64,000 nucleotides of DNA from Nodosilinea sp. LEGE 06152 (GTDB taxonomy: Bacteria; Cyanobacteriota; Cyanobacteriia; Phormidesmidales; Phormidesmidaceae): NCBI RefSeq assembly GCF_015207525.1, contig NZ_JADEWR010000004.1, forward strand, positions 225,801-289,800, in the 5' to 3' direction. Below, one piece after another: positions 1 through 64,000 of the stretch. Numbering within the stretch: the stretch's first letter is position 1; every line of letters starts with the position of its first letter. Below the pieces are notes generated by a model. The model was not told where the DNA came from, searched no databases, and worked only from the letters and a program-made list of their open reading frames with translations. Position numbers and translations under genes: made by a program.

Positions 1-48
1 CCTCACCTCCCTCACCCTCCCCACCGACCTCACCCCTCCCACATCCCA
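1..48. other. C-rich low-complexity leader
   Basis: The stretch before the first gene is almost entirely C and T with scattered A, built from imperfect repeats of TCACC and CTCCC. It could be the tail of an upstream gene cut off by the window edge or a simple-sequence leader. No motif can be named. Confidence 0.4.
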
Positions 49-828
49 ATGCCCCTCTTCAACACCATCACCATCCGTACCCCCGAGAGCGTTGAGCTAG
101 AGTTTGTGCTGGCTGGGGTGGGCAGCCGGGCCGTGGCGCTGACCCTCGACTACCTGTGTTTGGGCGCAGGGCTGGTGGGGCTAACCCTGGTCTACAGCTT
201 TTTGCTGGTGCGACTGCTGGCGGTGGATACGGTGCTGTCGATTCCCAGTGAGACGGTGCAGCTTTGGGTGACGGCGATCGCAGCTGTTCTGGCTTTCTTT
301 CTCTACATTGGCTACTTCGCGCTGTTTGAAACCTGGTGGTACGGCCAAACTCCCGGCAAGCGCTGCGCCAAAATCCGCGTCATTCGCGACGACGGTCAGC
401 CCGAGCGGCTGCCTCAAGCCACGCTGCGATCGCTGCTGCGCCCCATCGACGACATTTTGTTCATTGGTTTTTTCTGCATTCTGCTCAGCAAAACCGAAAA
501 ACGGGTGGGCGACTGGCTGGCGGGCACCTTAGTGGTGCAAACCGACCCCGTCACCAACAGCCAAATTCGAGTGCCCGAGCGATCGCAGGCGATCGGCAAA
601 GACCTGCTGGCACTGGTCGAGATCACCCGCCTCTCCCCCGACGACTTTGCCACCGTGCGTGAATTTCTGCAGCGGCGGCAGGCCATGAGCCCCAAGGCCA
701 AAACCCTGGTCAGCGACCAGCTCGCCCGCCGCTTCAGAGGTCAGCTGGGGCTCGAAACCCTGCCCACCGAGATGACCACCGATACCTTTTTAGAAGCAAT
801 CTACTTTGCCTATCAGGAAGGCAATTAG
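49..828 (+). CDS. RDD family membrane protein
   Basis: Integral membrane protein of 259 residues with an RDD domain. The N-terminal part carries hydrophobic segments at about residues 30-55 and 72-95, then a loop with the FETWWYGQTPGKR motif that is typical of RDD proteins, and a third hydrophobic segment near residues 135-148. The C-terminal 110 residues are soluble and charged. RDD proteins are thought to be transporters or membrane scaffolds, but the substrate here is unknown. The ATG at 49 is close to the window edge, so any upstream operon partner is not visible. Family assignment is firm and function is not. Confidence 0.85.
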   Translation: MPLFNTITIRTPESVELEFVLAGVGSRAVALTLDYLCLGAGLVGLTLVYSFLLVRLLAVDTVLSIPSETVQLWVTAIAAVLAFFLYIGYFALFETWWYGQTPGKRCAKIRVIRDDGQPERLPQATLRSLLRPIDDILFIGFFCILLSKTEKRVGDWLAGTLVVQTDPVTNSQIRVPERSQAIGKDLLALVEITRLSPDDFATVREFLQRRQAMSPKAKTLVSDQLARRFRGQLGLETLPTEMTTDTFLEAIYFAYQEGN

Positions 829-997
829 GGCGCTAAGGGGTGAGGAGTAGGGGAAGACTTCGGTAGATACCTCCGGCTCCTTCCAAATCACTTCCCGTCA
901 ATCATTAGGAACCCGTAAAGCTTAGAGCATCCTTATAGCCAGGCTGCTATCATTCGCAGCATGGTTTTGCTGCTCACCCTACATCCTGTTCCAGGTC

Positions 998-1681
998 ATG
1001 TTCTTCGACCCTATTTACATCCTGCTGGTTGCTATACCCACGGCCATTCTCACTTTTTGGGCACAGAGTAAGGTCAAAGGCACCTATCGCAAGTACTCGC
1101 AGGTGCAGTCCAACATGGGCATGACTGGGGCTCAGGTGGCTCAAACCATTCTGGTCAAGAAGGGCGTGCGCAACATCAAAGTCGAGCCAGTGGCGGGCGA
1201 ATTGACCGATCATTACGATCCCAGCGCCAAAGCGGTACGCCTCTCCCAGGGAATTTACGGCTCCGGGTCGCTGGCGGCGGCGGCGGTGGCGGCCCACGAG
1301 TGCGGTCACGTGCTGCAAGACGTCGAAGGCTACAAGTTTATGAACCTGCGCGCAGCCCTGGTACCGGCGGTAAATTTGGGCTCTAGGCTTGGCCCCATGC
1401 TGATTATGGCGGGGCTAATTTTCAACTTTTTGAACCTGGCCTGGCTGGGGGTGATTTTCTTTGCCACAGTGCTGCTGTTTCATGTGGTTACCCTGCCAGT
1501 CGAGTTTGATGCCTCACGCCGTGCCCTGCGGCTGGTTGATGAGTTGGGCATTCTTCAGGGCGAAGAGAATAAGGGGGCACGAGCTGTGCTGAGCGCTGCG
1601 GCCCTGACCTACGTAGCCACTGCCTTCACGGCGTTTCTCAACCTGTTGTACTACATAATATTGATCAACCGCCGCCGTTAA
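998..1681 (+). CDS. YugP-type zinc metallopeptidase
   Basis: Membrane-bound zinc peptidase of 227 residues related to Bacillus YugP. The zinc motif HECGH is at residues 100-104, within an alanine-rich helix. Residues 4-21 form an N-terminal membrane helix, and further hydrophobic segments lie near residues 128-168 and 200-222. The length is normal for the family. The next gene starts 12 bases after its stop, so the two are probably cotranscribed. The natural substrate of the family is not established, and a role in membrane protein turnover is inference. Confidence 0.88.
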   Translation: MFFDPIYILLVAIPTAILTFWAQSKVKGTYRKYSQVQSNMGMTGAQVAQTILVKKGVRNIKVEPVAGELTDHYDPSAKAVRLSQGIYGSGSLAAAAVAAHECGHVLQDVEGYKFMNLRAALVPAVNLGSRLGPMLIMAGLIFNFLNLAWLGVIFFATVLLFHVVTLPVEFDASRRALRLVDELGILQGEENKGARAVLSAAALTYVATAFTAFLNLLYYIILINRRR

Positions 1682-1693
1682 ACCCGCGCTGCT

Positions 1694-2080
1694 ATGACCG
1701 CTCCATTGCCGACTGCTCCATCGCCAACGGTTGAGTTTTACGAAGGTATTGCCGAAACCATCGACAACATCAGCCTCAGGCGCGATCGCGCGACGAACAA
1801 TCGCATTGTGCTGCTGACCTTTAACCAACTGCGGGCGATCGAGCAGTTTCAGAGTTTTCGCAGTCGGTTTGCCAGAGCGCTGAAGCTAGTCGATGAGGAA
1901 GGCGCGATCGCCATTGAGCCAGAGGGAATTAAGTTTATTTTTGGCGGTCCCGAAGGCGACGACCTGCAGCGGGTAGAGTGCAAGCTGGTCATCGATCGCG
2001 ACGATCACTGGGATCGCCTGATGCGTTTTATGCAGCGCTATGCCCAAGCCAACGGTATGGCCTATGGTGAATCGCCCTAG
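1694..2080 (+). CDS. Psb28-like (Psb28-2 type) photosystem II assembly factor
   Basis: Protein of 128 residues that I read as a Psb28 paralogue. It opens with VEFYEGIAE and a run of L-R-R residues, corresponding to the conserved start of Psb28 (IxFxxGIxE ... LxR). It also has the central DEEG motif (VDEEGAI) found in Psb28. Its C-terminal extension (FIFGGPEGD, DDHW, RFMQRYA, NGM) is longer than in canonical Psb28 and matches my recollection of the Psb28-2 form. Psb28 proteins bind the cytoplasmic side of the CP47/RC47 assembly intermediate. It lies 12 bases after the metallopeptidase gene. The paralogue assignment is from motif memory, not a search. Confidence 0.65.
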   Translation: MTAPLPTAPSPTVEFYEGIAETIDNISLRRDRATNNRIVLLTFNQLRAIEQFQSFRSRFARALKLVDEEGAIAIEPEGIKFIFGGPEGDDLQRVECKLVIDRDDHWDRLMRFMQRYAQANGMAYGESP

Positions 2081-2148
2081 GCAGATGGTTTATCCTAGAC
2101 CAAGCCCACCGCTATGGCAGGGTCTTGTTTACCCAGAGTCAGGTGCCC

Positions 2149-3069
2149 ATGAAAATTGCAATTACTGGAGCCACAGGTTTCGTCGGTAGTCGCCTGGTAG
2201 AACGGCTCCAGGCCGACGGTCACAGCGTTGTGGTGCTCACCCGCAGCGTTGAGCATGGTCGTCACGCGTTTCCCGCCGCCAAGTTTCCCCAGGTCGAGGT
2301 GGTGGGCTACAGCCCGCTGGCATCGGGTGGGTGGCAAGATGGCGTGTTCTCAGGCTGCGATGGCGTGGTAAACCTGGCCGGAGCACCGATCTCAGAGCGC
2401 TGGAGCGACGAGCACAAGCAGGCCATTATGGATAGCCGCAAGGTGGGCACCGAAAAGCTCGTCGAAGCCCTGGCCAAGGCTGACCCAAAGCCAGCGGTAT
2501 GGGTCAACGCCTCCGCCATTGGCTACTACGGCACCAGCGAAACCGCCACCTTTGACGAAACCAGCACCCCAATCGACAACGATTTTCTCTCCCAAGTATG
2601 TCAGGCCTGGGAGGGGGCGGCTCAATCGGTCAAAAACCACGGTACTCGTCTGGTAATTTTGCGCTTTGGCATTGTGCTGGGCATGGGTGGGGCGGTGGCC
2701 AAAATGCTGACCCCCTTTCGCATGTTTGCCGGAGGCCCCATTGGCAGCGGACGTCAGTGGTTCTCCTGGATTCACCGTGACGATGTCGTCAGCCTGATTG
2801 TGCAGGCCCTGCAAGATCCTCAGATGGAGGGGGTTTACAACGCTACGGCCCCCAACCCCGTGCGCATGGGCGAGTTTTGCAAAACCCTCGGCAACGTGCT
2901 AAATCGCCCCTCCTGGCTGCCGGTTCCCGATTTTGTGCTAGAAGCAATTTTGGGCGACGGTGCCCAGGTGGTCTTGGAGGGCCAACAGGTGCTGCCCAAA
3001 CGTACCGAGGCCAGCGGGTTCACCTATCACTACAAGCAGGTGAAAGCCGCCCTCGAAGATATCGTTTGA
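2149..3069 (+). CDS. TIGR01777-family NAD-dependent epimerase
   Basis: Short-chain extended reductase-like protein of 306 residues. The ATG at 2149 is chosen over the TTG at 2125 because it places the Rossmann motif GATGFVGSRL right at the N-terminus. Later landmarks are VNLAGAPI, the substrate-side SAIGYYG motif supplying the catalytic tyrosine, and a C-terminal DUF1731-like region ending in a predicted helix. Cyanobacterial members have been called SulA or cell-division inhibitor homologues, although E. coli SulA is unrelated. Epimerase or oxidoreductase chemistry is expected and the substrate is unknown. Confidence 0.88.
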   Translation: MKIAITGATGFVGSRLVERLQADGHSVVVLTRSVEHGRHAFPAAKFPQVEVVGYSPLASGGWQDGVFSGCDGVVNLAGAPISERWSDEHKQAIMDSRKVGTEKLVEALAKADPKPAVWVNASAIGYYGTSETATFDETSTPIDNDFLSQVCQAWEGAAQSVKNHGTRLVILRFGIVLGMGGAVAKMLTPFRMFAGGPIGSGRQWFSWIHRDDVVSLIVQALQDPQMEGVYNATAPNPVRMGEFCKTLGNVLNRPSWLPVPDFVLEAILGDGAQVVLEGQQVLPKRTEASGFTYHYKQVKAALEDIV

Positions 3070-3108
3070 GCTTCAGTTTTTACCCCTAGAGAGTTGCTAA
3101 AACACGCC

Positions 3109-3744
3109 ATGGATATTGGTGAGCTGCGTCGCGACTATACCCAGCGGGGCCTCGATGCCACCGACCTCGACCCCGACCCCTTTGCCCAGTTTGAGCTGTG
3201 GTTTCAGCAGGCCCGCGAGGCCGACCTGCTGGAGCCCAACGCCCTGGTGCTGTCGACGGTATCGGCTGAGGGAGCGCCCTATCAGCGCACGGTGTTACTC
3301 AAATATTTTGACCGCAGTGGTTTTGTGTTCTTCACCAACTACGGCAGCCGCAAGGCCCAGCACATCGCGGCCAACGCTCAGGTGTCGCTGCTGTTTCCCT
3401 GGTACCCGCTAGAGCGGCAGCTGGCGATCGCAGGTACCGCCAGCAAAATTTCGGCAGCGGAGTCGCTCCGGTATTTTTCATCGCGCCCTCGCGGTAGTCA
3501 GCTGGGGGCCTGGGTATCGCAGCAGAGCAGCGTTATCCCTTCGCGGCAGCTGCTAGAGCTGCAGTTTGACAAGATGAAGGAAAAATTCCTCAACCAAGAA
3601 GTACCCCTGCCCGATTTCTGGGGGGGCTACCGGGTCAAGCCCACCAGCTTTGAGTTCTGGCAGGGGCGACCCAGCCGCCTGCACGATCGCTTTTTGTACA
3701 GCCTAGACCAGAGTGAGTGGAGAATTTCTCGGCTATCGCCCTGA
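3109..3744 (+). CDS. pdxH: pyridoxamine 5'-phosphate oxidase
   Basis: FMN-dependent oxidase of 211 residues that converts pyridoxine or pyridoxamine 5'-phosphate to pyridoxal phosphate, the last step of B6 salvage. The ATG at 3109 gives the typical start ([10 protein letters not shown]). Characteristic stretches are [34 protein letters not shown] and the C-terminal [11 protein letters not shown] followed by WRISRLSP. These are substrate- and FMN-binding parts of the family, and the length is standard. It is the last conserved gene before an AT-rich stretch. Confidence 0.95.
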
Positions 3745-4025
3745 TGTTGAAGCTAACTTAGCGCAGAAGAACTTTACAGGTTTTTCTCTAAAGGAAGGCA
3801 AAAATTCGGTGAGCCGACCAGGTTTCCTAACTTGAGTCCAGCTTGGGCACAAGTAAATGTTGCCGTCGCAAAATATCTTGAGAATTGTTAGATATATAAC
3901 TTACCCTAAGTAACTCAAGATGAGAGCATTACTTGAGGCGGCTCTATTGTCGCTCTCAAAGCCAGCTTTTTGCTGCGAGCAGAAGACTTATCTATTTTAC
4001 CAATCAATCCTGTATTAACAAGAAG
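3745..4025. other. AT-rich intergenic stretch before the TIR gene
   Basis: A noticeably more AT-rich stretch than the flanking genes, with no HIP1 octamer and no supported gene. It contains tracts such as TTAGATATATAACTTACC that could serve as a promoter for the TIR gene. No terminal inverted repeats or tRNA remnant were found that would mark an insertion boundary. Confidence 0.5.
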
Positions 4026-4757
4026 ATGAAAAAATACGGAAAGATTTTTATCTCCTACCGACGAACTGATAGCCCTTCCGAGAGTGAGCGTATTTACGAG
4101 CGTCTGTCGCAAGAGTTTGGTGAGGATAACGTATACAAAGATGTTTATTCTATTGCCGCTGGGTCAGATTATAGAGAAGACATAAAAAATGCCCTCGAGC
4201 AATGCGATGTCTTGATAGTCGTCATCGGCAAAGATTGGCTAACCGTGCTTGAAACAGGCAAGAAAATGCGACGATTAGACAACCCAAAAGATTGGGTTAG
4301 GCTTGAGGTAGAAACAGCTTTAGAGCGCAAAATAGTTATCATCCCCGTCCTCGTAGGTGGAGCAGATTTGCCTCAAATTCACGAATTACCAAATAATTTG
4401 AAGAAGCTCATTTATTTTAACAGTGCCAAAATCCGTGAATATCAAGACTTCAAACGCGACATGGAAGACTTAATAAAAAGTATCAAGTCTCATTTTTCCA
4501 GTAAAGGTCTTACTTTTTCAGACTCTCAAAAGCCCAAAGATAATCAGAACACAGAAGCAGTTCAGGTTGCTTTCCGCCCACCTAAACTTAAAAAGAAAGA
4601 AAGTACAACTACAAGTGATAAAGTACTTTGCTTTGTGTTTACTGTTTTAGCTTTTGCCTTCCCAGTAATTGCTTCCAACCTTTTTATGGACATATTCGGA
4701 TTTCTGTTCTTTATTGTAATCGCAACAATGTGTGTTTACGAAAAAGAAGGACGATGA
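4026..4757 (+). CDS. TIR-domain protein with C-terminal membrane segments
   Basis: Protein of 243 residues, AT-rich relative to its neighbours. The N-terminal 150 residues form a bacterial TIR domain. KIFISYRR marks the first strand, DVLIVVIGKDW the fourth, and RLEVETAL supplies a glutamate (E94) at the position of the NAD-cleaving catalytic residue. After a lysine-rich linker come two hydrophobic segments at about residues 198-217 and 220-238, so the protein is probably membrane-anchored with the TIR domain in the cytoplasm. The ATG at 4026 starts the domain directly; an upstream TTG at 3933 would add 31 residues without domain character. Bacterial TIR proteins act as NADase effectors or scaffolds. 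A role in defence is inference, because no sensor gene sits next to it. Confidence 0.85.
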   Translation: MKKYGKIFISYRRTDSPSESERIYERLSQEFGEDNVYKDVYSIAAGSDYREDIKNALEQCDVLIVVIGKDWLTVLETGKKMRRLDNPKDWVRLEVETALERKIVIIPVLVGGADLPQIHELPNNLKKLIYFNSAKIREYQDFKRDMEDLIKSIKSHFSSKGLTFSDSQKPKDNQNTEAVQVAFRPPKLKKKESTTTSDKVLCFVFTVLAFAFPVIASNLFMDIFGFLFFIVIATMCVYEKEGR

Positions 4758-4784
4758 TACGTGGGCAATCGATCGCCTGTCGCC

Positions 4785-5288
4785 CTAAACCAGCAGGCTA
4801 AAATCAACCCGCTCATAAATATCCATCATCGGCAGACGGGCATCGGTAATGGCCAACTCTACCACCGAGTCCAGCCCCGTCTGGGCAGTCATACCCCACA
4901 GGTGCTCTTCAGCCCGGTAAAACTGCTCGACTCGAGCCTCGGCCTGGTGCACGAACAGGTAAGCCTGCAGATACGGAATCGTTCGGCATTGGCGAAAAAT
5001 TTCGCCTCGCTCTGGCAGTGTCGCCGCCTTTGGACTGTAACCAGGGGTTGGATTGGCCAAAATCTCAAACATGACGCAGGGGTTGAGCACGCGATCGCTC
5101 TGGCCGTCGTGTAGCAGCGGCTCACCCGCCACCACCAGCAGGTCAGGATACACGCCAAAGCCCTGGTCCGGCAGCCACACTTGCACGCCTCGGGGCAGCA
5201 CCTCATAGAGGCTGTGGCCACAAGTAACATCCATCAGGCGCATCAGGTTGCGTAAGATGCGGCCCTGGTTAACCGAACCATCACTCAT
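4785..5288 (-). pseudogene. truncated Uma2-family (PD-(D/E)XK-like) protein
   Basis: Reads as the C-terminal three quarters of a Uma2 (DUF820) protein, a family very abundant in cyanobacteria and resembling restriction endonucleases. Visible family landmarks are VQVWLPDQGFGVYPDLLVV, LNPCVMFEILA and LQAYLFV. The usual first 35-40 residues (EYVDGEI region) are absent. The lysine normally found in the GEK...Y motif is isoleucine (GEIF). The ATG at 5288 overlaps the end of tldD by 8 bases, so translation may be coupled. It is probably a nonfunctional remnant, although a shortened functional protein cannot be excluded. Confidence 0.6.
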
Positions 5289-6690
5289 ACCAGTCTTCGG
5301 CTTCGCCCCCCACAACCACATTGCGAATCCGGAGACTAGGGCCACCGCAGCCTACGGGTAGCCCATTCTGCCCGCCCTTGCCGCAGCCCCCCGACTCATC
5401 CCAGTAAAAGTCGTCGCCGATCGCCTCGATATCGGCCAGGGTGCGAAACACATTGCCCGACAGGGTAACATCCCGCACGGGTTCGGCGAGCTGCCCATTG
5501 CGAATCATCCAGGCTTCGCCAGCCGTAAAGGTAAACATTTCGCCATTGGTCATACCCTCCAGCCAGTTGCGGGCATAGACCCCTTCTTTAATGTCGGCAA
5601 ACAGGTCATTGACGGGGGTGGTGCCGCGCTCAATCCAGGTGTTGGTCATGCGCACCAGCGGCGAGTAGTGGTAGTTGAGGCAGCGGGCGTTGCCGGTGGG
5701 CTGCTCGCCCAGCTTGCCCGCCGTCTCGCGAGAGTGCAACCGCCCGACCAGCACCCCATCTTGAATCAGCTGGGTGGTGGTAGCAGGGGTGCCTTCGTCG
5801 TCGTAAAAATAGCTGCCGCGATGACCCTCGGGGGCTGCCCCGTCGAAAATTTGCAGACCGCTGGGGCCAAACCGGCGTCCCATGCTCATTGATTCCAGCA
5901 AGTCGGGATTCTCGTAGGCCATATCAGCTTCCGAAAGGTGGCCAAAGGCTTCGTGGACAAACAGCCCGGTCAGAATTGGGTCAATCACTACATTGTAGGT
6001 GCCCCCCCGCACCGAAGGTAGCTCTAGCGCCGCAACAGCCCGCTGGGCTGCCTCCATCACCTGGGTATCCAGATTCTCCAGGTCTTCGTAGGCTTTGCGC
6101 GAACCCGTCGTTTCGCGCCCGGTTTGCACGGTGTCGCCATCGCGGGCGGTGGCGGCAAACCGCATTTCCATATCCGACCAGGCCTGATCGATCAGGGTGC
6201 CTTCGGAGGTGGCCAACAGCACCCGCTGCGCGACATCGGTGTAGCGAACGGAGGTCGTGGCAATGCGATGGTCTACACTCTGGAGCAGGTCGGCGTAGTG
6301 GCTACACAGGGCTTTTTTGCGGGCCAGAGGAATAAAGCGGGGGTCGGTACCCGCCAGGGGTAGGCGACGGGCAACCCGCACCGGGTCGATGGGGGCCAGC
6401 AGGGTTTCATCGTGGCCGACCAGACGAGCCGCAGCTACAGCCGCTTCCACACAGGGGGCCAAGCTCTCCAGATCGTTGAAGCTGGCAAAGCCCCAACCGC
6501 CCCGATAGCAAGCCCGCACATGCCCCCCGATCGCGATCGCCTCGCTGAGGGTCTCAGCCTTTCCGCCCCGCAAAAAGACATCGGTGCCCTCAGACTGCTC
6601 TAGGCGAATCGCCAGGTAGTCTACCTGCACCCCCCAGCGATCGCACAGTTCCTGCATTCGGGTCTTAGCCTGATCAATCGCCTCTGCCAT
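5281..6690 (-). CDS. tldD: TldD/PmbA-family metalloprotease
   Basis: Protein of 469 residues of the TldD family, which with TldE (PmbA) forms a cytoplasmic zinc protease that cleaves unfolded peptides through a tunnel. The zinc motif HEAFGH (HExxxH) is at residues 246-251 and is followed by LSEAD. Later conserved stretches are DDEGTPA and LTSG-like VTLSGNVF, and the C-terminus reads GCGKGGQNGLPV. The presence of the zinc motif marks it as the catalytic TldD partner rather than TldE. No tldE gene is in the window. Length and domain order are normal. Confidence 0.92.
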   Translation of the reverse strand: MAEAIDQAKTRMQELCDRWGVQVDYLAIRLEQSEGTDVFLRGGKAETLSEAIAIGGHVRACYRGGWGFASFNDLESLAPCVEAAVAAARLVGHDETLLAPIDPVRVARRLPLAGTDPRFIPLARKKALCSHYADLLQSVDHRIATTSVRYTDVAQRVLLATSEGTLIDQAWSDMEMRFAATARDGDTVQTGRETTGSRKAYEDLENLDTQVMEAAQRAVAALELPSVRGGTYNVVIDPILTGLFVHEAFGHLSEADMAYENPDLLESMSMGRRFGPSGLQIFDGAAPEGHRGSYFYDDEGTPATTTQLIQDGVLVGRLHSRETAGKLGEQPTGNARCLNYHYSPLVRMTNTWIERGTTPVNDLFADIKEGVYARNWLEGMTNGEMFTFTAGEAWMIRNGQLAEPVRDVTLSGNVFRTLADIEAIGDDFYWDESGGCGKGGQNGLPVGCGGPSLRIRNVVVGGEAEDWYE

Positions 6691-6757
6691 ATCCCTACCC
6701 TGCCGCTTTTCCCAAATGTATCATTCAGAAGCCCCTGCCCAGGCTAAGATCACAGGT

Positions 6758-8130
<1,373 letters not shown>

Positions 8131-8225
8131 TTATCACAAAACGGGGGCCAGGCGAGAGGGGCAGCCGCAGCATAGCCAGCTTTACTGCTCTAGAAGCCGC
8201 CTACGTGTCTGAAGCTTACTCCTAG

Positions 8226-8810
8226 CTAGTTGAGGCCAACCCTGGGGTTGTCACACTCGGTATTGTTGGCAGTTTTGAGACTGCCCAGCAGATTGGCCAC
8301 AATCACGCACTGTTTAATTGCGCCTGGCCCACCGTTAACAACAATGACAAAGGGTATACTGTTGCGATCGGTCGGTAGTCCCTGATGGTTGAAGGCAATA
8401 TTGTTAACTGCCGTATCTTTAGAGCCGTCAGGCCTTACCCGATAGGCCTCTAGCCTAATTTGGCCAGAGCGGTTGGCCTCGCCGCCAAGCTCCTGAGGCG
8501 TACCTGTAAACACGGGGTTACCGGCAGCGTCAAAGTTTAGAGATCCAATTCTCAGCGTGGGTTTGGAGACGGCAGTAGTCACTACTTCTACTCGGCGGGC
8601 CTGGCGCAGTTGAATGGCATCCTGCTGAGCGTTTCTAATGGTTTGAACAACATCGCTGCGTACAGCGATCGCCCGCTGGCGACTGGAAAAGGCAAACCAG
8701 CTCGGCGCTGCGATCGCGGCTAGCACAGCAGCAATAACCACCACTACCAGTACCTCAATGAGGGTAAACCCTGCTTTAGACTGTTTAGCCGATGTGCTCA
8801 GGCGTTTCAT
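8226..8810 (-). CDS. hpsD: pseudopilin, hps locus (HpsD position)
   Basis: Type IV pilin-like protein of 194 residues. The prepilin peptidase site KAGFTLIEVLVVVVIAAVLA lies near the N-terminus, with the cleavable glycine and the +5 glutamate followed by the hydrophobic assembly helix. The rest resembles GspH/FimT-type minor pseudopilins. The ATG at 8810 gives a short positively charged leader; an upstream start at 8837 would add nine residues. It is the last of four same-strand genes beginning with hpsA, matching the hpsABCD order described in Nostoc, where hpsB-D encode pseudopilins required for hormogonium polysaccharide secretion and gliding. The D label rests on position. Confidence 0.75.
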   Translation of the reverse strand: MKRLSTSAKQSKAGFTLIEVLVVVVIAAVLAAIAAPSWFAFSSRQRAIAVRSDVVQTIRNAQQDAIQLRQARRVEVVTTAVSKPTLRIGSLNFDAAGNPVFTGTPQELGGEANRSGQIRLEAYRVRPDGSKDTAVNNIAFNHQGLPTDRNSIPFVIVVNGGPGAIKQCVIVANLLGSLKTANNTECDNPRVGLN

Positions 8811-8869
8811 AGCAGGCACCAGAATAAAATAACTCAAATTTGATTAGGCTAAAAAATGTACCCGAGTTA

Positions 8870-9844
8870 CTACAGGCCAGGCTGTTTATCGAGCACTCCC
8901 CGAATGAGTACTTCAGACCTCAAGGTGGGCAACCTGCCAGCCTGTGAAAAGGCACCAAGACCAGAATTTTCAGTACTGGCGTTACCCCGCAAAAACACAA
9001 TTAGCGTTTGGTTGCTGCCGACAGTTAGACTGGGATCGTCGCGGTTAACTTGGGTAGTTCCTTGCCGTACACAAGCGTAGAAGTTATTGGCATTGGCTGG
9101 AGTTTGCAGATAGCCCGTTGGGCACAAGCCGGTAGTGGCTGCGTTTGTATCCGTATTATCGACGAAGTCGGTGAGCACTGACAGGTTGCGGGGGGTAGCC
9201 CCTGTTCCCTTAGTCCACCTATCAAAGGTATTGGTGCTGCCGGTCGGTTCTGTATAGCCAGGCGTAATATTTAGGGTAGATAACCCAGTTGCCGTGTACT
9301 TGGGTAGCTCGTAGCGCACAATTCTAGACTTGCCACCCCAAATGTCGTTCCCAGTATTTTGTTGCTGGGCATAGACCACCAAGGTGTAGTAGCCCTGGCG
9401 AAGCTTTAAGGTGTCGCATTCATTCCGTTTGACCCCCGAAAACGTCGTAGAACAAGCGTTGTTGAAAAAGGTTCTAACGTTTGCATTGTTGGGGTCTAGC
9501 GGATCTAGCCGCCAAAAAGCCAGCACCGGCACTTCACCCGGGTTAGGAAAGTTATCGAGTTGGCCAGTGACAGCATCAGGGGTTGAGTAAATAAATACAG
9601 CCTCCCCCGCATCGCGGGTAATGTAGTCGATCGCGCGACGCATGTCTTGCTGAGTTTGCGTAAGTATCTCTTCACGGCGGTTGATTTTTAGCAGCTCAAC
9701 TACCAGGTACAGCATGGTGCCAACTATCAGCGACCCCACTACGATCGCTACCAGCAGCTCAATCAGGGTAAAGCCACGCTGCCCAGTTCGTTCAGCCCGT
9801 AGTAGCCCAGCAAGCATTAAATTCATAGCGGCTTTTTTAGCCAT
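8870..9844 (-). CDS. hpsC: hormogonium polysaccharide secretion pseudopilin HpsC
   Basis: Pseudopilin of 324 residues. After a leader of about 23 residues comes GQRGFTLIELLVAIVVG, a textbook prepilin cleavage site with the +5 glutamate and hydrophobic helix. The large C-terminal part is rich in N, T and G with a few cysteines and resembles PilW/GspJ-type minor pilins. It lies 38 bases downstream of hpsB and is in the same operon. Predicted to be processed by prepilin peptidase and assembled into the export pseudopilus. The HpsC name is based on order and length. Confidence 0.82.
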   Translation of the reverse strand: MAKKAAMNLMLAGLLRAERTGQRGFTLIELLVAIVVGSLIVGTMLYLVVELLKINRREEILTQTQQDMRRAIDYITRDAGEAVFIYSTPDAVTGQLDNFPNPGEVPVLAFWRLDPLDPNNANVRTFFNNACSTTFSGVKRNECDTLKLRQGYYTLVVYAQQQNTGNDIWGGKSRIVRYELPKYTATGLSTLNITPGYTEPTGSTNTFDRWTKGTGATPRNLSVLTDFVDNTDTNAATTGLCPTGYLQTPANANNFYACVRQGTTQVNRDDPSLTVGSNQTLIVFLRGNASTENSGLGAFSQAGRLPTLRSEVLIRGVLDKQPGL

Positions 9845-9882
9845 AGGGTGTCACCCTCAAAAGACAGTTGTAGATCGCACAA

Positions 9883-10569
9883 TTAGTTGCAACCGGTAGG
9901 TACCGAAGCTGCTGCATTGAGATGCTGAATGTATTGGCAGAGAGAAGTACCCCCCTCACCTACCGTGACATTTGTATAGAGCGCAACTAGCGGGCGACGG
10001 CTCCGCTGCCCTTCGCCACTGACCATGCGTAGAGAAGCAGGATCTTTGGCCAAGCTACCGGTACCATTCAGCACGGCATCGTAGTCGTACACCCGCACGC
10101 CCATGCCAAAGGTGACAGGCACATTGCCCACAAACCTGCCCGGCGTGCGGTAAACCTGCACCGCAAACTGGTTGCCATTGAGCGTCGCTGTGCGGGTTTG
10201 AAAGGCCGTAGTTGGTGCAGTTACAGGGGCACCGTAGTTTGGGCCTGCCACCTCAGCCACTCTACTATCTGGGTTGGCACCTGTAATGGCAACAGCAGGC
10301 GGTAAGTTGCCAATGTTGGCCTCAGACCGTTCGACGAGTAAACGCACCCGATCAATTTCAGACTGAGCCAGCTCTAGGGCCTGCTCGGCCTTCTGGCTTT
10401 GCACCCGAGTAGCTACCGAAATAACTAGGGCAGGAGCAATGGCACTGCTAACCAGGCCCACAATAATAATGGCGACTAGACATTCGATTAGGGTCAAGCC
10501 CTGCTGCCCTTGGGCCGGGGAGCGCCCCCCAGCCCGGTAAAGATAGCGTTTGAGACGATTTGTCATCAC
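9883..10569 (-). CDS. hpsB: hormogonium polysaccharide secretion pseudopilin HpsB
   Basis: Pseudopilin of 228 residues with the prepilin motif GQQGLTLIECLVAIIIVG near residues 22-40, including the +5 glutamate. The N-terminal helix continues with alanines and valines, followed by an amphipathic segment (SQKAEQALELAQSEIDRVR) typical of PilV/GspI-like pilins. It starts 40 bases after the hpsA stop and is the second gene of the operon. The C-terminal cysteine pair (LCQY ... TGCN) may form a disulfide outside the membrane. Confidence 0.83.
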   Translation of the reverse strand: MMTNRLKRYLYRAGGRSPAQGQQGLTLIECLVAIIIVGLVSSAIAPALVISVATRVQSQKAEQALELAQSEIDRVRLLVERSEANIGNLPPAVAITGANPDSRVAEVAGPNYGAPVTAPTTAFQTRTATLNGNQFAVQVYRTPGRFVGNVPVTFGMGVRVYDYDAVLNGTGSLAKDPASLRMVSGEGQRSRRPLVALYTNVTVGEGGTSLCQYIQHLNAAASVPTGCN

Positions 10570-10609
10570 GGTGTGCGGCCTCCTGGTGTCACAGTGCGAG
10601 TAGCAGTAG

Positions 10610-13600
10610 TTAGGTCGTTGGTTTTGTACAGAGATTAGGCATTAGCCTTGTACCAGCGGCATTCCTTGCACAGCGTAGGTTAACGATATAGGGGTCATCG
10701 GCAGGCAGCTCGCGGTAGTACTCGCTACGAGGGGTACCGATGTTGACAAAACGACGGGCGGCTGGTGCAGGGGGTAAGTACAACAAGGCCACGTCATAAC
10801 CCCAACGCCGTAGCGGCGGAACATAATATCCCAATCGTTGGCTGTTGTCTGGAGTAGTGTCAGTACCAAAAGCCTGCCAGATGTCGTGCTCAAAGGGGCC
10901 AGTTGCATTGGTTGAGAAATTGAGCTGAATAAACGATCCGGCTATGTGCAGGTTGACTGTATCGTTCCAATCCTCCAAAAAGCGGACGAAATTGTGCAGA
11001 CCTCCATAGCCCTGCTGAGTTCGCTGGGGCACCAGACCACTAATAAAGGTGGCATTTACGAAGGTCTGGGAGGCTCGCTGTAAGTTGAGACGGCGAGCGT
11101 CATCATTGCTACCGAAATGGGTCCACTCATCATTGCCATATACATTGTAGAAAGGCCGAATGGTAGGACTTGTGGTCAGGCCCCGCCGATAGTAGGTACC
11201 GTTGCGGTCAATCCACACCGGGGAGGTGGGGGTAGTGCCCTCACGTAGCCAGGCCTCGGGCGGTAAGTCGCCAGCGGGTGTTGCAGGATTACCGCCAACA
11301 CCAGGAATCGCTGCAAAATTGGGGCGGTTTTGGTTCATGTAGGACGAGTCGGCCACGGCCCGAGCCGTGGGTCGATCGCGCCTAAAGCCGTCTTCGACCG
11401 CACCATCGCGGAAGGTACCCGACAAGATGGTAATGGCATCGGCCAAAATCTCGACTGGTCGCCAGTGGTCTCTGGCAATGGTGGCAAAGGTGCCAGTGTT
11501 AAGAGTGGTGCGGTTGTCGTAGAAGGCATCACCAAAAACGGTAGCGGCAGCGCCATCATACAAAGTTTGAGTGAACTCTTCGATGATGTTGGCGGTGGTG
11601 CCGGTAGTGCTGTGGACGTTGAAGTCACCCTGGATATAAACGCTGTTGTCGGTAACAAAAGTCATACCCACTACACGGGGGCCAGGTGCACCACCGGGGG
11701 CTGTCGGGCCGCTAAAATCGGCGGGATTGCCACTGGCGGTGCGTAGTCTAAAGCCGTGTGCTCGACGAGCTGGGTCGGCATAAAAATCGACGGGTTTAAG
11801 GCTAACTTTCAAGTCATCAGTCAGCGGTGGGTCGCGTAGGGTACCATTACCCGGTTCGACATACATGCGGCAATCGCCGTTGGTTTCGAGATTAAACCGG
11901 ACAGGAGCGGTGCCGTTTGTCTGTTGGCAAGATGCGGCGGTAACGCCTGAGATCTTGGGCCGCACGATTTCGTCTTCTCGCACAGCGTCTTCTCTAAAGG
12001 CGTAGACTACGCCCTCGGCCTGCCTGTCGCGATCGGCAGACAGCCACCGATCGCCCCCAGGAGCAGGATTTCTAACCAGCGCCTCAATATCAATGTCGAG
12101 TACCCGAGTATTGAGCTGCTCACGACCGTTGTAAACGCCTTTGTCGATGAAGGGAACGCGCAGAACAGAGCCAGTAGGCGAGACAACCTTAAACGCCTCG
12201 GTTTGATTGTCAATAGTGGCCACTGTAGGTGCGCCAGTTGTGGCCGTGGCAGGCACAGTCCAGGTAGTGGGGTCTACCCCTCTGGGAACAGCCGCAATGC
12301 CATCGGCCCAGGTAATACCATTGGTGCCAACAATGCCGTAAGAGGCGCTACCGTTGACGTCAGTTCTGGAGATATAGCGATTGGCCGCAGTTGCAGTATT
12401 TTCAGTGAAGTATTCTTCGGTGGTCGTCGGTTGCAAGTTGCCATCCACCGCCGTTCCCTCACGGCCATGGCCAACTAGAGGGAACAGGTAGAACAGAGAG
12501 GGATATCTAACCGGCGATTGTTGAACTTCCGAACACACAACGAGAGCCAGGGCCACTCTAAAATCGCCATTACCGTTCGAGGTGCGCTGAAATACGTTGG
12601 GGTTACATCCTGTTTTAAGCGGAATAGGCGTGCTAGGGGCGTTGGAAAAGTTGACATTTCCGGTGAGGCCAGTAGTTTGGTTCCAAGGAATGTTTTCGGT
12701 ATAGCCAGGGATATTTTTGAGAGAAGGCAGTCCTTGGGCAAAGCCAAGTTCGCGATCGCGCAATATAGGAGCCAGGCTAGTGTAGATCGTGGCTGCTTCC
12801 CTGAGGTTGTCAATGTTCTGCTGGCTGGGGTTAATCGATTCATAAATCGCCATCATCTCGTCTAAGGAGAAGCTGTTGAGATAGGTGGCTAGATCGCACC
12901 TGACAAGATAACCAGGGTTGGCTGCGGTAAAGGCCGCATTGACCGCGCATCCGGGAATAGCCGTAGCTGCTTTCGGATCTTTAGCCGCAGCTAGATAGAT
13001 CGGCTTAGTGGCAGTTCCACCCCCAACAACCAGGTCTGGGCGCACATACCGTAGTACATCCCTAAAGGCATTACTAAGCTGAGCTGCCTGGCTTTGTAGG
13101 TTGACATCCACCAAGGTGATGAATCGGTTGTACTCAGCGAGGTCTTCTTTGACGTTGTAGGCCAAAAGGCTGAGGGTGCAGGCGGCGCTATGAACAGTCG
13201 CCTGGTCGGCGGGGCTAAGGGCTCTAAACGCCGTAGCATTATCTAAGCCACCGGCTTCGACGATGCGGCGCAGGGGTGAGAAGTCGCCCCACATCGACAG
13301 GTAGGGGTAGGGATGCACAAAGGTATCCTGCACGGGCGGAAAGGAAGGTGCGCCACCACGGGGGTCGCCCGCAAAGTAAGCCAAGTTGCGCAGGGCGCGG
13401 CCTAGGGGTGCAGTAGCCACCACCTGCCCCGCAAACGTAGTGGATGTGTTAAAGGTTGCAGGAAACTGAAATTCCCAACCGTTAGTGCCTTTGCCGTTTA
13501 AGAAGTCGAACTTAGGGGTGGTGGTACTGGGATAGTACGTGAAAGTGCGGCTATCGAGAATACTCTGACGGGTGCCAGGGTGCGCAGTCATGGCCATACA

Positions 13601-15571
13601 TGCAGCCGGAAACTTGCCGCTCTCATAGCCGTAGTGATAGACGGTCATACCCTGGACAGCGGCCAGGTTGTCGCGCAGCGCTTTGCGCTGAAGATATTCG
13701 TGGGGACGACCGTAGCGAGGGTCAACATTGTTGTTGTTGGTGGCTGACTCATCAGGCGTAACCTTGGCCGGGTAAAGTGCATCGCCTTCGGTTTCAGCAG
13801 CAATTGACCATACCTGGTCAGCCGCAGTGGTTACATCCCGTTTGATAGGGTTGGCGTTCCAACCGTTGGCATTGCCCAATTCCAGGCGCTCGCCCACGAT
13901 TAGCCGCAGGCCTGCCCGAATAGCCTGACGCTCCCAGTAGCCATCGAAACCACCTTCTTCTTCGGTGAGCTTGCTCAACCCATTGATGTTGACACCCGTG
14001 CTGGCCCCAGCGACGCGCACCATATCTAAGGAGGGGTCTCGGCTGTCGTAGCGAGGTTTTGGCCCCCAGCGGTTGTCGGCCCGGTAAAAGTCATCCACAA
14101 AGGGGCGAGCAACTTCATCGTTGATGATGCGGGCTTTACTGCGGAAGTTGTCGGTACCGGTATTCCAAGCGGGGTCGCGCTGCCAAGCAGCGGGGTTGAT
14201 GTGCTCGGTAACGTCGCGGGTAAAGAGGGCTAGTGGATTGATAGCTATATCTGACGGGCGGATGGGGTCAGAGGATCTGACAGAGTCGGTATCGTTGGTC
14301 AGGTTTCGGTTGGTAATAGCTTTTTGGTTGCGGCCATTCCACACGTGAATGGTGGATTGGCCCTCAGCAGTGGTGTTATCGGTGAGCAAGCTACCTCGCA
14401 CCGCCTGTCCCTGAAATTCCTGTGTATTAATGCCATCAACACTGACAACTTTGCCGGGAGTGGCCGAAGCGTCGCCGTCGAGATCGATCTCAGACAGTGA
14501 GATTTCAGAAGCCTCCTGGCTGTAGAGGCAGGAGTTGTGGGAGCTGATCATGTGTAATCTGAGGCCTTTGCCCGTGCCAGCGCCACCGGGGACAATACTG
14601 AAGAAGCTGCCATCGGTGTGCATGGCCCCATTCCAGTTAAATTCTGGACCAGGGGTAACCTCAAGGTCATAGCGAAACCAGGCTCCCCACTTGTTAGCTC
14701 GAGCGGCGGTGCGAGACTGCTGAAACTCCAGGGTTTCAAAGGTGCGGTTGGCATCGTTGAGGTTGGCTACAAAGGCATTGACCTGAAAGTTCTTTTGCAG
14801 GGAAGAGTTGTTGCCCTGCTGCACCACCTGCCAACCTCCCTCGGCTAAGGCACCTACACAGCCAGGGCTGGCTTCGGTAGTGGCCAGGGGACCAGTGCGG
14901 GTTATCAAGGCATCGGCCTTGGTTTGATCAACTCGGCTGTCGAGTTGGCGAATATTTGTGCCAGTAATAGCCGTTGGGCTGCTTGGGGAGGCCTGATCGT
15001 CTACCAGCACAGAGTAAACGACGATTTCGCCGGTTTCAACGGTGCCGTTGCCGTTGATATCTGTGTTGAAGGACCAGGCATTATCTAGATTATTATCCCC
15101 ATTAATATCAACCCGTGTTTCGTCGGGGAGGGTGTAGGGGTCGTTGGCACCAGCAATCGGGCCGACGCGGCCAGTATAACCAGCAAAAGCGTTTGTGCCA
15201 CTCCTGACCAGCATGAGGTCGGCCAGAATATCGCTGGCGGGTACCCCACTGGGAAAGCGGTTATCGGTTTGAAACAGAAACTCAATTTTGGCCTTAGCTC
15301 GGTCGATAGCAGGCGTTGCAGCGTTGGAGATGACCTGCTGCTCGCGCTGGGAGATGGCCATATCGCTGCGGGTAAAGGAGCGATAGGTGAGTGCGGTAGC
15401 GGTGAGCACCACCATCAGCACCAGTAACACCGTAGTCGGCAATACAAAACCCGACCGGGCTAAGCGGGCCGGTCGGTTGGCTAACAGCACAAGTTGTAGC
15501 AGCCCGGTAACCAAACGCTTAACTGCTGCTTGAGGAAGCCGCAAAGCTTGTCGTAGTAGATGACGACTCAT
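10610..15571 (-). CDS. hpsA: hormogonium polysaccharide biosynthesis protein HpsA
   Basis: Very large protein of 1653 residues heading the pseudopilin operon. Residues 38-64 (SGFVLPTTVLLVLMVV...) form a pilin-like N-terminal helix similar to PilX proteins. They have the glycine at the cleavage position, but proline instead of the +5 glutamate. The following MAISQREQQVISNAATPAIDRAKAKIEFLF segment and a long, glycine/asparagine/threonine-rich extracellular region match the HpsA family in length and layout. In Nostoc punctiforme hpsA lies in the hps locus needed for hormogonium polysaccharide and motility, and its biochemical role is unknown. An inverted repeat at 15620-15650 lies in the leader. 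It is the longest gene in the window. Confidence 0.85.
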   Translation of the reverse strand: MSRHLLRQALRLPQAAVKRLVTGLLQLVLLANRPARLARSGFVLPTTVLLVLMVVLTATALTYRSFTRSDMAISQREQQVISNAATPAIDRAKAKIEFLFQTDNRFPSGVPASDILADLMLVRSGTNAFAGYTGRVGPIAGANDPYTLPDETRVDINGDNNLDNAWSFNTDINGNGTVETGEIVVYSVLVDDQASPSSPTAITGTNIRQLDSRVDQTKADALITRTGPLATTEASPGCVGALAEGGWQVVQQGNNSSLQKNFQVNAFVANLNDANRTFETLEFQQSRTAARANKWGAWFRYDLEVTPGPEFNWNGAMHTDGSFFSIVPGGAGTGKGLRLHMISSHNSCLYSQEASEISLSEIDLDGDASATPGKVVSVDGINTQEFQGQAVRGSLLTDNTTAEGQSTIHVWNGRNQKAITNRNLTNDTDSVRSSDPIRPSDIAINPLALFTRDVTEHINPAAWQRDPAWNTGTDNFRSKARIINDEVARPFVDDFYRADNRWGPKPRYDSRDPSLDMVRVAGASTGVNINGLSKLTEEEGGFDGYWERQAIRAGLRLIVGERLELGNANGWNANPIKRDVTTAADQVWSIAAETEGDALYPAKVTPDESATNNNNVDPRYGRPHEYLQRKALRDNLAAVQGMTVYHYGYESGKFPAACMAMTAHPGTRQSILDSRTFTYYPSTTTPKFDFLNGKGTNGWEFQFPATFNTSTTFAGQVVATAPLGRALRNLAYFAGDPRGGAPSFPPVQDTFVHPYPYLSMWGDFSPLRRIVEAGGLDNATAFRALSPADQATVHSAACTLSLLAYNVKEDLAEYNRFITLVDVNLQSQAAQLSNAFRDVLRYVRPDLVVGGGTATKPIYLAAAKDPKAATAIPGCAVNAAFTAANPGYLVRCDLATYLNSFSLDEMMAIYESINPSQQNIDNLREAATIYTSLAPILRDRELGFAQGLPSLKNIPGYTENIPWNQTTGLTGNVNFSNAPSTPIPLKTGCNPNVFQRTSNGNGDFRVALALVVCSEVQQSPVRYPSLFYLFPLVGHGREGTAVDGNLQPTTTEEYFTENTATAANRYISRTDVNGSASYGIVGTNGITWADGIAAVPRGVDPTTWTVPATATTGAPTVATIDNQTEAFKVVSPTGSVLRVPFIDKGVYNGREQLNTRVLDIDIEALVRNPAPGGDRWLSADRDRQAEGVVYAFREDAVREDEIVRPKISGVTAASCQQTNGTAPVRFNLETNGDCRMYVEPGNGTLRDPPLTDDLKVSLKPVDFYADPARRAHGFRLRTASGNPADFSGPTAPGGAPGPRVVGMTFVTDNSVYIQGDFNVHSTTGTTANIIEEFTQTLYDGAAATVFGDAFYDNRTTLNTGTFATIARDHWRPVEILADAITILSGTFRDGAVEDGFRRDRPTARAVADSSYMNQNRPNFAAIPGVGGNPATPAGDLPPEAWLREGTTPTSPVWIDRNGTYYRRGLTTSPTIRPFYNVYGNDEWTHFGSNDDARRLNLQRASQTFVNATFISGLVPQRTQQGYGGLHNFVRFLEDWNDTVNLHIAGSFIQLNFSTNATGPFEHDIWQAFGTDTTPDNSQRLGYYVPPLRRWGYDVALLYLPPAPAARRFVNIGTPRSEYYRELPADDPYIVNLRCARNAAGTRLMPNLCTKPTT

Positions 15572-16044
15572 GTTTCTAAGACCAACGTGCCAAACAACAA
15601 AACCGATAACTCGCGTGGGGTAAGGCCCAGGTGGGAGGCATTAGCCTTACAGCAACAGCAAACTTGTAGACCTAAAACAATTGACCAAGCGCCCAGTGAG
15701 GACAGCTATACAGAGAGGAAACGGGTGTGCTCCATTGGCCGGTGTAAAGGCCAGCAAACGTCATGGGCACTTCTACGGAAGCGACAGACGTTTACTTACT
15801 AAAATACCCAGCTATTGTAACGGAGCGATCAGAGTTGTAAAGTCGTTTGATTTACCCCTGCGATCGCTGGCTATATTTGTGACCTTACTCCTAAGGGGCT
15901 AAAGGAGGAAGGATGGAGCCTGGGGGTGTGCACCTCAGGCTTCTATCTTATTGAGAACTTCATACTCTGTACTGAGTATTTTCTCGATACTTAATCGAAC
16001 TTGAGTAACTTTTTTATGCTTGCACGCGCTGGATACTGAGATCG
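15572..16044. other. hpsA upstream region with two inverted repeats
   Basis: No gene is supported here. Two hairpin-forming inverted repeats are visible. GTAAGGC at 15620-15626 pairs with GCCTTAC at 15644-15650 inside the hpsA leader. AGCCTG... at about 15917 pairs with ...CAGGCT ending near 15942. The stretch from 15950 to 16020 is AT-rich and may hold the hpsA promoter, although the distance to the start codon would imply a long leader. Short open frames in this stretch lack ribosome-binding sites and family resemblance. Confidence 0.5.
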
Positions 16045-16542
16045 CTAGTGATCTATACCGGCAATGTTGGCCAGTGCGTGGGCATAGGCTTCTAGACCCG
16101 TTCTAAGTTCACTGAGTTCTTGGCGCAGGGTGGGCTCTAGCTCCCATCCCTTTTCATGGGCAACGGCGCTGACGCCCTGGGGCCTTTGGGCTTCCCACTC
16201 CTGCAAAATAGGGTGCCACTTAGACATGAAGGGGCGTAGGCCGTTGTTGAGTACGGCGATCGCAATACCCCCCACCGACTCTTTAGAGGCTCCGACCTTG
16301 GGGCCAGCAGTGCGTAAAATCTCGCGGGTAGAGCCAAACAGGCTGTAGAGCGAGTTGAGCGCTTCTCGCACCAAACCGGCATCGGCATCGAGGGGCTGCA
16401 CGGCAACGCGGGTGACGAGTTCGATGTAAAGCTCCCAAGCGGCGGCGCGCTCGGTAATATCGGGCTTCCATTTGGCCCCGCCAATGCCCCAGGGTAAATT
16501 TACGGAGACTTCGGTAAGCTGAACCGCATCAAATTTGGTCAT
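16045..16542 (-). CDS. conserved-looking protein of unknown function
   Basis: Predicted soluble protein of 165 residues, mostly helical. I do not recognise a named family. Distinct stretches are VNLPWGIGGAKWKPDITERAA near the N-terminus, AAWELYIELVTRVAVQPL, a LYSLFGSTREILR segment and an AVLNNGLRPFMSKWHPIL segment. The dense tryptophans and the GSTREILR pattern look like a structured, conserved domain rather than random coding. Codon use matches the neighbours. It stands alone between divergent or distant genes, so context gives no functional hint. Confidence 0.75.
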   Translation of the reverse strand: MTKFDAVQLTEVSVNLPWGIGGAKWKPDITERAAAWELYIELVTRVAVQPLDADAGLVREALNSLYSLFGSTREILRTAGPKVGASKESVGGIAIAVLNNGLRPFMSKWHPILQEWEAQRPQGVSAVAHEKGWELEPTLRQELSELRTGLEAYAHALANIAGIDH

Positions 16543-16820
16543 GGGGGCGGGGAGAATGTTTGGCCCTCATTATATAGTGCCGCTCTGAGAACTGAGAATT
16601 GCGCAAGCTGTCTGGAGGGATTACGGCAATCTAACTAGAAAGGTCGTAACCACCGTATAGCGAGAGACTAGCTCTTCGGTAACCACGGTTAACTTGGGGC
16701 GTTTCCCCCTCTGGGAGGGTGAGGGAGACTGTCGCAGAATCAAGGAAGTGAGTGGTCAGCGAGGAGCTTTCCCTGGCACCTCGCACCTTTGAGTTGACCT
16801 TAACCTACAGGACTTGCCCC

Positions 16821-18596
16821 ATGAAAACAGAAACCCCAGTGCAGTCGGCCTACAGCACCTTTGTCGAGCAGGTCAACCAGGCCCAGGTGCAGCGGGTAAT
16901 GATTGGGCGCGATCGCATTGACTATACCCTTAAGCCCGAGTTTGGCCCCAAAGCTGGCCATCGTCGCTACACAACTCAGCCACTTGGCTCGACCGATGAG
17001 ATTGTGAATCAGCTCAAGAGCCAGGGAGTGCAGGTGACGATCGCTCCCGAACCGCTGCCTCCCGCAGGCATCGTTGGCTTAATTATCTCCTCAGGAATGC
17101 TGGTAGGGGCCTTAGCCCTGGCGGCAAAGTTTAGCCGTGCGGGTGGAGTAGGCACGGCCAGCATGGGTAAAAGCAAGGTTCGTAGCTACGGCAAAAGCAA
17201 AACTGGCGTTACCTTTGCCGATGTGGCTGGGATAGACGAGGCTAAGCAGGAGCTGCAGGAGGTGGTCGACTTTTTGGCCAATGGCGACAAGTACCGCCAG
17301 CTGGGGGCCAAAATTCCTAAGGGGGTGCTGCTGGTGGGGCCACCGGGAACGGGCAAGACCCTGCTGGCGAAGGCGATCGCTGGAGAGGCCGGGGTGCCCT
17401 TTTTGAGTATGGCCGGTTCAGAATTTGTGGAAATGTTTGTGGGCGTTGGGGCCTCGCGGGTGCGCGACCTGTTTAACAAGGCCAAGCGCCAGGCTCCCTG
17501 TATTGTATTTATTGATGAGCTAGATGCGGTGGGTAAAACTCGCGGCGGCAACCCCACTGGCGGCAACGACGAGCGCGAGCAAACCCTGAACCAGCTGCTG
17601 ACCGAAATGGATGGTTTCAGCGGCAATGACGGGGTGATTGTGATTGCAGCCACCAATCGTCCCGAGACGCTAGACCCGGCTCTACGTCGCCCCGGACGCT
17701 TCGATCGCCAGGTCTTAGTCGATCGCCCCGACAAGAGCGGCAGACTGGAGATTTTGCAGGTGCACGGTCGCGGCGTGACCCTGGGTGAAGACGTCGACCT
17801 AGCGGACATTGCGGCCCAAACCGCTGGTTTTGCTGGAGCCGATCTGGCCAACCTGGTCAACGAGGCAGCGCTGATGGCAGCCCGCAACAATCGTCAGGCA
17901 GTGCTGATGACCGACTTTGGCGAAGCCATTGAGCGGGTGATTGCGGGGCTAGAGAAGCGCTCTCGAGTACTCACAGCGACCGAAAGGCAAACCGTGGCCT
18001 ACCACGAAGTGGGTCATGCCCTGGTGGGTGCGCTGATGCCGGGGGGCAATCGGGTGACCAAAATTTCGATTGTGCCGCGCGGGCTGGGGGCGCTGGGCTA
18101 CACCCTGCAAATGCCAGAGAATGACCGCTTTTTGATGCTCGAAGACGAGCTGCGGGGCCAGCTGGCTACCCTACTGGGGGGTCGCGCCGCCGAAGAAATT
18201 GTCTTTGGCAAGGTTTCGACCGGAGCCAGCGACGACATTCAAAAAGCCACCGATCTGGCCGAAAAGGCAGTGACTGAGTACGGCATGAGTGCCAGTCTGG
18301 GGCCAGTGGCCTTTGCCAAAGCTAACGCCCAGTTTTTGGATGGGAGCAGCGATCGCCGCACCACCAGTCCTGAAGTCGCCACTGAGATCGATCGCCAGGT
18401 AAAGCTGTTGCTCAGCAACGCCCGCTCCATGGCAATTGAGATTTTGCGGTTGAACCGGGGCCTACTAGAGTCGGCGACCCAGACTCTGTTAGAAACAGAG
18501 GTGCTGGATGGAGAACAGCTCAAAGCGATACTGGCCCAGGCCCAGGCTCCTGCTGAGCTACAGACCTGGCTAGCAGGGAACTACAGCGTGGTGTAA
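16821..18596 (+). CDS. ftsH: FtsH-type AAA zinc metalloprotease with a single membrane helix
   Basis: ATP-dependent protease of 591 residues for membrane and damaged proteins. Walker A is GPPGTGKT (residues 173-180), Walker [10 protein letters not shown] (about 228-236), the second region of homology [20 protein letters not shown] (277-296), and the zinc site HEVGH (395-399), followed by the [10 protein letters not shown] and [15 protein letters not shown] stretches typical of cyanobacterial FtsH4-like members. Only one membrane helix is visible (about residues 82-104). The usual first helix is absent, and no upstream in-frame codon adds one. The ATG at 16821 was chosen because the 23 residues before it are not conserved-looking. 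It has its own terminator. Confidence 0.93.
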
Positions 18597-18621
18597 CTTC
18601 CATCCATAAGTTGAATTTGGG

Positions 18622-18649
18622 GGACGCTGCGATCGCAGCGTCCTTTTTT
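18622..18649 (+). terminator. ftsH terminator built on a HIP1 palindrome
   Basis: A perfect 22-base palindrome (arms GGACGCTGCGA and TCGCAGCGTCC) lies 26 bases after the ftsH stop and is followed by six T residues. The HIP1 octamer GCGATCGC occupies its centre. This has the form of an intrinsic terminator. The convergent bciB gene ends at 18660, so it could also act, less well, in the other direction. Confidence 0.85.
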
Positions 18650-18659
18650 CTGACCTGAG

Positions 18660-19856
18660 CTAGTCGGGCAGCTTGTACTGACCGACAATGCGCTTGGCAA
18701 ACTCCGGCACGTGGGCGGCCAGCTTTTGGGGGTAGTTGCGCTTGACGTAGAGGTAGTTGCGGGTGAAGTGGGAGTCGATGGAAAATCGGGCGTACTCTAG
18801 CCCCTTGGGGCCGATGCGCTCGATCACCACACCCATCAGCCTGGCGGCCCACATGGGCAGGGTCACCGCCTTGTCGTAGGCAGGAATGCTCTGCTGCACG
18901 GCGGCCTTGCGATCGCCCTCAGATATCACCGGCTGGGTATCGAGCTGATCCATCACGGTATCGAGCATGGTTTGGCCGCGATCGTTGCGCACCACGATCC
19001 ACTGCCAGCCGAAGGGAGCACCCATATAGCCCACCACCAGGTCAGCCAATCCATTCACATAGTCAAAGCAGCTCATGCAGGAGGGGGCAAAGACATCCTT
19101 GAGCTGGTTGGTTTTGAGGCCAAAGAAGGGCACCGTTTCGGTGGAGCCGTCTGAGTGTTTGAAGTGGACACGGAAGTCTTGCATAAACTCGTAATGCACT
19201 ACCGTATCGGGCGATCGGCTGGTGGTTTCGAGGAATTTTTGCAGGCCCGCCCGGCTGACGTTATCGACGCAGGGCGTACCCAGCACGTAGAGCTGCTCCA
19301 GGCCGAGTTGCTTTTCGATCGCCCGCAGCGCCTGAATTTGGCAGCCCACCCCAATCACCAGCAGCCGCTTCATACCCGACTGTTCGACCTGCTCCAGCAC
19401 CGACAGGTTGGGCGACAGCGTGGGCTTGTTGACCCGCGCCGCCAAAATCTCCTCAGGAGTAGTAGCGAGAATGGGCTGGGGCTGAAAGCGATCGCTTTCG
19501 GTATTCTGTACGCACACCACCCCTTCAACTAAGCCCTGGGTCAGCATTTCGATCGCGATCGTGCTGACAATGCCCGTCCACTGCGCCCCCTCAATAGGCT
19601 GCTGCTTGCGAGCGGCCATCATGTCCTGGTGAACGCCAAAGTAAACTTCGTCATCAGTCTCCAAATCGCGACTGCGCCCGTGGCTCTGCTGCTCCAGGGT
19701 CGGAAACTGCTGGTTTAGAAAGGCACAGGCCTCTTTGACGTAGTGAATATAGTAGGTGTCGCAAAAGCCGCACTCGCTACAGAGTTCTTTGGCAGGGCGA
19801 GTGGCTCCTGGGCGCAGGGCTTTGGCTTTGTTGTGGGGAGGCTGGGCCAAGGTCAT
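18660..19856 (-). CDS. bciB: ferredoxin-dependent divinyl (proto)chlorophyllide 8-vinyl reductase
   Basis: Flavin/iron-sulfur protein of 398 residues of the coenzyme F420 hydrogenase beta-subunit family. It resembles Synechocystis Slr1923 (BciB), which reduces the 8-vinyl group during chlorophyll a synthesis. The N-terminal cysteine cluster CSECGFC (C26, C29, C32) and a second cluster (PSCMSCFDYVNGLADLVVGYMG region) would hold iron-sulfur centres. TPCVDN and VGVGCQIQ are conserved family stretches. The plant homologue is 7-hydroxymethyl chlorophyll a reductase, so orthology rests on cyanobacterial context. It is divergent from the kinase gene, with about 200 bases between. Confidence 0.88.
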   Translation of the reverse strand: MTLAQPPHNKAKALRPGATRPAKELCSECGFCDTYYIHYVKEACAFLNQQFPTLEQQSHGRSRDLETDDEVYFGVHQDMMAARKQQPIEGAQWTGIVSTIAIEMLTQGLVEGVVCVQNTESDRFQPQPILATTPEEILAARVNKPTLSPNLSVLEQVEQSGMKRLLVIGVGCQIQALRAIEKQLGLEQLYVLGTPCVDNVSRAGLQKFLETTSRSPDTVVHYEFMQDFRVHFKHSDGSTETVPFFGLKTNQLKDVFAPSCMSCFDYVNGLADLVVGYMGAPFGWQWIVVRNDRGQTMLDTVMDQLDTQPVISEGDRKAAVQQSIPAYDKAVTLPMWAARLMGVVIERIGPKGLEYARFSIDSHFTRNYLYVKRNYPQKLAAHVPEFAKRIVGQYKLPD

Positions 19857-20060
19857 AGGGGCGGCAGCGAATTGCTCAATAACGACTGTTCTTCACGATA
19901 CCGCAAGGGTTTAGGCGGATTGGTGCGATCGCCCCAATTGTTACGAAATATAGCGTTGTCAACGAAGCAGCAAAATCCCCCGTCTCCGTCCGATTGCAGG
20001 TTAAATGGAAGTAAGCATAAGCAGAAACTATGCCTCTGCGTCCCTGGGTTTGCCGTTGTG

Positions 20061-22205
20061 ATGATCTGCTGTCTCAATCCCCACTGTACCCAGCCCAATC
20101 ACGCGACCCTGGCTGCGGTTTGTCCTACCTGCGGCACCCCCCTAGAGCATCGGCTGAGGGGCCGCTATCGCCCGCTGAAGCTGATTGGGCGGGGAGGCTT
20201 TGGGCGTACTTACTTTGCCCTCGACACCGATCGCCTCAACAGCCGCTGTGTGATCAAGCAGTTTGCGCCCCAAACCCAGGGCACCAAATCCTTTCTTAAG
20301 GCTGTGCAGCTGTTTGAGCAGGAGGCCGTGCGGCTCCACGAGCTGGGAGAGCATCCCCAAATTCCTACGCTGCTGGCCTACTTTGAGCAAAACAAGTATC
20401 TCTACCTGGTGCAGCAGATGGTGCAGGGCCGCACCCTGCACCAAGAAATTTCGGCCCAGGCCGCCTACAGCGAAAGCAGCCTCCGGCAGCTGCTCGAAGA
20501 TTTGCTGCCGGTGCTGTACTTTATTCATCAGCACGGCGTTATTCACCGTGACATCACGCCCTCCAACATCATTCGCCGCAAGATTGACCAAAAGCCCGTG
20601 TTGATTGACTTCGGCGTGGCTAAGCAGTTTAGCGAAGCCATTCGCTACGAACCAGGCACCCGCATTGGCACCGAGGGCTACGCCCCCATCGAACAGCTGC
20701 GTAGCGGTCAAGCTTACCCCTCTAGCGATCTCTATAGCCTCGGGGCCACCTGCCTTCATTTGCTAACTGGGTGCAAGCCCGAAGACCTCTACAGCCCCCA
20801 GGAAGGCCGCTGGCTGTGGCAGGAGTATCTGCAAAAACAGGGGCGCACCATTCACCCCGGCCTGGCCGCCGTGCTCAACTGTATGACCAAGGATTTGGTC
20901 AGCGAGCGCTACCAAACGGCCCAGGACGTGCTGGATGATCTGCAACGGCTGCCCAAGCTGGAGGGCACCGTACCCGGCTGGGTCTCCAACCAGTCAGGCC
21001 AAAGCTTGTTTGCGGGGCTAGATCGCCCGCCCCTGAGCGGGCCAGGTCAAGCTGCCGGACTGGCGATGCCCATTACATCGCTGCCGCCGACTGCGGAGAC
21101 AGCAGGGCCAACGTCAAAACCGTTCCCGCAACCCACATCAGATTCAGCCTCCAGACCTGTTTCAGGCTCTGCGTCGAGCCCCCCGGCGAGCAGACCGACT
21201 TCCAGTTCCTCGGCGAGCAGACCGTCCAGTCCGTCAAGTTCGGCTACGCCCAGCGCTAAACCTAGCAGCGCTAGGTCGTCCAGTTCTGGCGCACCTGGCT
21301 CGGGGCCAGCCGCTGGTAACGGTTGGCAGCTGTTGCGCACTCTCGCGGGGCATCAGTCGTGGGTGATGGCTGTCGCCTTTAACCCCCAGCAGCCCGTGTT
21401 GGTCAGCGGCAGCCTTGACGACACACTGCGCTTTTGGAATTGGCAGTCAGGAGACTTGCTGCACTCGCTCAAGGGCCATGCCCGAGGGGTCAACGATGTC
21501 GCGATCGACAGGCGTGGTCAGGTGCTGGTAAGCTGCGGCGACGATGCCACTATCAAGGTCTGGAACCTGGGCGACGGCACCCTGCGGCATACGCTCAAAG
21601 GGCATTTGCGGGATGTCACCGCGATCGCCATCGGCAGCAGCAACCTGCTGGCCAGCGCCAGCGAAGATGGCACCCTCAAACTGTGGAGCCTGAGTCAGGG
21701 CACCCTAATCAAAACCCTGCCCGGCTCGGCGGGTATGCTCAAAACCGTAGCCTTGACCGATGCCGACCAGCGCCTGGTCAGCGGCGGACTCGACAACACC
21801 GTGCGTCTGTGGAATGCTCAAACGGCACAGGCCCTCAAAGTCTTTACGGGCCACACCAATACCGTCAACCAGGTAGCCGTTAGCCCCGATGGTCGACTAG
21901 TTGCCAGCGCCAGCAAAGACCGCACCGTGCGCCTGTGGAACTTAACGACGGGCGATCTGCAACATACGCTTCAGGGACATACTCAGGAGGTCAATACGGT
22001 GGCCTTTTTCCCCGACGGTAAGCGGTTAGTCAGCGGCAGCAGCGACGGCACTCTGCGCCTCTGGCATAGCCAAACCGGCGCACCGCAAGAAACCCTGCCC
22101 GCCCACACGAACCCGGTGCATCGGGTGGCCGTACAGGGCAGTGGCGGCGTTATCGCCAGCGCCAGTGTCGACAAAACCATCAAGCTGTGGCAGTGGCGGA
22201 GTTAG
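20061..22205 (+). CDS. Ser/Thr protein kinase with zinc ribbon and seven WD40 repeats
   Basis: Signalling protein of 714 residues. A four-cysteine ribbon (C4, C9, C21, C24) precedes a Hanks-type kinase domain: glycine loop GRGGFG at 43-48, lysine in VIKQF at 66, catalytic HRDITPSN at 162-169 and DFG at 183-185. All catalytic residues are present. A linker of about 110 residues very rich in S, P and A follows. Then seven WD40 repeats (about 430-714) end in LWNL/LWQW-type motifs, enough for one complete propeller. The ATG at 20061 starts exactly at the ribbon; the longer open frame upstream overlaps the divergent bciB. Cyanobacteria carry many such kinases. The target is unknown, and the gas-vesicle genes next door may be coincidence. 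Confidence 0.93.
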   Translation: MICCLNPHCTQPNHATLAAVCPTCGTPLEHRLRGRYRPLKLIGRGGFGRTYFALDTDRLNSRCVIKQFAPQTQGTKSFLKAVQLFEQEAVRLHELGEHPQIPTLLAYFEQNKYLYLVQQMVQGRTLHQEISAQAAYSESSLRQLLEDLLPVLYFIHQHGVIHRDITPSNIIRRKIDQKPVLIDFGVAKQFSEAIRYEPGTRIGTEGYAPIEQLRSGQAYPSSDLYSLGATCLHLLTGCKPEDLYSPQEGRWLWQEYLQKQGRTIHPGLAAVLNCMTKDLVSERYQTAQDVLDDLQRLPKLEGTVPGWVSNQSGQSLFAGLDRPPLSGPGQAAGLAMPITSLPPTAETAGPTSKPFPQPTSDSASRPVSGSASSPPASRPTSSSSASRPSSPSSSATPSAKPSSARSSSSGAPGSGPAAGNGWQLLRTLAGHQSWVMAVAFNPQQPVLVSGSLDDTLRFWNWQSGDLLHSLKGHARGVNDVAIDRRGQVLVSCGDDATIKVWNLGDGTLRHTLKGHLRDVTAIAIGSSNLLASASEDGTLKLWSLSQGTLIKTLPGSAGMLKTVALTDADQRLVSGGLDNTVRLWNAQTAQALKVFTGHTNTVNQVAVSPDGRLVASASKDRTVRLWNLTTGDLQHTLQGHTQEVNTVAFFPDGKRLVSGSSDGTLRLWHSQTGAPQETLPAHTNPVHRVAVQGSGGVIASASVDKTIKLWQWRS

Positions 22206-22239
22206 CAGAGTAGCCAGTACAGAGGTGCCTAGATCGCGC

Positions 22240-22710
22240 TTAGATGGGTTTTGATGTCAGCACCAGCCGCAGCTTGGCGTGAATCAGGTTAAGCTGAGCC
22301 ATGCCTAGGTCAACGTCGCCCTCGACTACAACACCTGTATCCAGCAGGCGATCGAGCAGCTCTAGAATGGTGGGATTTTGGTTTTTGGCCCCAGGGTAGT
22401 AGCTGCCTTCCTTGGGCAGCAGGGTGCCAATTTCCCCCAGGTCGATGTTGAGATCGGCCGGGTCGACATCAAAGATCTCGCACATGTTCACAACCTGCTC
22501 TTCTAGCTTGCGCAGGCTGTCAGCCGCTCGCTCAAGGTCATCATCCCCGAGGTCGCCCGATTCCATCCGGCGAATGACCTGGGCTTCCATGAGCTGGCGC
22601 ACCAGCTCAATCACGGTGAGCAGCAGAGGCGCTAGGCCCGCATCGGTTTTGGCAGGGGGCTGTAGCGCCAGACTGGGCAATAGATCTGGCTCGACATTTT
22701 CGGAGGTCAT
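22240..22710 (-). CDS. gvpK: gas vesicle protein GvpK
   Basis: Gas-vesicle assembly protein of 156 residues. The central region LAPLLLTVIELVRQLMEAQVIRRMESG and the following DLERAADSLRKLEEQV helix match the GvpK family, and the C-terminal part (LLDRLLDTGVVVEGDVDLGMAQLNLIHAKLRLVL) shows the family's GvpA-like motif of a D-x-G-V-V-V-E-G-D type. GvpK is essential for vesicle formation in several systems, but its exact position in assembly is not settled. It is the last gene of the minus-strand gvp operon. Confidence 0.93.
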   Translation of the reverse strand: MTSENVEPDLLPSLALQPPAKTDAGLAPLLLTVIELVRQLMEAQVIRRMESGDLGDDDLERAADSLRKLEEQVVNMCEIFDVDPADLNIDLGEIGTLLPKEGSYYPGAKNQNPTILELLDRLLDTGVVVEGDVDLGMAQLNLIHAKLRLVLTSKPI

Positions 22711-22774
22711 GGCCTCAGTCTAGTGCATCTCAAGGATTGCGATTCTAGGTTCCGAGCCTAGGCCACAACCACAG

Positions 22775-22969
22775 CTAGGGTCGATTTTGCCACTGCTGCT
22801 GCAGCCACTGGCGGCGAGCTTCCTGGGCCTGGGTTCGGCTTTGGTGGTAGCCTATACGGCTCGCATCGGTCAGGCGATCGCCCCCGCTCTGGCTGCGGCT
22901 TGGCGCTGAGCGAAAGCTGGGAATTGTGCGGCTACTGGCAATTTGTAGCAGGGTGCGCAGGGTCAGCAT
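22775..22969 (-). CDS. small basic protein between gvpJ and gvpK (possible)
   Basis: Open frame of 64 residues, rich in R, S and Q, located between gvpJ and gvpK on the same strand. Codon third positions are GC-rich like the neighbouring genes, and the C-terminal half (SRTQAQEARRQWLQQQWQ) could form a helix. No obvious ribosome-binding site precedes the ATG and no family is recognised. It is reported because of its operon position, not because of clear coding evidence. Confidence 0.35.
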   Translation of the reverse strand: MLTLRTLLQIASSRTIPSFRSAPSRSQSGGDRLTDASRIGYHQSRTQAQEARRQWLQQQWQNRP

Positions 22970-23063
22970 GACGGTTTTTACAGCGTGTAGGGTGAGCAGG
23001 TAACGCTCCAGGTGCTTGAAAAAGCCGAGGTTTACTCGGCATTGCAGCGACCCGATTGACCGC

Positions 23064-23414
23064 TCAGATAACGGGTTCGGCAGGTCGCAAAGCCTTTAGC
23101 TCGGCTTCTAAGGTCTCTAAGCGGGTTTGAAGCTGTTGATTGGCCTCTAGCAGTTCGTTGGTGCGGCTGCTCAGGTAGGGATCGCTTTCCCACCAGTTGA
23201 TGCCAATTTCGCGGGCCTTGTCGACCGATGAAATAATCAGGCGAATGCGAATGCTCAGTAGTTCGGTAGACCCGACGGAGACTGAGATATCGCCAGCGAT
23301 CACAATGCCTTTGTCGAGCACCCGCTCAATGACATCTACCAGGGAAGATCCCTGGGTAGCGGTAGCCATGCTTCGACCGGGTTGGGGGCGGGTCGTGGGG
23401 GTGGAGGTGGTCAC
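23064..23414 (-). CDS. gvpJ: gas vesicle protein GvpJ
   Basis: Protein of 116 residues. The core DVIERVLDKGIVIAGDISVSVGSTELLSIRIRLIISSVDKA is a GvpA-like shell fold, followed by the GvpJ signature EIGINWWESDPYLS and a coiled-coil-like helix (ELLEANQQLQTRLETLEAELKAL). It lacks the long C-terminal repeat tail of Anabaena GvpJ. GvpJ is a minor, GvpA-related component thought to act at vesicle nucleation or the end caps. It starts 12 bases after gvpN, consistent with a single transcript. Confidence 0.93.
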   Translation of the reverse strand: MTTSTPTTRPQPGRSMATATQGSSLVDVIERVLDKGIVIAGDISVSVGSTELLSIRIRLIISSVDKAREIGINWWESDPYLSSRTNELLEANQQLQTRLETLEAELKALRPAEPVI

Positions 23415-23426
23415 GGCAGATTACCT

Positions 23427-24821
23427 TCAGTTAGAACTTAGCTGATAGCCTGTGAGCTGACCTTCGACCTCGTGCTTCTCAATCAGCGCCTGATCGAGCA
23501 TGGATTTGAGGGCGGTGACAACCTGAAAGCGGGTTAACCCCAGGGCTGCCTCGATGGTAGCGAGAGATGCCGTACCCGTGGCATCGAGATAGTCAAAAAT
23601 GCGGGTTTCAAAGTCGTCGCCAAGGGACGATTCGACCGACGAACTCTCTGTAGTAACCGCAGGTTCAACTTCGGCAGGCCGCTCAATTGTCGCGACGGTC
23701 GGGGTTGCGATCGCAACGTCCGGCTCTGGCTGATTTTGAGTCAGGGTACTCTCACCGGGCTCGGTACTGACCAGGCCGCCTTCAGCAGCGTCTAGGTCTA
23801 CAGCCTCGTTCTCTACCAAATTTTCTAGAGAGGCTTCTAAAGGGGCCGCTGGAGCCTCATGCTCTTCTTCGCCGTGAAGGCGGGCCGCAGGCTGAGTCTC
23901 GGGCTTGAGGGTAAGATCGTTGACCAGTGTGGCCTGGGAGACCACAAAGCGGTTAAACAGGTTCCACAGATGGCGAGTAGCGGCGGGCGCGGGCTCTTTA
24001 GATCGGGCCAGCAAGATGTCGCTGCACACATCGCGGAAGTCGGCGTTTTCGGCCAGGGGCAGAATACCGTGGTCGTGGCAGATGGTGGCAATCATCAGGC
24101 TGGGGCGCAGGCTAGAGACCATGTCGGGCGCTGCCGACGACTGGAAGGCCTTGACCAACTGCACAATTTGCAGAGCGGCGGAGCTATCAATGCCGACCTT
24201 CTGCACCAAAATTTGCTGCTGGGCCAGTTCGTCAGGCTCCGGCATGTTGATGGTAATGAGGCGGTCTTGCAGGGCATCTTGGGTGCCGTGGACGCCGCAG
24301 TACTCTTCGGGGTTAGAGGTGAGAATGGCGCGGAAGTGGGGGCTAACGCGAATGTACTCGGCCCGGTTGTTGCTGGGGGGCAGCACCAGCAGTTTCTCTT
24401 CGAGGGCCGACAGCAGCACGTTGTTGACCTCGGGGCGCGATCGGTTAAACTCGTCATACACCATGGTGAAGCCCTCGCGGCAGGCCAGGGTGAGGCGCGA
24501 GTCAGTCCAGTTCTGGCGCAGCTCGTCCTCCACCTTCATCACGCTGTGAATATAGTTGTCGACCACTTTTTTGCGGGTGTAGCCCGACTGGTTGCCGATC
24601 AGGTCTGAGGTTTTAAACTCGTCATCGCCGAACAGCAGCATGATCGGGCGGGCCAGCAGGTCGGCCAGGTGCAGCGCCAGGGTAGTTTTGCCGGTGCCAG
24701 CGGGGCCTTTGAGGTGAATAGAGTACCCCGACTGCAGGTACCGCAGGGCTCGGAGGGTGGTGCGCTCTAGGGTGGGGGTAGAGACGAAGTTGCGGGGGCG
24801 GGCTTGTAGAACAGTGTTCAC
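23427..24821 (-). CDS. gvpN: gas vesicle AAA ATPase GvpN with C-terminal winged-helix-like extension
   Basis: Protein of 464 residues. Residues 1-300 are a MoxR-like AAA+ ATPase with Walker A GPAGTGKT (39-46), Walker [12 protein letters not shown] (around D123/E124) and sensor-region [17 protein letters not shown], as in classical GvpN. Then comes an acidic, low-complexity linker (about 315-400), followed by a compact 64-residue domain (401-464, encoded by 23430-23621) resembling a winged helix ([19 protein letters not shown]). The linker and extra domain make it much longer than classical GvpN. It uses a GTG start, overlapping the gvpC stop by 4 bases. GvpN is thought to remodel or expand the growing vesicle, partly through GvpC. 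Confidence 0.93.
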
Positions 24822-26038
24822 AGAACGGCTTCCTCTTGAACGAGATAGGTACGGTCTTGCTTGATGACGAGGTCTTTTTGGATCAGCGATCGCAGCGCAT
24901 CCACGGCCTGAAACCGATTGATGCCCAGCTCCGTCTCAATTTCGCTGAGGCGAGCACCCTGGGTCAGATGCAGGTAGTTGTACACCACCTCTTCAAGGGA
25001 AGGGGTTTCGGGGGCAGGGGCTGAAACTGGAACGACAGCGACCGCCGCTGGTGCAGCGGGAGCAGTGACGGTGGCGACAGGCACAGCGCGCGCAGCCGCA
25101 TGGGCGGGGACCGGAGTGGATGGGGCCACCGGGGCCGGAGCTGCAACCGGAGCAGTGGCGACGGTCGGGTTTGACACAGCCGGTTTCGCTATGGGCTTGG
25201 GCGCAGGCTTGGGCGCTGCGATCGCACGGGTCGGCACCGCAGTCACGGCGGGTCGTGTGACCGCGGGACGGGGAGACGGGGTGGCGACGGGCTGAGCGGT
25301 ATTTTTTCCACCCCATACCAGGTGGGAGAGCTGCGCCCGCTGGGCCTGCAGCTGATGGCGAAAGTCAGCCAGTTCATCGAACATGGCATCGACAGAATCG
25401 GTCAGCGCCTGGCGATCGCTCTGGCGGTGCCCCTGGTTAACCACTGCCGCCTGCTGGCGCACTGCGGTCAACTCTTTTAGCGTGGCCTGCACCTGCACCT
25501 GCAGGTCTTCGACGTAGGCCGTCAGCTGGGGTAACAGTTCGGCCCGCACCATCGCCTGCTCCTGGCGGTAGCCCGCTAAATCAACCGCTGTTTTAGCCTG
25601 AATTTCGGCCACCTGCTGCTGCACCTGGCGCAGCTCCTGGGCAATCTCTAAGCGCAGATCGCTCACGGTGTTTTGGAGCACCTGGCAATCGTACTCAAGC
25701 TTTTGCCGCACTTCGGCAGCGCTCAGCTTGCGATCGGCCTGGTAATTGTCTAGCAGCACCTCTGTATCGGCCTGGAGCTGCTGAATGTAGTCTTGGCGGG
25801 CCTGCTGCCGAGGCAAAATCTGGGCCTCGCGGTCTGCGGTAGTTTGGGTTAGCCACAGGGCGGTGTTGGTGCGCAGGTCAGCCATGAGCTGATCGAGGTT
25901 TTGGCGCAGCTGCACAGCATGGACCAGCCGCTCGGCCTGCCAGCGCTCCAGGTCGGTAAAAACCTGGTCACGCCGACTAACTACCTCGCTCTGGCGCAGT
26001 TGTCGTGCGGCTTGCCACTGGTCATAAAGTGCTGTCAC
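24818..26038 (-). CDS. gvpC: GvpC-like gas vesicle protein with C-terminal winged-helix-like domain
   Basis: Protein of 406 residues in the gvpC position between gvpA and gvpN. Residues 1-235 are a charged, Q/R/E-rich helical region with imperfect repeats of about 33 residues; for example, the segments starting [10 protein letters not shown] and [10 protein letters not shown] share spacing with Anabaena GvpC repeats. These bind along the outside of GvpA ribs and stiffen the vesicle. Residues 250-344 are an A/P/V-rich linker. Residues 345-406 (24821-25006) form a winged-helix-like domain similar to the one at the end of GvpN. GTG start at 26038. GvpC identity rests on position and helical repeats, and the extra domain is unusual. 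Confidence 0.82.
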
Positions 26039-26257
26039 AGGACTGCTCTCCCTTGGGCGAAAATAAAACTTGGTGAATACTTCGGAGAATCTTTTAGGAT
26101 AGAAAAGAGGGAAATAGCGCCGAGAGAAAGACTTTTACCAAACCCTAAAACTTCAATTATTTTTTAAGTTTCTGGTGTTATTACTGAGCGCCATTCCTCG
26201 ACTTTCTAACGGAAGCCCGCCATTAACAACTAGCAAAAAATGTTGTTTTATGGAATT

Positions 26258-26305
26258 TATGGGGCAGATAAACAAGGGTCAAGCCCAGCATTCTACTGCC
26301 CCATA
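26258..26305 (-). terminator. stem-loop between gvpA and gvpC
   Basis: A perfect 10-base inverted repeat (TATGGGGCAG at 26258-26267, CTGCCCCATA at 26296-26305) encloses a 28-base loop that holds a further short GGG/CCC hairpin. It starts 27 bases beyond the gvpA stop. No T-run follows, so it is more likely a partial terminator or an RNA-stabilising element that lets gvpA transcript exceed gvpC transcript. Such stem-loops after gvpA are known from other cyanobacteria. The function here is inference. Confidence 0.65.
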
Positions 26306-26331
26306 GGGTTGCAAAGAGCGGTAGTGCTTTG

Positions 26332-26550
26332 CTAGGCAGCGGGCACAGCAGCTTGAGCGGTTAGGCCAACGGCCTCGGCGTACTTGAGGTAGGTATCAAC
26401 AGAAGCAATGACGACGCGAGCTTCGATAGCCAGCAGTTCAATACCAACTAGGGAAACACGAACCCAAGCATCAACAACAATGCCTTTGTCCAGAATGCGG
26501 TCAACAACTTCGGCCAAGCTAGAGGAAGAGTTTACTTTTTCAACAGCCAT
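26332..26550 (-). CDS. gvpA: gas vesicle structural protein GvpA
   Basis: Major shell protein of 72 residues that forms the ribs of the hollow, gas-permeable vesicle. The sequence [20 protein letters not shown] and [20 protein letters not shown] is nearly invariant in cyanobacterial GvpA. The length is standard. Only one copy is visible in the window. It is the first gene of the minus-strand gvp operon, with about 260 bases of AT-rich leader and promoter region between it and the divergent TPR gene. A stem-loop follows the stop. Confidence 0.98.
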
Positions 26551-26850
26551 GATTTTGAACCCCTAAACAATTAATGTGTTCAATGAAATTGCAAGCATAG
26601 CTTCCTTAAATGCGCCTGATTGCTACTGCAAAGAAGCGGTAGAAACAATCTCGGTGCGTAGGGCTTCTTGTCTTGCACATTTGTAGTCTGCCCATCTGCT
26701 TAGAACAGCTCACAACTTTTGAAAAATCAGTTCATTTATTGTTACCTCTAGGGGGTTGAGCTATAGCCAAAACGGGCTTAATGCCCTTGGGCAGCTAATC
26801 TCAGCCGAATGCTAGATAATAGAAGCGCAACGCTACAGTCAGGCACAGGC

Positions 26851-27324
26851 ATGATGGACGATTCAACCTTAGAAGTGCTGCTGCAAAGCCTGAAGCAAGC
26901 CGATGAGTATCAGCGCGAGCTGGCTACTGCCGCCCTCTGGCAGCGCTGGTTTTACCAAAAGGGAGCGGTGGGCAACCAGCGGCTGCAAGATGCCCAAACC
27001 CTGATAGACCAGGGCCAAATTGACGCGGCGGAGGCGTTGCTATCGGCCCTGGTGGCCGAATTGCCTGACTTTGCCGAAGCCTGGAACCGGCGAGCGGTAC
27101 TCTACTTCATGCAGCATCGCTATCTGGAGGCGAAGGCCGACTGTCAGCAGGTCATTGAGCTAGTGCCATATCACTTCGGGGCCCTCCACGGGCTGGGGTT
27201 GTGCCATACCGCCCTGGAGCAGTACGAGGAGGCCATTCAAGCGTTTCGGCGGGCTCTGGTGGTGCAGCCCTACGCGCTCATTAACCAACGGTTGATTTTA
27301 GAATGCACGGCTCAGCTGAGCTGA
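26851..27324 (+). CDS. TPR-repeat protein
   Basis: Protein of 157 residues with tetratricopeptide repeats. Two full repeats are visible: one covering LPDFAEAWNRRAVLYFMQHRYLEAKADCQQVIELVP and the next LGLCHTALEQYEEAIQAFRRALVVQP. A half repeat precedes them. TPR domains mediate protein-protein contacts. The ATG at 26851 starts just before the first helical segment; an ATG at 26809 would add 14 residues. It is divergent from gvpA and may share its promoter region. Any link to gas vesicles is speculation. Confidence 0.85.
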   Translation: MMDDSTLEVLLQSLKQADEYQRELATAALWQRWFYQKGAVGNQRLQDAQTLIDQGQIDAAEALLSALVAELPDFAEAWNRRAVLYFMQHRYLEAKADCQQVIELVPYHFGALHGLGLCHTALEQYEEAIQAFRRALVVQPYALINQRLILECTAQLS

Positions 27325-27473
27325 GGGTTAATACCGCTTAGTTTTGGTTTGGACCCAGAAATTGGGCACAAAAAGCGCTAAGGCCACTAGAAACCTTCAA
27401 CAGCCTTACGCTTGTAGGGGGTTTGAAGGAGCCTGGCCCAGACCCGACCACCCTACTTTGTCTAGAACCTGCT

Positions 27474-28823
27474 ATGCCTCAAAACACCGCTGCAATTCTG
27501 GCCCGTTTGAAGGAGAGTAGCACTCGCTTTGTTCGGGTGGTGTGGTGTGACAACGGCAATGTCATTCGCGGCAAGGCCATCCACATAAATGCCCTAGCGC
27601 GACAGTTAGAAGGGGGAGAAGCGGTTGCCGTGGGGCTATCGGCGGCGCAGCAGGCGATTCCGGTGGTGGCAGATGCGGTGGCCCCTGGCAGCGGTCTCGG
27701 GCCGGTGGGGGAGGTGTGGCTGGTGCCTGACTGGAGAACGATTCAGAGTCTGCCCTATGCCCCTGGGCAGGCGCGGGTGATGGGCAACATGGTCAAGGAC
27801 GGGCAGCCCTGGCCCTGGTGCTCGCGTCAGTTTCTAAACCGGATGGTCCAGCAGGCTAGCGAGCGGGGGCTGACCATTAAGGCGGCTTTTGAGCCAGAGT
27901 TTTATCTACTGCGGCAGGATGGGGAGACGATTTTCCCTGCGGATACTACACCCTTTGCGGCCACGCTGGCGATGGATATACATGGGGAGGTAATTGGGGC
28001 GATCGCCGATGCCCTTAGCGCCCAGGGCGTTGCCGTAGAGCAGTACTACCCCGAATCGGGGCCGGGGCAGCAGGAGATTTCGGTACGCTATACCGACGCG
28101 TTAGCGGCCGCCGACCAGCACATTGTCTACCGCGAAACCGTCAAGGCCGTGGCCCAGCAGCACGGACTGGTAGCCTCCTTTGTGCCAAAGCTGTTTGAGA
28201 ACCAGGCGGGCAGCGGTTGTCACCTGCACCTGAGTCTTTGGCGGGGCGATCAGAACCTAATTCCAGATGGTGCGAGCGGGCTTTCAAACACCGCCAAGGC
28301 TTTTGCGGCTGGGCTGTTGCACCACCTGCCCGCTCTGATGGCGATTACTGCGCCCAGCCCCAACTCCTACCGTCGCCTGCGCCCCCACTGCTGGAGTGGA
28401 GCCTACTGCGCCTGGGGCATGGACAACCGGGAGGCCGCCTTGCGGGTGCCGAGTAATTTTGCCCAGCCCAGCCCAACCCATTTGGAGCTAAAGACCGTGG
28501 ATGGGGCAGCTAACCCTTATCTAGCCCTGGGGAGCGCGATCGCAGCTGGTTTAGACGGTATGGCTCAAAGCTATACCCTGCCAGAGTCGGTTCAGCAAGA
28601 CCCAGGGATGCTGTCTGAGGCCGAGCGGCGCGATCGCGGTATTGCCCTACTGCCCCAATCCTTGGCCGCAGCCCTGGCAGCCTTCGAGCAGGACACGGTG
28701 CTGCTAGAGGCGCTGGGTAAACCCCTAGCCCAAACGCACCTGGCCGTTCGCCGGGCCGAACTAGCCGCGATGGAAGGCATGACCATAGAGGCAGAGGCAG
28801 ATCTACTGCGCGATCGCTACTAA
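27474..28823 (+). CDS. glutamine synthetase family protein (GlnA-like ligase)
   Basis: Enzyme of 449 residues of the glutamine synthetase superfamily. FEPEFYLL supplies metal-binding glutamates, the central NQAGSGCHLHLSL holds the ammonium and nucleotide-side histidines, and SPNSYRRLRPHCWSGAYCAWGMDNREAALRVP is the glutamate/ATP-binding segment. The N-terminal beta-grasp region is present (VRVVWCDNGNVIRGKAI). Sequence differs from both housekeeping GlnA and GlnN of cyanobacteria and looks closer to gamma-glutamyl-amine (polyamine or ethanolamine) ligases. The acceptor substrate is not evident. The ATG at 27474 is used; an earlier frame would add 17 residues. Confidence 0.85.
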   Translation: MPQNTAAILARLKESSTRFVRVVWCDNGNVIRGKAIHINALARQLEGGEAVAVGLSAAQQAIPVVADAVAPGSGLGPVGEVWLVPDWRTIQSLPYAPGQARVMGNMVKDGQPWPWCSRQFLNRMVQQASERGLTIKAAFEPEFYLLRQDGETIFPADTTPFAATLAMDIHGEVIGAIADALSAQGVAVEQYYPESGPGQQEISVRYTDALAAADQHIVYRETVKAVAQQHGLVASFVPKLFENQAGSGCHLHLSLWRGDQNLIPDGASGLSNTAKAFAAGLLHHLPALMAITAPSPNSYRRLRPHCWSGAYCAWGMDNREAALRVPSNFAQPSPTHLELKTVDGAANPYLALGSAIAAGLDGMAQSYTLPESVQQDPGMLSEAERRDRGIALLPQSLAAALAAFEQDTVLLEALGKPLAQTHLAVRRAELAAMEGMTIEAEADLLRDRY

Positions 28824-28919
28824 TGGCATTAATGGCGCTACTGACGATGTCGCGCCTGACTATACCGCTATGTTGAAGGCTGAGTTTTGCTACCCATAAA
28901 CCTCCAGCCCATCCTTGCC

Positions 28920-30686
28920 CTACTCGACGGTTAACTCGTGGATATTCCATAGGGCACCACCCAGGGCCGTGTACTTGACCCCATTTACTCGGTTGCGCAC
29001 AGCGGTGAGCGATAGGTTGTTAATTAAATAGGTAAAGGGCAGGTACTCCTGGGTAAGCTTCTGGGTTTCTTTGTACAGTTCAAAGCGCTCCTCTTCATCA
29101 ATTACCTGGGCCGCTTGGACGTAGAGCTCGGCGATTCGTCGCTCCCAGTCGGCAGCCTGCCAGCCCTCTAGCGGGTCTTGGCCAGGGCCAGCGTTTTGGT
29201 TAAAGGCGTGGAGCGCCCCGTCGAGCAGCCAAACATTGGCACCGCCATTGGGTTCGGTGCCGCCGGTTAGGCCCAGCACTAGGGCTTCCCACTCCAGGCT
29301 ATCGGTGAGGCGATCGACTAGGGCATTAAACGCAAGGGGCTGAAAATCGACCTGAATGCCTAATTTAGACAAGTCGTTTTTGATCTGGGCTCCAATCGAT
29401 TCGCGAATTTTGTTGCCAGAGTTGGTAACGAGGGTAAAACGCACCCGGTTGCCTTCCCCATCTAGCAGCTGCCCAGCGCTGTTGTACTGAAAGCCGTTGG
29501 CCTGCAGCAGTTCTTTAGCCTTTTCAAGGTCGTAGTCGTAGGTGCGAATACCCATTTCAGGCGGGGCATAGAAGGGGCTGGGCACCGAAATTGGCGATGT
29601 CTGGGGCTGGCCGAGACCCTGAAAAATGTTGTTTACCATCGTCTGGCGATCGATGCCGTAGGAGATTGCCTGGCGAAAGGCCACGTTGTTAAACCAGGCC
29701 GATCGCACCGGGTTAACCAGAGGTTTGCCGTTGCGGCTGGCCCGGTTGAGGTTGAAGGCGAAGAAATTGGTACCCAGACCAGGGCCACCGTTGTAGATAG
29801 TAAAGTCGCCTCGTTCTTCTTCACGCTTTAGCAGCGAGAAAAAGTCGGGCTGTACGCTGTCCATATCCAGCCCGCCGGAGCGAAACTGAAAGAAGGAGGT
29901 ATCGGTAGAGCCGACAATTTGCCAGACAACCTGTTCAACATAGGGTTGGGGGTTGCCCTGGTCATCCTTCTGCCAGTAGTAGGGGTTGCGCTCAAAAATG
30001 ACCCGCTCTCCCGGCACATACTGGGCCAGCACGTAGGGGCCATTGCCCACAATTCTACGAGGCGGCGTATCGGTACCCCAGGTTGAGAGAAACAGCGGAT
30101 TGCCCTGGGCATCGAGGTTTTCGACCGTTGGCCGAAGAATATGGGCCGGAATAATTTCTAGCGACGTGTTGCCCAGCATGGGCGCGAAGGGCTCGGGCAG
30201 TGTAAAGCGCACCCGGCGATCGTCAACTTTGCTGACCTCAGGCAGCAGCCCCTGGGTGCCAATGCGAAACCCGTCGCGGCTGTTGGTCAGAATGGCTGGG
30301 TTAAACAGGGTGTCGTAGGTAAACACCACATCGTCAGCGGTCAGCGGTTCGCCATCGGACCAGCGCAGCCCCTCGCGCAGGGTAAACTCCAGCAGCTTGC
30401 CATCGTCAGAGATCTCCCAGCTTTCGGCCAGGGCGGGCACCGTTTCGCCGCTGATGCCATCGGTGGTGGTCAGGCCCTCAAAAGTAAAGCCAAAGATATT
30501 CGGCGACTCTTGACTGAGGGTGGGGTTGAAGGTTTTGGGGTCGCTGAGGGTGCTGAGCACCAGCCGGGGCACATCGGCACTCGCCTGGGCAAACCGGGTA
30601 GGGTTGCAGCCAGTGCTCACCAGACCGATCACCAGCGCCAGCACCAGCGCCAAGACTTGCCTACCTCTAGCCCAGGTGCCTGTCAT
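28920..30686 (-). CDS. ABC transporter substrate-binding lipoprotein, peptide/nickel class
   Basis: Solute-binding protein of 588 residues. The start at 30686 gives an ideal lipoprotein signal: a basic N-terminus, hydrophobic stretch ALVLALVIGLVST and lipobox cysteine in STGC. The mature part has the family-5 SBP marks, including LAESWEISDDGKLLEFTLREG followed by LRWSDGEPLTADDVVFTYD, and GNGPYVLAQY with ERNPYYW. Such proteins deliver peptides, opines or metals to Dpp/Opp-type importers. No permease or ATPase genes are adjacent, so it must work with components encoded elsewhere. An ATG at 30746 would add 20 residues ahead of the signal. Confidence 0.9.
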   Translation of the reverse strand: MTGTWARGRQVLALVLALVIGLVSTGCNPTRFAQASADVPRLVLSTLSDPKTFNPTLSQESPNIFGFTFEGLTTTDGISGETVPALAESWEISDDGKLLEFTLREGLRWSDGEPLTADDVVFTYDTLFNPAILTNSRDGFRIGTQGLLPEVSKVDDRRVRFTLPEPFAPMLGNTSLEIIPAHILRPTVENLDAQGNPLFLSTWGTDTPPRRIVGNGPYVLAQYVPGERVIFERNPYYWQKDDQGNPQPYVEQVVWQIVGSTDTSFFQFRSGGLDMDSVQPDFFSLLKREEERGDFTIYNGGPGLGTNFFAFNLNRASRNGKPLVNPVRSAWFNNVAFRQAISYGIDRQTMVNNIFQGLGQPQTSPISVPSPFYAPPEMGIRTYDYDLEKAKELLQANGFQYNSAGQLLDGEGNRVRFTLVTNSGNKIRESIGAQIKNDLSKLGIQVDFQPLAFNALVDRLTDSLEWEALVLGLTGGTEPNGGANVWLLDGALHAFNQNAGPGQDPLEGWQAADWERRIAELYVQAAQVIDEEERFELYKETQKLTQEYLPFTYLINNLSLTAVRNRVNGVKYTALGGALWNIHELTVE

Positions 30687-30877
30687 TAGCCAACGGTTGG
30701 TTGCCCCAGGTGCAATGGCCACAGTTGCGAGTCTCCTATCTGCCAAGACAATGCCTAAACACTATAGCGATTAACCCATAAAGATTGACATGCCGGGGCT
30801 TTGGCGCAGGAACAGTCGTAGGCCAAGTCTCTTTTCAGCGCTGAATCTGTCCCAGCGGAATTGTCTGGAGTTGAACC

Positions 30878-30893
30878 AGGGGCGATCGCCCCT
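30878..30893. repeat. HIP1-centred palindrome upstream of gvpF
   Basis: The 16-base perfect palindrome AGGGGCGATCGCCCCT sits 73 bases before gvpF. It contains the cyanobacterial HIP1 octamer at its centre. It might form a small hairpin in a transcript or be an operator. HIP1 is so common in this DNA that chance extension is also possible. Confidence 0.5.
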
Positions 30894-30965
30894 CTGTCAA
30901 AAACACCCAGGCTTTAGGGCACCCTAGAGGCGTTCCCCCATCCGACGCCTCCCAAGAGATAACCT

Positions 30966-31700
30966 ATGGCTGATCGCTACTATCTGTACGGTATTTTTCC
31001 GGCCCCTGGCCCCGCTGAGCTACCCCTAGATGGCTTAGATGAGCAAGCAGTGCAGGCTCAGCAGCTGGATAACTTTACCTTTCTTTATTCTCTTGCCTGC
31101 CAGAAACGCTATCTGTCGAGCCGCAAGAACCTGCTGGGCCACGAAAAAGTGCTGGAAGCTGCCATGGAGCAGGGCCACCGCACGCTGCTGCCGCTCCAGT
31201 TTGGGCTGATTGTCGACAGTTGGGAGCAGGTGCAGAACGATCTGGTCGCCCCCCATGCCGAGGACCTGGCGCAGCTGTTTCAGCGGCTCGATGGCTGCCG
31301 CGAGGTGAGCATTAAAGTGCAGTGGGAGCCATCGACAGAACTCGAAATGATGATGGCCGAAGACGGCACCCTGCGTGCCCAGCGCGACCAGTTGGAGGGC
31401 ACCCAGCTGGGCATGGAGCAGGTGATTTTTATCGGTCAGCAGATTGAAGCGGCGATGGAGGCGCGCAAGCAGGGCATTGTGGAGCAATTTCGCCAGGCTC
31501 TGACCCCGCTGGCCAAGGACGTGCTCGAGAACGCACCCCAGACCGATGTGATGATTTACAACGCGGCCTACCTGATTCCATGGGAGAGCGAAACCGAGTT
31601 TAGCCAGGCCGTCAATGCCATAGACGCTACCTTTGGCGATCGCCTGCGCATTCGCTACAACAACTTTACCGCCCCCTACAACTTCGCCCAGCTCAACTAG
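30966..31700 (+). CDS. gvpF: gas vesicle protein GvpF/GvpL
   Basis: Gas-vesicle accessory protein of 244 residues with the GvpL/GvpF fold. YYLYGIFPAP opens the N-terminal subdomain, HEKVLEAAMEQGHRTLLPLQFGLIVDSWEQV is the family core, and NAAYLIPWESETEFSQAVNAI and RIRYNNFTAPYNFAQL close the C-terminal subdomain. GvpF binds GvpA monomers and is found on the gas-facing side or at the nucleation stage. It is followed by gvpG after 12 bases. This pair is separated by about 4.4 kb from the gvpA operon and is on the opposite strand. Confidence 0.93.
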   Translation: MADRYYLYGIFPAPGPAELPLDGLDEQAVQAQQLDNFTFLYSLACQKRYLSSRKNLLGHEKVLEAAMEQGHRTLLPLQFGLIVDSWEQVQNDLVAPHAEDLAQLFQRLDGCREVSIKVQWEPSTELEMMMAEDGTLRAQRDQLEGTQLGMEQVIFIGQQIEAAMEARKQGIVEQFRQALTPLAKDVLENAPQTDVMIYNAAYLIPWESETEFSQAVNAIDATFGDRLRIRYNNFTAPYNFAQLN

Positions 31701-31712
31701 CTGTCACCCCCT

Positions 31713-31958
31713 ATGCTGCTAAAAGTTCTCTTTGCCCCCGTGCTCGGCCCCATTGAGGGGGTGAGCTGGGTGGCCAACAAACTCCTAGACCAGGCCGATG
31801 TGGCCACCAACGACCTTGAAAGTCTGAAAAAGCAGCTGCTCGCCCTTCAGCTCGCCTTTGATATGGGAGAGATTGCTGAAACAGACTTTGAAATTCAGGA
31901 AGAAGACATTCTCCTCGCCATCCAAGCCATTGAGGATGAAGAAGACGAAGATGAATGA
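31713..31958 (+). CDS. gvpG: gas vesicle protein GvpG
   Basis: Small accessory protein of 81 residues. The N-terminal hydrophobic helix (MLLKVLFAPVLGPIEGVSWVANKLLDQAD) and the helical middle (LESLKKQLLALQLAFDMGEIAETDFEIQEEDIL) match GvpG. The C-terminus is strongly acidic (EDEEDEDE). GvpG works with GvpF/L in the nucleation complex. It is cotranscribed with gvpF and ends a few bases before the tRNA-Gln gene on the other strand. Confidence 0.93.
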   Translation: MLLKVLFAPVLGPIEGVSWVANKLLDQADVATNDLESLKKQLLALQLAFDMGEIAETDFEIQEEDILLAIQAIEDEEDEDE

Positions 31959-31965
31959 CCTAAAA

Positions 31966-32037
31966 CTGGGGTGCTAGGATTCGAACCTAGGAATGCCGGG
32001 ACCAAAACCCGGTGCCTTACCGCTTGGCGACACCCCA
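31966..32037 (-). tRNA. tRNA-Gln (UUG)
   Basis: A 72-base cloverleaf read on the minus strand. The acceptor stem is TGGGGTG/CACCCCA with discriminator G. The anticodon stem CCGGG/CCCGG encloses the loop TTTTGGT, giving the anticodon TTG. The T arm has the GTTCGAATCC motif. No CCA is encoded. It lies immediately beyond gvpG and may also limit read-through from it. Confidence 0.96.
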
Positions 32038-32248
32038 TCGTTATCGCTTTGACAATATAGCAGGTCTAGCAGTACTACTGTCAAGGTGTCTGAGAAAACT
32101 TAGTGCCAGAACCTGCACTTTGCTACTGCACATGGTCTAAATGCATAGTCGGTGGCTGCGGGGCATAACTATGGAGCTGGCTCGCAACCGCCGTGCTAAA
32201 CATCGCGCTGTTCCCCCCAAACTCAGTGGTGGCAGCTATACCCATGGC

Positions 32249-33490
32249 TCAGGTGGTGTATTCGGCGTTGATTTTGACGTAGTCGTAGCTGAGGTCGCAG
32301 CCCCAGGCCTGTCCTTTGCCGGGGCCATCACCCATGCTGATGTGGATAGCCACGGTGTCGGTCTTCAGATATTCGCCCTGGGTGGCCGCCGTCAGGTAGG
32401 CGCTGGCGGCGGGGCGATCGAAGGCCAGGGGCTGACCGTGCTCCATCAGCAAAAAGTCACCCAGCTGCACCCGCAGGTCGCTCTGGTCGAAGGTGACCCC
32501 GGCTCGTCCGGCGGCGGCGGCAATGCGGCCCCAGTTGGGGTCGTGGCCAAAGATGGCCGACTTGACCAGGGACGAGCCGGCGATCGCGCGGGCGACCTGG
32601 TTGGCGGCCGCCGTGTTGGCCGCCCCGGTGACGGTGACCTCGATTAGACAGGTGGCCCCTTCGCCGTCGCGGGCGACCGCCTTGGCCAGGTGCTGGCAAA
32701 CGGCGGTGAGCATGGCCTCGAGTTGGTCGGCCTCGGCCCCTTCGTCGGTGATAGCGGGGGTGCGCGATGCACCATTGGCCAGGGCAATCAGGGTGTCGTT
32801 GGTGCTGGTGTCGCCGTCAACGGTGATCTGGTTGAAGCTGCGATCGGCGGCGCGGCGCAGCATGTCTTGCCACAGAGTGGGCGACACGGTGGCGTCGCAG
32901 GTAACAAAGGCCAGCATGGTAGCCATATTGGGGTGAATCATGCCAGAGCCCTTGGCAATGCCGCCAATGCGCACGGGGCGATCGTGGATGGTGGTTTCCA
33001 TCGCGACGGATTTAGGCACCAGGTCGGTGGTAATAATGGCTCTGGCGGCGGCCTCAGAGCCCTCCGACGACAGGCTTTTCACCAGATTAGGAACGCCCGC
33101 CTTGAGCTGATCCATCTTGATCCGCTGGCCAATTACCCCGGTGGAGGCAATTAGCACGGCCTCGGGAATCAGGTTGAGGGCAGACCCGACAGCAACAGCG
33201 CTCTCGATCGTATCGACCCAGCCCTGGTTGCCGGTGCAGGCGTTGGCCTGACCGGCATTGACCAGAATGGCGCGGGCGCTGGGGCGAGCCTCAAGCCGCT
33301 GGCGGCAGTAGTCAACACAGGCGGCACGCACATGGCTGGTAGTGAAAACCCCCGCGGCGATCGCCTCAGCATCTGAGTAAATCAGCGCCAGATCCGGCGC
33401 ACCGGAGGGTTTAAGCCCTGCTGCAATACCTGCCGCCTGAAATCCTTTGGGGGCCGTAATGCCACCCTCAACTAGCCGCCACTCTGCCAT
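32249..33490 (-). CDS. argJ: bifunctional ornithine acetyltransferase / N-acetylglutamate synthase
   Basis: Arginine biosynthesis enzyme of 413 residues that transfers acetyl from N-acetylornithine to glutamate, recycling the acetyl group. It is made as a precursor that self-cleaves before the catalytic threonine. T191 in KGSGMIHPNMATMLAFVTCDA is at the canonical site. Other conserved parts are VNAGQANACTGNQG, STGVIGQ, TTDLVPK and GHDPNWGRIAAAAGRAGV, and the C-terminus ends YVKINAEYTT. Length and order are normal. Confidence 0.96.
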   Translation of the reverse strand: MAEWRLVEGGITAPKGFQAAGIAAGLKPSGAPDLALIYSDAEAIAAGVFTTSHVRAACVDYCRQRLEARPSARAILVNAGQANACTGNQGWVDTIESAVAVGSALNLIPEAVLIASTGVIGQRIKMDQLKAGVPNLVKSLSSEGSEAAARAIITTDLVPKSVAMETTIHDRPVRIGGIAKGSGMIHPNMATMLAFVTCDATVSPTLWQDMLRRAADRSFNQITVDGDTSTNDTLIALANGASRTPAITDEGAEADQLEAMLTAVCQHLAKAVARDGEGATCLIEVTVTGAANTAAANQVARAIAGSSLVKSAIFGHDPNWGRIAAAAGRAGVTFDQSDLRVQLGDFLLMEHGQPLAFDRPAASAYLTAATQGEYLKTDTVAIHISMGDGPGKGQAWGCDLSYDYVKINAEYTT

Positions 33491-33570
33491 GCTGCTGTCA
33501 TCCCATAGGTATTGCCGGGGATTATACCAAGCTTCTGTGGGGATGCTGCTGGACGTTCAAACACCAAATT

Positions 33571-34044
33571 ATGCCCGCGATCGCCATCGTCAACTGTACA
33601 GAGCTTCAGCGGCAAACCATTGATCATCTGGTTGCAGAGAGCCTGCGGGAGGGCTTTCGGTTTGTGCAGCGGCTGGTTGAGGAGTATGACAGCGGCGTAA
33701 ACCGCTTTGATCAACCTGGTGAGGCATTGCTCACCGCCATCGTGCAGGGGACGATAGTCGGCGTTGGCGGTCTCAATCGCGACCCCTATTTCAACGACCC
33801 TAAGGTGGGCCGATTGCGGCATGTGTACGTTGAAGCTGCCTGGCGCAGGCACGGGGTAGGGCGGGTTTTGGTTACGGCCCTCATAGATGCAGCCCAGCCG
33901 CACTACCAGCTTTTAACCCTGCGCACGGATACCCCTGCCGCCGATGAGTTTTATCAAACTTTGGGCTTCAAAACTGAGCCTCACTGGACCCACACTACCC
34001 ACCATCTACAGCTCGGGAATGTGGGCGATTGCCCTGGGGAATAG
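33571..34044 (+). CDS. GNAT family N-acetyltransferase
   Basis: Protein of 157 residues with the acetyl-CoA binding fold. VGVGGLNRD gives strands 2 to 4, and RLRHVYVEAAWRRHGVGRVLV contains the pyrophosphate loop motif R-R-x-G-V-G. LTLRTDTPAADEFYQTLGFK is the C-terminal motif B with the FYxxLGF signature. The acceptor substrate is not predictable. It is divergent from argJ, whose start is only 80 bases away, so the two promoters must lie close together. Confidence 0.88.
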   Translation: MPAIAIVNCTELQRQTIDHLVAESLREGFRFVQRLVEEYDSGVNRFDQPGEALLTAIVQGTIVGVGGLNRDPYFNDPKVGRLRHVYVEAAWRRHGVGRVLVTALIDAAQPHYQLLTLRTDTPAADEFYQTLGFKTEPHWTHTTHHLQLGNVGDCPGE

Positions 34045-34078
34045 CCGTCCCTAGCCCCTTTGGAGCGGCTTCACCAAC

Positions 34079-34132
34079 GACTACGCTCAGGCCCTTCGAC
34101 TACGCTCAGGGACCGGCTATGGCTATGGCTAT
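34079..34132. repeat. tandem CGACTACGCTCAGG repeat with GGCTAT triplication
   Basis: The 14-mer CGACTACGCTCAGG occurs at 34079-34092 and again at 34097-34110, an 18-base period. Three copies of GGCTAT follow at 34115-34132. Related CCCTTCGACTACGCTCAGGGACC sequences are familiar as dispersed intergenic repeats in cyanobacteria and other bacteria. It lies between the convergent acetyltransferase and ferredoxin genes. Confidence 0.7.
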
Positions 34133-34199
34133 TGTCGAGTGCCGCGCTAGCGGCATGGCCGTTGCCCGCCTAGTGCTGTTAGCTAGCGTGATCGGGTCC

Positions 34200-34607
34200 T
34201 CAGGGCTCTACCGTAGAGGCGAGGGAATGCTCCAGAAAGGCAAACTCTTCGACGACCTGGCCGCCAATCAAGTGTTCTTGAATGATGCGCTCAATTACCG
34301 CTGGGGTGGCGCTGTGGTACCAGACGCCATCGGGGTAAACCAGCAGAATAGGGCCTTTGTGGCAAACCCGCAGGCAGTTGGCCTTAGTGCGAAAAACAGA
34401 GGTGGGGCGATCGGCCGTGGGCTGATCTAATCCCAGCTCCTTGAGGCGGTTCTTGAGATAGTCCCAAGCGACGATGCTCTCGGCTTTGTCGCAGCACTTC
34501 GGTTTGGTCTGGTCGGCACAGATCAATACATGGTGCTGAATCGTGTTGAGCGCCAGGGCATCCACACAAGCGGTCAGAGAGTCACAGGCGTCGGGGGTGT
34601 TACTCAT
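34200..34607 (-). CDS. thioredoxin-fold (2Fe-2S) ferredoxin
   Basis: Protein of 135 residues of the thioredoxin-like [2Fe-2S] ferredoxin family. Four candidate cluster ligands are C30, C38 (or C39), C78 and C82, in the pattern [14 protein letters not shown] ... [11 protein letters not shown]. The segment [17 protein letters not shown] is the family's C-terminal strand and loop. Expected to transfer electrons or serve as a cluster-bearing subunit; the partner is unknown. It overlaps the end of minE by 8 bases on the same strand, suggesting translation coupled to the cell-division operon. Confidence 0.88.
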
Positions 34608-35085
34608 TGGGGATGACAGCAGGTTTTGTGGGGTCAGTGGACGCCTGTGATTCAGTAGGTGCTGGAGTTTCGGTGGGCACTGCGGATGGTTCGGTTCCTG
34701 AAGACGGTGTGTCAGGGGGTTCCGTTTCGGCAGATTCAGCGCTGGTAGCGGGAATCTCAGATACCGAGGCAGTTTCCGGCCCAGGGGAGGAAACCGCTTC
34801 GATCGCAGGCAGCTCCGGGCGCACCCGACGAATGGGCAGGTTGGCGATCAGCGCCGTCATGCGCTGGTCGCTTTCCAGGGTAAATTCTAGATGCTCCTGG
34901 TCCAGCTCGACGTAGCGAGAGACCACTTCGAGAATTTCCCGACGCATTTTTTCGACCACTTCGGGGGTGAGATCGGCGCGATCGTGGGCCAGCACGAACT
35001 GCAGCCGCTGCTTTACCTCAGCCCGGGGGGTAATGGTACGGCTGCGGTTAAACAGCTTATCGAGAAGTTCGCTTAGCATCGGCAC
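34600..35085 (-). CDS. minE: cell division topological factor MinE with long disordered tail
   Basis: MinE stimulates the MinD ATPase at the membrane and drives Min oscillation that keeps the Z-ring at mid-cell. Residues 1-90 are a normal MinE: membrane-targeting [12 protein letters not shown], anti-MinCD segment [19 protein letters not shown], and [16 protein letters not shown] with [14 protein letters not shown]. Then about 70 residues of P, T, S and E follow, which are absent from usual MinE of about 90-100 residues. Downstream of minD by 49 bases. The ATG at 35079 is an equally possible start. Confidence 0.95.
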
Positions 35086-35134
35086 TGGCGGCTAGGTAGA
35101 AGTAACATCGAACACCGGGATTAGTTGAGAGAAC

Positions 35135-35932
35135 TTAGCCGCGAAAAAAGCGGCGCAGGCGACTAAATAAGTCGTCGTGGGTAGCGTTGAGGTCAATGAG
35201 GGGTACCTCTTCGCCCAGCAGGCGGCGGGCCACGTTATTAAAGGCGACCCCGGCCAGGGAGAGCTGTTTGTCGAGCACCAGGGGTTCGCCCCGGTTCGAC
35301 GACACAATCACCCGCTCGTCGTCGGGCACCACCCCCAGCAGGGGCACAGCGAGAATATCGAGCACATCGCGCACCGACATCATCTGGTCTTCCTGCACCA
35401 TTTTGGGCTTGATGCGGTTGATCAGCAGCTTGGTGAATTTCACGTCATTGGCTTCGAGTAGGCCAATGACCCGGTCGGCGTCGCGCACGGCAGAAATTTC
35501 GGGGGTGGTGACGACGATCGCTTCTTTGGCGGGAGCGATCGCATTTTGAAAGCCCATCTCGATGCCCGCCGGACAGTCGATCAAAATAAAGTCGTTGCTG
35601 GGGGCCAGACCCGCCACCAACTCTTTCATTTGGCTGGGGGTAATGGCTTCCTTGTTGCGGTTTTGAGCCGCTGCCAGCAGCCCCAGGGTGGGCTGGCGCT
35701 TGTCTTTAACCAGGGCTTTTTCCACTGTGCAGTCGCCCGCCAGTACGTCGAGGGCTGTGTAGACAATGCGATTTTCTAAGCCCAGCAGCAGGTCGAGGTT
35801 GCGCAGGCCAAAGTCGGCATCGACGACGGCGACCCGCTGATTGCGCTGGGCCAGGGCCATACCCAGGTTGGCGGTGCAGGTGCTCTTGCCGACGCCCCCT
35901 TTGCCCGAGGTCATTACGATAATGCGAGTCAT
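35135..35932 (-). CDS. minD: septum site-determining ATPase MinD
   Basis: ParA-like ATPase of 265 residues that binds the membrane with ATP and recruits MinC and MinE. The deviant Walker A motif GKGGVGKST lies at about residues 10-18, preceded by RIIVMTS. DADFGLRNLD, FILIDCPAGIE and TTPEISAVRDADRV are family hallmarks. The C-terminus (LFSRLRRFFRG) is the amphipathic membrane-targeting helix. The ATG at 35932 fits conserved MinD starts better than 35944. Between minC and minE in the operon. Confidence 0.97.
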   Translation of the reverse strand: MTRIIVMTSGKGGVGKSTCTANLGMALAQRNQRVAVVDADFGLRNLDLLLGLENRIVYTALDVLAGDCTVEKALVKDKRQPTLGLLAAAQNRNKEAITPSQMKELVAGLAPSNDFILIDCPAGIEMGFQNAIAPAKEAIVVTTPEISAVRDADRVIGLLEANDVKFTKLLINRIKPKMVQEDQMMSVRDVLDILAVPLLGVVPDDERVIVSSNRGEPLVLDKQLSLAGVAFNNVARRLLGEEVPLIDLNATHDDLFSRLRRFFRG

Positions 35933-36140
35933 GGACGAACCCAACTTTCCTTAAGGAACCAACTACCCGACTAAAACAACCGTTAATAATACGCTATGGG
36001 TGCAAGCTAAGGACTGTGAACTTAGTCGATCGATAAGGTGCAGGGTATAGGCTATGGGGCTCAAGGACTGCCGTGAACCCTATACCCTATACTCTGCACC
36101 CCTTTGACCTATCACCTTTAGCTTGGCAGACTCCATAAAC

Positions 36141-37103
36141 CTAAAACCCATCAGTCGGCTGTGCCCCCTGCCCCAGGGTGGCGTCGAAGTTTTGGCGGGC
36201 AAAGGCCTGGGCCTGGGCAATGCGAATGCCGTTGTTACCCACGTAGGCCACCTCGGGCAGGTAGTCGGCGCTGGGGCTATCGGGGGCGCGGGCGACCAGG
36301 TCGGCCAGGCGCAGCTGGGTAGGCTGCATCTGTAGGGCCATAATGTAGCGATCGCGATCGCCCCCAAACCCCGCATGGGCAATGCCCCGCAGCCGCCCCC
36401 AAACGAGAATGTCACCCTCCGCCACCAGCGAGCTGCCGGGGTTGACATCGCCCAGCACAATGATCGTACCGGGATGGCGAATTTCAACCCCCGATCGCAC
36501 CGTAGTTTGCAGGTATAGGGGTTCGGCCAGGGGCTTGCCCGGAGCTGGGGGCGACTGCACCAGGGTATCTACGGTCTCCAGCTGATCGACCGAGTAGCCA
36601 GCGGTGACAGCGGCTATGGCCGTCTGGCGGCGGCTGGTGACTACCCGTTTGAGGGTGAGCTGGGCGGCGGCGAGCACCTCCTCTAGCGCCTGGAGCTGGC
36701 GGGCATCGAGCAGGCGATCGCGGGCGGCCAGATGCACGACCGTATTGGGTTGCCAAAAGGGTTCACCAACCTTCAGCCGCTGCTTGAAGTGCTGCAACAG
36801 CTCCCCCCAAACCAGGGCACCTCCTTCCGCCTCGCTCTGAGGCCCGTTGGGCATCAGCAGCACCAGATGATCGCCCTCATTGCGCAGCCGCAGCTGGGTA
36901 CGAGGGTCAATGGGTGGCACTGGCTGGGGTGGCTCGGTAGGGGTTGATGGCTCGGGAGCAGACACCTCCGGCGCGGGGGTAGACGCGTCGATAGGGGTAT
37001 CGGTACTGGGGTCGATGGCCGAATCGGTTACGGCAGCTGAGTCGTCGGAAGCCATAGGTGCCAGCAGGGGATGAGAAGACCGGGGCAAGCGCGGTGCTGC
37101 CAT
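36141..37103 (-). CDS. minC: septum site-determining protein MinC
   Basis: FtsZ-assembly inhibitor of up to 320 residues. The C-terminal MinC_C beta-helix is clear (VRSGVEIRHPGTIIVLGDVNPGS followed by LVAEGDILVWGRLRGIAHAG; later IMALQMQPTQLRLADLVARAP). The N-terminal domain that acts on FtsZ is present in residues 80-190. The first 70 residues are a low-complexity stretch rich in D, S, T and P. An alternative ATG at 37055 removes 16 residues, and the true start is unresolved. First gene of minCDE. Its upstream region is divergent from the 6S RNA-like gene. Confidence 0.93.
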   Translation of the reverse strand: MAAPRLPRSSHPLLAPMASDDSAAVTDSAIDPSTDTPIDASTPAPEVSAPEPSTPTEPPQPVPPIDPRTQLRLRNEGDHLVLLMPNGPQSEAEGGALVWGELLQHFKQRLKVGEPFWQPNTVVHLAARDRLLDARQLQALEEVLAAAQLTLKRVVTSRRQTAIAAVTAGYSVDQLETVDTLVQSPPAPGKPLAEPLYLQTTVRSGVEIRHPGTIIVLGDVNPGSSLVAEGDILVWGRLRGIAHAGFGGDRDRYIMALQMQPTQLRLADLVARAPDSPSADYLPEVAYVGNNGIRIAQAQAFARQNFDATLGQGAQPTDGF

Positions 37104-37165
37104 ATTAGATCACTGCGGCGGGGATGACAGGTCAAATAACCCATTCAAGAAGGTCGGGTTTCCCC

Positions 37166-37196
37166 TTGCGGTTTACCCCAGGCTATTGGTTATAGT
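37166..37196 (+). promoter_or_regulatory. sigma-70-type promoter for the 6S-like RNA
   Basis: A TTGCGG hexamer at 37166-37171 and a TATAGT hexamer at 37191-37196, separated by 19 bases, precede the RNA. The -10 box is strong and the spacing slightly long. A start near 37203 would place the first base just before the closing stem of the RNA. Confidence 0.65.
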
Positions 37197-37202
37197 GAAT
37201 GA

Positions 37203-37388
37203 AGTCTCACTACGGCGTTGGTGACTGCCAACAATGTTTGTCGATCTATGTTTGTTCCGAACGGGAGCCAAGTTGCATCGGCGGCAGTAGACCGAGCTTG
37301 TACTCGGAAACTTTAAGCCAAATGCCACGGCACCCCCCTGGTTTTCCCAGGTCGGAAACTGAGGCAAGACGGCGCTGCGGTGAGACCC
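37203..37388 (+). ncRNA. ssaA: 6S RNA (RNA polymerase-binding regulatory RNA)
   Basis: A stretch of about 185 bases whose ends pair: GTCTCAC at 37204-37210 with GTGAGAC at 37380-37386. The stem extends inward through GGCG/CGGC-type pairs. It contains an apical hairpin CCGAG-CTTGTA-CTCGG (about 37290-37306) followed by AAACTTTAAGCC, a small CCTGG...CCAGG hairpin on the 3' side and a large internal bubble. This matches the architecture and length (about 185 nt in cyanobacteria) of 6S RNA, which mimics an open promoter and binds housekeeping RNA polymerase. The promoter and terminator support an independent gene. I could not compare it with a covariance model. Confidence 0.82.
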
Positions 37389-37403
37389 TTCAATATTTTT
37401 GCC

Positions 37404-37437
37404 ATTCCCCTGTCCGCCTGGATGGGGGAATTGTTTT
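37404..37437 (+). terminator. intrinsic terminator after the 6S-like RNA
   Basis: A 12-base-pair hairpin (ATTCCCCTGTCC pairing with GGATGGGGGAAT, including two G-T pairs, around the loop GCCT) is followed by TGTTTT. It lies 16 bases beyond the pairing end of the RNA. A second, weaker T-run (37396-37400) precedes it. The transcript is therefore probably processed back to its mature 3' end. Confidence 0.8.
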
Positions 37438-37560
37438 AGAAATGTGATTTAGCTTACTTGAGCGCTAGTATTGACACATAGCTAGACCCACAGCTGGATA
37501 TGGCGATGGTGACCAGCTTGGCTGAGGGATTGCTGAGTATTTTTTGTAGGGCCTGCGCCG

Positions 37561-38814
37561 TTGAATTCGGTTGATTTTCCCGCCAGTGTAATTCGTTTGG
37601 AGAATGGGCTGACCCTGATCCACCAGGAGATTGCGGCCACCCCTGTTGTGGTTGCCGACGTGTGGGTGAGGGCTGGGGCGATCGCCGAACCGGCAGAGTG
37701 GGCGGGTATGGCCCACTTTCTAGAGCACATGATTTTTAAGGGCACCGACCAGCTGCCGCCGGGGGTATTCGACTACGCGATCGAGACCCAGGGGGGCATG
37801 ACCAACGCGGCTACCAGCCACGACTACGCCCATTTTTATATCGCTATCGCGGCCGACATGCTGCCCCAGACGCTGCCCTACCTGGCCGATCTGCTGCTGC
37901 ACGCCGCTATTCCCGCCGATGAGTTTGGCCGCGAGCGCCAGGTGGTGCTCGAAGAAATTCGCCAGGCGCAGGATGACCCCGACTGGTTAGGCTACCAGGC
38001 AATGTCGGAGCTGATTTACCAAGACCACCCCTACGGTCGCCCGGTGCTGGGCACGGCAGAAATTTTGCAGCAGCGATCGCCCGAAGAGATGCGCTGCTTT
38101 CACCAGGCCCACTACCAGCCCGACCAAATGACGGTAGTCATTACCGGCGGCATTCCGCTAGAGCCAACGGTGGAGCTGGTCAAACACGCCTTTCGCGGCT
38201 TTGCCCCACCGCCCCCCTGCCCCCCGGCGGCGAGTTCGCGGGTGCCCTCGCTGCCCGGCGTGCGGCGCGAGGTGCTCCACCTGCCGCGCCTAGAGCAGTC
38301 GCGGCTGACCATGGCCTGGCTGGCCCCCGGCATTGGCCAGCTCGAAACCGCCTACGGGCTGGATTTGCTGGCGGCGATTTTGGCCGAGGGGCGATCGTCG
38401 CGGCTGGTGCGCGAGCTGCGAGAAGACCGTCAGCTCGTGCAGGATGTTGGGGCCGGGTTCTCGCTCCAGCGGGAGTGCAGCCTGTTTACCATCCAGGCCT
38501 GGCTGGAGGGCGACGATGTTGATCGGGTGGAGGCAATTGTGTGCGATCGCCTCAGCGAACTGGCGGCCAAGCCAATCAGCGAGGCCGAGCTAACCCGAGC
38601 CCAACGCCTGCTGTGCAACGACTACGCTTTTTCGACCGAGGCCCCAGGGCAGCTGGCGGGGCTATACGGCTACTACGGCACCATTGCCGCCGCCGATCGC
38701 TGTCTTTCCTACGTGCCCATCCTGCAAAGCTATACCGGCGACCGCCTGCGATCGCTGGCTGACCAGTACCTCACACCCCTGCGCTATGTCTCCACCATTC
38801 TGCACCCCGCCTAG
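37561..38814 (+). CDS. M16 zinc peptidase, catalytic partner
   Basis: Processing-peptidase-like protein of 417 residues. The inverted zinc motif HFLEH (H52, E55, H56) is in the typical context AGMAHFLEHMIFKGT, with a distal glutamate in EFGRERQVVLEEIRQA. The C-terminal half lacks the usual RxxRGLAY-type substrate-binding motif and reads LREDRQLVQDVGAGFS. The start is an assumed TTG at 37561, because an in-frame stop lies 27 bases upstream and no better codon is seen. The next gene encodes the complementary M16 subunit, so the two probably form one heterodimeric enzyme. Confidence 0.9.
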   Translation: MNSVDFPASVIRLENGLTLIHQEIAATPVVVADVWVRAGAIAEPAEWAGMAHFLEHMIFKGTDQLPPGVFDYAIETQGGMTNAATSHDYAHFYIAIAADMLPQTLPYLADLLLHAAIPADEFGRERQVVLEEIRQAQDDPDWLGYQAMSELIYQDHPYGRPVLGTAEILQQRSPEEMRCFHQAHYQPDQMTVVITGGIPLEPTVELVKHAFRGFAPPPPCPPAASSRVPSLPGVRREVLHLPRLEQSRLTMAWLAPGIGQLETAYGLDLLAAILAEGRSSRLVRELREDRQLVQDVGAGFSLQRECSLFTIQAWLEGDDVDRVEAIVCDRLSELAAKPISEAELTRAQRLLCNDYAFSTEAPGQLAGLYGYYGTIAAADRCLSYVPILQSYTGDRLRSLADQYLTPLRYVSTILHPA

Positions 38815-38915
38815 TTTGCCTGGCGCGATCGCCTGGGCAGACTACAGCCTGGGCGGTCTATAGTTAGACTGGCCTGCCGCTCAATTTTGTTCTCCAAACA
38901 GCTTATTTCTTGCCT

Positions 38916-40199
38916 GTGACAGCCTCCCTTCTCCAAGCGCCTCGCCTGCACCGCACCGTTCTCGCCAATGGCTTAACGGTCCTGGTTTTAGAAAACCCGG
39001 TTGCCGACATTGTCTCCGCCCGACTGTTTATTCGAGCCGGCAGCACCTTTGAAGCTCCCCACCAGGCCGGGTTAGTGAGCTTTTTAATGGGGCTACTGAC
39101 CAAAGGTAGCGATACCCTCTCCTCGATGGCGATCGCCGAAACCGTTGAGTCGGTCGGAGCCAGCCTGGGTACCGATGCCGCCGCCGACTACAGCGTCATC
39201 AGCCTCAAAACCGTCTCCGCCGACTTCGCCGAAATTTTTGCCCTGGCCGCCACCGTGCTACGCCAGCCCAGCTTTCCCCCTGACGAAATTGACCTGGAGC
39301 GCCGCCTCACCCTGCAGCAAATACGCTCCATGCAGGAGCAGCCCTTCACCGTAGCCTTCAACCAGCTGCGCCGCGATATGTACGGCGAGCACCCCTACGC
39401 TCTGCCCGGCATTGGCACCGAGGCCACGGTTTCTGCCATCACCCAGCAGGACCTAGTTGACTTCCACCGCCAGCACATGCGCCCCGACAACGTGGTCGTC
39501 ACCATTGTGGGCCGCATTGCCCCCGAAGCCGCCCTTGCCCAGGTGGAGAAGACCCTGGGCGACTGGATGGCTCCAGCCACACCCCTCCCGGCCCTCACCC
39601 TGCCTCCGGTGACCTCAGCGCCCACCTGCTCGGTAGTCACGCAGGACACCAACCAGGCGATCGTTATGGTCGGCTACCCGGCGGCCTCGGTCAAGCACCC
39701 TGCCTACCCCGCCCTCAAGCTGATTAACACTTACCTGGGCAATGGCCTCTCCAGCCGCCTGTTTGTGGAGCTGCGCGAAAAACGCGGCCTAGCCTATGAC
39801 GTGTCGGCTTTTTACCCCACTCGCCTGGGGCTGTCGCAGTTTGTGGCCTACATTGGCACCGCCCCCGAAAACGCCGCCACTGCCCTAGAGGGCCTGCGGT
39901 TCGAGGTCGAGCGCTTGCAAACCACCGTGCTCTCCGACGAAGAGCTACAGTCGGCCAAAAACAAGCTGCTGGGCCAGTACGCCCTGGGCAAACAGACCAA
40001 CGCCCAGATCGCTCAACTGCTGGGCTGGTACGAGATTTTGGGCCTGGGGGTCGAGTACGACCAGCAGTTTCAGGACATGGTGGCCGCCGTCACAGTACTG
40101 GATGCCGAAGCTGTGGCCCAAGAATTTTTCCACACCCCATACATTTCGCTGCTGGGGCCAGAGGCTGCCGTTGCTCCCCTAGCCGCCGCCCAAGCTTAA
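38916..40199 (+). CDS. M16 peptidase-like protein, noncatalytic partner
   Basis: Protein of 427 residues, homologous to the preceding gene product. The zinc motif is lost: the equivalent position reads GLVSFLMGLLTKG, without H-x-x-E-H. It retains the substrate-binding motif LREKRGLAYDVSAFY with the arginine and tyrosine that bacterial heterodimeric M16B enzymes need in the noncatalytic subunit. GTG at 38916 or TTG at 38910 could start it. It follows the catalytic subunit by about 100 bases. The dimer is predicted to degrade small peptides or presequence-like substrates. Confidence 0.9.
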   Translation: MTASLLQAPRLHRTVLANGLTVLVLENPVADIVSARLFIRAGSTFEAPHQAGLVSFLMGLLTKGSDTLSSMAIAETVESVGASLGTDAAADYSVISLKTVSADFAEIFALAATVLRQPSFPPDEIDLERRLTLQQIRSMQEQPFTVAFNQLRRDMYGEHPYALPGIGTEATVSAITQQDLVDFHRQHMRPDNVVVTIVGRIAPEAALAQVEKTLGDWMAPATPLPALTLPPVTSAPTCSVVTQDTNQAIVMVGYPAASVKHPAYPALKLINTYLGNGLSSRLFVELREKRGLAYDVSAFYPTRLGLSQFVAYIGTAPENAATALEGLRFEVERLQTTVLSDEELQSAKNKLLGQYALGKQTNAQIAQLLGWYEILGLGVEYDQQFQDMVAAVTVLDAEAVAQEFFHTPYISLLGPEAAVAPLAAAQA

Positions 40200-40358
40200 A
40201 CTAAATTCTGAGGCGCAACCGAAGGTGTAACGATCGCAATCAGCGGTGACTTACACCTCTGTATCCATACCACTAATTGTCGCTTGTCCGTTGCATAGCT
40301 CTTGTTATAAGGCTTTTATTTCTACTCGGCCCCTCTAGCCTCAATGCACTAATGCAAC

Positions 40359-41021
40359 TTAAATTACTTTAGTAAGAATTACTTGTTGCCGTTTAGATGT
40401 TTCTGCAAAACAGGTTTTGAAGTCTTGAATAGTTTTACGGCATTCTTCAAGCCAGTAATTCGGGTCATATTCAAGGGAATTAAAGTGGCGAATTAACTCA
40501 TCTGATTCAACTTGATTTAGCACATTAGCAATCGTGTTAACTTGCTCTGGCAGAAGATAACGCAAGTCTGACGTTAGTTTAATACGCTCACCTCCCCAAA
40601 TTGCTGTATGAGCAAATTCAGTATCCAACGTTGGAAACTTTATCTTTAGCTCTTCCAACAGAAATGAATAAATTTGCTCATCTGTTCGTCTGTCAAAATA
40701 GACCTTTCGCTGCACAAGAAGTGGATCATCTGCTTTTAATTGCTCCAACCGCTGTTCCAAAAGGTTACAGTATGCCTCTAATTCCGCCTCAGACTTAAAG
40801 GGGTTGTCCAATATTCCTGCCATTGCTTTGTAATCCTGTCTGAATTCTTCTATTGGGCTTGACAAGCTTCCAAAGCTAGTCGTAGAAGGTCGTGTGAACC
40901 AAAAAAACATTCCACCTCCGCAACCCCATAGTTGATCAATCAATATGTGCAGCTTTTCATCAGTGTGAATCTGTTCAAAGAATTCAACAGGTATGGCTTG
41001 CTTCTCAACGGAATGTCCCAT
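40359..41021 (-). CDS. DUF1877-like (YfbM) protein
   Basis: Soluble protein of 220 residues, more AT-rich than its neighbours. The start GHSVEKQAIPVEFFEQI, the stretch DQLWGCGGGMFFW, the middle AIWGGERIKLTSDLRYLLPEQVNTIANVLNQ and the end SLEYDPNYWLEECRKTIQDFKTCF look like the DUF1877/YfbM family, whose role is unknown. The ATG at 41021 follows an AAGAGG ribosome-binding site and is preferred over 41048. Low G+C suggests later arrival than the flanking peptidase and TauE genes. The family assignment is from motif memory. Confidence 0.8.
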   Translation of the reverse strand: MGHSVEKQAIPVEFFEQIHTDEKLHILIDQLWGCGGGMFFWFTRPSTTSFGSLSSPIEEFRQDYKAMAGILDNPFKSEAELEAYCNLLEQRLEQLKADDPLLVQRKVYFDRRTDEQIYSFLLEELKIKFPTLDTEFAHTAIWGGERIKLTSDLRYLLPEQVNTIANVLNQVESDELIRHFNSLEYDPNYWLEECRKTIQDFKTCFAETSKRQQVILTKVI

Positions 41022-41242
41022 CCTTATACCTCTTCTAATATTGAGCAATGGTTTCGTTGGGGTTTCGCTATCGCTAACCTAACCTATGGCAGAATCAAGG
41101 TTTCGAGAGTTTTGTTAATCAAGCAGGTTCTAAGCACCAATGTTTTGTTGCTCCCAATGGCTAACATCTGCGGCCTCGCCAACGGGTAAGATGAATCGAT
41201 CGCCTGACTGACAGACGCTGCTAAACCGCTAGAGGGATTGCT

Positions 41243-42052
41243 GTGGGAAGTGGACTGATTTTAGCGCTGGTGGGGCTGCTGGCCGGGGTGCTGGCGGGGT
41301 TTTTGGGCATTGGCGGCGGCACGGTGATGGTGCCTGTGATGGTCGCTTTGGGAATGTCGGGGGTGCAGGCGGTAGGGACGAGCACGCTTGCGATCGCCCT
41401 GATCGCCCTGGTGGGCAGCGTGCAAAACTGGCGCATGGGCTTTCTTAAGCTCAACCATGTGGCCATGCTGGGCCTGCCCGCCCTGGTTACCGCCTATCTG
41501 GGCAAAGAGCTGGCCACCGCCCTGCCCAACTACGCGCTGTTAGGGATATTTGGCCTGTTTCTGCTGTTCAATATTTATCTGATTGGCATCAAAAAACAGG
41601 TGGTGCGCCAGGCCCAGCGCAGCGAATCTGCTGGCCTACCCGTTACAAATTCCACACCACTGCCCGTGTCGCCCACGATCGCTCGGCTGAGCATTGGCGG
41701 GCTGGCCGGGTTTCTGGCGGGGCTATTTGGGGTGGGCGGCGGCGTGGTGATGGTGCCATTACAAATTTTGCTGCTGCACGAGCCGATTAAGGTCGCGGTG
41801 CAGACCAGCCTGGGGGCGATCGTGATTACCGGGCTGTGGGCTTGTCTGTGGCATGCCCTGGCGGGCAACGTACTGCTGACGACGGGGCTAATCTTGGGGG
41901 CAGCGGGGGCGATTGGCGTACAGGTTAGCACCCGCTACCTGCCTCGGCTGCCCGACCAGGCGGTGACCATTATGTTTCGGGCACTGCTGGCACTGCTGGC
42001 CGGATACTTCTTCTTCAAAGCCTGGGATAGCTACACGGCCCTGACTGCGTAG
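41243..42052 (+). CDS. TauE/SafE-family sulfite exporter
   Basis: Membrane transporter of 269 residues with two homologous halves. Each has the family motif of glycine-rich helix and MVP (LAGVLAGFLGIGGGTVMVPVMV near the N-terminus, GFLAGLFGVGGGVVMVPLQIL in the middle). Seven or eight helices are predicted. Family members export sulfite, sulfoacetate or related anions, and the substrate here is unknown. The GTG at 41243 follows an AGAGGGA ribosome-binding site. It stands alone between the DUF gene and the phosphoesterase. Confidence 0.9.
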   Translation: MGSGLILALVGLLAGVLAGFLGIGGGTVMVPVMVALGMSGVQAVGTSTLAIALIALVGSVQNWRMGFLKLNHVAMLGLPALVTAYLGKELATALPNYALLGIFGLFLLFNIYLIGIKKQVVRQAQRSESAGLPVTNSTPLPVSPTIARLSIGGLAGFLAGLFGVGGGVVMVPLQILLLHEPIKVAVQTSLGAIVITGLWACLWHALAGNVLLTTGLILGAAGAIGVQVSTRYLPRLPDQAVTIMFRALLALLAGYFFFKAWDSYTALTA

Positions 42053-42209
42053 GCCTGTTCTAGCCGAATCGATTCGCGCTCAGGGCGTGACCTGAGGTTA
42101 ATTTTTCATCGTACAGAATTTTTTGATCATCGCGGCTGAAGAATTGCTCCAACCAGTGGCAGCTCAAGGTTAAACGGGCTAGCGTGCGAATGATGCGTTT
42201 TCAACCCCT

Positions 42210-43046
42210 ATGCGCCCGCTGTTCACTGGCCCCCTCACCGTTGAAACGGTAACTGTTCCGATTTGTGACCTGCCTGGGCGACTTGAGGGGTGTCGCATTG
42301 TGCAGCTGTCTGACTTTCACTTCGATGGCGAACGCCTCTCAGTTGGGCTGTTGCAGCAGGCAATCGATCGCGTCAACGACCTGAAGCCCGACTTGGTTGC
42401 CCTTACCGGCGACTACGTCACCCATGACCCGGCCCCTATTTTTACCCTGGTGACCTACCTCAGCCAGCTTAAGAGCCGCTACGGCACCGTGGCCGTGCTG
42501 GGCAACCACGACAACCGCACTCTGGGCGGGCGGTACACTATTCTGCGATCGCTCCAGCAGGCCGGTATTTGCACCCTGTGGAACGATATTGCCTACCCCC
42601 TGGGCGACGACCTGCCGGTGGTGGGGCTAGCCGATTTTTGGTCGCGCGAGTTTCGTACCGCCCATCGGGTGCTCAAGACCCTGCCTGCGTCTCAGCCCCG
42701 CCTCGTGCTCTCCCACAACCCCGACAGCGCCGAGGTTTTAGCCCGCTGGCGGATCGACTTGCAGCTCTCGGGGCACACCCACGGCGGCCAAATTGTGCTG
42801 CCCGGCGTTGGGCCAGCCGCAGCTGTCAGTCAGGCGCTGCGGCTGGCGGTGCTGTCAAAGCTACCCTTTGACCGCCCCCACCGCAAGCGCAAACGCTTAA
42901 AGATTGTGCACCACTGGGAATGGGTGTCGGGACTGCACAGGGTGGGGGCAAACCATCTGTACATTAATCGGGGGTTGGGCACCTACGCGCCAGGGCGGTT
43001 GGGGTGCCCGCCAGAGGTGACGGTGGTGGAGCTGGTAAGCGGGTAG
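42210..43046 (+). CDS. calcineurin-like metallophosphoesterase
   Basis: Protein of 278 residues with the five metal-binding signatures of the family: QLSDFHFD (DxH), LTGDYV (GD), VLGNHDN (GNHD), VLSHNPD (H) and LSGHTHGGQ (GHxH). The order and spacing match YkuE-like phosphoesterases that act at the membrane or on UDP-diacylglucosamine-like lipids. No signal peptide is obvious. Substrate not predictable. Length normal. Confidence 0.9.
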   Translation: MRPLFTGPLTVETVTVPICDLPGRLEGCRIVQLSDFHFDGERLSVGLLQQAIDRVNDLKPDLVALTGDYVTHDPAPIFTLVTYLSQLKSRYGTVAVLGNHDNRTLGGRYTILRSLQQAGICTLWNDIAYPLGDDLPVVGLADFWSREFRTAHRVLKTLPASQPRLVLSHNPDSAEVLARWRIDLQLSGHTHGGQIVLPGVGPAAAVSQALRLAVLSKLPFDRPHRKRKRLKIVHHWEWVSGLHRVGANHLYINRGLGTYAPGRLGCPPEVTVVELVSG

Positions 43047-43139
43047 GCGGGTAGGTGGGTGCTTCGGAATAGGTTTCGTTGATGGGGGCGATGCCGACGA
43101 AAGCGATCGCGATTTGAAGCTGAAAACTCTCCAGGGGAG

Positions 43140-43970
43140 TCAGGTGGCAAGGGGAGCGGGTTGATTGCCTGAGGGCAATTTTTCGCTGTCGCGGATTTGG
43201 TTGGGCAAAAACCCTACCGCTCCCATAATGGCCCCCAGGTTGACGCCGTCCTCGAGCAAGCTGGCGTGGCCGCTGTGAGGCAGGGGGTAAATGCGGGGGT
43301 TGGGCAGCAGCTCGGCCAGGCGCTGGGCTTCTTCTAGGGAGGGCAGCAGGCGATCGCCCAGGGAGGCCACCAGCAGCGTGGGTGCGGTCACCCGCTGCAG
43401 CTGCAGTGGCTCTAGGCGAAACTGCGACAGCAGCGCCATCCGCCAGGCGGCACTGCTCTGGGTCACCGCCGTCATAGCTCGCATTAGCGCCTGCCGATTG
43501 ACCTCGCCAATGCGGCTGAGGTTGGCCAGCACCGGCAGGCTAAACAGGTTAGAACTCTGGTAGAGCGGCGGGGCTACCCAGGGAGTGAGGTTGGCCACCC
43601 AGTGCAGCCACGGAAAGCGGTGGAACGACGAGGCCGAGTTAATCAAAATCAGGTGGCTAGCCAGGGCTGGGGCCAGCGCCACAATGCGTAGCGCCAGACA
43701 GGCCCCAAACGACTCGCCACAGAGGTAAACCGGAGCCATGCCCGCCTCCTGACGAATTAACTGCACAGCCTGGTGGGCCAAACGCTCCCACGACGACAGG
43801 TCATCGCCCGGTATGACCAGGCAGCGAATATCAAAGTGAGATTTGAGACCAGCGCTTTGCAGCGCAAAGAGTTCGCCGCTGCCATCCATACCGGGCAGGT
43901 AGACAAACATAGGTCGGTTGGGGTGTTTACCGGTAGGGGCGTAGAGCTTGAGGGGAACAGGTTCAGCCAT
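43140..43970 (-). CDS. alpha/beta-fold hydrolase
   Basis: Protein of 276 residues. The nucleophile elbow GESFGACLAL supplies the serine (G-x-S-x-G), FVYLPGMDGSGELF is the oxyanion loop, TLLVASLGDRLLPS the acid strand and LPHSGHASLLEDG the catalytic histidine. A membrane-facing cap region lies between residues 130 and 200. The sequence resembles plant and cyanobacterial esterase/lipase-like proteins encoded near acyltransferases. The next gene on this strand is a PlsC-type acyltransferase, which hints at lipid metabolism. Confidence 0.88.
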   Translation of the reverse strand: MAEPVPLKLYAPTGKHPNRPMFVYLPGMDGSGELFALQSAGLKSHFDIRCLVIPGDDLSSWERLAHQAVQLIRQEAGMAPVYLCGESFGACLALRIVALAPALASHLILINSASSFHRFPWLHWVANLTPWVAPPLYQSSNLFSLPVLANLSRIGEVNRQALMRAMTAVTQSSAAWRMALLSQFRLEPLQLQRVTAPTLLVASLGDRLLPSLEEAQRLAELLPNPRIYPLPHSGHASLLEDGVNLGAIMGAVGFLPNQIRDSEKLPSGNQPAPLAT

Positions 43971-44061
43971 AGATGATTAATGCAGACGATGGGTTAGCCC
44001 TGAGATTAGCAAAGCGGCCTTAGCTCCATGCGGCAGATCCCAAAACGGCGGCCCCAAGCTA

Positions 44062-44814
44062 TCAGTAGCACCCCTGTTTTAACAGCTCCGCAATTTCATT
44101 CTCGCAGCACTGGGTCAACTCGGTGGCCATATCATGGGAGCCTTTAGCGCGGTAGCGCGATCGCAGGCGTGCATCGACCCGTACCGGACGCCCAATTAGC
44201 AGGTTTACCTCCTGGTAAAACACCGCCGGGTGCCACCCCGGCTGCTGAAACAGTGGCTCAGAGGAGTCAAAGAGACTCAGCCAGCGCAGGGGCACAACCG
44301 AGTTGGTGGTTTCTCGGTGGGCCGCGATCGCAACCGGCACAATCGCCAACTCATCGACTCGCGCCCGCAGGGCCAGGTGGGCAAACCCGCGGTGAAAGCT
44401 ATTCAAATTGTCGGGGGTAGTCTTGTTGACCATGGGGGCCGCCCCCTCTGGAAAGATGCCCACCGCCTCGCCATCGCTCAAGGCATTCATAGCGCGGCGA
44501 AAGAAGGCGGTTTGGCCCTTGTCAGGGGCATCGAGGGGTAGGCAGCCCAGCGCGTTGATCAGGTTGCGCAAACCAGGCACCTGGCTCATGTAGTGGTGGC
44601 AGGCAAAACGCACCGGGCGACCCACAGCGCTCATCAGCAGCGGCGCATCCATAATGCTGCGGTGGTTGCTAACCACCACCAGGGGCTGATGGGGCGGCAG
44701 GCGATCGCGCCCGTGGACCGACATTTTTACCTGTGACAGAGCCAGCAGCCAGTTAGACATGTCCAACGGGTTAGCGCTTAGAGACGTCAGCGGGGGTACA
44801 GGAGCTAAGGCCAT
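44062..44814 (-). CDS. 1-acyl-glycerol-3-phosphate acyltransferase (PlsC-like)
   Basis: Protein of 250 residues with the acyltransferase motifs NHRSIMDA (NHxxxxD), VRFACHHYM, FPEGAAP (FPEG) and IVPVAIAAH. These catalyse transfer of acyl chains to lysophosphatidate or related acceptors during membrane lipid synthesis. There is no clear N-terminal membrane helix, but a short hydrophobic stretch precedes the first motif. An ATG at residue 19 is also possible. The alpha/beta hydrolase lies downstream on the same strand, about 90 bases away. Confidence 0.9.
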   Translation of the reverse strand: MALAPVPPLTSLSANPLDMSNWLLALSQVKMSVHGRDRLPPHQPLVVVSNHRSIMDAPLLMSAVGRPVRFACHHYMSQVPGLRNLINALGCLPLDAPDKGQTAFFRRAMNALSDGEAVGIFPEGAAPMVNKTTPDNLNSFHRGFAHLALRARVDELAIVPVAIAAHRETTNSVVPLRWLSLFDSSEPLFQQPGWHPAVFYQEVNLLIGRPVRVDARLRSRYRAKGSHDMATELTQCCENEIAELLKQGCY

Positions 44815-44957
44815 GCAAACCTACAGAGAAGAAGGACGGCTTAGCCACCCTGAGCGATGGGCAGCAAAACCTTAGTCCTCATAACGTAGCAAAATCTCAG
44901 GGCATCAGAAGGCGGCAAACCCACCATTCTCAGCGAGATCTCCCCATCGATAGACCA

Positions 44958-46034
44958 TTAGGGTTGAGAGGCGCGCAGCTGCCCACAGGCCGCATTTTCG
45001 TCTAGCCCACGGGAGTAGCGTACCGTCACGGCAATGCGGCGCGACTCTAGCTCGTTCACGAAATTGCGAATACTGGCCTCACTGGGGCGCTGGTAGTCGG
45101 CCTCACTGATGGGGTTATAGGGAATCAGGTTGACGTGGCTCTGGAAACCGCGCAGGTGCTGGGCCAGCTCGGCGGCGTTGGCGGGTTGGTCGTTGAGCCC
45201 GGCCAGCAAAATATACTCAAAGGTCACCCGCCGCCCGGTGATCTGCACGTACTCGCGGCACTCGTCGAGCAGCACCGCCAGGGGATACGCCCCGGCGCTA
45301 GGAATCAGCTGCAGCCGCTGGGGCTGGTTAGAGGCGTGCAGACTGACCGCCAGGGTGACCTGGAGCTGCTCTGCGGCCAGGGCGCGAATGCGTCCCGGCA
45401 CCCCTACCGTAGACAGGGTCATGGCTCGCTGGCCGATGCCCACGTCGCGGTTGAGGCAGCGAATGGCGGCTACCACGTTAGTCACATTCAGCAGCGGCTC
45501 GCCCATGCCCATAAACACAATGTGGCTAACCCGCTGGCCAAAGTCCTCCTGCACCGTCAGCACCTGGTCCACAATTTCGTGGGTGGCCAAGTTGCGCATA
45601 AACCCGCCCTTGCCCGTGGCGCAGAAGTCGCAGGCCATGGGACAGCCCACCTGAGACGACACACACACCGTCAGCCGCTTGGCCGAAGGAATGCCAACGG
45701 TTTCAATAATTTGGCCATCGGCCAGCTTGAGCAAGTATTTCACCGTGCCGTCGCTGGCCACCACCCGGTGGTGCAGGGCCGATCGGCCCAGGTCAACGGC
45801 TTCCATTGCCTGCCGCCAGGCTTTGGGGAAGACGGTAATGTCTTGCAGCGATCGCGCCCCCTGCTGATAGAGCCACTGGTAGAGCTGCTTGCCGCGATAG
45901 CCCGGCTGCCCCTGGGCCTGCACCCACTCGGTCAGCTCCTCTAGCGATTTGCCCAGCAGCGGGGGCTCTGACAGCCCTCTCTCCTCAGCAAGGACGGGCG
46001 TGGGGAATTGATTGGATTGGGAGATGACAGCCAT
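44958..46034 (-). CDS. rlmN: 23S rRNA (adenine-2503-C2) methyltransferase RlmN
   Basis: Radical SAM methyltransferase of 358 residues that modifies A2503 of 23S rRNA and A37 of several tRNAs. The SAM cluster motif CPMACDFC is at residues 131-138. [19 protein letters not shown] and SLHASN are RlmN signature stretches. The catalytic cysteine pair is completed by the C-terminal AACGQLR segment (around residue 353). Length and order are standard. Confidence 0.96.
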
Positions 46035-46092
46035 AACCGCAGTGAATGCACAGTATTCAATGGTAGCGATGATCGAGTGCGATCATCGGGTT

Positions 46093-46956
46093 CTAATTGC
46101 TCTGGCGGCGGCGGCTGGGGAAATCGTCGGAGTCGGCCCTGGGGTTCGGGGTGGTGGTGTCGGTTCCCATCAGCTCAACTAACCCCTCTGTCAGCATCTT
46201 AGGATCCATGAAGAGCACTTTAGAGTTTTCGCTTACCCCCAGCTTTTCGTTGGCTTCGACATAGCGCTGGGCCAGCAGATAGTTAAGGATCTCGCTGGTA
46301 TCGCCGCGATTGGCCAAGGCTCCAGACAGCATTTGAATCGACTGCACCGTGGCCTCGGCCCGTTTGATAGCGGCCTCCTGCTCTCCCTGGGCCTCGAGCA
46401 CCGTAGCCCGGCTTTTCAGCTCTGCCGCCTGCTGCAGCTGCATCGATCGCCGCACCTCGTCGGGTGGAGTAATCTCTTGCACCTCCACGCGAGTTACCTT
46501 CACGCCCCAGGGCTCAGTCGCTTCATCAAGCTGAGATAGCAGCGCCCGGTTGAGCTCATCGCGCGATGAGAAGGTTTTCTCAAACTCCATCTTGCCGATT
46601 TCCGATCGCAGGGTGGTAATCACCAATTCTTCAATGCCCTGCTCGACGTTTTCAATCGCGTAATAGGTCAGCTCCAGCTCCAGAATGCGCCAGTACACCA
46701 CCGCATCGACGTCTAGAAAGACGTTGTCTTTGGTAATTGCCGCCTGCTTATCGACATCGAGAATTTGTTCGCGCACGCTGTCGCGCAGCACGATGTAGTC
46801 AAGCACCGGCACAATAAAATTTAGCCCTGGCTTGAGCTTGCGGTGGTACCGCCCCAGCCGCTCAACTAGAGCTTCCGTGCCCTGGTTGATAATGCGTACC
46901 GAACCTACGGTGTAACCAATAATGATTAACGCCAAAATTCCAATAATCGACGGCAC
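46093..46956 (-). CDS. SPFH/Band 7 (slipin-like) membrane protein
   Basis: Protein of 287 residues of the stomatin/prohibitin superfamily. An N-terminal membrane helix (about residues 3-19) precedes the Band 7 domain (RIINQGTEALVERLGRYHRKLKPGLNFIVPVLD) and a long, charged coiled-coil (LQQAAELKSRATVLEAQGEQEAAIKRAEATVQS). The C-terminus is polar and arginine-rich. These proteins form membrane-bound rings or scaffolds. Cyanobacterial relatives occur in several copies. Specific role unknown. Confidence 0.9.
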   Translation of the reverse strand: MPSIIGILALIIIGYTVGSVRIINQGTEALVERLGRYHRKLKPGLNFIVPVLDYIVLRDSVREQILDVDKQAAITKDNVFLDVDAVVYWRILELELTYYAIENVEQGIEELVITTLRSEIGKMEFEKTFSSRDELNRALLSQLDEATEPWGVKVTRVEVQEITPPDEVRRSMQLQQAAELKSRATVLEAQGEQEAAIKRAEATVQSIQMLSGALANRGDTSEILNYLLAQRYVEANEKLGVSENSKVLFMDPKMLTEGLVELMGTDTTTPNPRADSDDFPSRRRQSN

Positions 46957-47037
46957 GGCTAGCCCTCAGGACTAAAAGTTGAGTAAACCTGTTCTACCCC
47001 CAAGTGTACCGAGTTCTTCCCCAAATGAGCTAAATCC

Positions 47038-47961
47038 TCACCCCCCTTTCGCTCGGGCCACATGCTCAAGCACCGTCATTGGCCCCAGGGTTTTCAGTAG
47101 CTCCAGCTGCTCCAGATTCTTTACCAGCAGCGACCCGGCAAACCCCAAAGAATTTACCGGAATCGACTGGTAGCGATCCTGCTGGCGAGCCACGGCGACC
47201 ATCCAGCGGCGGGTGACCAGCAGGTTGTAGGGAAAGGTTTCGGGCGGCTGCTGCCAGTCGCAGCCAAGGTGGGTCAGCAGCGACTGGTAGGCGGCGAGCA
47301 GCATTTTGCCGCTGGCACCAGGCTCTGTCAGGGGCAGATCGATTAGGGGCAAAATGGCGTGGTGAAAGGGCAGCATGGGCGATCGCACCGGGCCATCGAC
47401 ATCGGCGATATTGCCCAGGGCCGCAATGACGGTGGCCAAAGGCAGGGGGCTGCGATCGGGGCAGAGCGGCGGCGGCACCAGCTGCAGGTGCTTGTGGCGC
47501 TGGCTGGCCCCCGCCAGGCGACCGCCATTGAAAAAGGCAAGCCCATCAATTTCGGCCATACAGATCGCCAGGGCTTCAAAGTCGGCCAGGGTTAGCCAGG
47601 TGTCTTGGTCCTCAAAGGCGCGAGTGACAATCAAAATGTGGTGATCAACCACGTTGTACTTATTGAGCAGGCACAGGTGAGTAGCCGACAGGTTGGCCAC
47701 AAACAAATCGGGGTCGTAGGGCAAAAATGGATTGACAGGCTTACCGGCCTGCTGCTGCTTTTGCTGCACCAGGTCAGCTTTTTCTTTGCGGGTCAGGTTG
47801 GCCAAAATTCTGACCAAAAAGTGCATTCCCCCCTGTTCGACAAACTCGTGGCGGGTATCGATGGGCTGCAGCGCACCGCGATCGAGGGCGTGGTGGGTCT
47901 GCTGCTGAATTTTGCTCCAGAGGTCACCGGGGGCGAGCCCGGCCTCGGGGGAAAGGGCCAT
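47038..47961 (-). CDS. Ap4A phosphorylase / ATP adenylyltransferase
   Basis: HIT-superfamily enzyme of 307 residues that splits diadenosine tetraphosphate by phosphorolysis to ADP and ATP. The active-site histidine stretch SQRHKHLQLVP is the family's degenerate HIT motif. The N-terminal DLFVANLSATHLCLLNKYNVVDHHILIVTR and the C-terminal PYNLLVTRRWMVAVAR are conserved as in yeast Apa1/2 and cyanobacterial Ap4A phosphorylases. Length normal. It controls alarmone-like dinucleotide levels. Confidence 0.92.
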   Translation of the reverse strand: MALSPEAGLAPGDLWSKIQQQTHHALDRGALQPIDTRHEFVEQGGMHFLVRILANLTRKEKADLVQQKQQQAGKPVNPFLPYDPDLFVANLSATHLCLLNKYNVVDHHILIVTRAFEDQDTWLTLADFEALAICMAEIDGLAFFNGGRLAGASQRHKHLQLVPPPLCPDRSPLPLATVIAALGNIADVDGPVRSPMLPFHHAILPLIDLPLTEPGASGKMLLAAYQSLLTHLGCDWQQPPETFPYNLLVTRRWMVAVARQQDRYQSIPVNSLGFAGSLLVKNLEQLELLKTLGPMTVLEHVARAKGG

Positions 47962-48571
47962 AGAGACACTAGCGGAACATTACCCCACCGACTCTAGCAA
48001 ACCCCCGACCCCAACAACAGAGGCAAACCGAAAGAGTTGGGCGTACAAAATGGGCTGGTGTCAAGAGACAGGTCAACGCTTAAGCACATTCAAACGCAGT
48101 GCTCAGATGCGGTATTTCAGCACAATATTCGGACCCACAGCTAAGCGCAACAGTGCACCCTCTTTAAACGCAGCAGCTTAGCACAACAACACCCAAGTTT
48201 TCATTCAAAGAACTTCCTACATCACGTCGAGCCTATACGGAGATCGGGAACTCAATTTACTCTCAAATGAGCCTAAATTGCCAAACCCTAAAACTCCCTT
48301 TTGCCTACTTCAGGAAGGATTGAACAGTATCTTGGGTGCTGCTGTTTAAACGAGACAGATGTAAAATTAACAGCGCTTTCACTCCTTTTTGTGTGTGGAC
48401 AATTGGCTGTTTTATCTGCCAAGGGAGCCTCATCAGCTCCACATTCAATATAACCCTCTCTTCTCAGCGATCCCCATCAGTGAAACGATAGTTAACACTG
48501 AATTCAGTACCCTTTCAAAACAGGCACAACCATCAGCAATCGGGCTAGTTATTTGCGTCTATGCTGCTGTT
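47962..48571. other. gene-free interval between Ap4A phosphorylase and GST genes
   Basis: More than 600 bases between two minus-strand genes. The two short open frames on the plus strand show no family resemblance, no ribosome-binding site and AT-shifted codons. No clear hairpin, repeat or promoter of good quality was found. It is tentatively regarded as noncoding. Confidence 0.5.
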
Positions 48572-49243
48572 CTAGCGGGCAAACTGGTACGGGCCGCCCC
48601 GCTCTAGGGCACGCTTGTAAGCTGGGCGGGCGTGAATGCGATCGCAAAAGTCAAGCAGCTTTGGATAGCTGGCATCTAACCCGCCTCGGGCCACCGCTGC
48701 TTCAATAGGAAAGCTCATTTGAATGTCGGCGGCGGTAAAGTTGTCGCCAGCAAACCAGGGGCTTTGGGCCAGCTCTGCCTCCAGATAGCTGAGGTGCTGC
48801 GTAATTTGCGGCACAATGAACGACGATTTGGTGCGGCTCGTAATTAAATTGGCAATCGGTTTGACGAAAAACGGCATCGGCTGCTGCTCAATGCGATCGA
48901 AGACCAGCTTTAGCAACAGGGGGGGCATGGCAGAGCCCTCGGCATAGTGCAGCCAGTAGGTGTAGCGCAGCCGCTCTGGGGTACCAGCGGGTGGGGCCAG
49001 GCGGCCATTGCCATACCGTTCGACCAGGTACTCAACAATGGCTCCCGACTCGGCCAAGGTCAGCCCGCCATCGGTGATAACGGGGGACTTGCCTAGGGGA
49101 TGAACCTGCCGCAGCGATGCGGGGGCTAGCAGCGTCTGGGGGTCACGCTCGTAGTACTTGATGTCGTACTCCAGGCCCAGTTCTTCTAGTAGCCAGAGAA
49201 TGCGCTGCGATCGCGAATTGTTCAGGTGATGGACAACAATCAT
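48572..49243 (-). CDS. glutathione S-transferase
   Basis: Protein of 223 residues with the thioredoxin-like N-terminal domain (VHHLNNSRSQRILWLLEELG) and glutathione-site residues including HPLGKSPVITDGGLTLAESGAIVEYL. The C-terminal helical domain has the conserved FTAADIQMSFPIE segment (N-capping box). The ATG at 49243 starts at the domain; longer open frame upstream encodes no recognisable extension. Conjugates glutathione to electrophiles or reduces peroxides. It is divergent from the flavoenzyme gene, about 440 bases away. Confidence 0.92.
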   Translation of the reverse strand: MIVVHHLNNSRSQRILWLLEELGLEYDIKYYERDPQTLLAPASLRQVHPLGKSPVITDGGLTLAESGAIVEYLVERYGNGRLAPPAGTPERLRYTYWLHYAEGSAMPPLLLKLVFDRIEQQPMPFFVKPIANLITSRTKSSFIVPQITQHLSYLEAELAQSPWFAGDNFTAADIQMSFPIEAAVARGGLDASYPKLLDFCDRIHARPAYKRALERGGPYQFAR

Positions 49244-49312
49244 GCGGTGCTCAATCTGTCCTATAGCCGCTACAACCAACCAAACCGTAAATCTTGAGGA
49301 ACAGGAACTCAC

Positions 49313-49684
49313 CGCTTACCTAACCCATCAACAGTAGACGGTAATTGGCAAATAAGCTTCTACCCAATGCAGGAGAACCCTACTTCAACGCATTCGGCAG
49401 CAGGTCAGCGCATTGCTCTACTTATTAGTAACGCGATTTAGTAACGCGCTGGCAGCTAAATTTCAAGCAAGATTTACCCTTCGACTCACTGTTTTTGTTG
49501 TCTATAAACACGCAAATCATGCTTAAGAAATATCCTCTATCTCAATTATCAATGTCGGCAGACACAGGCGGCAACGCGGAAAAAAGGTTCTTAGCAACCG
49601 CCTCTGGATAGAAGACAGGTGTCTCTGGTTCTGAGAATCTTTAGCTACTTCTCGTCAATTCACTGCGCAGGCTAAAGCATTCGT
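49313..49684. other. divergent regulatory interval with tandem direct repeats
   Basis: About 370 bases between divergent GST and MerA-like genes, without a supported gene. The clearest structure is two 11-base direct repeats, listed separately. The sequence just before the MerA-like gene is AT-rich and may carry its promoter. Confidence 0.5.
49425..49448. repeat. tandem 11-bp direct repeat TTAGTAACGCG
   Basis: TTAGTAACGCG occurs at 49425-49435 and again at 49438-49448, a 13-base period. The position between divergent stress-linked genes is compatible with an operator bound by a regulator. No known binding-site family is recognised. Confidence 0.7.
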
Positions 49685-51229
49685 GTGACCCAGACAGCCC
49701 CCAATTCAGTTACCGTTTCCCCCATGGACACCTACAACCAGACGCTGGTGTCCAACCTTCACCCTTCCGATTGGCAAAATCCGGTTGCTACCGAACGCTA
49801 CAACCTGGTCGTAATTGGGGCTGGTACGGCAGGGCTAGTCACGGCCGCCGGAGCCGCCATGCTGGGGGCCAAAGTCGCTTTAATTGAACAGCATCTGATG
49901 GGCGGCGACTGTACCAACGTAGGCTGTGTCCCCTCTAAGGCAATGATTCGCTCGGCGCGGGCCGTGCAGGATGTGCGCCAGGCCCATCGCTTTGGCGTAC
50001 AGGTTCCCGATGGAGTCAAGGTAGACTTTGCCCAGGTCATGGAGCGGCTGCGGCGAGTGCGGGCAGAAATTAGCCAAAACGACTCGGCTCGTCGTATTCA
50101 AGATGAGTATGGTGTCGATATCTTTTTTGGCAAAGCCACATTTTCTGGCGCAGACACGGTAATGGTGGAAGATCAGCCATTGCGCTTTCAGAAAGCGGCG
50201 ATCGCAACCGGCTCTAGCCCCGTGCAGCTTCCCATTGAGGGGCTAGAAGAGGCAGGCTACCTGACCAACGAAACAGTCTTTGAGTTAACCGAGTGCCCGC
50301 CTCGGCTTGCCATCATTGGTGGCGGCTACATCGGCTGCGAACTGGCCCAGACCTTTCAGCGGCTGGGGTCACAGGTGACGCTGCTGCAGCGGGGCGATCG
50401 CATCTTACAGAAGTCTGACCCAGATGTCTCAGAGCTGATGCAGCGCCTCTTTAGGGAAGACGGCATTGACCTAAAGCTGCAGGCCCAGATCCAGCGGGTG
50501 GAGCGGCGAGGCCATGAAAAAGTTATTCACTACCAGCAGGGAGATACAGCTCACACCGCCGTTGTAGGCGAAATTTTGGTAGGCGTAGGCCGGCAGCCCA
50601 ACGTCAAGGGCCTGGGTCTGGAGCGGGTTGGGGTCGAGGCAGACCCCAAGCAGGGCATCTGCATCAACGACTACCTGCAAACCACCAACCCCCGCATCTA
50701 TGCCGTTGGCGACTGCTGCATGAGCTGGAAATTTACCCACGCCGCCGATGCTGCCGCCCGCATTCTGATTCAAAATGCGCTGTTTGCCCCCCTTGGCCTT
50801 GGCCGCCGCAAGCTGAGCAGCTTAACGATGCCCTGGTGCACCTACACCGACCCGGAAGTAGCCCACGTGGGCATGTCTGCCAGCGAAGTGGCCGAGCAGC
50901 AGGATGTACGCACCTTCACGCTACTTCTGGCGGAGGTCGACCGGGCGGTGACCGATGGGGAAACCGATGGCTTCGCCAAAATTCATCTGGCCGCTAACCG
51001 AGACCAAATTTTGGGGGCGACGGTGGTAGCTCGCCACGCGGGGGAGATGATCAGCGAAATTACCCTGGCCATGGAGAAAGGATTGGGACTGGGAGCGATC
51101 GCCCAGGTTATTCATCCCTACCCCACCCAAGCAGAAGTCATCCGCAAAACGGCTGATGAGTACAGCCTCAGCAAATTTACGCCTTTAGTCAAAAAATTAG
51201 CGGCCACCTGGCTGCGGTGGCGGCGTTAG
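49685..51229 (+). CDS. MerA-like FAD-dependent pyridine nucleotide-disulfide oxidoreductase
   Basis: Flavoenzyme of 514 residues. FAD binding is by VVIGAGTAGLV near residues 43-53; the redox-active pair CTNVGC (C76 and C81) is followed by VPSKAM. The NAD(P) site is IIGGGYIGCELAQTFQRLG. The C-terminal dimer domain has HPYPTQAE, which supplies the base. It resembles mercuric reductase but has neither the N-terminal HMA domain nor the C-terminal cysteine pair that binds mercury, so another disulfide or electron acceptor is more likely. GTG at 49685 or ATG at 49724 could start it. Confidence 0.9.
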   Translation: MTQTAPNSVTVSPMDTYNQTLVSNLHPSDWQNPVATERYNLVVIGAGTAGLVTAAGAAMLGAKVALIEQHLMGGDCTNVGCVPSKAMIRSARAVQDVRQAHRFGVQVPDGVKVDFAQVMERLRRVRAEISQNDSARRIQDEYGVDIFFGKATFSGADTVMVEDQPLRFQKAAIATGSSPVQLPIEGLEEAGYLTNETVFELTECPPRLAIIGGGYIGCELAQTFQRLGSQVTLLQRGDRILQKSDPDVSELMQRLFREDGIDLKLQAQIQRVERRGHEKVIHYQQGDTAHTAVVGEILVGVGRQPNVKGLGLERVGVEADPKQGICINDYLQTTNPRIYAVGDCCMSWKFTHAADAAARILIQNALFAPLGLGRRKLSSLTMPWCTYTDPEVAHVGMSASEVAEQQDVRTFTLLLAEVDRAVTDGETDGFAKIHLAANRDQILGATVVARHAGEMISEITLAMEKGLGLGAIAQVIHPYPTQAEVIRKTADEYSLSKFTPLVKKLAATWLRWRR

Positions 51230-51352
51230 CAGGAGCCAGGGTTTCTAAAATCTGTAGGGGCCTGCTAAGTTTGTAAGGGCTGACGGTTAGCTGCGCGTTA
51301 TGAAAGTTGATGTGGTTGGGTATCCTAAACCAACCTTTTGTCAACTACCGAA

Positions 51353-51604
51353 ATGTTTATTCAACGCGAAAGAAACAGCATGTTGTGGAGAGCCACCCTG
51401 GCGATCGGGGCAGGCATTCTTTTAGGCGGCAGCGCAGCGCGAGTTGAAGACCAGGCCTGTGCCCAACCGGGAGCAATGCCGAGGTACTGCCTCATGGAAA
51501 CATCCAGGGCTCGGGTGGCCGATGGTATGGTCGGCGGCGCTTTTGCCAGCGGTAGCGCACTGCTGATGATTGAGCTTTGGGGAAGATTTCGCAAACCCGA
51601 CTAA
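51353..51604 (+). CDS. small membrane protein of unknown function
   Basis: Protein of 83 residues with two hydrophobic stretches (about residues 14-28 and 58-73) separated by a short loop holding two cysteines (QACAQPGAMPRYC) that could form a disulfide on the outside. The ATG at 51353 is preferred over a TTG at 51338. No family is recognised. It follows the MerA-like gene on the same strand by about 120 bases. Confidence 0.6.
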   Translation: MFIQRERNSMLWRATLAIGAGILLGGSAARVEDQACAQPGAMPRYCLMETSRARVADGMVGGAFASGSALLMIELWGRFRKPD

Positions 51605-51776
51605 GAGTTCATCCAACAACCACGCTTCTCAGGCTTCGGCCCAAGGGCTACCGGGCGTTTTTGAGTGGGCTTTAAGGGCAGCGGGCTGTTGAGAACCTGG
51701 GTTACCTTCGGGGCTCACTGTTGTCGGCGATCGCGACCCCAGCGTTTAGCTGCGGGAGAAACTTCGCCGTGCAGCG

Positions 51777-52946
51777 TCAAACTTCCACAGGTGGAGCCTC
51801 GGCATCGACGGCGCGGGTGGGCAACTCAGTCATAGCGGTTTGCTCGATCAGGCGATCCACGACCTGTCGCAAATCCCCTGTTTCTTTCAGCCATTGGCGT
51901 TGACGGCTGGCGGCATTTCCAAAGGTCAAAATTCTCTGGACTGCCGAGTAGACAACCTCCCAGTCGTGGTTGGCCTGTAGGGCTGGTTTTAAAGTGTCCA
52001 GCATTTGGTTGATGTAGGTGCTGGCGGGGACAGCCGCCGAGGCTTTCACTTCGATCAAATCACCGGTTAGACCATAGCGGGCAGCCGTCCAGTGGGCAGC
52101 TTTTAACAGCTCAGATTTGATCGGGGGACAGGGTTCTCCGGCCCGTGCCGCCTCGGTGCTAGTCCGCACAATGCCCCGCACCAGTCCGGCCATCATGATG
52201 GCTTCGTCAATGCTTAGACACACATCAGCAATGCGAAACTCTAGCGTCGGAAAGGCCTTTGACAGGCGAATATCCCAGTACAGCTTAGTAATGTCGGGCA
52301 TAACGCCAGCCCGAATCAGGCCCTCCACAAATGTAGAGTACTCGCTGTGGTTAGCAAAGTAAGGCGGCGGGCCAGCCGTCGGTAAACGAGACCACAGTTC
52401 GGTGCGAAAGCTGTCGTAACCGGTGTCGCGGCCTTCCCAAAACGGAGAATTGGCGGTGAGGGCCAGCAGAGGGGCGAGCCACAGCCGACAGCGATTGACA
52501 ACATCAATAGCCAGGTCGGGCTGGTCTCGAAATTCGCTGCCGTTAAGCCCCACATGAACGTGACAGCCAAAAATAATCAGGTCGCGGCTCGTCTGCTGCA
52601 ATGTTTCGGCCAGCTGGTGATAGCGCGCCTTGTCGGTTAAAGTTTGGTCTTGCCAGGCCGAAAAGGGATGAGTACCGGCAGCGACAACCGCTACTCGCTG
52701 CTCCTGGGCAGCGGTAATGACCGTCTGACGCGATCGCACCAGCTCCTGCCGCAATTCCTCCAGCGAATGACAGACATCGGTGGCAATTTCGATCTGACAA
52801 CGGTGCAGCTCTGCCTGCACCCGGTCAGGATGCTGCTGAGTATTGGCAGTAGCTAAGACCTTACCAGCCCGACCACACAACTCACGGGTGTCAGGATCGA
52901 CAAGCTGATACTCTTCCTCAACGCCGAGGGTGTAAACATCAGGCAT
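51777..52946 (-). CDS. YbdK-type carboxylate-amine ligase (GCS2 family)
   Basis: Protein of 389 residues of the glutamate-cysteine ligase 2 family. GVEEEYQLVD near the N-terminus supplies metal-binding glutamates, CHVHVGL the central motif, and LEFRIADVCLSIDEA the substrate-side motif. E. coli YbdK has weak glutamate-cysteine ligase activity, and the physiological product of family members is uncertain. Cyanobacterial GshA belongs to a different branch, so this is probably an additional ligase. Length normal. Confidence 0.9.
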   Translation of the reverse strand: MPDVYTLGVEEEYQLVDPDTRELCGRAGKVLATANTQQHPDRVQAELHRCQIEIATDVCHSLEELRQELVRSRQTVITAAQEQRVAVVAAGTHPFSAWQDQTLTDKARYHQLAETLQQTSRDLIIFGCHVHVGLNGSEFRDQPDLAIDVVNRCRLWLAPLLALTANSPFWEGRDTGYDSFRTELWSRLPTAGPPPYFANHSEYSTFVEGLIRAGVMPDITKLYWDIRLSKAFPTLEFRIADVCLSIDEAIMMAGLVRGIVRTSTEAARAGEPCPPIKSELLKAAHWTAARYGLTGDLIEVKASAAVPASTYINQMLDTLKPALQANHDWEVVYSAVQRILTFGNAASRQRQWLKETGDLRQVVDRLIEQTAMTELPTRAVDAEAPPVEV

Positions 52947-53277
52947 GGTTTTGCCCTACCTCTAATAGCCCTAGAATGGCACCTTTGAGGGCTACTGCGC
53001 GTCTGTCTATAGAACGATAGAGGTGGCTGGGGTGGCCGCTGGAGTGGCTACCCCAGTCACAGCGCGCCCGGATGCCCGAGACTTTGGTCATGCCTACCGC
53101 TTAGCCCCAGCGCAATACTATCCAACCAACGTTGGAGCGCTCGTCGGCAACGCCATCAAAAAAAGGGCTCGATCAAACTGCCTGCAGCACCAAGTTGCTA
53201 CACGAGTTTCACTTTAAGAAAGTAACCGATCAGGCGAGCTCCCCAAAACCGCTTGGTTCCAGGGGGTTTGCAAGAAA
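52947..53277. other. intergenic region before tRNA-Thr
   Basis: About 330 bases between the YbdK gene and tRNA-Thr. No gene is supported, and no convincing hairpin or repeat was found. An open frame running through here into the tRNA and antiporter gene is judged noncoding because it crosses the tRNA. Confidence 0.5.
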
Positions 53278-53350
53278 AGCTGGTGACAAGACTCGAACTT
53301 GCGACCGGCTGATTACAAATCAGCTGCTCTACCAACTGAGCTACACCAGC
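53278..53350 (-). tRNA. tRNA-Thr (UGU)
   Basis: A 73-base cloverleaf on the minus strand. Acceptor stem GCTGGTG/CACCAGC, D arm with AGCTCAGTTGGTAGAGC, anticodon stem CTGAT/ATCAG around loop TTTGTA-type sequence giving anticodon TGT, and T arm with GTTCGAGTC. No encoded CCA. Confidence 0.95.
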
Positions 53351-53410
53351 AAAAGCATACTCAGTATAGCAACCTTAGCAGGCCGCTTCATCATCTGCAG
53401 AAACCGATTG

Positions 53411-54865
53411 CTAAGACCCTACTTCGTCGGCGGTTTCCAATTCGGGGGCGGGTTCAGCCGGAGAAACCTCGCCGTCGTCTTCTTTAAACACAACTCGCAG
53501 CAGGGGCGGAGCCAAGAACGTGGTGAAGATTACCATCACAATAATGGCTGCATCCAGCGATTCTGTAAGCACGCCGCTGGCGGCCCCGACACCAGCAAAC
53601 ACCAGGCCCACCTCCCCCCGAGGAATCATGCCAACTCCCACCGCCAGACGGTTGATGCCCGGTTGGCCAAAGATGACAAAGCCTGCGATCACCTTACCGA
53701 TGATGGCAACAACCACCAGAAATGAGGCAATGATCAACCCGGCCCGATTAGCGGGCTCTAGGGGGTTGAGCACGCTTAAATCGGTGCGCGCCCCCACAGT
53801 GATAAAGAAAATCGGCACCAGCATGTCAGCAATGGGGCTGATTTGCTCCTCTAGCTCCTTGTGCTTAGAGGTTTCGGCCAGAATGAGACCAGCTGCAAAG
53901 GCACCCAAAATGGCCTCTAGCTGAATGGCGGCGGCAATATAGGCCAGCACAAAGGCAAAAATTAGCGAGCTAATGATGACCTGACCCCGGGTCCGCATCT
54001 GGTTGACCACCATGACAAAGTAGGGGCTAAGCAGTCGGCCAATCAAAATCGACCCAACCAAAAATGTGGCCGCTCCAGCAATCAGATAGACCACGTTAAG
54101 AATTTCGATTTCGCCGGTTTTAGCCAAACTGGCTACGACGGCCAGCACAATGATGCCGAGCACGTCATCGAGTACGGCGGCCCCAATGATGATTTGTCCT
54201 TCTTTGGAGCTGAGCTGCTGCATTTCGGCCAGCACCTTGGCGGTAATACCAATGCTGGTGGCGGTGAGAGCCGCCCCGGCAAATACTGCCGGAATGGTGT
54301 CGATGCCAAACAGTGCAATTAGCCCAGCTGTACCGGCAGCGAAGGGGGCAACAACCCCAACGACGGCAACCATGGCGGCCTGAGGGCCAACCCGAATCAG
54401 TTCTTTGAGGTCAGACTCTAGACCAATTTCAAAAAGTAGAATGATGACTCCTAGCTCAGCCAGGATAGAAATCACCTCGCTTTCGCCCTGAAATACCCGC
54501 AGCAACCCCTCTGGCGATTGGCCAGCGGTCATGCCCACCAGTTTCATGAGCAGCGACGGCACTTCGACGCCGCCCTCGGGAAACACAATCAGGTGCAGAG
54601 CCGAGACGCCAACAATGACGCCCCCCACTAGCTCTCCCAAGACCGCAGGCAGGTTGATGCGAGCGCATAGCTCACCGCCAATCTTGGCGGCCAGGTACAC
54701 CACAATTAAACTCAGCAGCACGCTGGCCAGCACTAGGGGTTCTAGTTCCGCTTCCGATTCGGCTACTTCGGCCAACCAGGGACCAGGGCCAGCCAGGGAA
54801 GGGAAAAAGGGGGTGGAAGAACTAATCAGGTCGCTGCCGATGAGGGCACTCATCCAATTCGCCAT
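53411..54865 (-). CDS. CPA2-type cation/proton antiporter
   Basis: Membrane antiporter of 484 residues, NapA/KefB type. It has about twelve hydrophobic segments. Diagnostic stretches are LPAVLGELVGGVIVG in the first helix pair, LLFEIGLESDLKEL, a long helix region with GAALTATSIGITAKVL and AAVLDDVLGIIVLA, which holds the ion-binding aspartates, and GMIPRGEVGLVFA near the C-terminus. No TrkA-N regulatory domain follows. Exchanges Na+ or K+ for protons, and the ion is not certain from sequence. Confidence 0.92.
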   Translation of the reverse strand: MANWMSALIGSDLISSSTPFFPSLAGPGPWLAEVAESEAELEPLVLASVLLSLIVVYLAAKIGGELCARINLPAVLGELVGGVIVGVSALHLIVFPEGGVEVPSLLMKLVGMTAGQSPEGLLRVFQGESEVISILAELGVIILLFEIGLESDLKELIRVGPQAAMVAVVGVVAPFAAGTAGLIALFGIDTIPAVFAGAALTATSIGITAKVLAEMQQLSSKEGQIIIGAAVLDDVLGIIVLAVVASLAKTGEIEILNVVYLIAGAATFLVGSILIGRLLSPYFVMVVNQMRTRGQVIISSLIFAFVLAYIAAAIQLEAILGAFAAGLILAETSKHKELEEQISPIADMLVPIFFITVGARTDLSVLNPLEPANRAGLIIASFLVVVAIIGKVIAGFVIFGQPGINRLAVGVGMIPRGEVGLVFAGVGAASGVLTESLDAAIIVMVIFTTFLAPPLLRVVFKEDDGEVSPAEPAPELETADEVGS

Positions 54866-54967
54866 GCAGACCGCTACAACTCATCCCATACAATGTACAT
54901 GAGATTTCTCCCTGCAAAGAGTTCGTGGGGATCGTTCTAGCCGTGGTTCTGCCTAAAGAAACTGGCG

Positions 54968-55780
54968 TTAGGGAAAAACTCGGTGGGCTAAAGACGGCAT
55001 TTGGCGTCGCACCTGGGAGATGCGATCGGGGTTGATTTCAGCGATCGCAACGCCTGTATCTACCCCAGCATCGGCCATCACTATGCCCCAGGGGTCAATG
55101 ATCATAGCGTGTCCGTGAGACTGGCGGCGGGCGTTGTGAAAGCCGGTTTGGGCGGGGGCAATTACGTAGCAGGTGTTTTCGATCGCGCGCGCCTTGAGCA
55201 GCACCTGCCAGTGGTCTTTGCCGGTGAATTCGGTAAAGGCGGCGGGCACCACCAGCACCTCAGCCCCCTGCTGTGACAGGTGGCGGTACAGCTCCGGAAA
55301 GCGCACGTCGTAGCACACCGACAGCCCCAAAATGCCAAAGGGTTTAGAGGGAAACACGTCGGGCAGCAGATGGCCCGAAATCACGGTGTTCGACTCGCGG
55401 TAGGTGTTGCCGTCGGGCAGGTTGACGTCGAACAGGTGCACTTTTTCGTAGCGCAGCAGCTCCTGGCCCTCGGGAGAAACCAACAGCGCGGTGTTAAAGA
55501 CTTTGCCTTCCTTAGCAGGTACCGGGTAGCCACCGCCAATCAGCGTCACCTGGTAGCGCTGGGCCATAGTTTTGAGAAAGGCTTCGCTGGCTCGGCTAAT
55601 GGCGTCAGCCTCGGCAATCTTGGCGGCTTCATCGCCCAAAAACGAAAAATTTTCGGGTAGGCTGACCAGTTCTGCCCCCTGGCGCGCGGCCAGGTCGATT
55701 AGCTCTTCGGCCTGGGCCAAGTTTTTGGCCAAATCTGGCACACTGGTCATCTGTATAGCGGCGGCCCGATACGCTCTCAT
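54968..55780 (-). CDS. nitrilase-superfamily carbon-nitrogen hydrolase
   Basis: Protein of 270 residues with the Glu-Lys-Cys triad: E in SLPENFSFLG, K in RYEKVHLFDVNLP and C in LSVCYDVRFPELYR. The sequence resembles the Nit1/Nit2 subgroup, which includes deaminated glutathione amidase and omega-amidase. Deaminated glutathione repair is the most likely role, but this is inferred. Length normal for the subgroup. Confidence 0.9.
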   Translation of the reverse strand: MRAYRAAAIQMTSVPDLAKNLAQAEELIDLAARQGAELVSLPENFSFLGDEAAKIAEADAISRASEAFLKTMAQRYQVTLIGGGYPVPAKEGKVFNTALLVSPEGQELLRYEKVHLFDVNLPDGNTYRESNTVISGHLLPDVFPSKPFGILGLSVCYDVRFPELYRHLSQQGAEVLVVPAAFTEFTGKDHWQVLLKARAIENTCYVIAPAQTGFHNARRQSHGHAMIIDPWGIVMADAGVDTGVAIAEINPDRISQVRRQMPSLAHRVFP

Positions 55781-55900
55781 AAATTACCTGACTGGATGTG
55801 GAGGAATCTGGAACAAATCTGTTCCCTACGCATCAATTTTATTCGCTCGGGGGAACGGTTTGCCCAGTTACACCAAAACAGCCTAAAGAATCGCGGCCGC

Positions 55901-56656
55901 CTAGGGAGCGGTGACCACCGTAATAGAGAGCGTCTCTGGCTCAGCGCTAATGGCAACAGGTGCCCCAGCGGGGATTGGTGGAGACTGATTACGCTGCGCA
56001 GCGCGCAGGGCGTCTAGCAGCCAGGGCTGAGCGGCGGCCCCAGGGGCGGCCAGGGCGACAAACTGGTTGGCGTAGACCACTTGGGCCATGGTGAGTGAAG
56101 CTCCATCGCTGCGCGGCAGCACTAGGGTGGCCCGATCGCTCGCCAGTTCTACAGTAGCCAGGCCATCAACCGAGCGGCCGAGCGTGCGGTTAGCGGTGCC
56201 AGGGGTAAAAGTAAAGGCCAGCTGGGCATTGACCAGGGCTTTTTGCAGATCGCTAGCGGCAGGAGAGTTGGGGGCAGGGCTGGCCTTGGCCTGCCGATCG
56301 CGGGCGATCGCCCCATTACCCCGGTACTCCTCGACCTTAGCCTGGGCCTGGGCATAGTTGGCGTCATCGGTGGGCACGCTCTCCAGAGCGGCGATCGCCT
56401 GCCCCCACAGGTCGCTCACCCGTTGCCAGTCGGCCTGGGTTTGAGCCGTTTGAGCCGCTACCGCCGCCTGCCAGCCCAGGTCAGTGCCCTGCTGCCAGGG
56501 CGACACCGCAAAATTGTTGAGAGTCAGCTCGGGTTCGGAAGGGTTACTCTGTCCATTGCTCTGGCCCAGATACGATAGGCCGATCGCGGCGGCGGCGATC
56601 GCTCCCACCCCGCCAATACTCCAGGCTAGGGGTGACTTCGCTAGATGCTGCACCAT
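55901..56656 (-). CDS. membrane-anchored protein of unknown function
   Basis: Protein of 251 residues. A single N-terminal hydrophobic helix (about residues 10-30: SIGGVGAIAAAAIGLSYLG) anchors it, leaving most of the chain outside the cytoplasm. A helical region follows (about residues 55-125) with QADWQRVSDLWGQAIAALESVP, resembling half of a TPR-like repeat seen in other cyanobacterial exported proteins. The C-terminal half is beta-rich and alanine-rich. The ATG at 56656 is preferred because it places the membrane helix normally. No family recognised. Confidence 0.75.
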   Translation of the reverse strand: MVQHLAKSPLAWSIGGVGAIAAAAIGLSYLGQSNGQSNPSEPELTLNNFAVSPWQQGTDLGWQAAVAAQTAQTQADWQRVSDLWGQAIAALESVPTDDANYAQAQAKVEEYRGNGAIARDRQAKASPAPNSPAASDLQKALVNAQLAFTFTPGTANRTLGRSVDGLATVELASDRATLVLPRSDGASLTMAQVVYANQFVALAAPGAAAQPWLLDALRAAQRNQSPPIPAGAPVAISAEPETLSITVVTAP

Positions 56657-56874
56657 AAAAACCTCGCACCATCGGTAGACCCTTAGTTTTTCAACGCAGC
56701 CAAAGCCACAACCGGGAAGTTTTAGAGCGGGTTTTGCGACCTCAAATTGACCTAGGCATGTCAGCAATTTCGGCTAAAGGTCTGATGCTATCAGCATTGC
56801 CGCACCCGGCCCAAAAATAGGTCAAGGGCTGTAGCTCCTGGGTCTTAGACCATCGGTGGCTATTGATGGCAGCT

Positions 56875-58512
56875 CTAGATTAAGCAGCTTAGATCGCCCG
56901 CTTTCTGACTGAATAGGAGATTTTCGCGGTAGTCAACTGGGCAATCAATAACGGCGGGCACGTTGTCTTCGAGTGCTGTTTTTAGAGTAGGAATAAAGTC
57001 TTCGGCTGACTCAATTCGGTAGCCCTTCAGGCCCATAGCCTCCGCCAATTTGACAAAGTCAGGGTTGGTAAAGTGAATGTAGGTTGACTCGCCATAGTAG
57101 TTCATCTGCTTCCACTCGATCAGCCCATAGCCACCGTCGTTAAAGATAACGGTGACAAAAGGCGTGCCCACCCGCAGAGCGGTTTCGAGTTCCTGGCAGT
57201 TCATCATAAAGCCGCCGTCGCCGGTCACCGCCACCACCTTGCGGTTGGGGTGCACCAGCTTGGCCGCCAGCGCCCCCGGCAGCGCAATGCCCATGGCCGC
57301 AAAGCCGTTTGAAATCAGGCAGGTGTTGGGGCGCAGGCAGTGGTAGTTGCGGGCCATCCACATTTTGTGGGCACCCACGTCAGAAATTACAATATCTTCG
57401 GCGCTGAGCACCTGGCGCAGGTCGTAGATCAGCTTTTGGGGCTTAATCGGGAAGCCGTAGTCGTCGGCGTATTGTTCATAATCGGCGCGAATTTCGTCGC
57501 GCACCTTGAGGCTAATGGGGTCAGGGTGGCCCTGGCGCTTCACCCGCTTAAGAATTTCCTCCAGCGAATCAGAAATATCGCCAATTACCTCTACTTTAGG
57601 AATGTAGCTGCTGTCGATTTCGGCGTGGGTGAGGTTGATGTGCAAAATCGGCAGGTTGCCCTCGGGATTCCATTTTTTGGGCGAATACTCGATCAGGTCG
57701 TAACCCACGGCAATGATCAAATCCGCCTGTTCCATGGCGCAGGTAATGTAGTCGCGCTGCTGCAACCCAATCGACCACAGCGCCAGCGGATGGGTATAGG
57801 GAATCACTCCCTTGCCCATGAAAGTGTTGGCCACCGGAATGTTGAGCTGGGTGGCAAACTCAGTCAGGGCTTCACTGGCGCTGGCCCGAATAGCGCCGTT
57901 ACCCACCAAAATCATCGGGTTGCTGGCCTGGGAAATAGCGACAGCCGCCTGCTGAATGCTCTGAAGTGAAGCGTAGGTCTTTTCCTGGCTGTCTTTGCGC
58001 AGGGCGGCCCCGACCACCTCCATCTCGGCAATATTTTCGGGCAGATCGATGTGCACTGCGCCGGGTTTTTCGGCCTGGGCCAGCTTAAAGGCCTTACGCA
58101 CAATCTCGGGGGTAATGCTGGGCCGCACAATCTGGGCATTCCACTTGGTAACCGGGGCAAACATGGCCACCAAATCGAGGTACTGGTGCGACTCGATGTG
58201 CATGCGATCGGTGCCTACCTGTCCGGTGATCGCTACCAGGGGGGCGCGATCTAGCGTCGCATCGGCCACGCCGGTCATCAGGTTAGTCGCCCCCGGCCCC
58301 AAAGTAGAAAGGCAAACCCCCGCCTTGCCGGTCAGCCGCCCGTAGACATCGGCCATAAAGGCCGCTCCCTGCTCGTGACGGGTGGTAATGAACTGAATGG
58401 ACGATCGCTTGAGCGCCTGGAGCAGCTGCAGGTTTTCTTCCCCCGGCAGACCAAAGATGTACTCGACGCCTTCGTTCTCAAGGCACTGGACAAGCAATTC
58501 GGCGGTGTTCAT
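56875..58512 (-). CDS. 2-oxoglutarate decarboxylase (acetolactate-synthase-like ThDP enzyme)
   Basis: Thiamine-diphosphate enzyme of 545 residues that looks like acetolactate synthase. The ThDP glutamate is E47 in RHEQGAAFMADVYGRL, and GDGGFMMN starts the diphosphate/Mg motif. In Synechococcus 7002 the homologous gene next to a succinic semialdehyde dehydrogenase gene encodes 2-oxoglutarate decarboxylase, which closes the cyanobacterial TCA cycle. Here the aldehyde dehydrogenase gene is directly upstream on the same strand (95 bases between), so this role is preferred over branched-chain amino acid synthesis. A genuine acetolactate synthase role cannot be excluded from sequence alone. Confidence 0.85.
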   Translation of the reverse strand: MNTAELLVQCLENEGVEYIFGLPGEENLQLLQALKRSSIQFITTRHEQGAAFMADVYGRLTGKAGVCLSTLGPGATNLMTGVADATLDRAPLVAITGQVGTDRMHIESHQYLDLVAMFAPVTKWNAQIVRPSITPEIVRKAFKLAQAEKPGAVHIDLPENIAEMEVVGAALRKDSQEKTYASLQSIQQAAVAISQASNPMILVGNGAIRASASEALTEFATQLNIPVANTFMGKGVIPYTHPLALWSIGLQQRDYITCAMEQADLIIAVGYDLIEYSPKKWNPEGNLPILHINLTHAEIDSSYIPKVEVIGDISDSLEEILKRVKRQGHPDPISLKVRDEIRADYEQYADDYGFPIKPQKLIYDLRQVLSAEDIVISDVGAHKMWMARNYHCLRPNTCLISNGFAAMGIALPGALAAKLVHPNRKVVAVTGDGGFMMNCQELETALRVGTPFVTVIFNDGGYGLIEWKQMNYYGESTYIHFTNPDFVKLAEAMGLKGYRIESAEDFIPTLKTALEDNVPAVIDCPVDYRENLLFSQKAGDLSCLI

Positions 58513-58607
58513 AGCGTGTTAAGGAGGGGTAATTGGTCGCGAAAACGGGGGTGAATGGCAACCGATGCAACGGTGCTTAATGCGTTAGAACGTGGGGGAT
58601 GGAGGGC

Positions 58608-59999
58608 CTACTTAACCCACACGGTTTTGATGTTGACGAACTCGTGAATACCCTGGCGGCCCAGCTCTCTTCCATATCCTGAGCGCTTAATACCGCCAAA
58701 GGGCAGGCGGGGGTCAGACTTTACCAAACCATTAATAAAGACTGCCCCAGCCTCCAGTTCGGCCATCAGGCGCTCTTGCTCAGCGGGGTCTTGGCTCCAG
58801 GCGCTGGCTCCCAGCCCAAAGGGAATGTCGTTGGCCCGCGCGATCGCCTCGTCTAAACTGGCAACGCGAAACACCAGCGCCACCGGGCCAAAGAACTCCT
58901 CCTGGTCGGCGGGGGTGCCGGGCGGCAGGGCGGCGAGAATGGTGGGCGGAAACCAGTTGCCGTTCTGCAAATCGGCGGGCAGCTTCGCCTTCAGCGCCGC
59001 AACATCGCCACCGATGAGGGCGGTGCCCCCCGCGGCCAGGCAGGCGTTGACCTGCTGCTCTAGCTCGGCGGCAATGTCGGGGGTAGACATGGGGCCGACG
59101 GTAACCCCGTCATTTAGAGGGTCGCCCACCACCAGGGCGGCAAATTTTTCGGTCAGCCCCTGCTCAAACTGATCAGCGATCGCCTCATGGACAATGAACC
59201 GCTTGGCGGCAATACACGACTGACCGTTATTGAGCATGCGGGCGGTGGCGGCGGTGGCGATCGCCGCATCCAAATCGGCACTGGGCATGACAATAAACGG
59301 ATCGCTGCCGCCCAGCTCCAGCACCGTCTTTTTGATCTGCTGACCGCAGGCGGCGGCCAGGCTGGCCCCGGCAGGTTCGCTACCGGTTAGGGTGGCGGCT
59401 TTGATGCGATCGTCGGTGACCAGCTTGGCAATGCGATCGCCCCCAATCAGCAGCGTCTGAAACGCCCCCTCCGGCAGCCCCGCCTTTTGAAAAATTTCCT
59501 CGATCGCCAGGGCGCACTGGGGCACGTTGGAGGCGTGCTTGAGCAGACCCACATTGCCCGCCATCAGGGCCGGGGCCGCAAAGCGAAACACCTGCCAAAA
59601 CGGGAAGTTCCAGGGCATCACCGCCAGCACTGGCCCCATGGGCTGGTAGCGCACAAAACTGCGGCTGGCGTCGGTAGTGGCAGGCTCGTCGGCCAAAAAC
59701 TCGGCTCCGTGGTCGGCGTAGTAGCGGCAGACCAGGGCGCTTTTTTCGACTTCGGCTACCGCCCCGGCCAGCGGCTTGCCCATCTCCAGGGTCATGATTT
59801 TGGCGTAGGCGGCTTTGTTGTCGTCAAGCACCTGGGCCGCCTGACGCAGCCAGGTAGCCCGCTGCTCAAACGATGTCTGACGGTAGGTGGTAAACGCTTT
59901 GGCCGCCAGGGCGAGCTTGTGCTCAACGTCGGCGTCGCTCAAAGGTTCAAAGGTCTTGAAAACTGCTCCGGTGGCGGGGTTAATACTACTAATGGGCAT
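58608..59999 (-). CDS. succinate-semialdehyde dehydrogenase
   Basis: Aldehyde dehydrogenase of 463 residues. Catalytic cysteine C262 lies in NNGQSCIAAKRF and the general base E228 in LELGGSDPF. VMPWNFPFWQ and LTGSEPAG are cofactor-binding segments. The relatively short chain and C-terminus (KRSGYGRELGRQGIHEFVNIKTVWV) match bacterial NADP-dependent succinate-semialdehyde dehydrogenases of the cyanobacterial type. It oxidises succinic semialdehyde produced by the enzyme encoded just downstream to succinate. First gene of a two-gene operon. Confidence 0.9.
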   Translation of the reverse strand: MPISSINPATGAVFKTFEPLSDADVEHKLALAAKAFTTYRQTSFEQRATWLRQAAQVLDDNKAAYAKIMTLEMGKPLAGAVAEVEKSALVCRYYADHGAEFLADEPATTDASRSFVRYQPMGPVLAVMPWNFPFWQVFRFAAPALMAGNVGLLKHASNVPQCALAIEEIFQKAGLPEGAFQTLLIGGDRIAKLVTDDRIKAATLTGSEPAGASLAAACGQQIKKTVLELGGSDPFIVMPSADLDAAIATAATARMLNNGQSCIAAKRFIVHEAIADQFEQGLTEKFAALVVGDPLNDGVTVGPMSTPDIAAELEQQVNACLAAGGTALIGGDVAALKAKLPADLQNGNWFPPTILAALPPGTPADQEEFFGPVALVFRVASLDEAIARANDIPFGLGASAWSQDPAEQERLMAELEAGAVFINGLVKSDPRLPFGGIKRSGYGRELGRQGIHEFVNIKTVWVK

Positions 60000-60300
60000 G
60001 GTTTGACCTCCTGTTGGTCAACTGAGGTCGGCGGCCAGTTCGATCGCGTCTACGGCACAGCTGCCCCTGGAACACGGCCGCTAGGTCGTACCCCCAGGGT
60101 CTTAGCTGGGTCTAAATCTCGACAACCCAGCCCGTCGGCTATGAACTGTATTGGCGCTCAGAACGAGGGTAGCTTTGGTCGTCAACCTCTAAACTAAGTC
60201 TCTCTTAACTGTGCCCTGAAGCACAAAAAGCTACCCTCCCATCCTATTACTTCTGCACAAAACATAGTGTTATGTAACGTTGACCAAATAGCGCCTGTTT
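60000..60300. other. intergenic region upstream of the 2-oxoglutarate bypass operon
   Basis: About 300 bases between two minus-strand genes, holding the probable promoter for the succinic semialdehyde dehydrogenase operon. No gene, repeat or convincing hairpin was seen. Confidence 0.5.
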
Positions 60301-62856
60301 TCAAGGAGTTGAGGCCCCATTGGGGATGCTGGCCTGGGCCCAGGGCCAGGGGTTGGCCAGCAGGGCTGTTGCCCCATCGCGCCCCAGGGGTTGAGAAAAC
60401 AGATAACCCTGTCCCCGCCGACAGCCCATTGCTCGCAGTCGAGCCAGCTGGGTTTCGGTCTCAATGCCTTCGGCTACCAGGTCCATATTCAGCTTTTGCC
60501 CCAGAGTGATTATGGTGTGCACAATTTCGCGATCGTCGTCGCTCTGGTCCATACGGCCCACAAAAGATTGATCAATTTTGAGGGTGTCTGTCGGGAAGCG
60601 ATGCAGATAGCTCAGCGATGAGTAGCCGGTGCCAAAGTCGTCGATCGCCAGCTTCAACCCCAGCTGCTTAAGCCGGTGCATCAGGTCTACAGCCCCATCG
60701 ACATCGCGCATAATCATGCTTTCGGTAATCTCAAGCTGCACTCGATTGCCAACCAGCGCCAGCTCTTGCAGAGTATCGCCAAACTGAATGACCAAATCGG
60801 CCTGGTGAAACTGTCGCCGCGAAAGGTTAATGCTCATCGTCAGCGGCTGGTCAGGAAACTGCTGCTGCCAGGCCTTGAGCTGGGTACAGGCGGCCCGAAA
60901 AATCCACTGACCCAGGTGCACAATCAACCCTGTTTCTTCGGTGACTTGAATAAACTGCCCCGGCGACACAAAGCCCTCCTCGGGCCGATACCACCGCACC
61001 AGCGCCTCAAACCCGGCAATGCGGCCGCTCTGAAGACAAACGATGGGCTGGTAGTGCAGCAAAAACTCGTTGTTTTCAAAGGCGCTGAGCAGATGGCTCT
61101 CTAGCTCTAGACGACGCACCGCCTCTTCGTGCATGGTGCTGGCAAACACCTCGTGGCGATACTCGTGCAGCGCCTTGGCCCGGTACATGGCGGTATGGGC
61201 ATCGCGCAACAGGTCTTGGGCTGTGGGCGGGTGGTCGCGGTGGGCCATGGCTACCCCCATGGAGCTAGTCACCGAGAGCCGCCGCCGCGCCACCGAAAAG
61301 GGAGCCGACAGCTCGGTTTGCAGGCGGCCGAGCCACTGGTCTACGGTGGTTTGGTCGTGCACCGGCAGCAAAAAGGCAAACTCGTCGCCGCCTACCCTTG
61401 CCAGCTGGGCCGAGGTGGGCAGAAACTGCCGCAGCCGCTGGCCAATCGTTTTCAGCACGCGATCGCCCATTAGGTGGCCAAAGGACTGGTTGATCAGCTT
61501 AAAGCGATCGATATCTAAAAACACCACCGTGACCGCCGTGCCGGGGTGGTGCTGCAGCGCCCGCTGCACCTGCAGCAGAAACATGTCGCGCCCTGGCAGC
61601 ATCGTGAGCTGGTCGTAGCTGCTGCGGTACAGCGCCTTTTGGGTAAGCACCAGCCCCAGGGCCAGCAAAAAGGCGGCGATGGGTTCGACGGTGGGTACCC
61701 ACACCAGCTGGGCCAGGGCCAGACCGCTAAGGCCCCAAATGCCCAAGACAATACTGCCGCTGAGCACCAGCAGGCTCGCCGGACGGCGCACAGCCCACCC
61801 AGCCACACCAGCCACCAGGGTCCAGCCCAGCAGCCAGAGGAACTCGCCCCACTGCGGCAAAAATTGGTAGAGGGCGGGTTCGCCCGCGATCGCATCGAGC
61901 AGCTGGCTAATGCTCTGGGCGTGCATCTCTACCCCCGCCATCACAAACTGCGACGACTGATCCTGACTAAAGGGAGTAAAAAACTCGTCCTTCAAACTAG
62001 AGGCCGTCGAGCCAACCAGCACAATGTTGCCCCGCACCCAGTCGGGGGGCACCGCCCCCGCCAACACCTGGGTAATTGTCAGGCTGGGGGCCGTTTGGTA
62101 GGAAGTACGGTACTTCAGCAGCACCTGGTAGCCCCGGTTGTCGACCCTGGCGTAGCCGCCATCACCGGGCATCAAAGCCGGAAATTTGGCATCCCCAATG
62201 CGCAACAGGTCGTTTTGCCGATCGACTTGAAACGGCAGATCGCGGTGGTAGGCCAGCACCACCCGCAGCGGAAACGAGAAAAACGGGTCCTCTGCAGCCG
62301 ATACGTACAGGAGGTTGCGACGCAGTACCCCGTCGGGGTCAATGACCAAATCGTTGAAGCCCAGCTGATCAGCGGGCCAGGTGGGGGGGGCTGGTACCTC
62401 AATGCCCTTCCCCTGCTTGCCCACGTTGAAAATGCCAATTACGTTAGAAGCCTCAAAGGCCTGGGCCAAAGCGGCCCGACCGGGCATATCCTGCGGCGTG
62501 TTGCGGTACAGGTCTAAGCCCACCACCGTCGGTTCGTGGCGCTGCACCTCTGCAATGATGTCGGCTATTACCTGGTCAGACAGGGGCCAACCGTAGGCTT
62601 CGAGATCGGCCTCAGTGACTTCTACCAGCAGCAGGCGGGGGTCTGGCGACTCCTGGATTTGAAGGCGGGTGAGCAGGTCAAAGCTCAACATCTCAAAGGT
62701 TTCAAACAGCTGCAGCCGCTTACCCATAGACACCAGCGTCAGCGCCAGCAGACTAGAAACCAGCACGGCTCGACTGCCAAAATTAATCGGTTGTGACAAA
62801 TAAGCGGCTAGCTGACGAAACTGCTGACCCAAGGGCCAGGTCCGGAAATGCACCAT
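60301..62856 (-). CDS. CHASE2 sensor with GGDEF and EAL domains
   Basis: Cyclic-di-GMP signalling protein of 851 residues. A first membrane helix (29-45) precedes an extracytoplasmic CHASE2 domain (about 50-325, with VVGLDLYRNTP and VLVGSTASSLKDEFFTPFS). Three further helices follow (337-355, 362-383, 387-407). The GGDEF domain has an intact active site GGDEF (489-493), and the EAL domain an intact GFEALVRW (615-622) with DDFGTGYSSLSYL. Both synthesis and hydrolysis of c-di-GMP are therefore possible. The ligand of CHASE2 is unknown. Length normal for this architecture. Confidence 0.95.
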   Translation of the reverse strand: MVHFRTWPLGQQFRQLAAYLSQPINFGSRAVLVSSLLALTLVSMGKRLQLFETFEMLSFDLLTRLQIQESPDPRLLLVEVTEADLEAYGWPLSDQVIADIIAEVQRHEPTVVGLDLYRNTPQDMPGRAALAQAFEASNVIGIFNVGKQGKGIEVPAPPTWPADQLGFNDLVIDPDGVLRRNLLYVSAAEDPFFSFPLRVVLAYHRDLPFQVDRQNDLLRIGDAKFPALMPGDGGYARVDNRGYQVLLKYRTSYQTAPSLTITQVLAGAVPPDWVRGNIVLVGSTASSLKDEFFTPFSQDQSSQFVMAGVEMHAQSISQLLDAIAGEPALYQFLPQWGEFLWLLGWTLVAGVAGWAVRRPASLLVLSGSIVLGIWGLSGLALAQLVWVPTVEPIAAFLLALGLVLTQKALYRSSYDQLTMLPGRDMFLLQVQRALQHHPGTAVTVVFLDIDRFKLINQSFGHLMGDRVLKTIGQRLRQFLPTSAQLARVGGDEFAFLLPVHDQTTVDQWLGRLQTELSAPFSVARRRLSVTSSMGVAMAHRDHPPTAQDLLRDAHTAMYRAKALHEYRHEVFASTMHEEAVRRLELESHLLSAFENNEFLLHYQPIVCLQSGRIAGFEALVRWYRPEEGFVSPGQFIQVTEETGLIVHLGQWIFRAACTQLKAWQQQFPDQPLTMSINLSRRQFHQADLVIQFGDTLQELALVGNRVQLEITESMIMRDVDGAVDLMHRLKQLGLKLAIDDFGTGYSSLSYLHRFPTDTLKIDQSFVGRMDQSDDDREIVHTIITLGQKLNMDLVAEGIETETQLARLRAMGCRRGQGYLFSQPLGRDGATALLANPWPWAQASIPNGASTP

Positions 62857-63017
62857 GGATTAGACCGACAACGGTAGGCGTGGACAATGGCAGACATTGA
62901 CTCAGATTCCTGGATATACAGATATACAGGGCGTTATCGGCGCTATCCGGACATCCTTAGGGTCTAGATTGCGGCTAGCGCCCTCTGGCATCCCTGGACC
63001 TGCCAAGGCCACAAACG

Positions 63018-63224
63018 TTAAGCCATAGTGTCATGGTGTAGAGCATTAACCCAGTGGGTGCCGCCCCCTCGTCGCTGGCCCGGAAACTCATCGCGGGGGC
63101 CGTTGGCCTGGCGATCGCACCCCAGGCTGGGCCAGTGCAGCAGTAGCAAAGTTAACACGCTGACTCCTACCAGCATGGCCGTGCCGCTGGGCCAGATGAA
63201 TACTCGTATAAGGGTTGCCTTCAT
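63018..63224 (-). CDS. possible small membrane peptide
   Basis: Open frame of 68 residues starting at the ATG at 63224. Residues 10-32 are hydrophobic (VFIWPSGTAMLVGVSVLTLLLL), then the chain is polar with a PGQRRGGGTHW segment. The hydrophobic core and arginine-rich tail could be real, but there is no clear ribosome-binding site or relative. Reported as tentative. Confidence 0.35.
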   Translation of the reverse strand: MKATLIRVFIWPSGTAMLVGVSVLTLLLLHWPSLGCDRQANGPRDEFPGQRRGGGTHWVNALHHDTMA

Positions 63225-63236
63225 AGCTGGAACCAA

Positions 63237-64000
63237 CCTTAGAACAGTGACAGAACTCCTCCATTCCCACTGATCCAGGCTCGCCGTTGCGGTCCTGATG
63301 CTGCCGGAGGCATAGTGTGATTCTTCACGCTCAAGGTTTTATTCGATACTTGACTACCCAGGCTTTTACGGAAGCTTTATGCTCCTATAAAGGCCTGCAA
63401 ATGTCCCTTAACCCCAAGGGTGACAGCCGATCGCGTTTGTTCTAACCCTGCCGAGGGCGGAGGCGAGCTGACGTTGAAGCAGACTCAGGCATTAAAAACT
63501 TGTTAAGGGAAGGCCCTACCACCCCGTTCCCCAGATATGCTGAACGCAAGATACCTCCTAACTGCGTCTCCAGCCCCGTCTGACCCCTCTGTTGGTGTCA
63601 TTAAGATGGGGCTGCTACTTTGTACAGTTAGGTTTTAGAGGGTTAGTTATTCAATCAGGTGTAGTGACTGAGGGTGGGTGACCCACTAAGCCTACGGATA
63701 TTCTAGGCACCTGTACTTGAAAGAATCTCTCAGGGTTTCACTGGCCTTCGACAGCGCTGAACTCCAGACCAGCGGTTCCGTCGCAGCCACTAGGGCAAGC
63801 TTGAAGCGAATACCCTAAAGTCTTTGTAAGGAATGTCGTTGCATATACAAATTTTAGATGTTACGCTGAAAAATTATTCGCTTGTTTGCGAATAACCTCG
63901 AAAGCTAGCTTTTTTTGCCCTGGTAGCTAAGCAAGTGCTGTTACCGGGGTTGCTGCTTTCTATTGCCCCCAGCTACAGCTTGTCGCTAGGTCTACCGTTG
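63237..64000. other. gene-free end of window
   Basis: More than 760 bases without a supported gene on either strand. An inverted repeat at 63874-63895 is listed separately, and a short palindrome AAAGCTAGCTTT followed by T residues lies at 63901-63917. The region could hold a promoter or RNA for a gene beyond the window, but no known RNA family was recognised. Confidence 0.5.
63874..63895. repeat. perfect 8-bp inverted repeat TTATTCGC/GCGAATAA
   Basis: TTATTCGC (63874-63881) and GCGAATAA (63888-63895) form a perfect inverted repeat around the loop TTGTTT. It could be an operator for a dimeric regulator or an RNA hairpin. It lies in the gene-free end of the window, so the controlled gene is not visible. 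Confidence 0.7.

Follow-up and report, generated by a model that had tools for sequence, protein, structure and literature searches.

The window analysed here, that is, the whole stretch of 64,000 nucleotides from Nodosilinea sp. LEGE 06152, contains a set of gas vesicle genes read from the reverse strand (−). These include gvpA (26332–26550, −; PRK09371 GvpA, E = 8.9e-41), an ORF of 406 aa located between gvpA and gvpN, and thus at the position of gvpC (24818–26038, −), gvpN itself (464 aa, 23427–24821, −; TIGR02640 over residues 12–273, E = 1.1e-108), a gvpJ-like gene (23064–23414, −; GvpJ model, E = 5.1e-16), and a gene at the gvpK position (22240–22710, −), named after this position and its homologues in other gvp loci, its NCBIfam matches being weak and of the GvpM/GvpA type. 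A GvpF gene was found on the forward strand (30966–31700, +), with a small ORF then at 31713. The stop of gvpC and the start of gvpN overlap by 4 bases (24818–24821, −; GTGA on the coding strand), and the −3 offset of this overlap recurs in many relatives. When GvpN cores were compared, the nearest neighbour was Nodosilinea nodulosa PCC 7104, with 98% identity. In addition, an ORF of 64 aa lies between the gvpJ-like and the gvpK-position genes (22775–22969, −), and, being conserved in 23 other gvp loci, it is probably a genuine small gene of the gvp set, resembling GvpX in its position.

Architecture of GvpN and of the GvpC-Position Protein

The GvpN of the window shares with the GvpNs of gas vesicle clusters (TIGR02640) the full AAA+ core and the operon position gvpA-gvpC-gvpN. 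It scored well above the equivalog cut-off of this family (362.7 vs. 266.8 bits), and its AAA+ ATPase core (24000–24821, −) also matched PF07728 (AAA_5). It differs from them in carrying an additional acidic linker of about 125 aa (23622–23999, −, limits approximate), followed by a C-terminal winged-helix domain that comprises its last 64 residues (23430–23621, −). Among the listed matches to plasmid GvpNs from outside the cyanobacteria (haloarchaea and proteobacteria), the alignment ended near residue 274. A GvpN with the winged-helix extension was also found in Nostoc sphaeroides (NZ_CP031945.1:4799–6025), in a 35.8 kb record listed as a plasmid. Two further relatives presented unusual organizations: a GvpN of 749 aa (L101:6177–8426, +) with a linker of around 400 residues ahead of the winged helix, and a gvpN (L100:1900–3096) apparently frameshifted just upstream of the winged helix and partly continued in another frame.

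The GvpC-position protein is made up of an alpha-helical rod (25301–26038, −, limit approximate) ending in the cap motif L-S-H-L-V-W-G, an Ala/Pro/Val-rich linker of about 100 aa (25007–25300, −, limits approximate), and a winged-helix domain of its own, formed by the last 62 residues (24821–25006, −). As judged from its sequence, this protein is a divergent GvpC, predicted to bind the shell: its gene sits between gvpA and gvpN, the rod is long, helical, and Gln-rich, and a conserved cap marks the rod end. This cap, L-x3-[VIM]-[WF]-G, was detected before the linker in 56 of 65 relatives (0.1 expected in shuffles), and a similar rod end, of slightly looser pattern, was present in 42 of 47 GvpCs without the domain. 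The helical rod, the gene position, and the rod end L-x3-[VI]-[WF]-G are common to Anabaena-type GvpC (33-residue repeats, PF01304), from which the protein of the window differs in its largely decayed repeats and in the presence of the Ala/Pro linker and the winged helix. No match to PF01304 was obtained for the window GvpC, and its rod showed no clear 33-residue periodicity. Among the relatives, one (L068) passed PF01304 (23.7 vs. 21 bits) and also contains the winged helix, and a period of 33 was seen in another (L064). The winged helix was absent from the 33-residue-repeat GvpCs examined.

The initial annotation had described the linkers as A/P/V-rich in GvpC and acidic in GvpN, and the same composition was found across relatives, with 22% A, 19% P, and 10% V in the GvpC linkers (median length 67.5 aa), and 15% E, 7% D, and a net charge of −0.18 per residue in those of GvpN.

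Homology and Fold of the Two Tails

Comparison of both full proteins by BLASTP yielded a sole significant match, gapless, between residues 404–451 of GvpN and 348–395 of GvpC (19 of 48 identical, E = 3e-8). This corresponds to the gapless match noticed earlier between the last 64 and 62 residues of the two proteins, segments that proved exact and for which 19 identities in 50 positions had been counted. The HMM-HMM comparison proposed at that stage was carried out on non-redundant tail alignments of 56 GvpN (A1) and 49 GvpC (A2) sequences, giving a probability of 99.85% with E = 1.2e-30 over 60 columns (HHalign). Because of this E value and of the matching AlphaFold models obtained separately, the resemblance is not due to chance, and the tails of GvpN and of the GvpC-position protein are homologous.

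The AlphaFold models, for which the tails were run separately, showed the same order of elements in both cases, H1-H2-H3-strand-strand, with a mean pLDDT of 94.5 for GvpN and 93.6 for GvpC. Three helices are thus followed by a beta hairpin (wing), as in winged helix-turn-helix domains. The Foldseek neighbours of both tails were solved winged helices (Z-alpha, MarR, IclR, and CzrA, with TM values up to 0.86); none of the matches to solved structures reached E ≤ 0.001 for either tail, as would be expected of a fold so small and common. Pfam matches also corresponded to winged-helix families, with TrmB in first place for 40 of the 49 GvpC and 42 of the 56 GvpN members. In the window itself, the GvpC tail gave sub-threshold TrmB/MarR matches and the GvpN tail MarR/TrmB/Z-alpha-like ones, and the TrmB cut-off (PF01978, 25.6 bits) was missed by the GvpC tail (25.3), the full GvpC (20.8), and GvpN (12.8). 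Z-alpha domains were matched by the GvpN-tail profile at E = 2e-5. The description of these tails as winged-helix-like was thus borne out by the models, the Foldseek neighbours, and the Pfam families. The domain has its fold in common with the TrmB/MarR regulators, which are the best Pfam matches of most tails, and differs from them in that the proteins of the window fall below the curated cut-off and in being fused to gas vesicle proteins. A further likeness was found with the winged helix of RPA32 and archaeal RPA (PF08784; PMC11686378), also a winged helix of small size, flexibly tethered, that recruits partner proteins, primase and PolD in the archaeal case (PMC11686378). In contrast to the domain described here, its role is in DNA replication, and homology between the two is not significant, with weak matches to PF08784 in three of seven GvpC relatives (E 0.008–0.02).

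Within GvpC, conservation is highest in the winged-helix copy, with a mean identity of 53% vs. 33% for the rod. Within GvpN, the mean identity was 34% for the winged-helix copy and 77% for the AAA+ core. Residues R30, L40, and Y53 of the GvpC copy are invariant and E23, Q32, D50, and R51 nearly so, and its helix 3 reads R-F-Q-A-V-D. At the site aligned with Gln32, GvpN copies that have a GvpC partner differ from those that have none (Fisher p 0.03); as the rows share ancestry and the assignment of 3 of the 56 failed the check, this difference is only suggestive.

Nearly all of the structural neighbours (Z-alpha, MarR, TrmB, IclR) are nucleic-acid-binding winged helices, and R/K residues are conserved in H3 and in the short wing. 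Both facts would agree with a binding of the domains to DNA or RNA, such as a gvp promoter or mRNA, through which GvpN and unbound GvpC would control expression or anchor the vesicles at the nucleoid. We regard this as improbable, as the net charge of the domain is near zero for both copies (means of −0.3 and +0.8), helix 2 carries a near-invariant Glu at a site occupied by Ala in the aligned solved regulators of DNA-binding type (1sfx, 1ft9), and the best conserved copy sits on a structural protein, GvpC, that belongs to the vesicle surface. The D/E found midway along the recognition helix in the GvpC copy also speaks against nucleic acids, if weakly, since the TrmB-like 1sfx has a D as well.

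Distribution of the Domain in Cyanobacteria

In a draw of 386 cyanobacterial genomes, GvpN was present in 56. According to a whole-genome search with the GvpC-tail profile (E ≤ 1e-3), 19 of these 56 had the domain in both proteins, 7 in GvpN only, none in GvpC only, and 30 in neither; the GvpC copy was therefore accompanied by the GvpN copy in 19 of 19 randomly drawn genomes. No third protein with the domain was detected in the 56 GvpN genomes at E ≤ 1e-3. Over the 386 genomes, with the best 16 candidates per genome scored, all of the 43 matches at E ≤ 1e-8 (23 genomes) were located at GvpN or GvpC, and a whole-genome search of the Nodosilinea genome itself found the domain at two places only, GvpN and GvpC. 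The winged-helix domain is gas-vesicle-specific, and the restriction of the duplicated module to these two proteins held in the genomes surveyed. The initial annotation had proposed a survey of other gvp clusters, naming unrelated folds or an extension of one protein with no correlated presence in the other as the outcomes against it; the folds were alike and the presence of the domain in GvpN and GvpC was correlated.

A broader set of 131 GvpN rows (the draw plus named loci), biased towards the GvpN of the window, contained 66 rows with both copies, 14 with the GvpN copy only, 6 with the GvpC copy only, 31 with neither, and 14 uncalled. Iterated profile searches on the fetched loci identified the domain in 94 of 138 GvpN ORFs and in around 66 GvpC-position ORFs. 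Two gvp clusters were present in genome G262, the first with both copies and the second with the GvpN copy only. In clusters with neither copy, GvpC was of the 33-residue-repeat type, of a type ending in the module KIEQFVVDYVAQLSTNSSLLEVVNDRDTVRDLLAQGANTLKVDPSDILNTLLQMAEG, or one of other short GvpCs.

Rearranged Nostoc clusters kept both copies, with gvpC about 5 kb from gvpN. The possibility of a third gvp gene with the domain in Nostoc was rejected, as the extra matches (L158 and others) corresponded to GvpC itself, encoded there some 5 kb downstream of gvpN. In loci L117, L118, L126, L134, L139, and L140, the winged helix of GvpC was kept and GvpN ended in a linker-like tail without the domain, constituting natural deletions. 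Locus L050 contained two very similar gvpN genes around 3 kb apart (5363–6298 and 9382–10317, −), without winged helix or recognisable GvpC nearby.

Evolution of the Two Copies

An old duplication of a winged-helix module had been proposed from the sequence of the window. Besides the HHalign result, when the GvpC copies were held as one clade in the domain tree, the likelihood was above that of the free tree (AU p 0.77, a test that does not reject this clade, though it is no proof of one). The two copies are homologous and the GvpC clade is tenable, which makes a single old duplication the likely origin of both. Recent gene conversion homogenising the copies was unsupported, as GvpN and GvpC copies are largely separate in the tree.

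On the GvpN-core tree, 4 changes were needed for the GvpC copy and 15 for the GvpN copy. Independence was beaten by a model that lets the loss rate of the GvpN copy vary with the presence of the GvpC copy (LR 18.7, 1 df, random draw; 18.3 for all rows), with fitted loss rates per unit branch of about 6 without the GvpC copy vs. about 0 with it (0.5 with it for all rows). This faster loss suggests that retention of the domain by GvpN is tied to its presence on GvpC. The test is supportive, has little replication, and is not decisive, because most losses occurred in one clade of 37 rows without GvpC copy; in an independent-pairs test, too, the independent changes in GvpC state were too few. The mirror-tree signal between the two domains was positive (partial r 0.23) but unspecific, and was not used as evidence because the GvpN copy gave a higher value (0.30) when paired with the rod of GvpC.

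These data bear on two further explanations. The first is that the tails are independent and without common function, either as homodimerisers of GvpN hexamers or GvpC rods or as nearly neutral sequences, their co-occurrence reflecting shared ancestry. The variable GvpN copy, lost many times over the tree, and the unspecific mirror-tree signal would be expected in such a case, whereas the strong conservation of the GvpC copy, the exclusivity of the domain to two proteins, and the dependence of its loss make it highly improbable. The second is that both domains bind one third partner (GvpA, GvpF, GvpJ, or GvpK, for example), for which GvpN and GvpC would compete or be co-recruited without contact. 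A single ligand for two homologous domains would come as no surprise, and in some lineages whose GvpC is without the domain GvpN has kept its copy, in many cases with the helix-3 motif degraded. This persistence would be expected if that copy had another ligand, and it agrees with a shared third partner no less than with direct coupling. Against it stands the much faster loss of the GvpN copy where the GvpC copy is absent, and we consider it rather unlikely.

A Putative Docking Module in Vesicle Growth

In delta-gvpN mutants, bicones fail to elongate, GvpN being needed for vesicle elongation (PMC11445434), and GvpC is described as a rod that spirals round the shell (PMC10185304). In Halobacterium, GvpN binds a C-terminal fragment of GvpC through which GvpC also associates with itself, and the GvpC recovered in GvpN pulldowns is monomeric, so that GvpN of haloarchaea appears to interfere with GvpC dimerisation (PMC9372576). 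The haloarchaeal GvpC also consists of a rod with a globular end, in that case one that binds GvpN and mediates self-association (PMC9372576); this end is unrelated to the domain described here and has a zinc-finger motif, and a winged helix is not reported there.

The presence of the same domain on flexible arms of GvpN and GvpC, and its absence elsewhere, suggests docking during vesicle growth. The homology, common fold, exclusivity, and correlated gain and loss of the copies are observed, and from them we infer that the winged helices may provide binding surfaces, with a putative role in bringing the two proteins together. The interpretation we lean towards, with some confidence, is that this winged helix, which is specific to gas vesicles, serves in protein docking instead of DNA binding, like the partner-recruiting winged helix of archaeal RPA (PMC11686378), and would connect GvpN, the AAA+ ATPase, with the outer brace either directly or through a shared partner. 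The helical rod of GvpC would lie on the GvpA ribs with its winged helix hanging off the flexible arm, and the AAA+ core of GvpN would bear the sister domain on its acidic arm. By pairing with each other or by meeting on a common partner, the sister domains would then bring the ATPase to the GvpC-coated ribs, where GvpN could place GvpC, or keep GvpC molecules apart, while GvpA inserts and the vesicle elongates. Against this reading stand the 7 of 56 genomes with the domain on GvpN only, the 6 loci of the broader set with it on GvpC only, and the nucleic-acid-binding character of nearly all structural neighbours. In a more specific form, which we put forward only tentatively, the sister winged helices would form a dedicated heterotypic adaptor, confined to the gas vesicles of cyanobacteria, by which the AAA+ assembly of GvpN is docked on GvpC and ATP-driven elongation is coupled to the brace; the GvpN copy may also act as a competitor of GvpC-GvpC pairing mediated by this domain. 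By analogy, the winged-helix pair of this cyanobacterial group might do the job of the haloarchaeal zinc-finger end, namely the GvpN-GvpC link during elongation.

In the open-access literature, we found no description of a winged helix on GvpN and GvpC, and the consulted part of a study on the GvpN of PCC 7120 mentions only the N-terminal AAA domain (PMC7204071). The shared domain is apparently undescribed before. It bears on how GvpN drives elongation and contacts the shell and, as a vesicle-specific, well-folded small domain common to both proteins, it offers a defined candidate surface of contact, suited to mutation or to separate expression. Should it work as a docking module, it would be a natural handle for cargo or for the ATPase on imaging gas vesicles. 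Cyanobacterial GvpC is also more than a set of 33-residue repeats, as about one third of the drawn GvpN genomes (19/56) have a globular C-terminal domain on it.

Finally, a different conserved C-terminal module of about 60 aa, KIEQFVVDYVAQLSTNSSLLEVVNDRDTVRDLLAQGANTLKVDPSDILNTLLQMAEG, was found on the GvpCs of L052:4517–5620 (+), L053:5153–6115 (+), L056:6791–7933 (−), L054:6138–7178 (−), and L055:6583–7608 (−). It belongs to two other cyanobacterial genera, with one copy per genome, and the GvpN there has no extension. Counting the haloarchaeal zinc-finger end, at least three C-terminal modules, apparently unrelated to one another, occur on GvpC across lineages.
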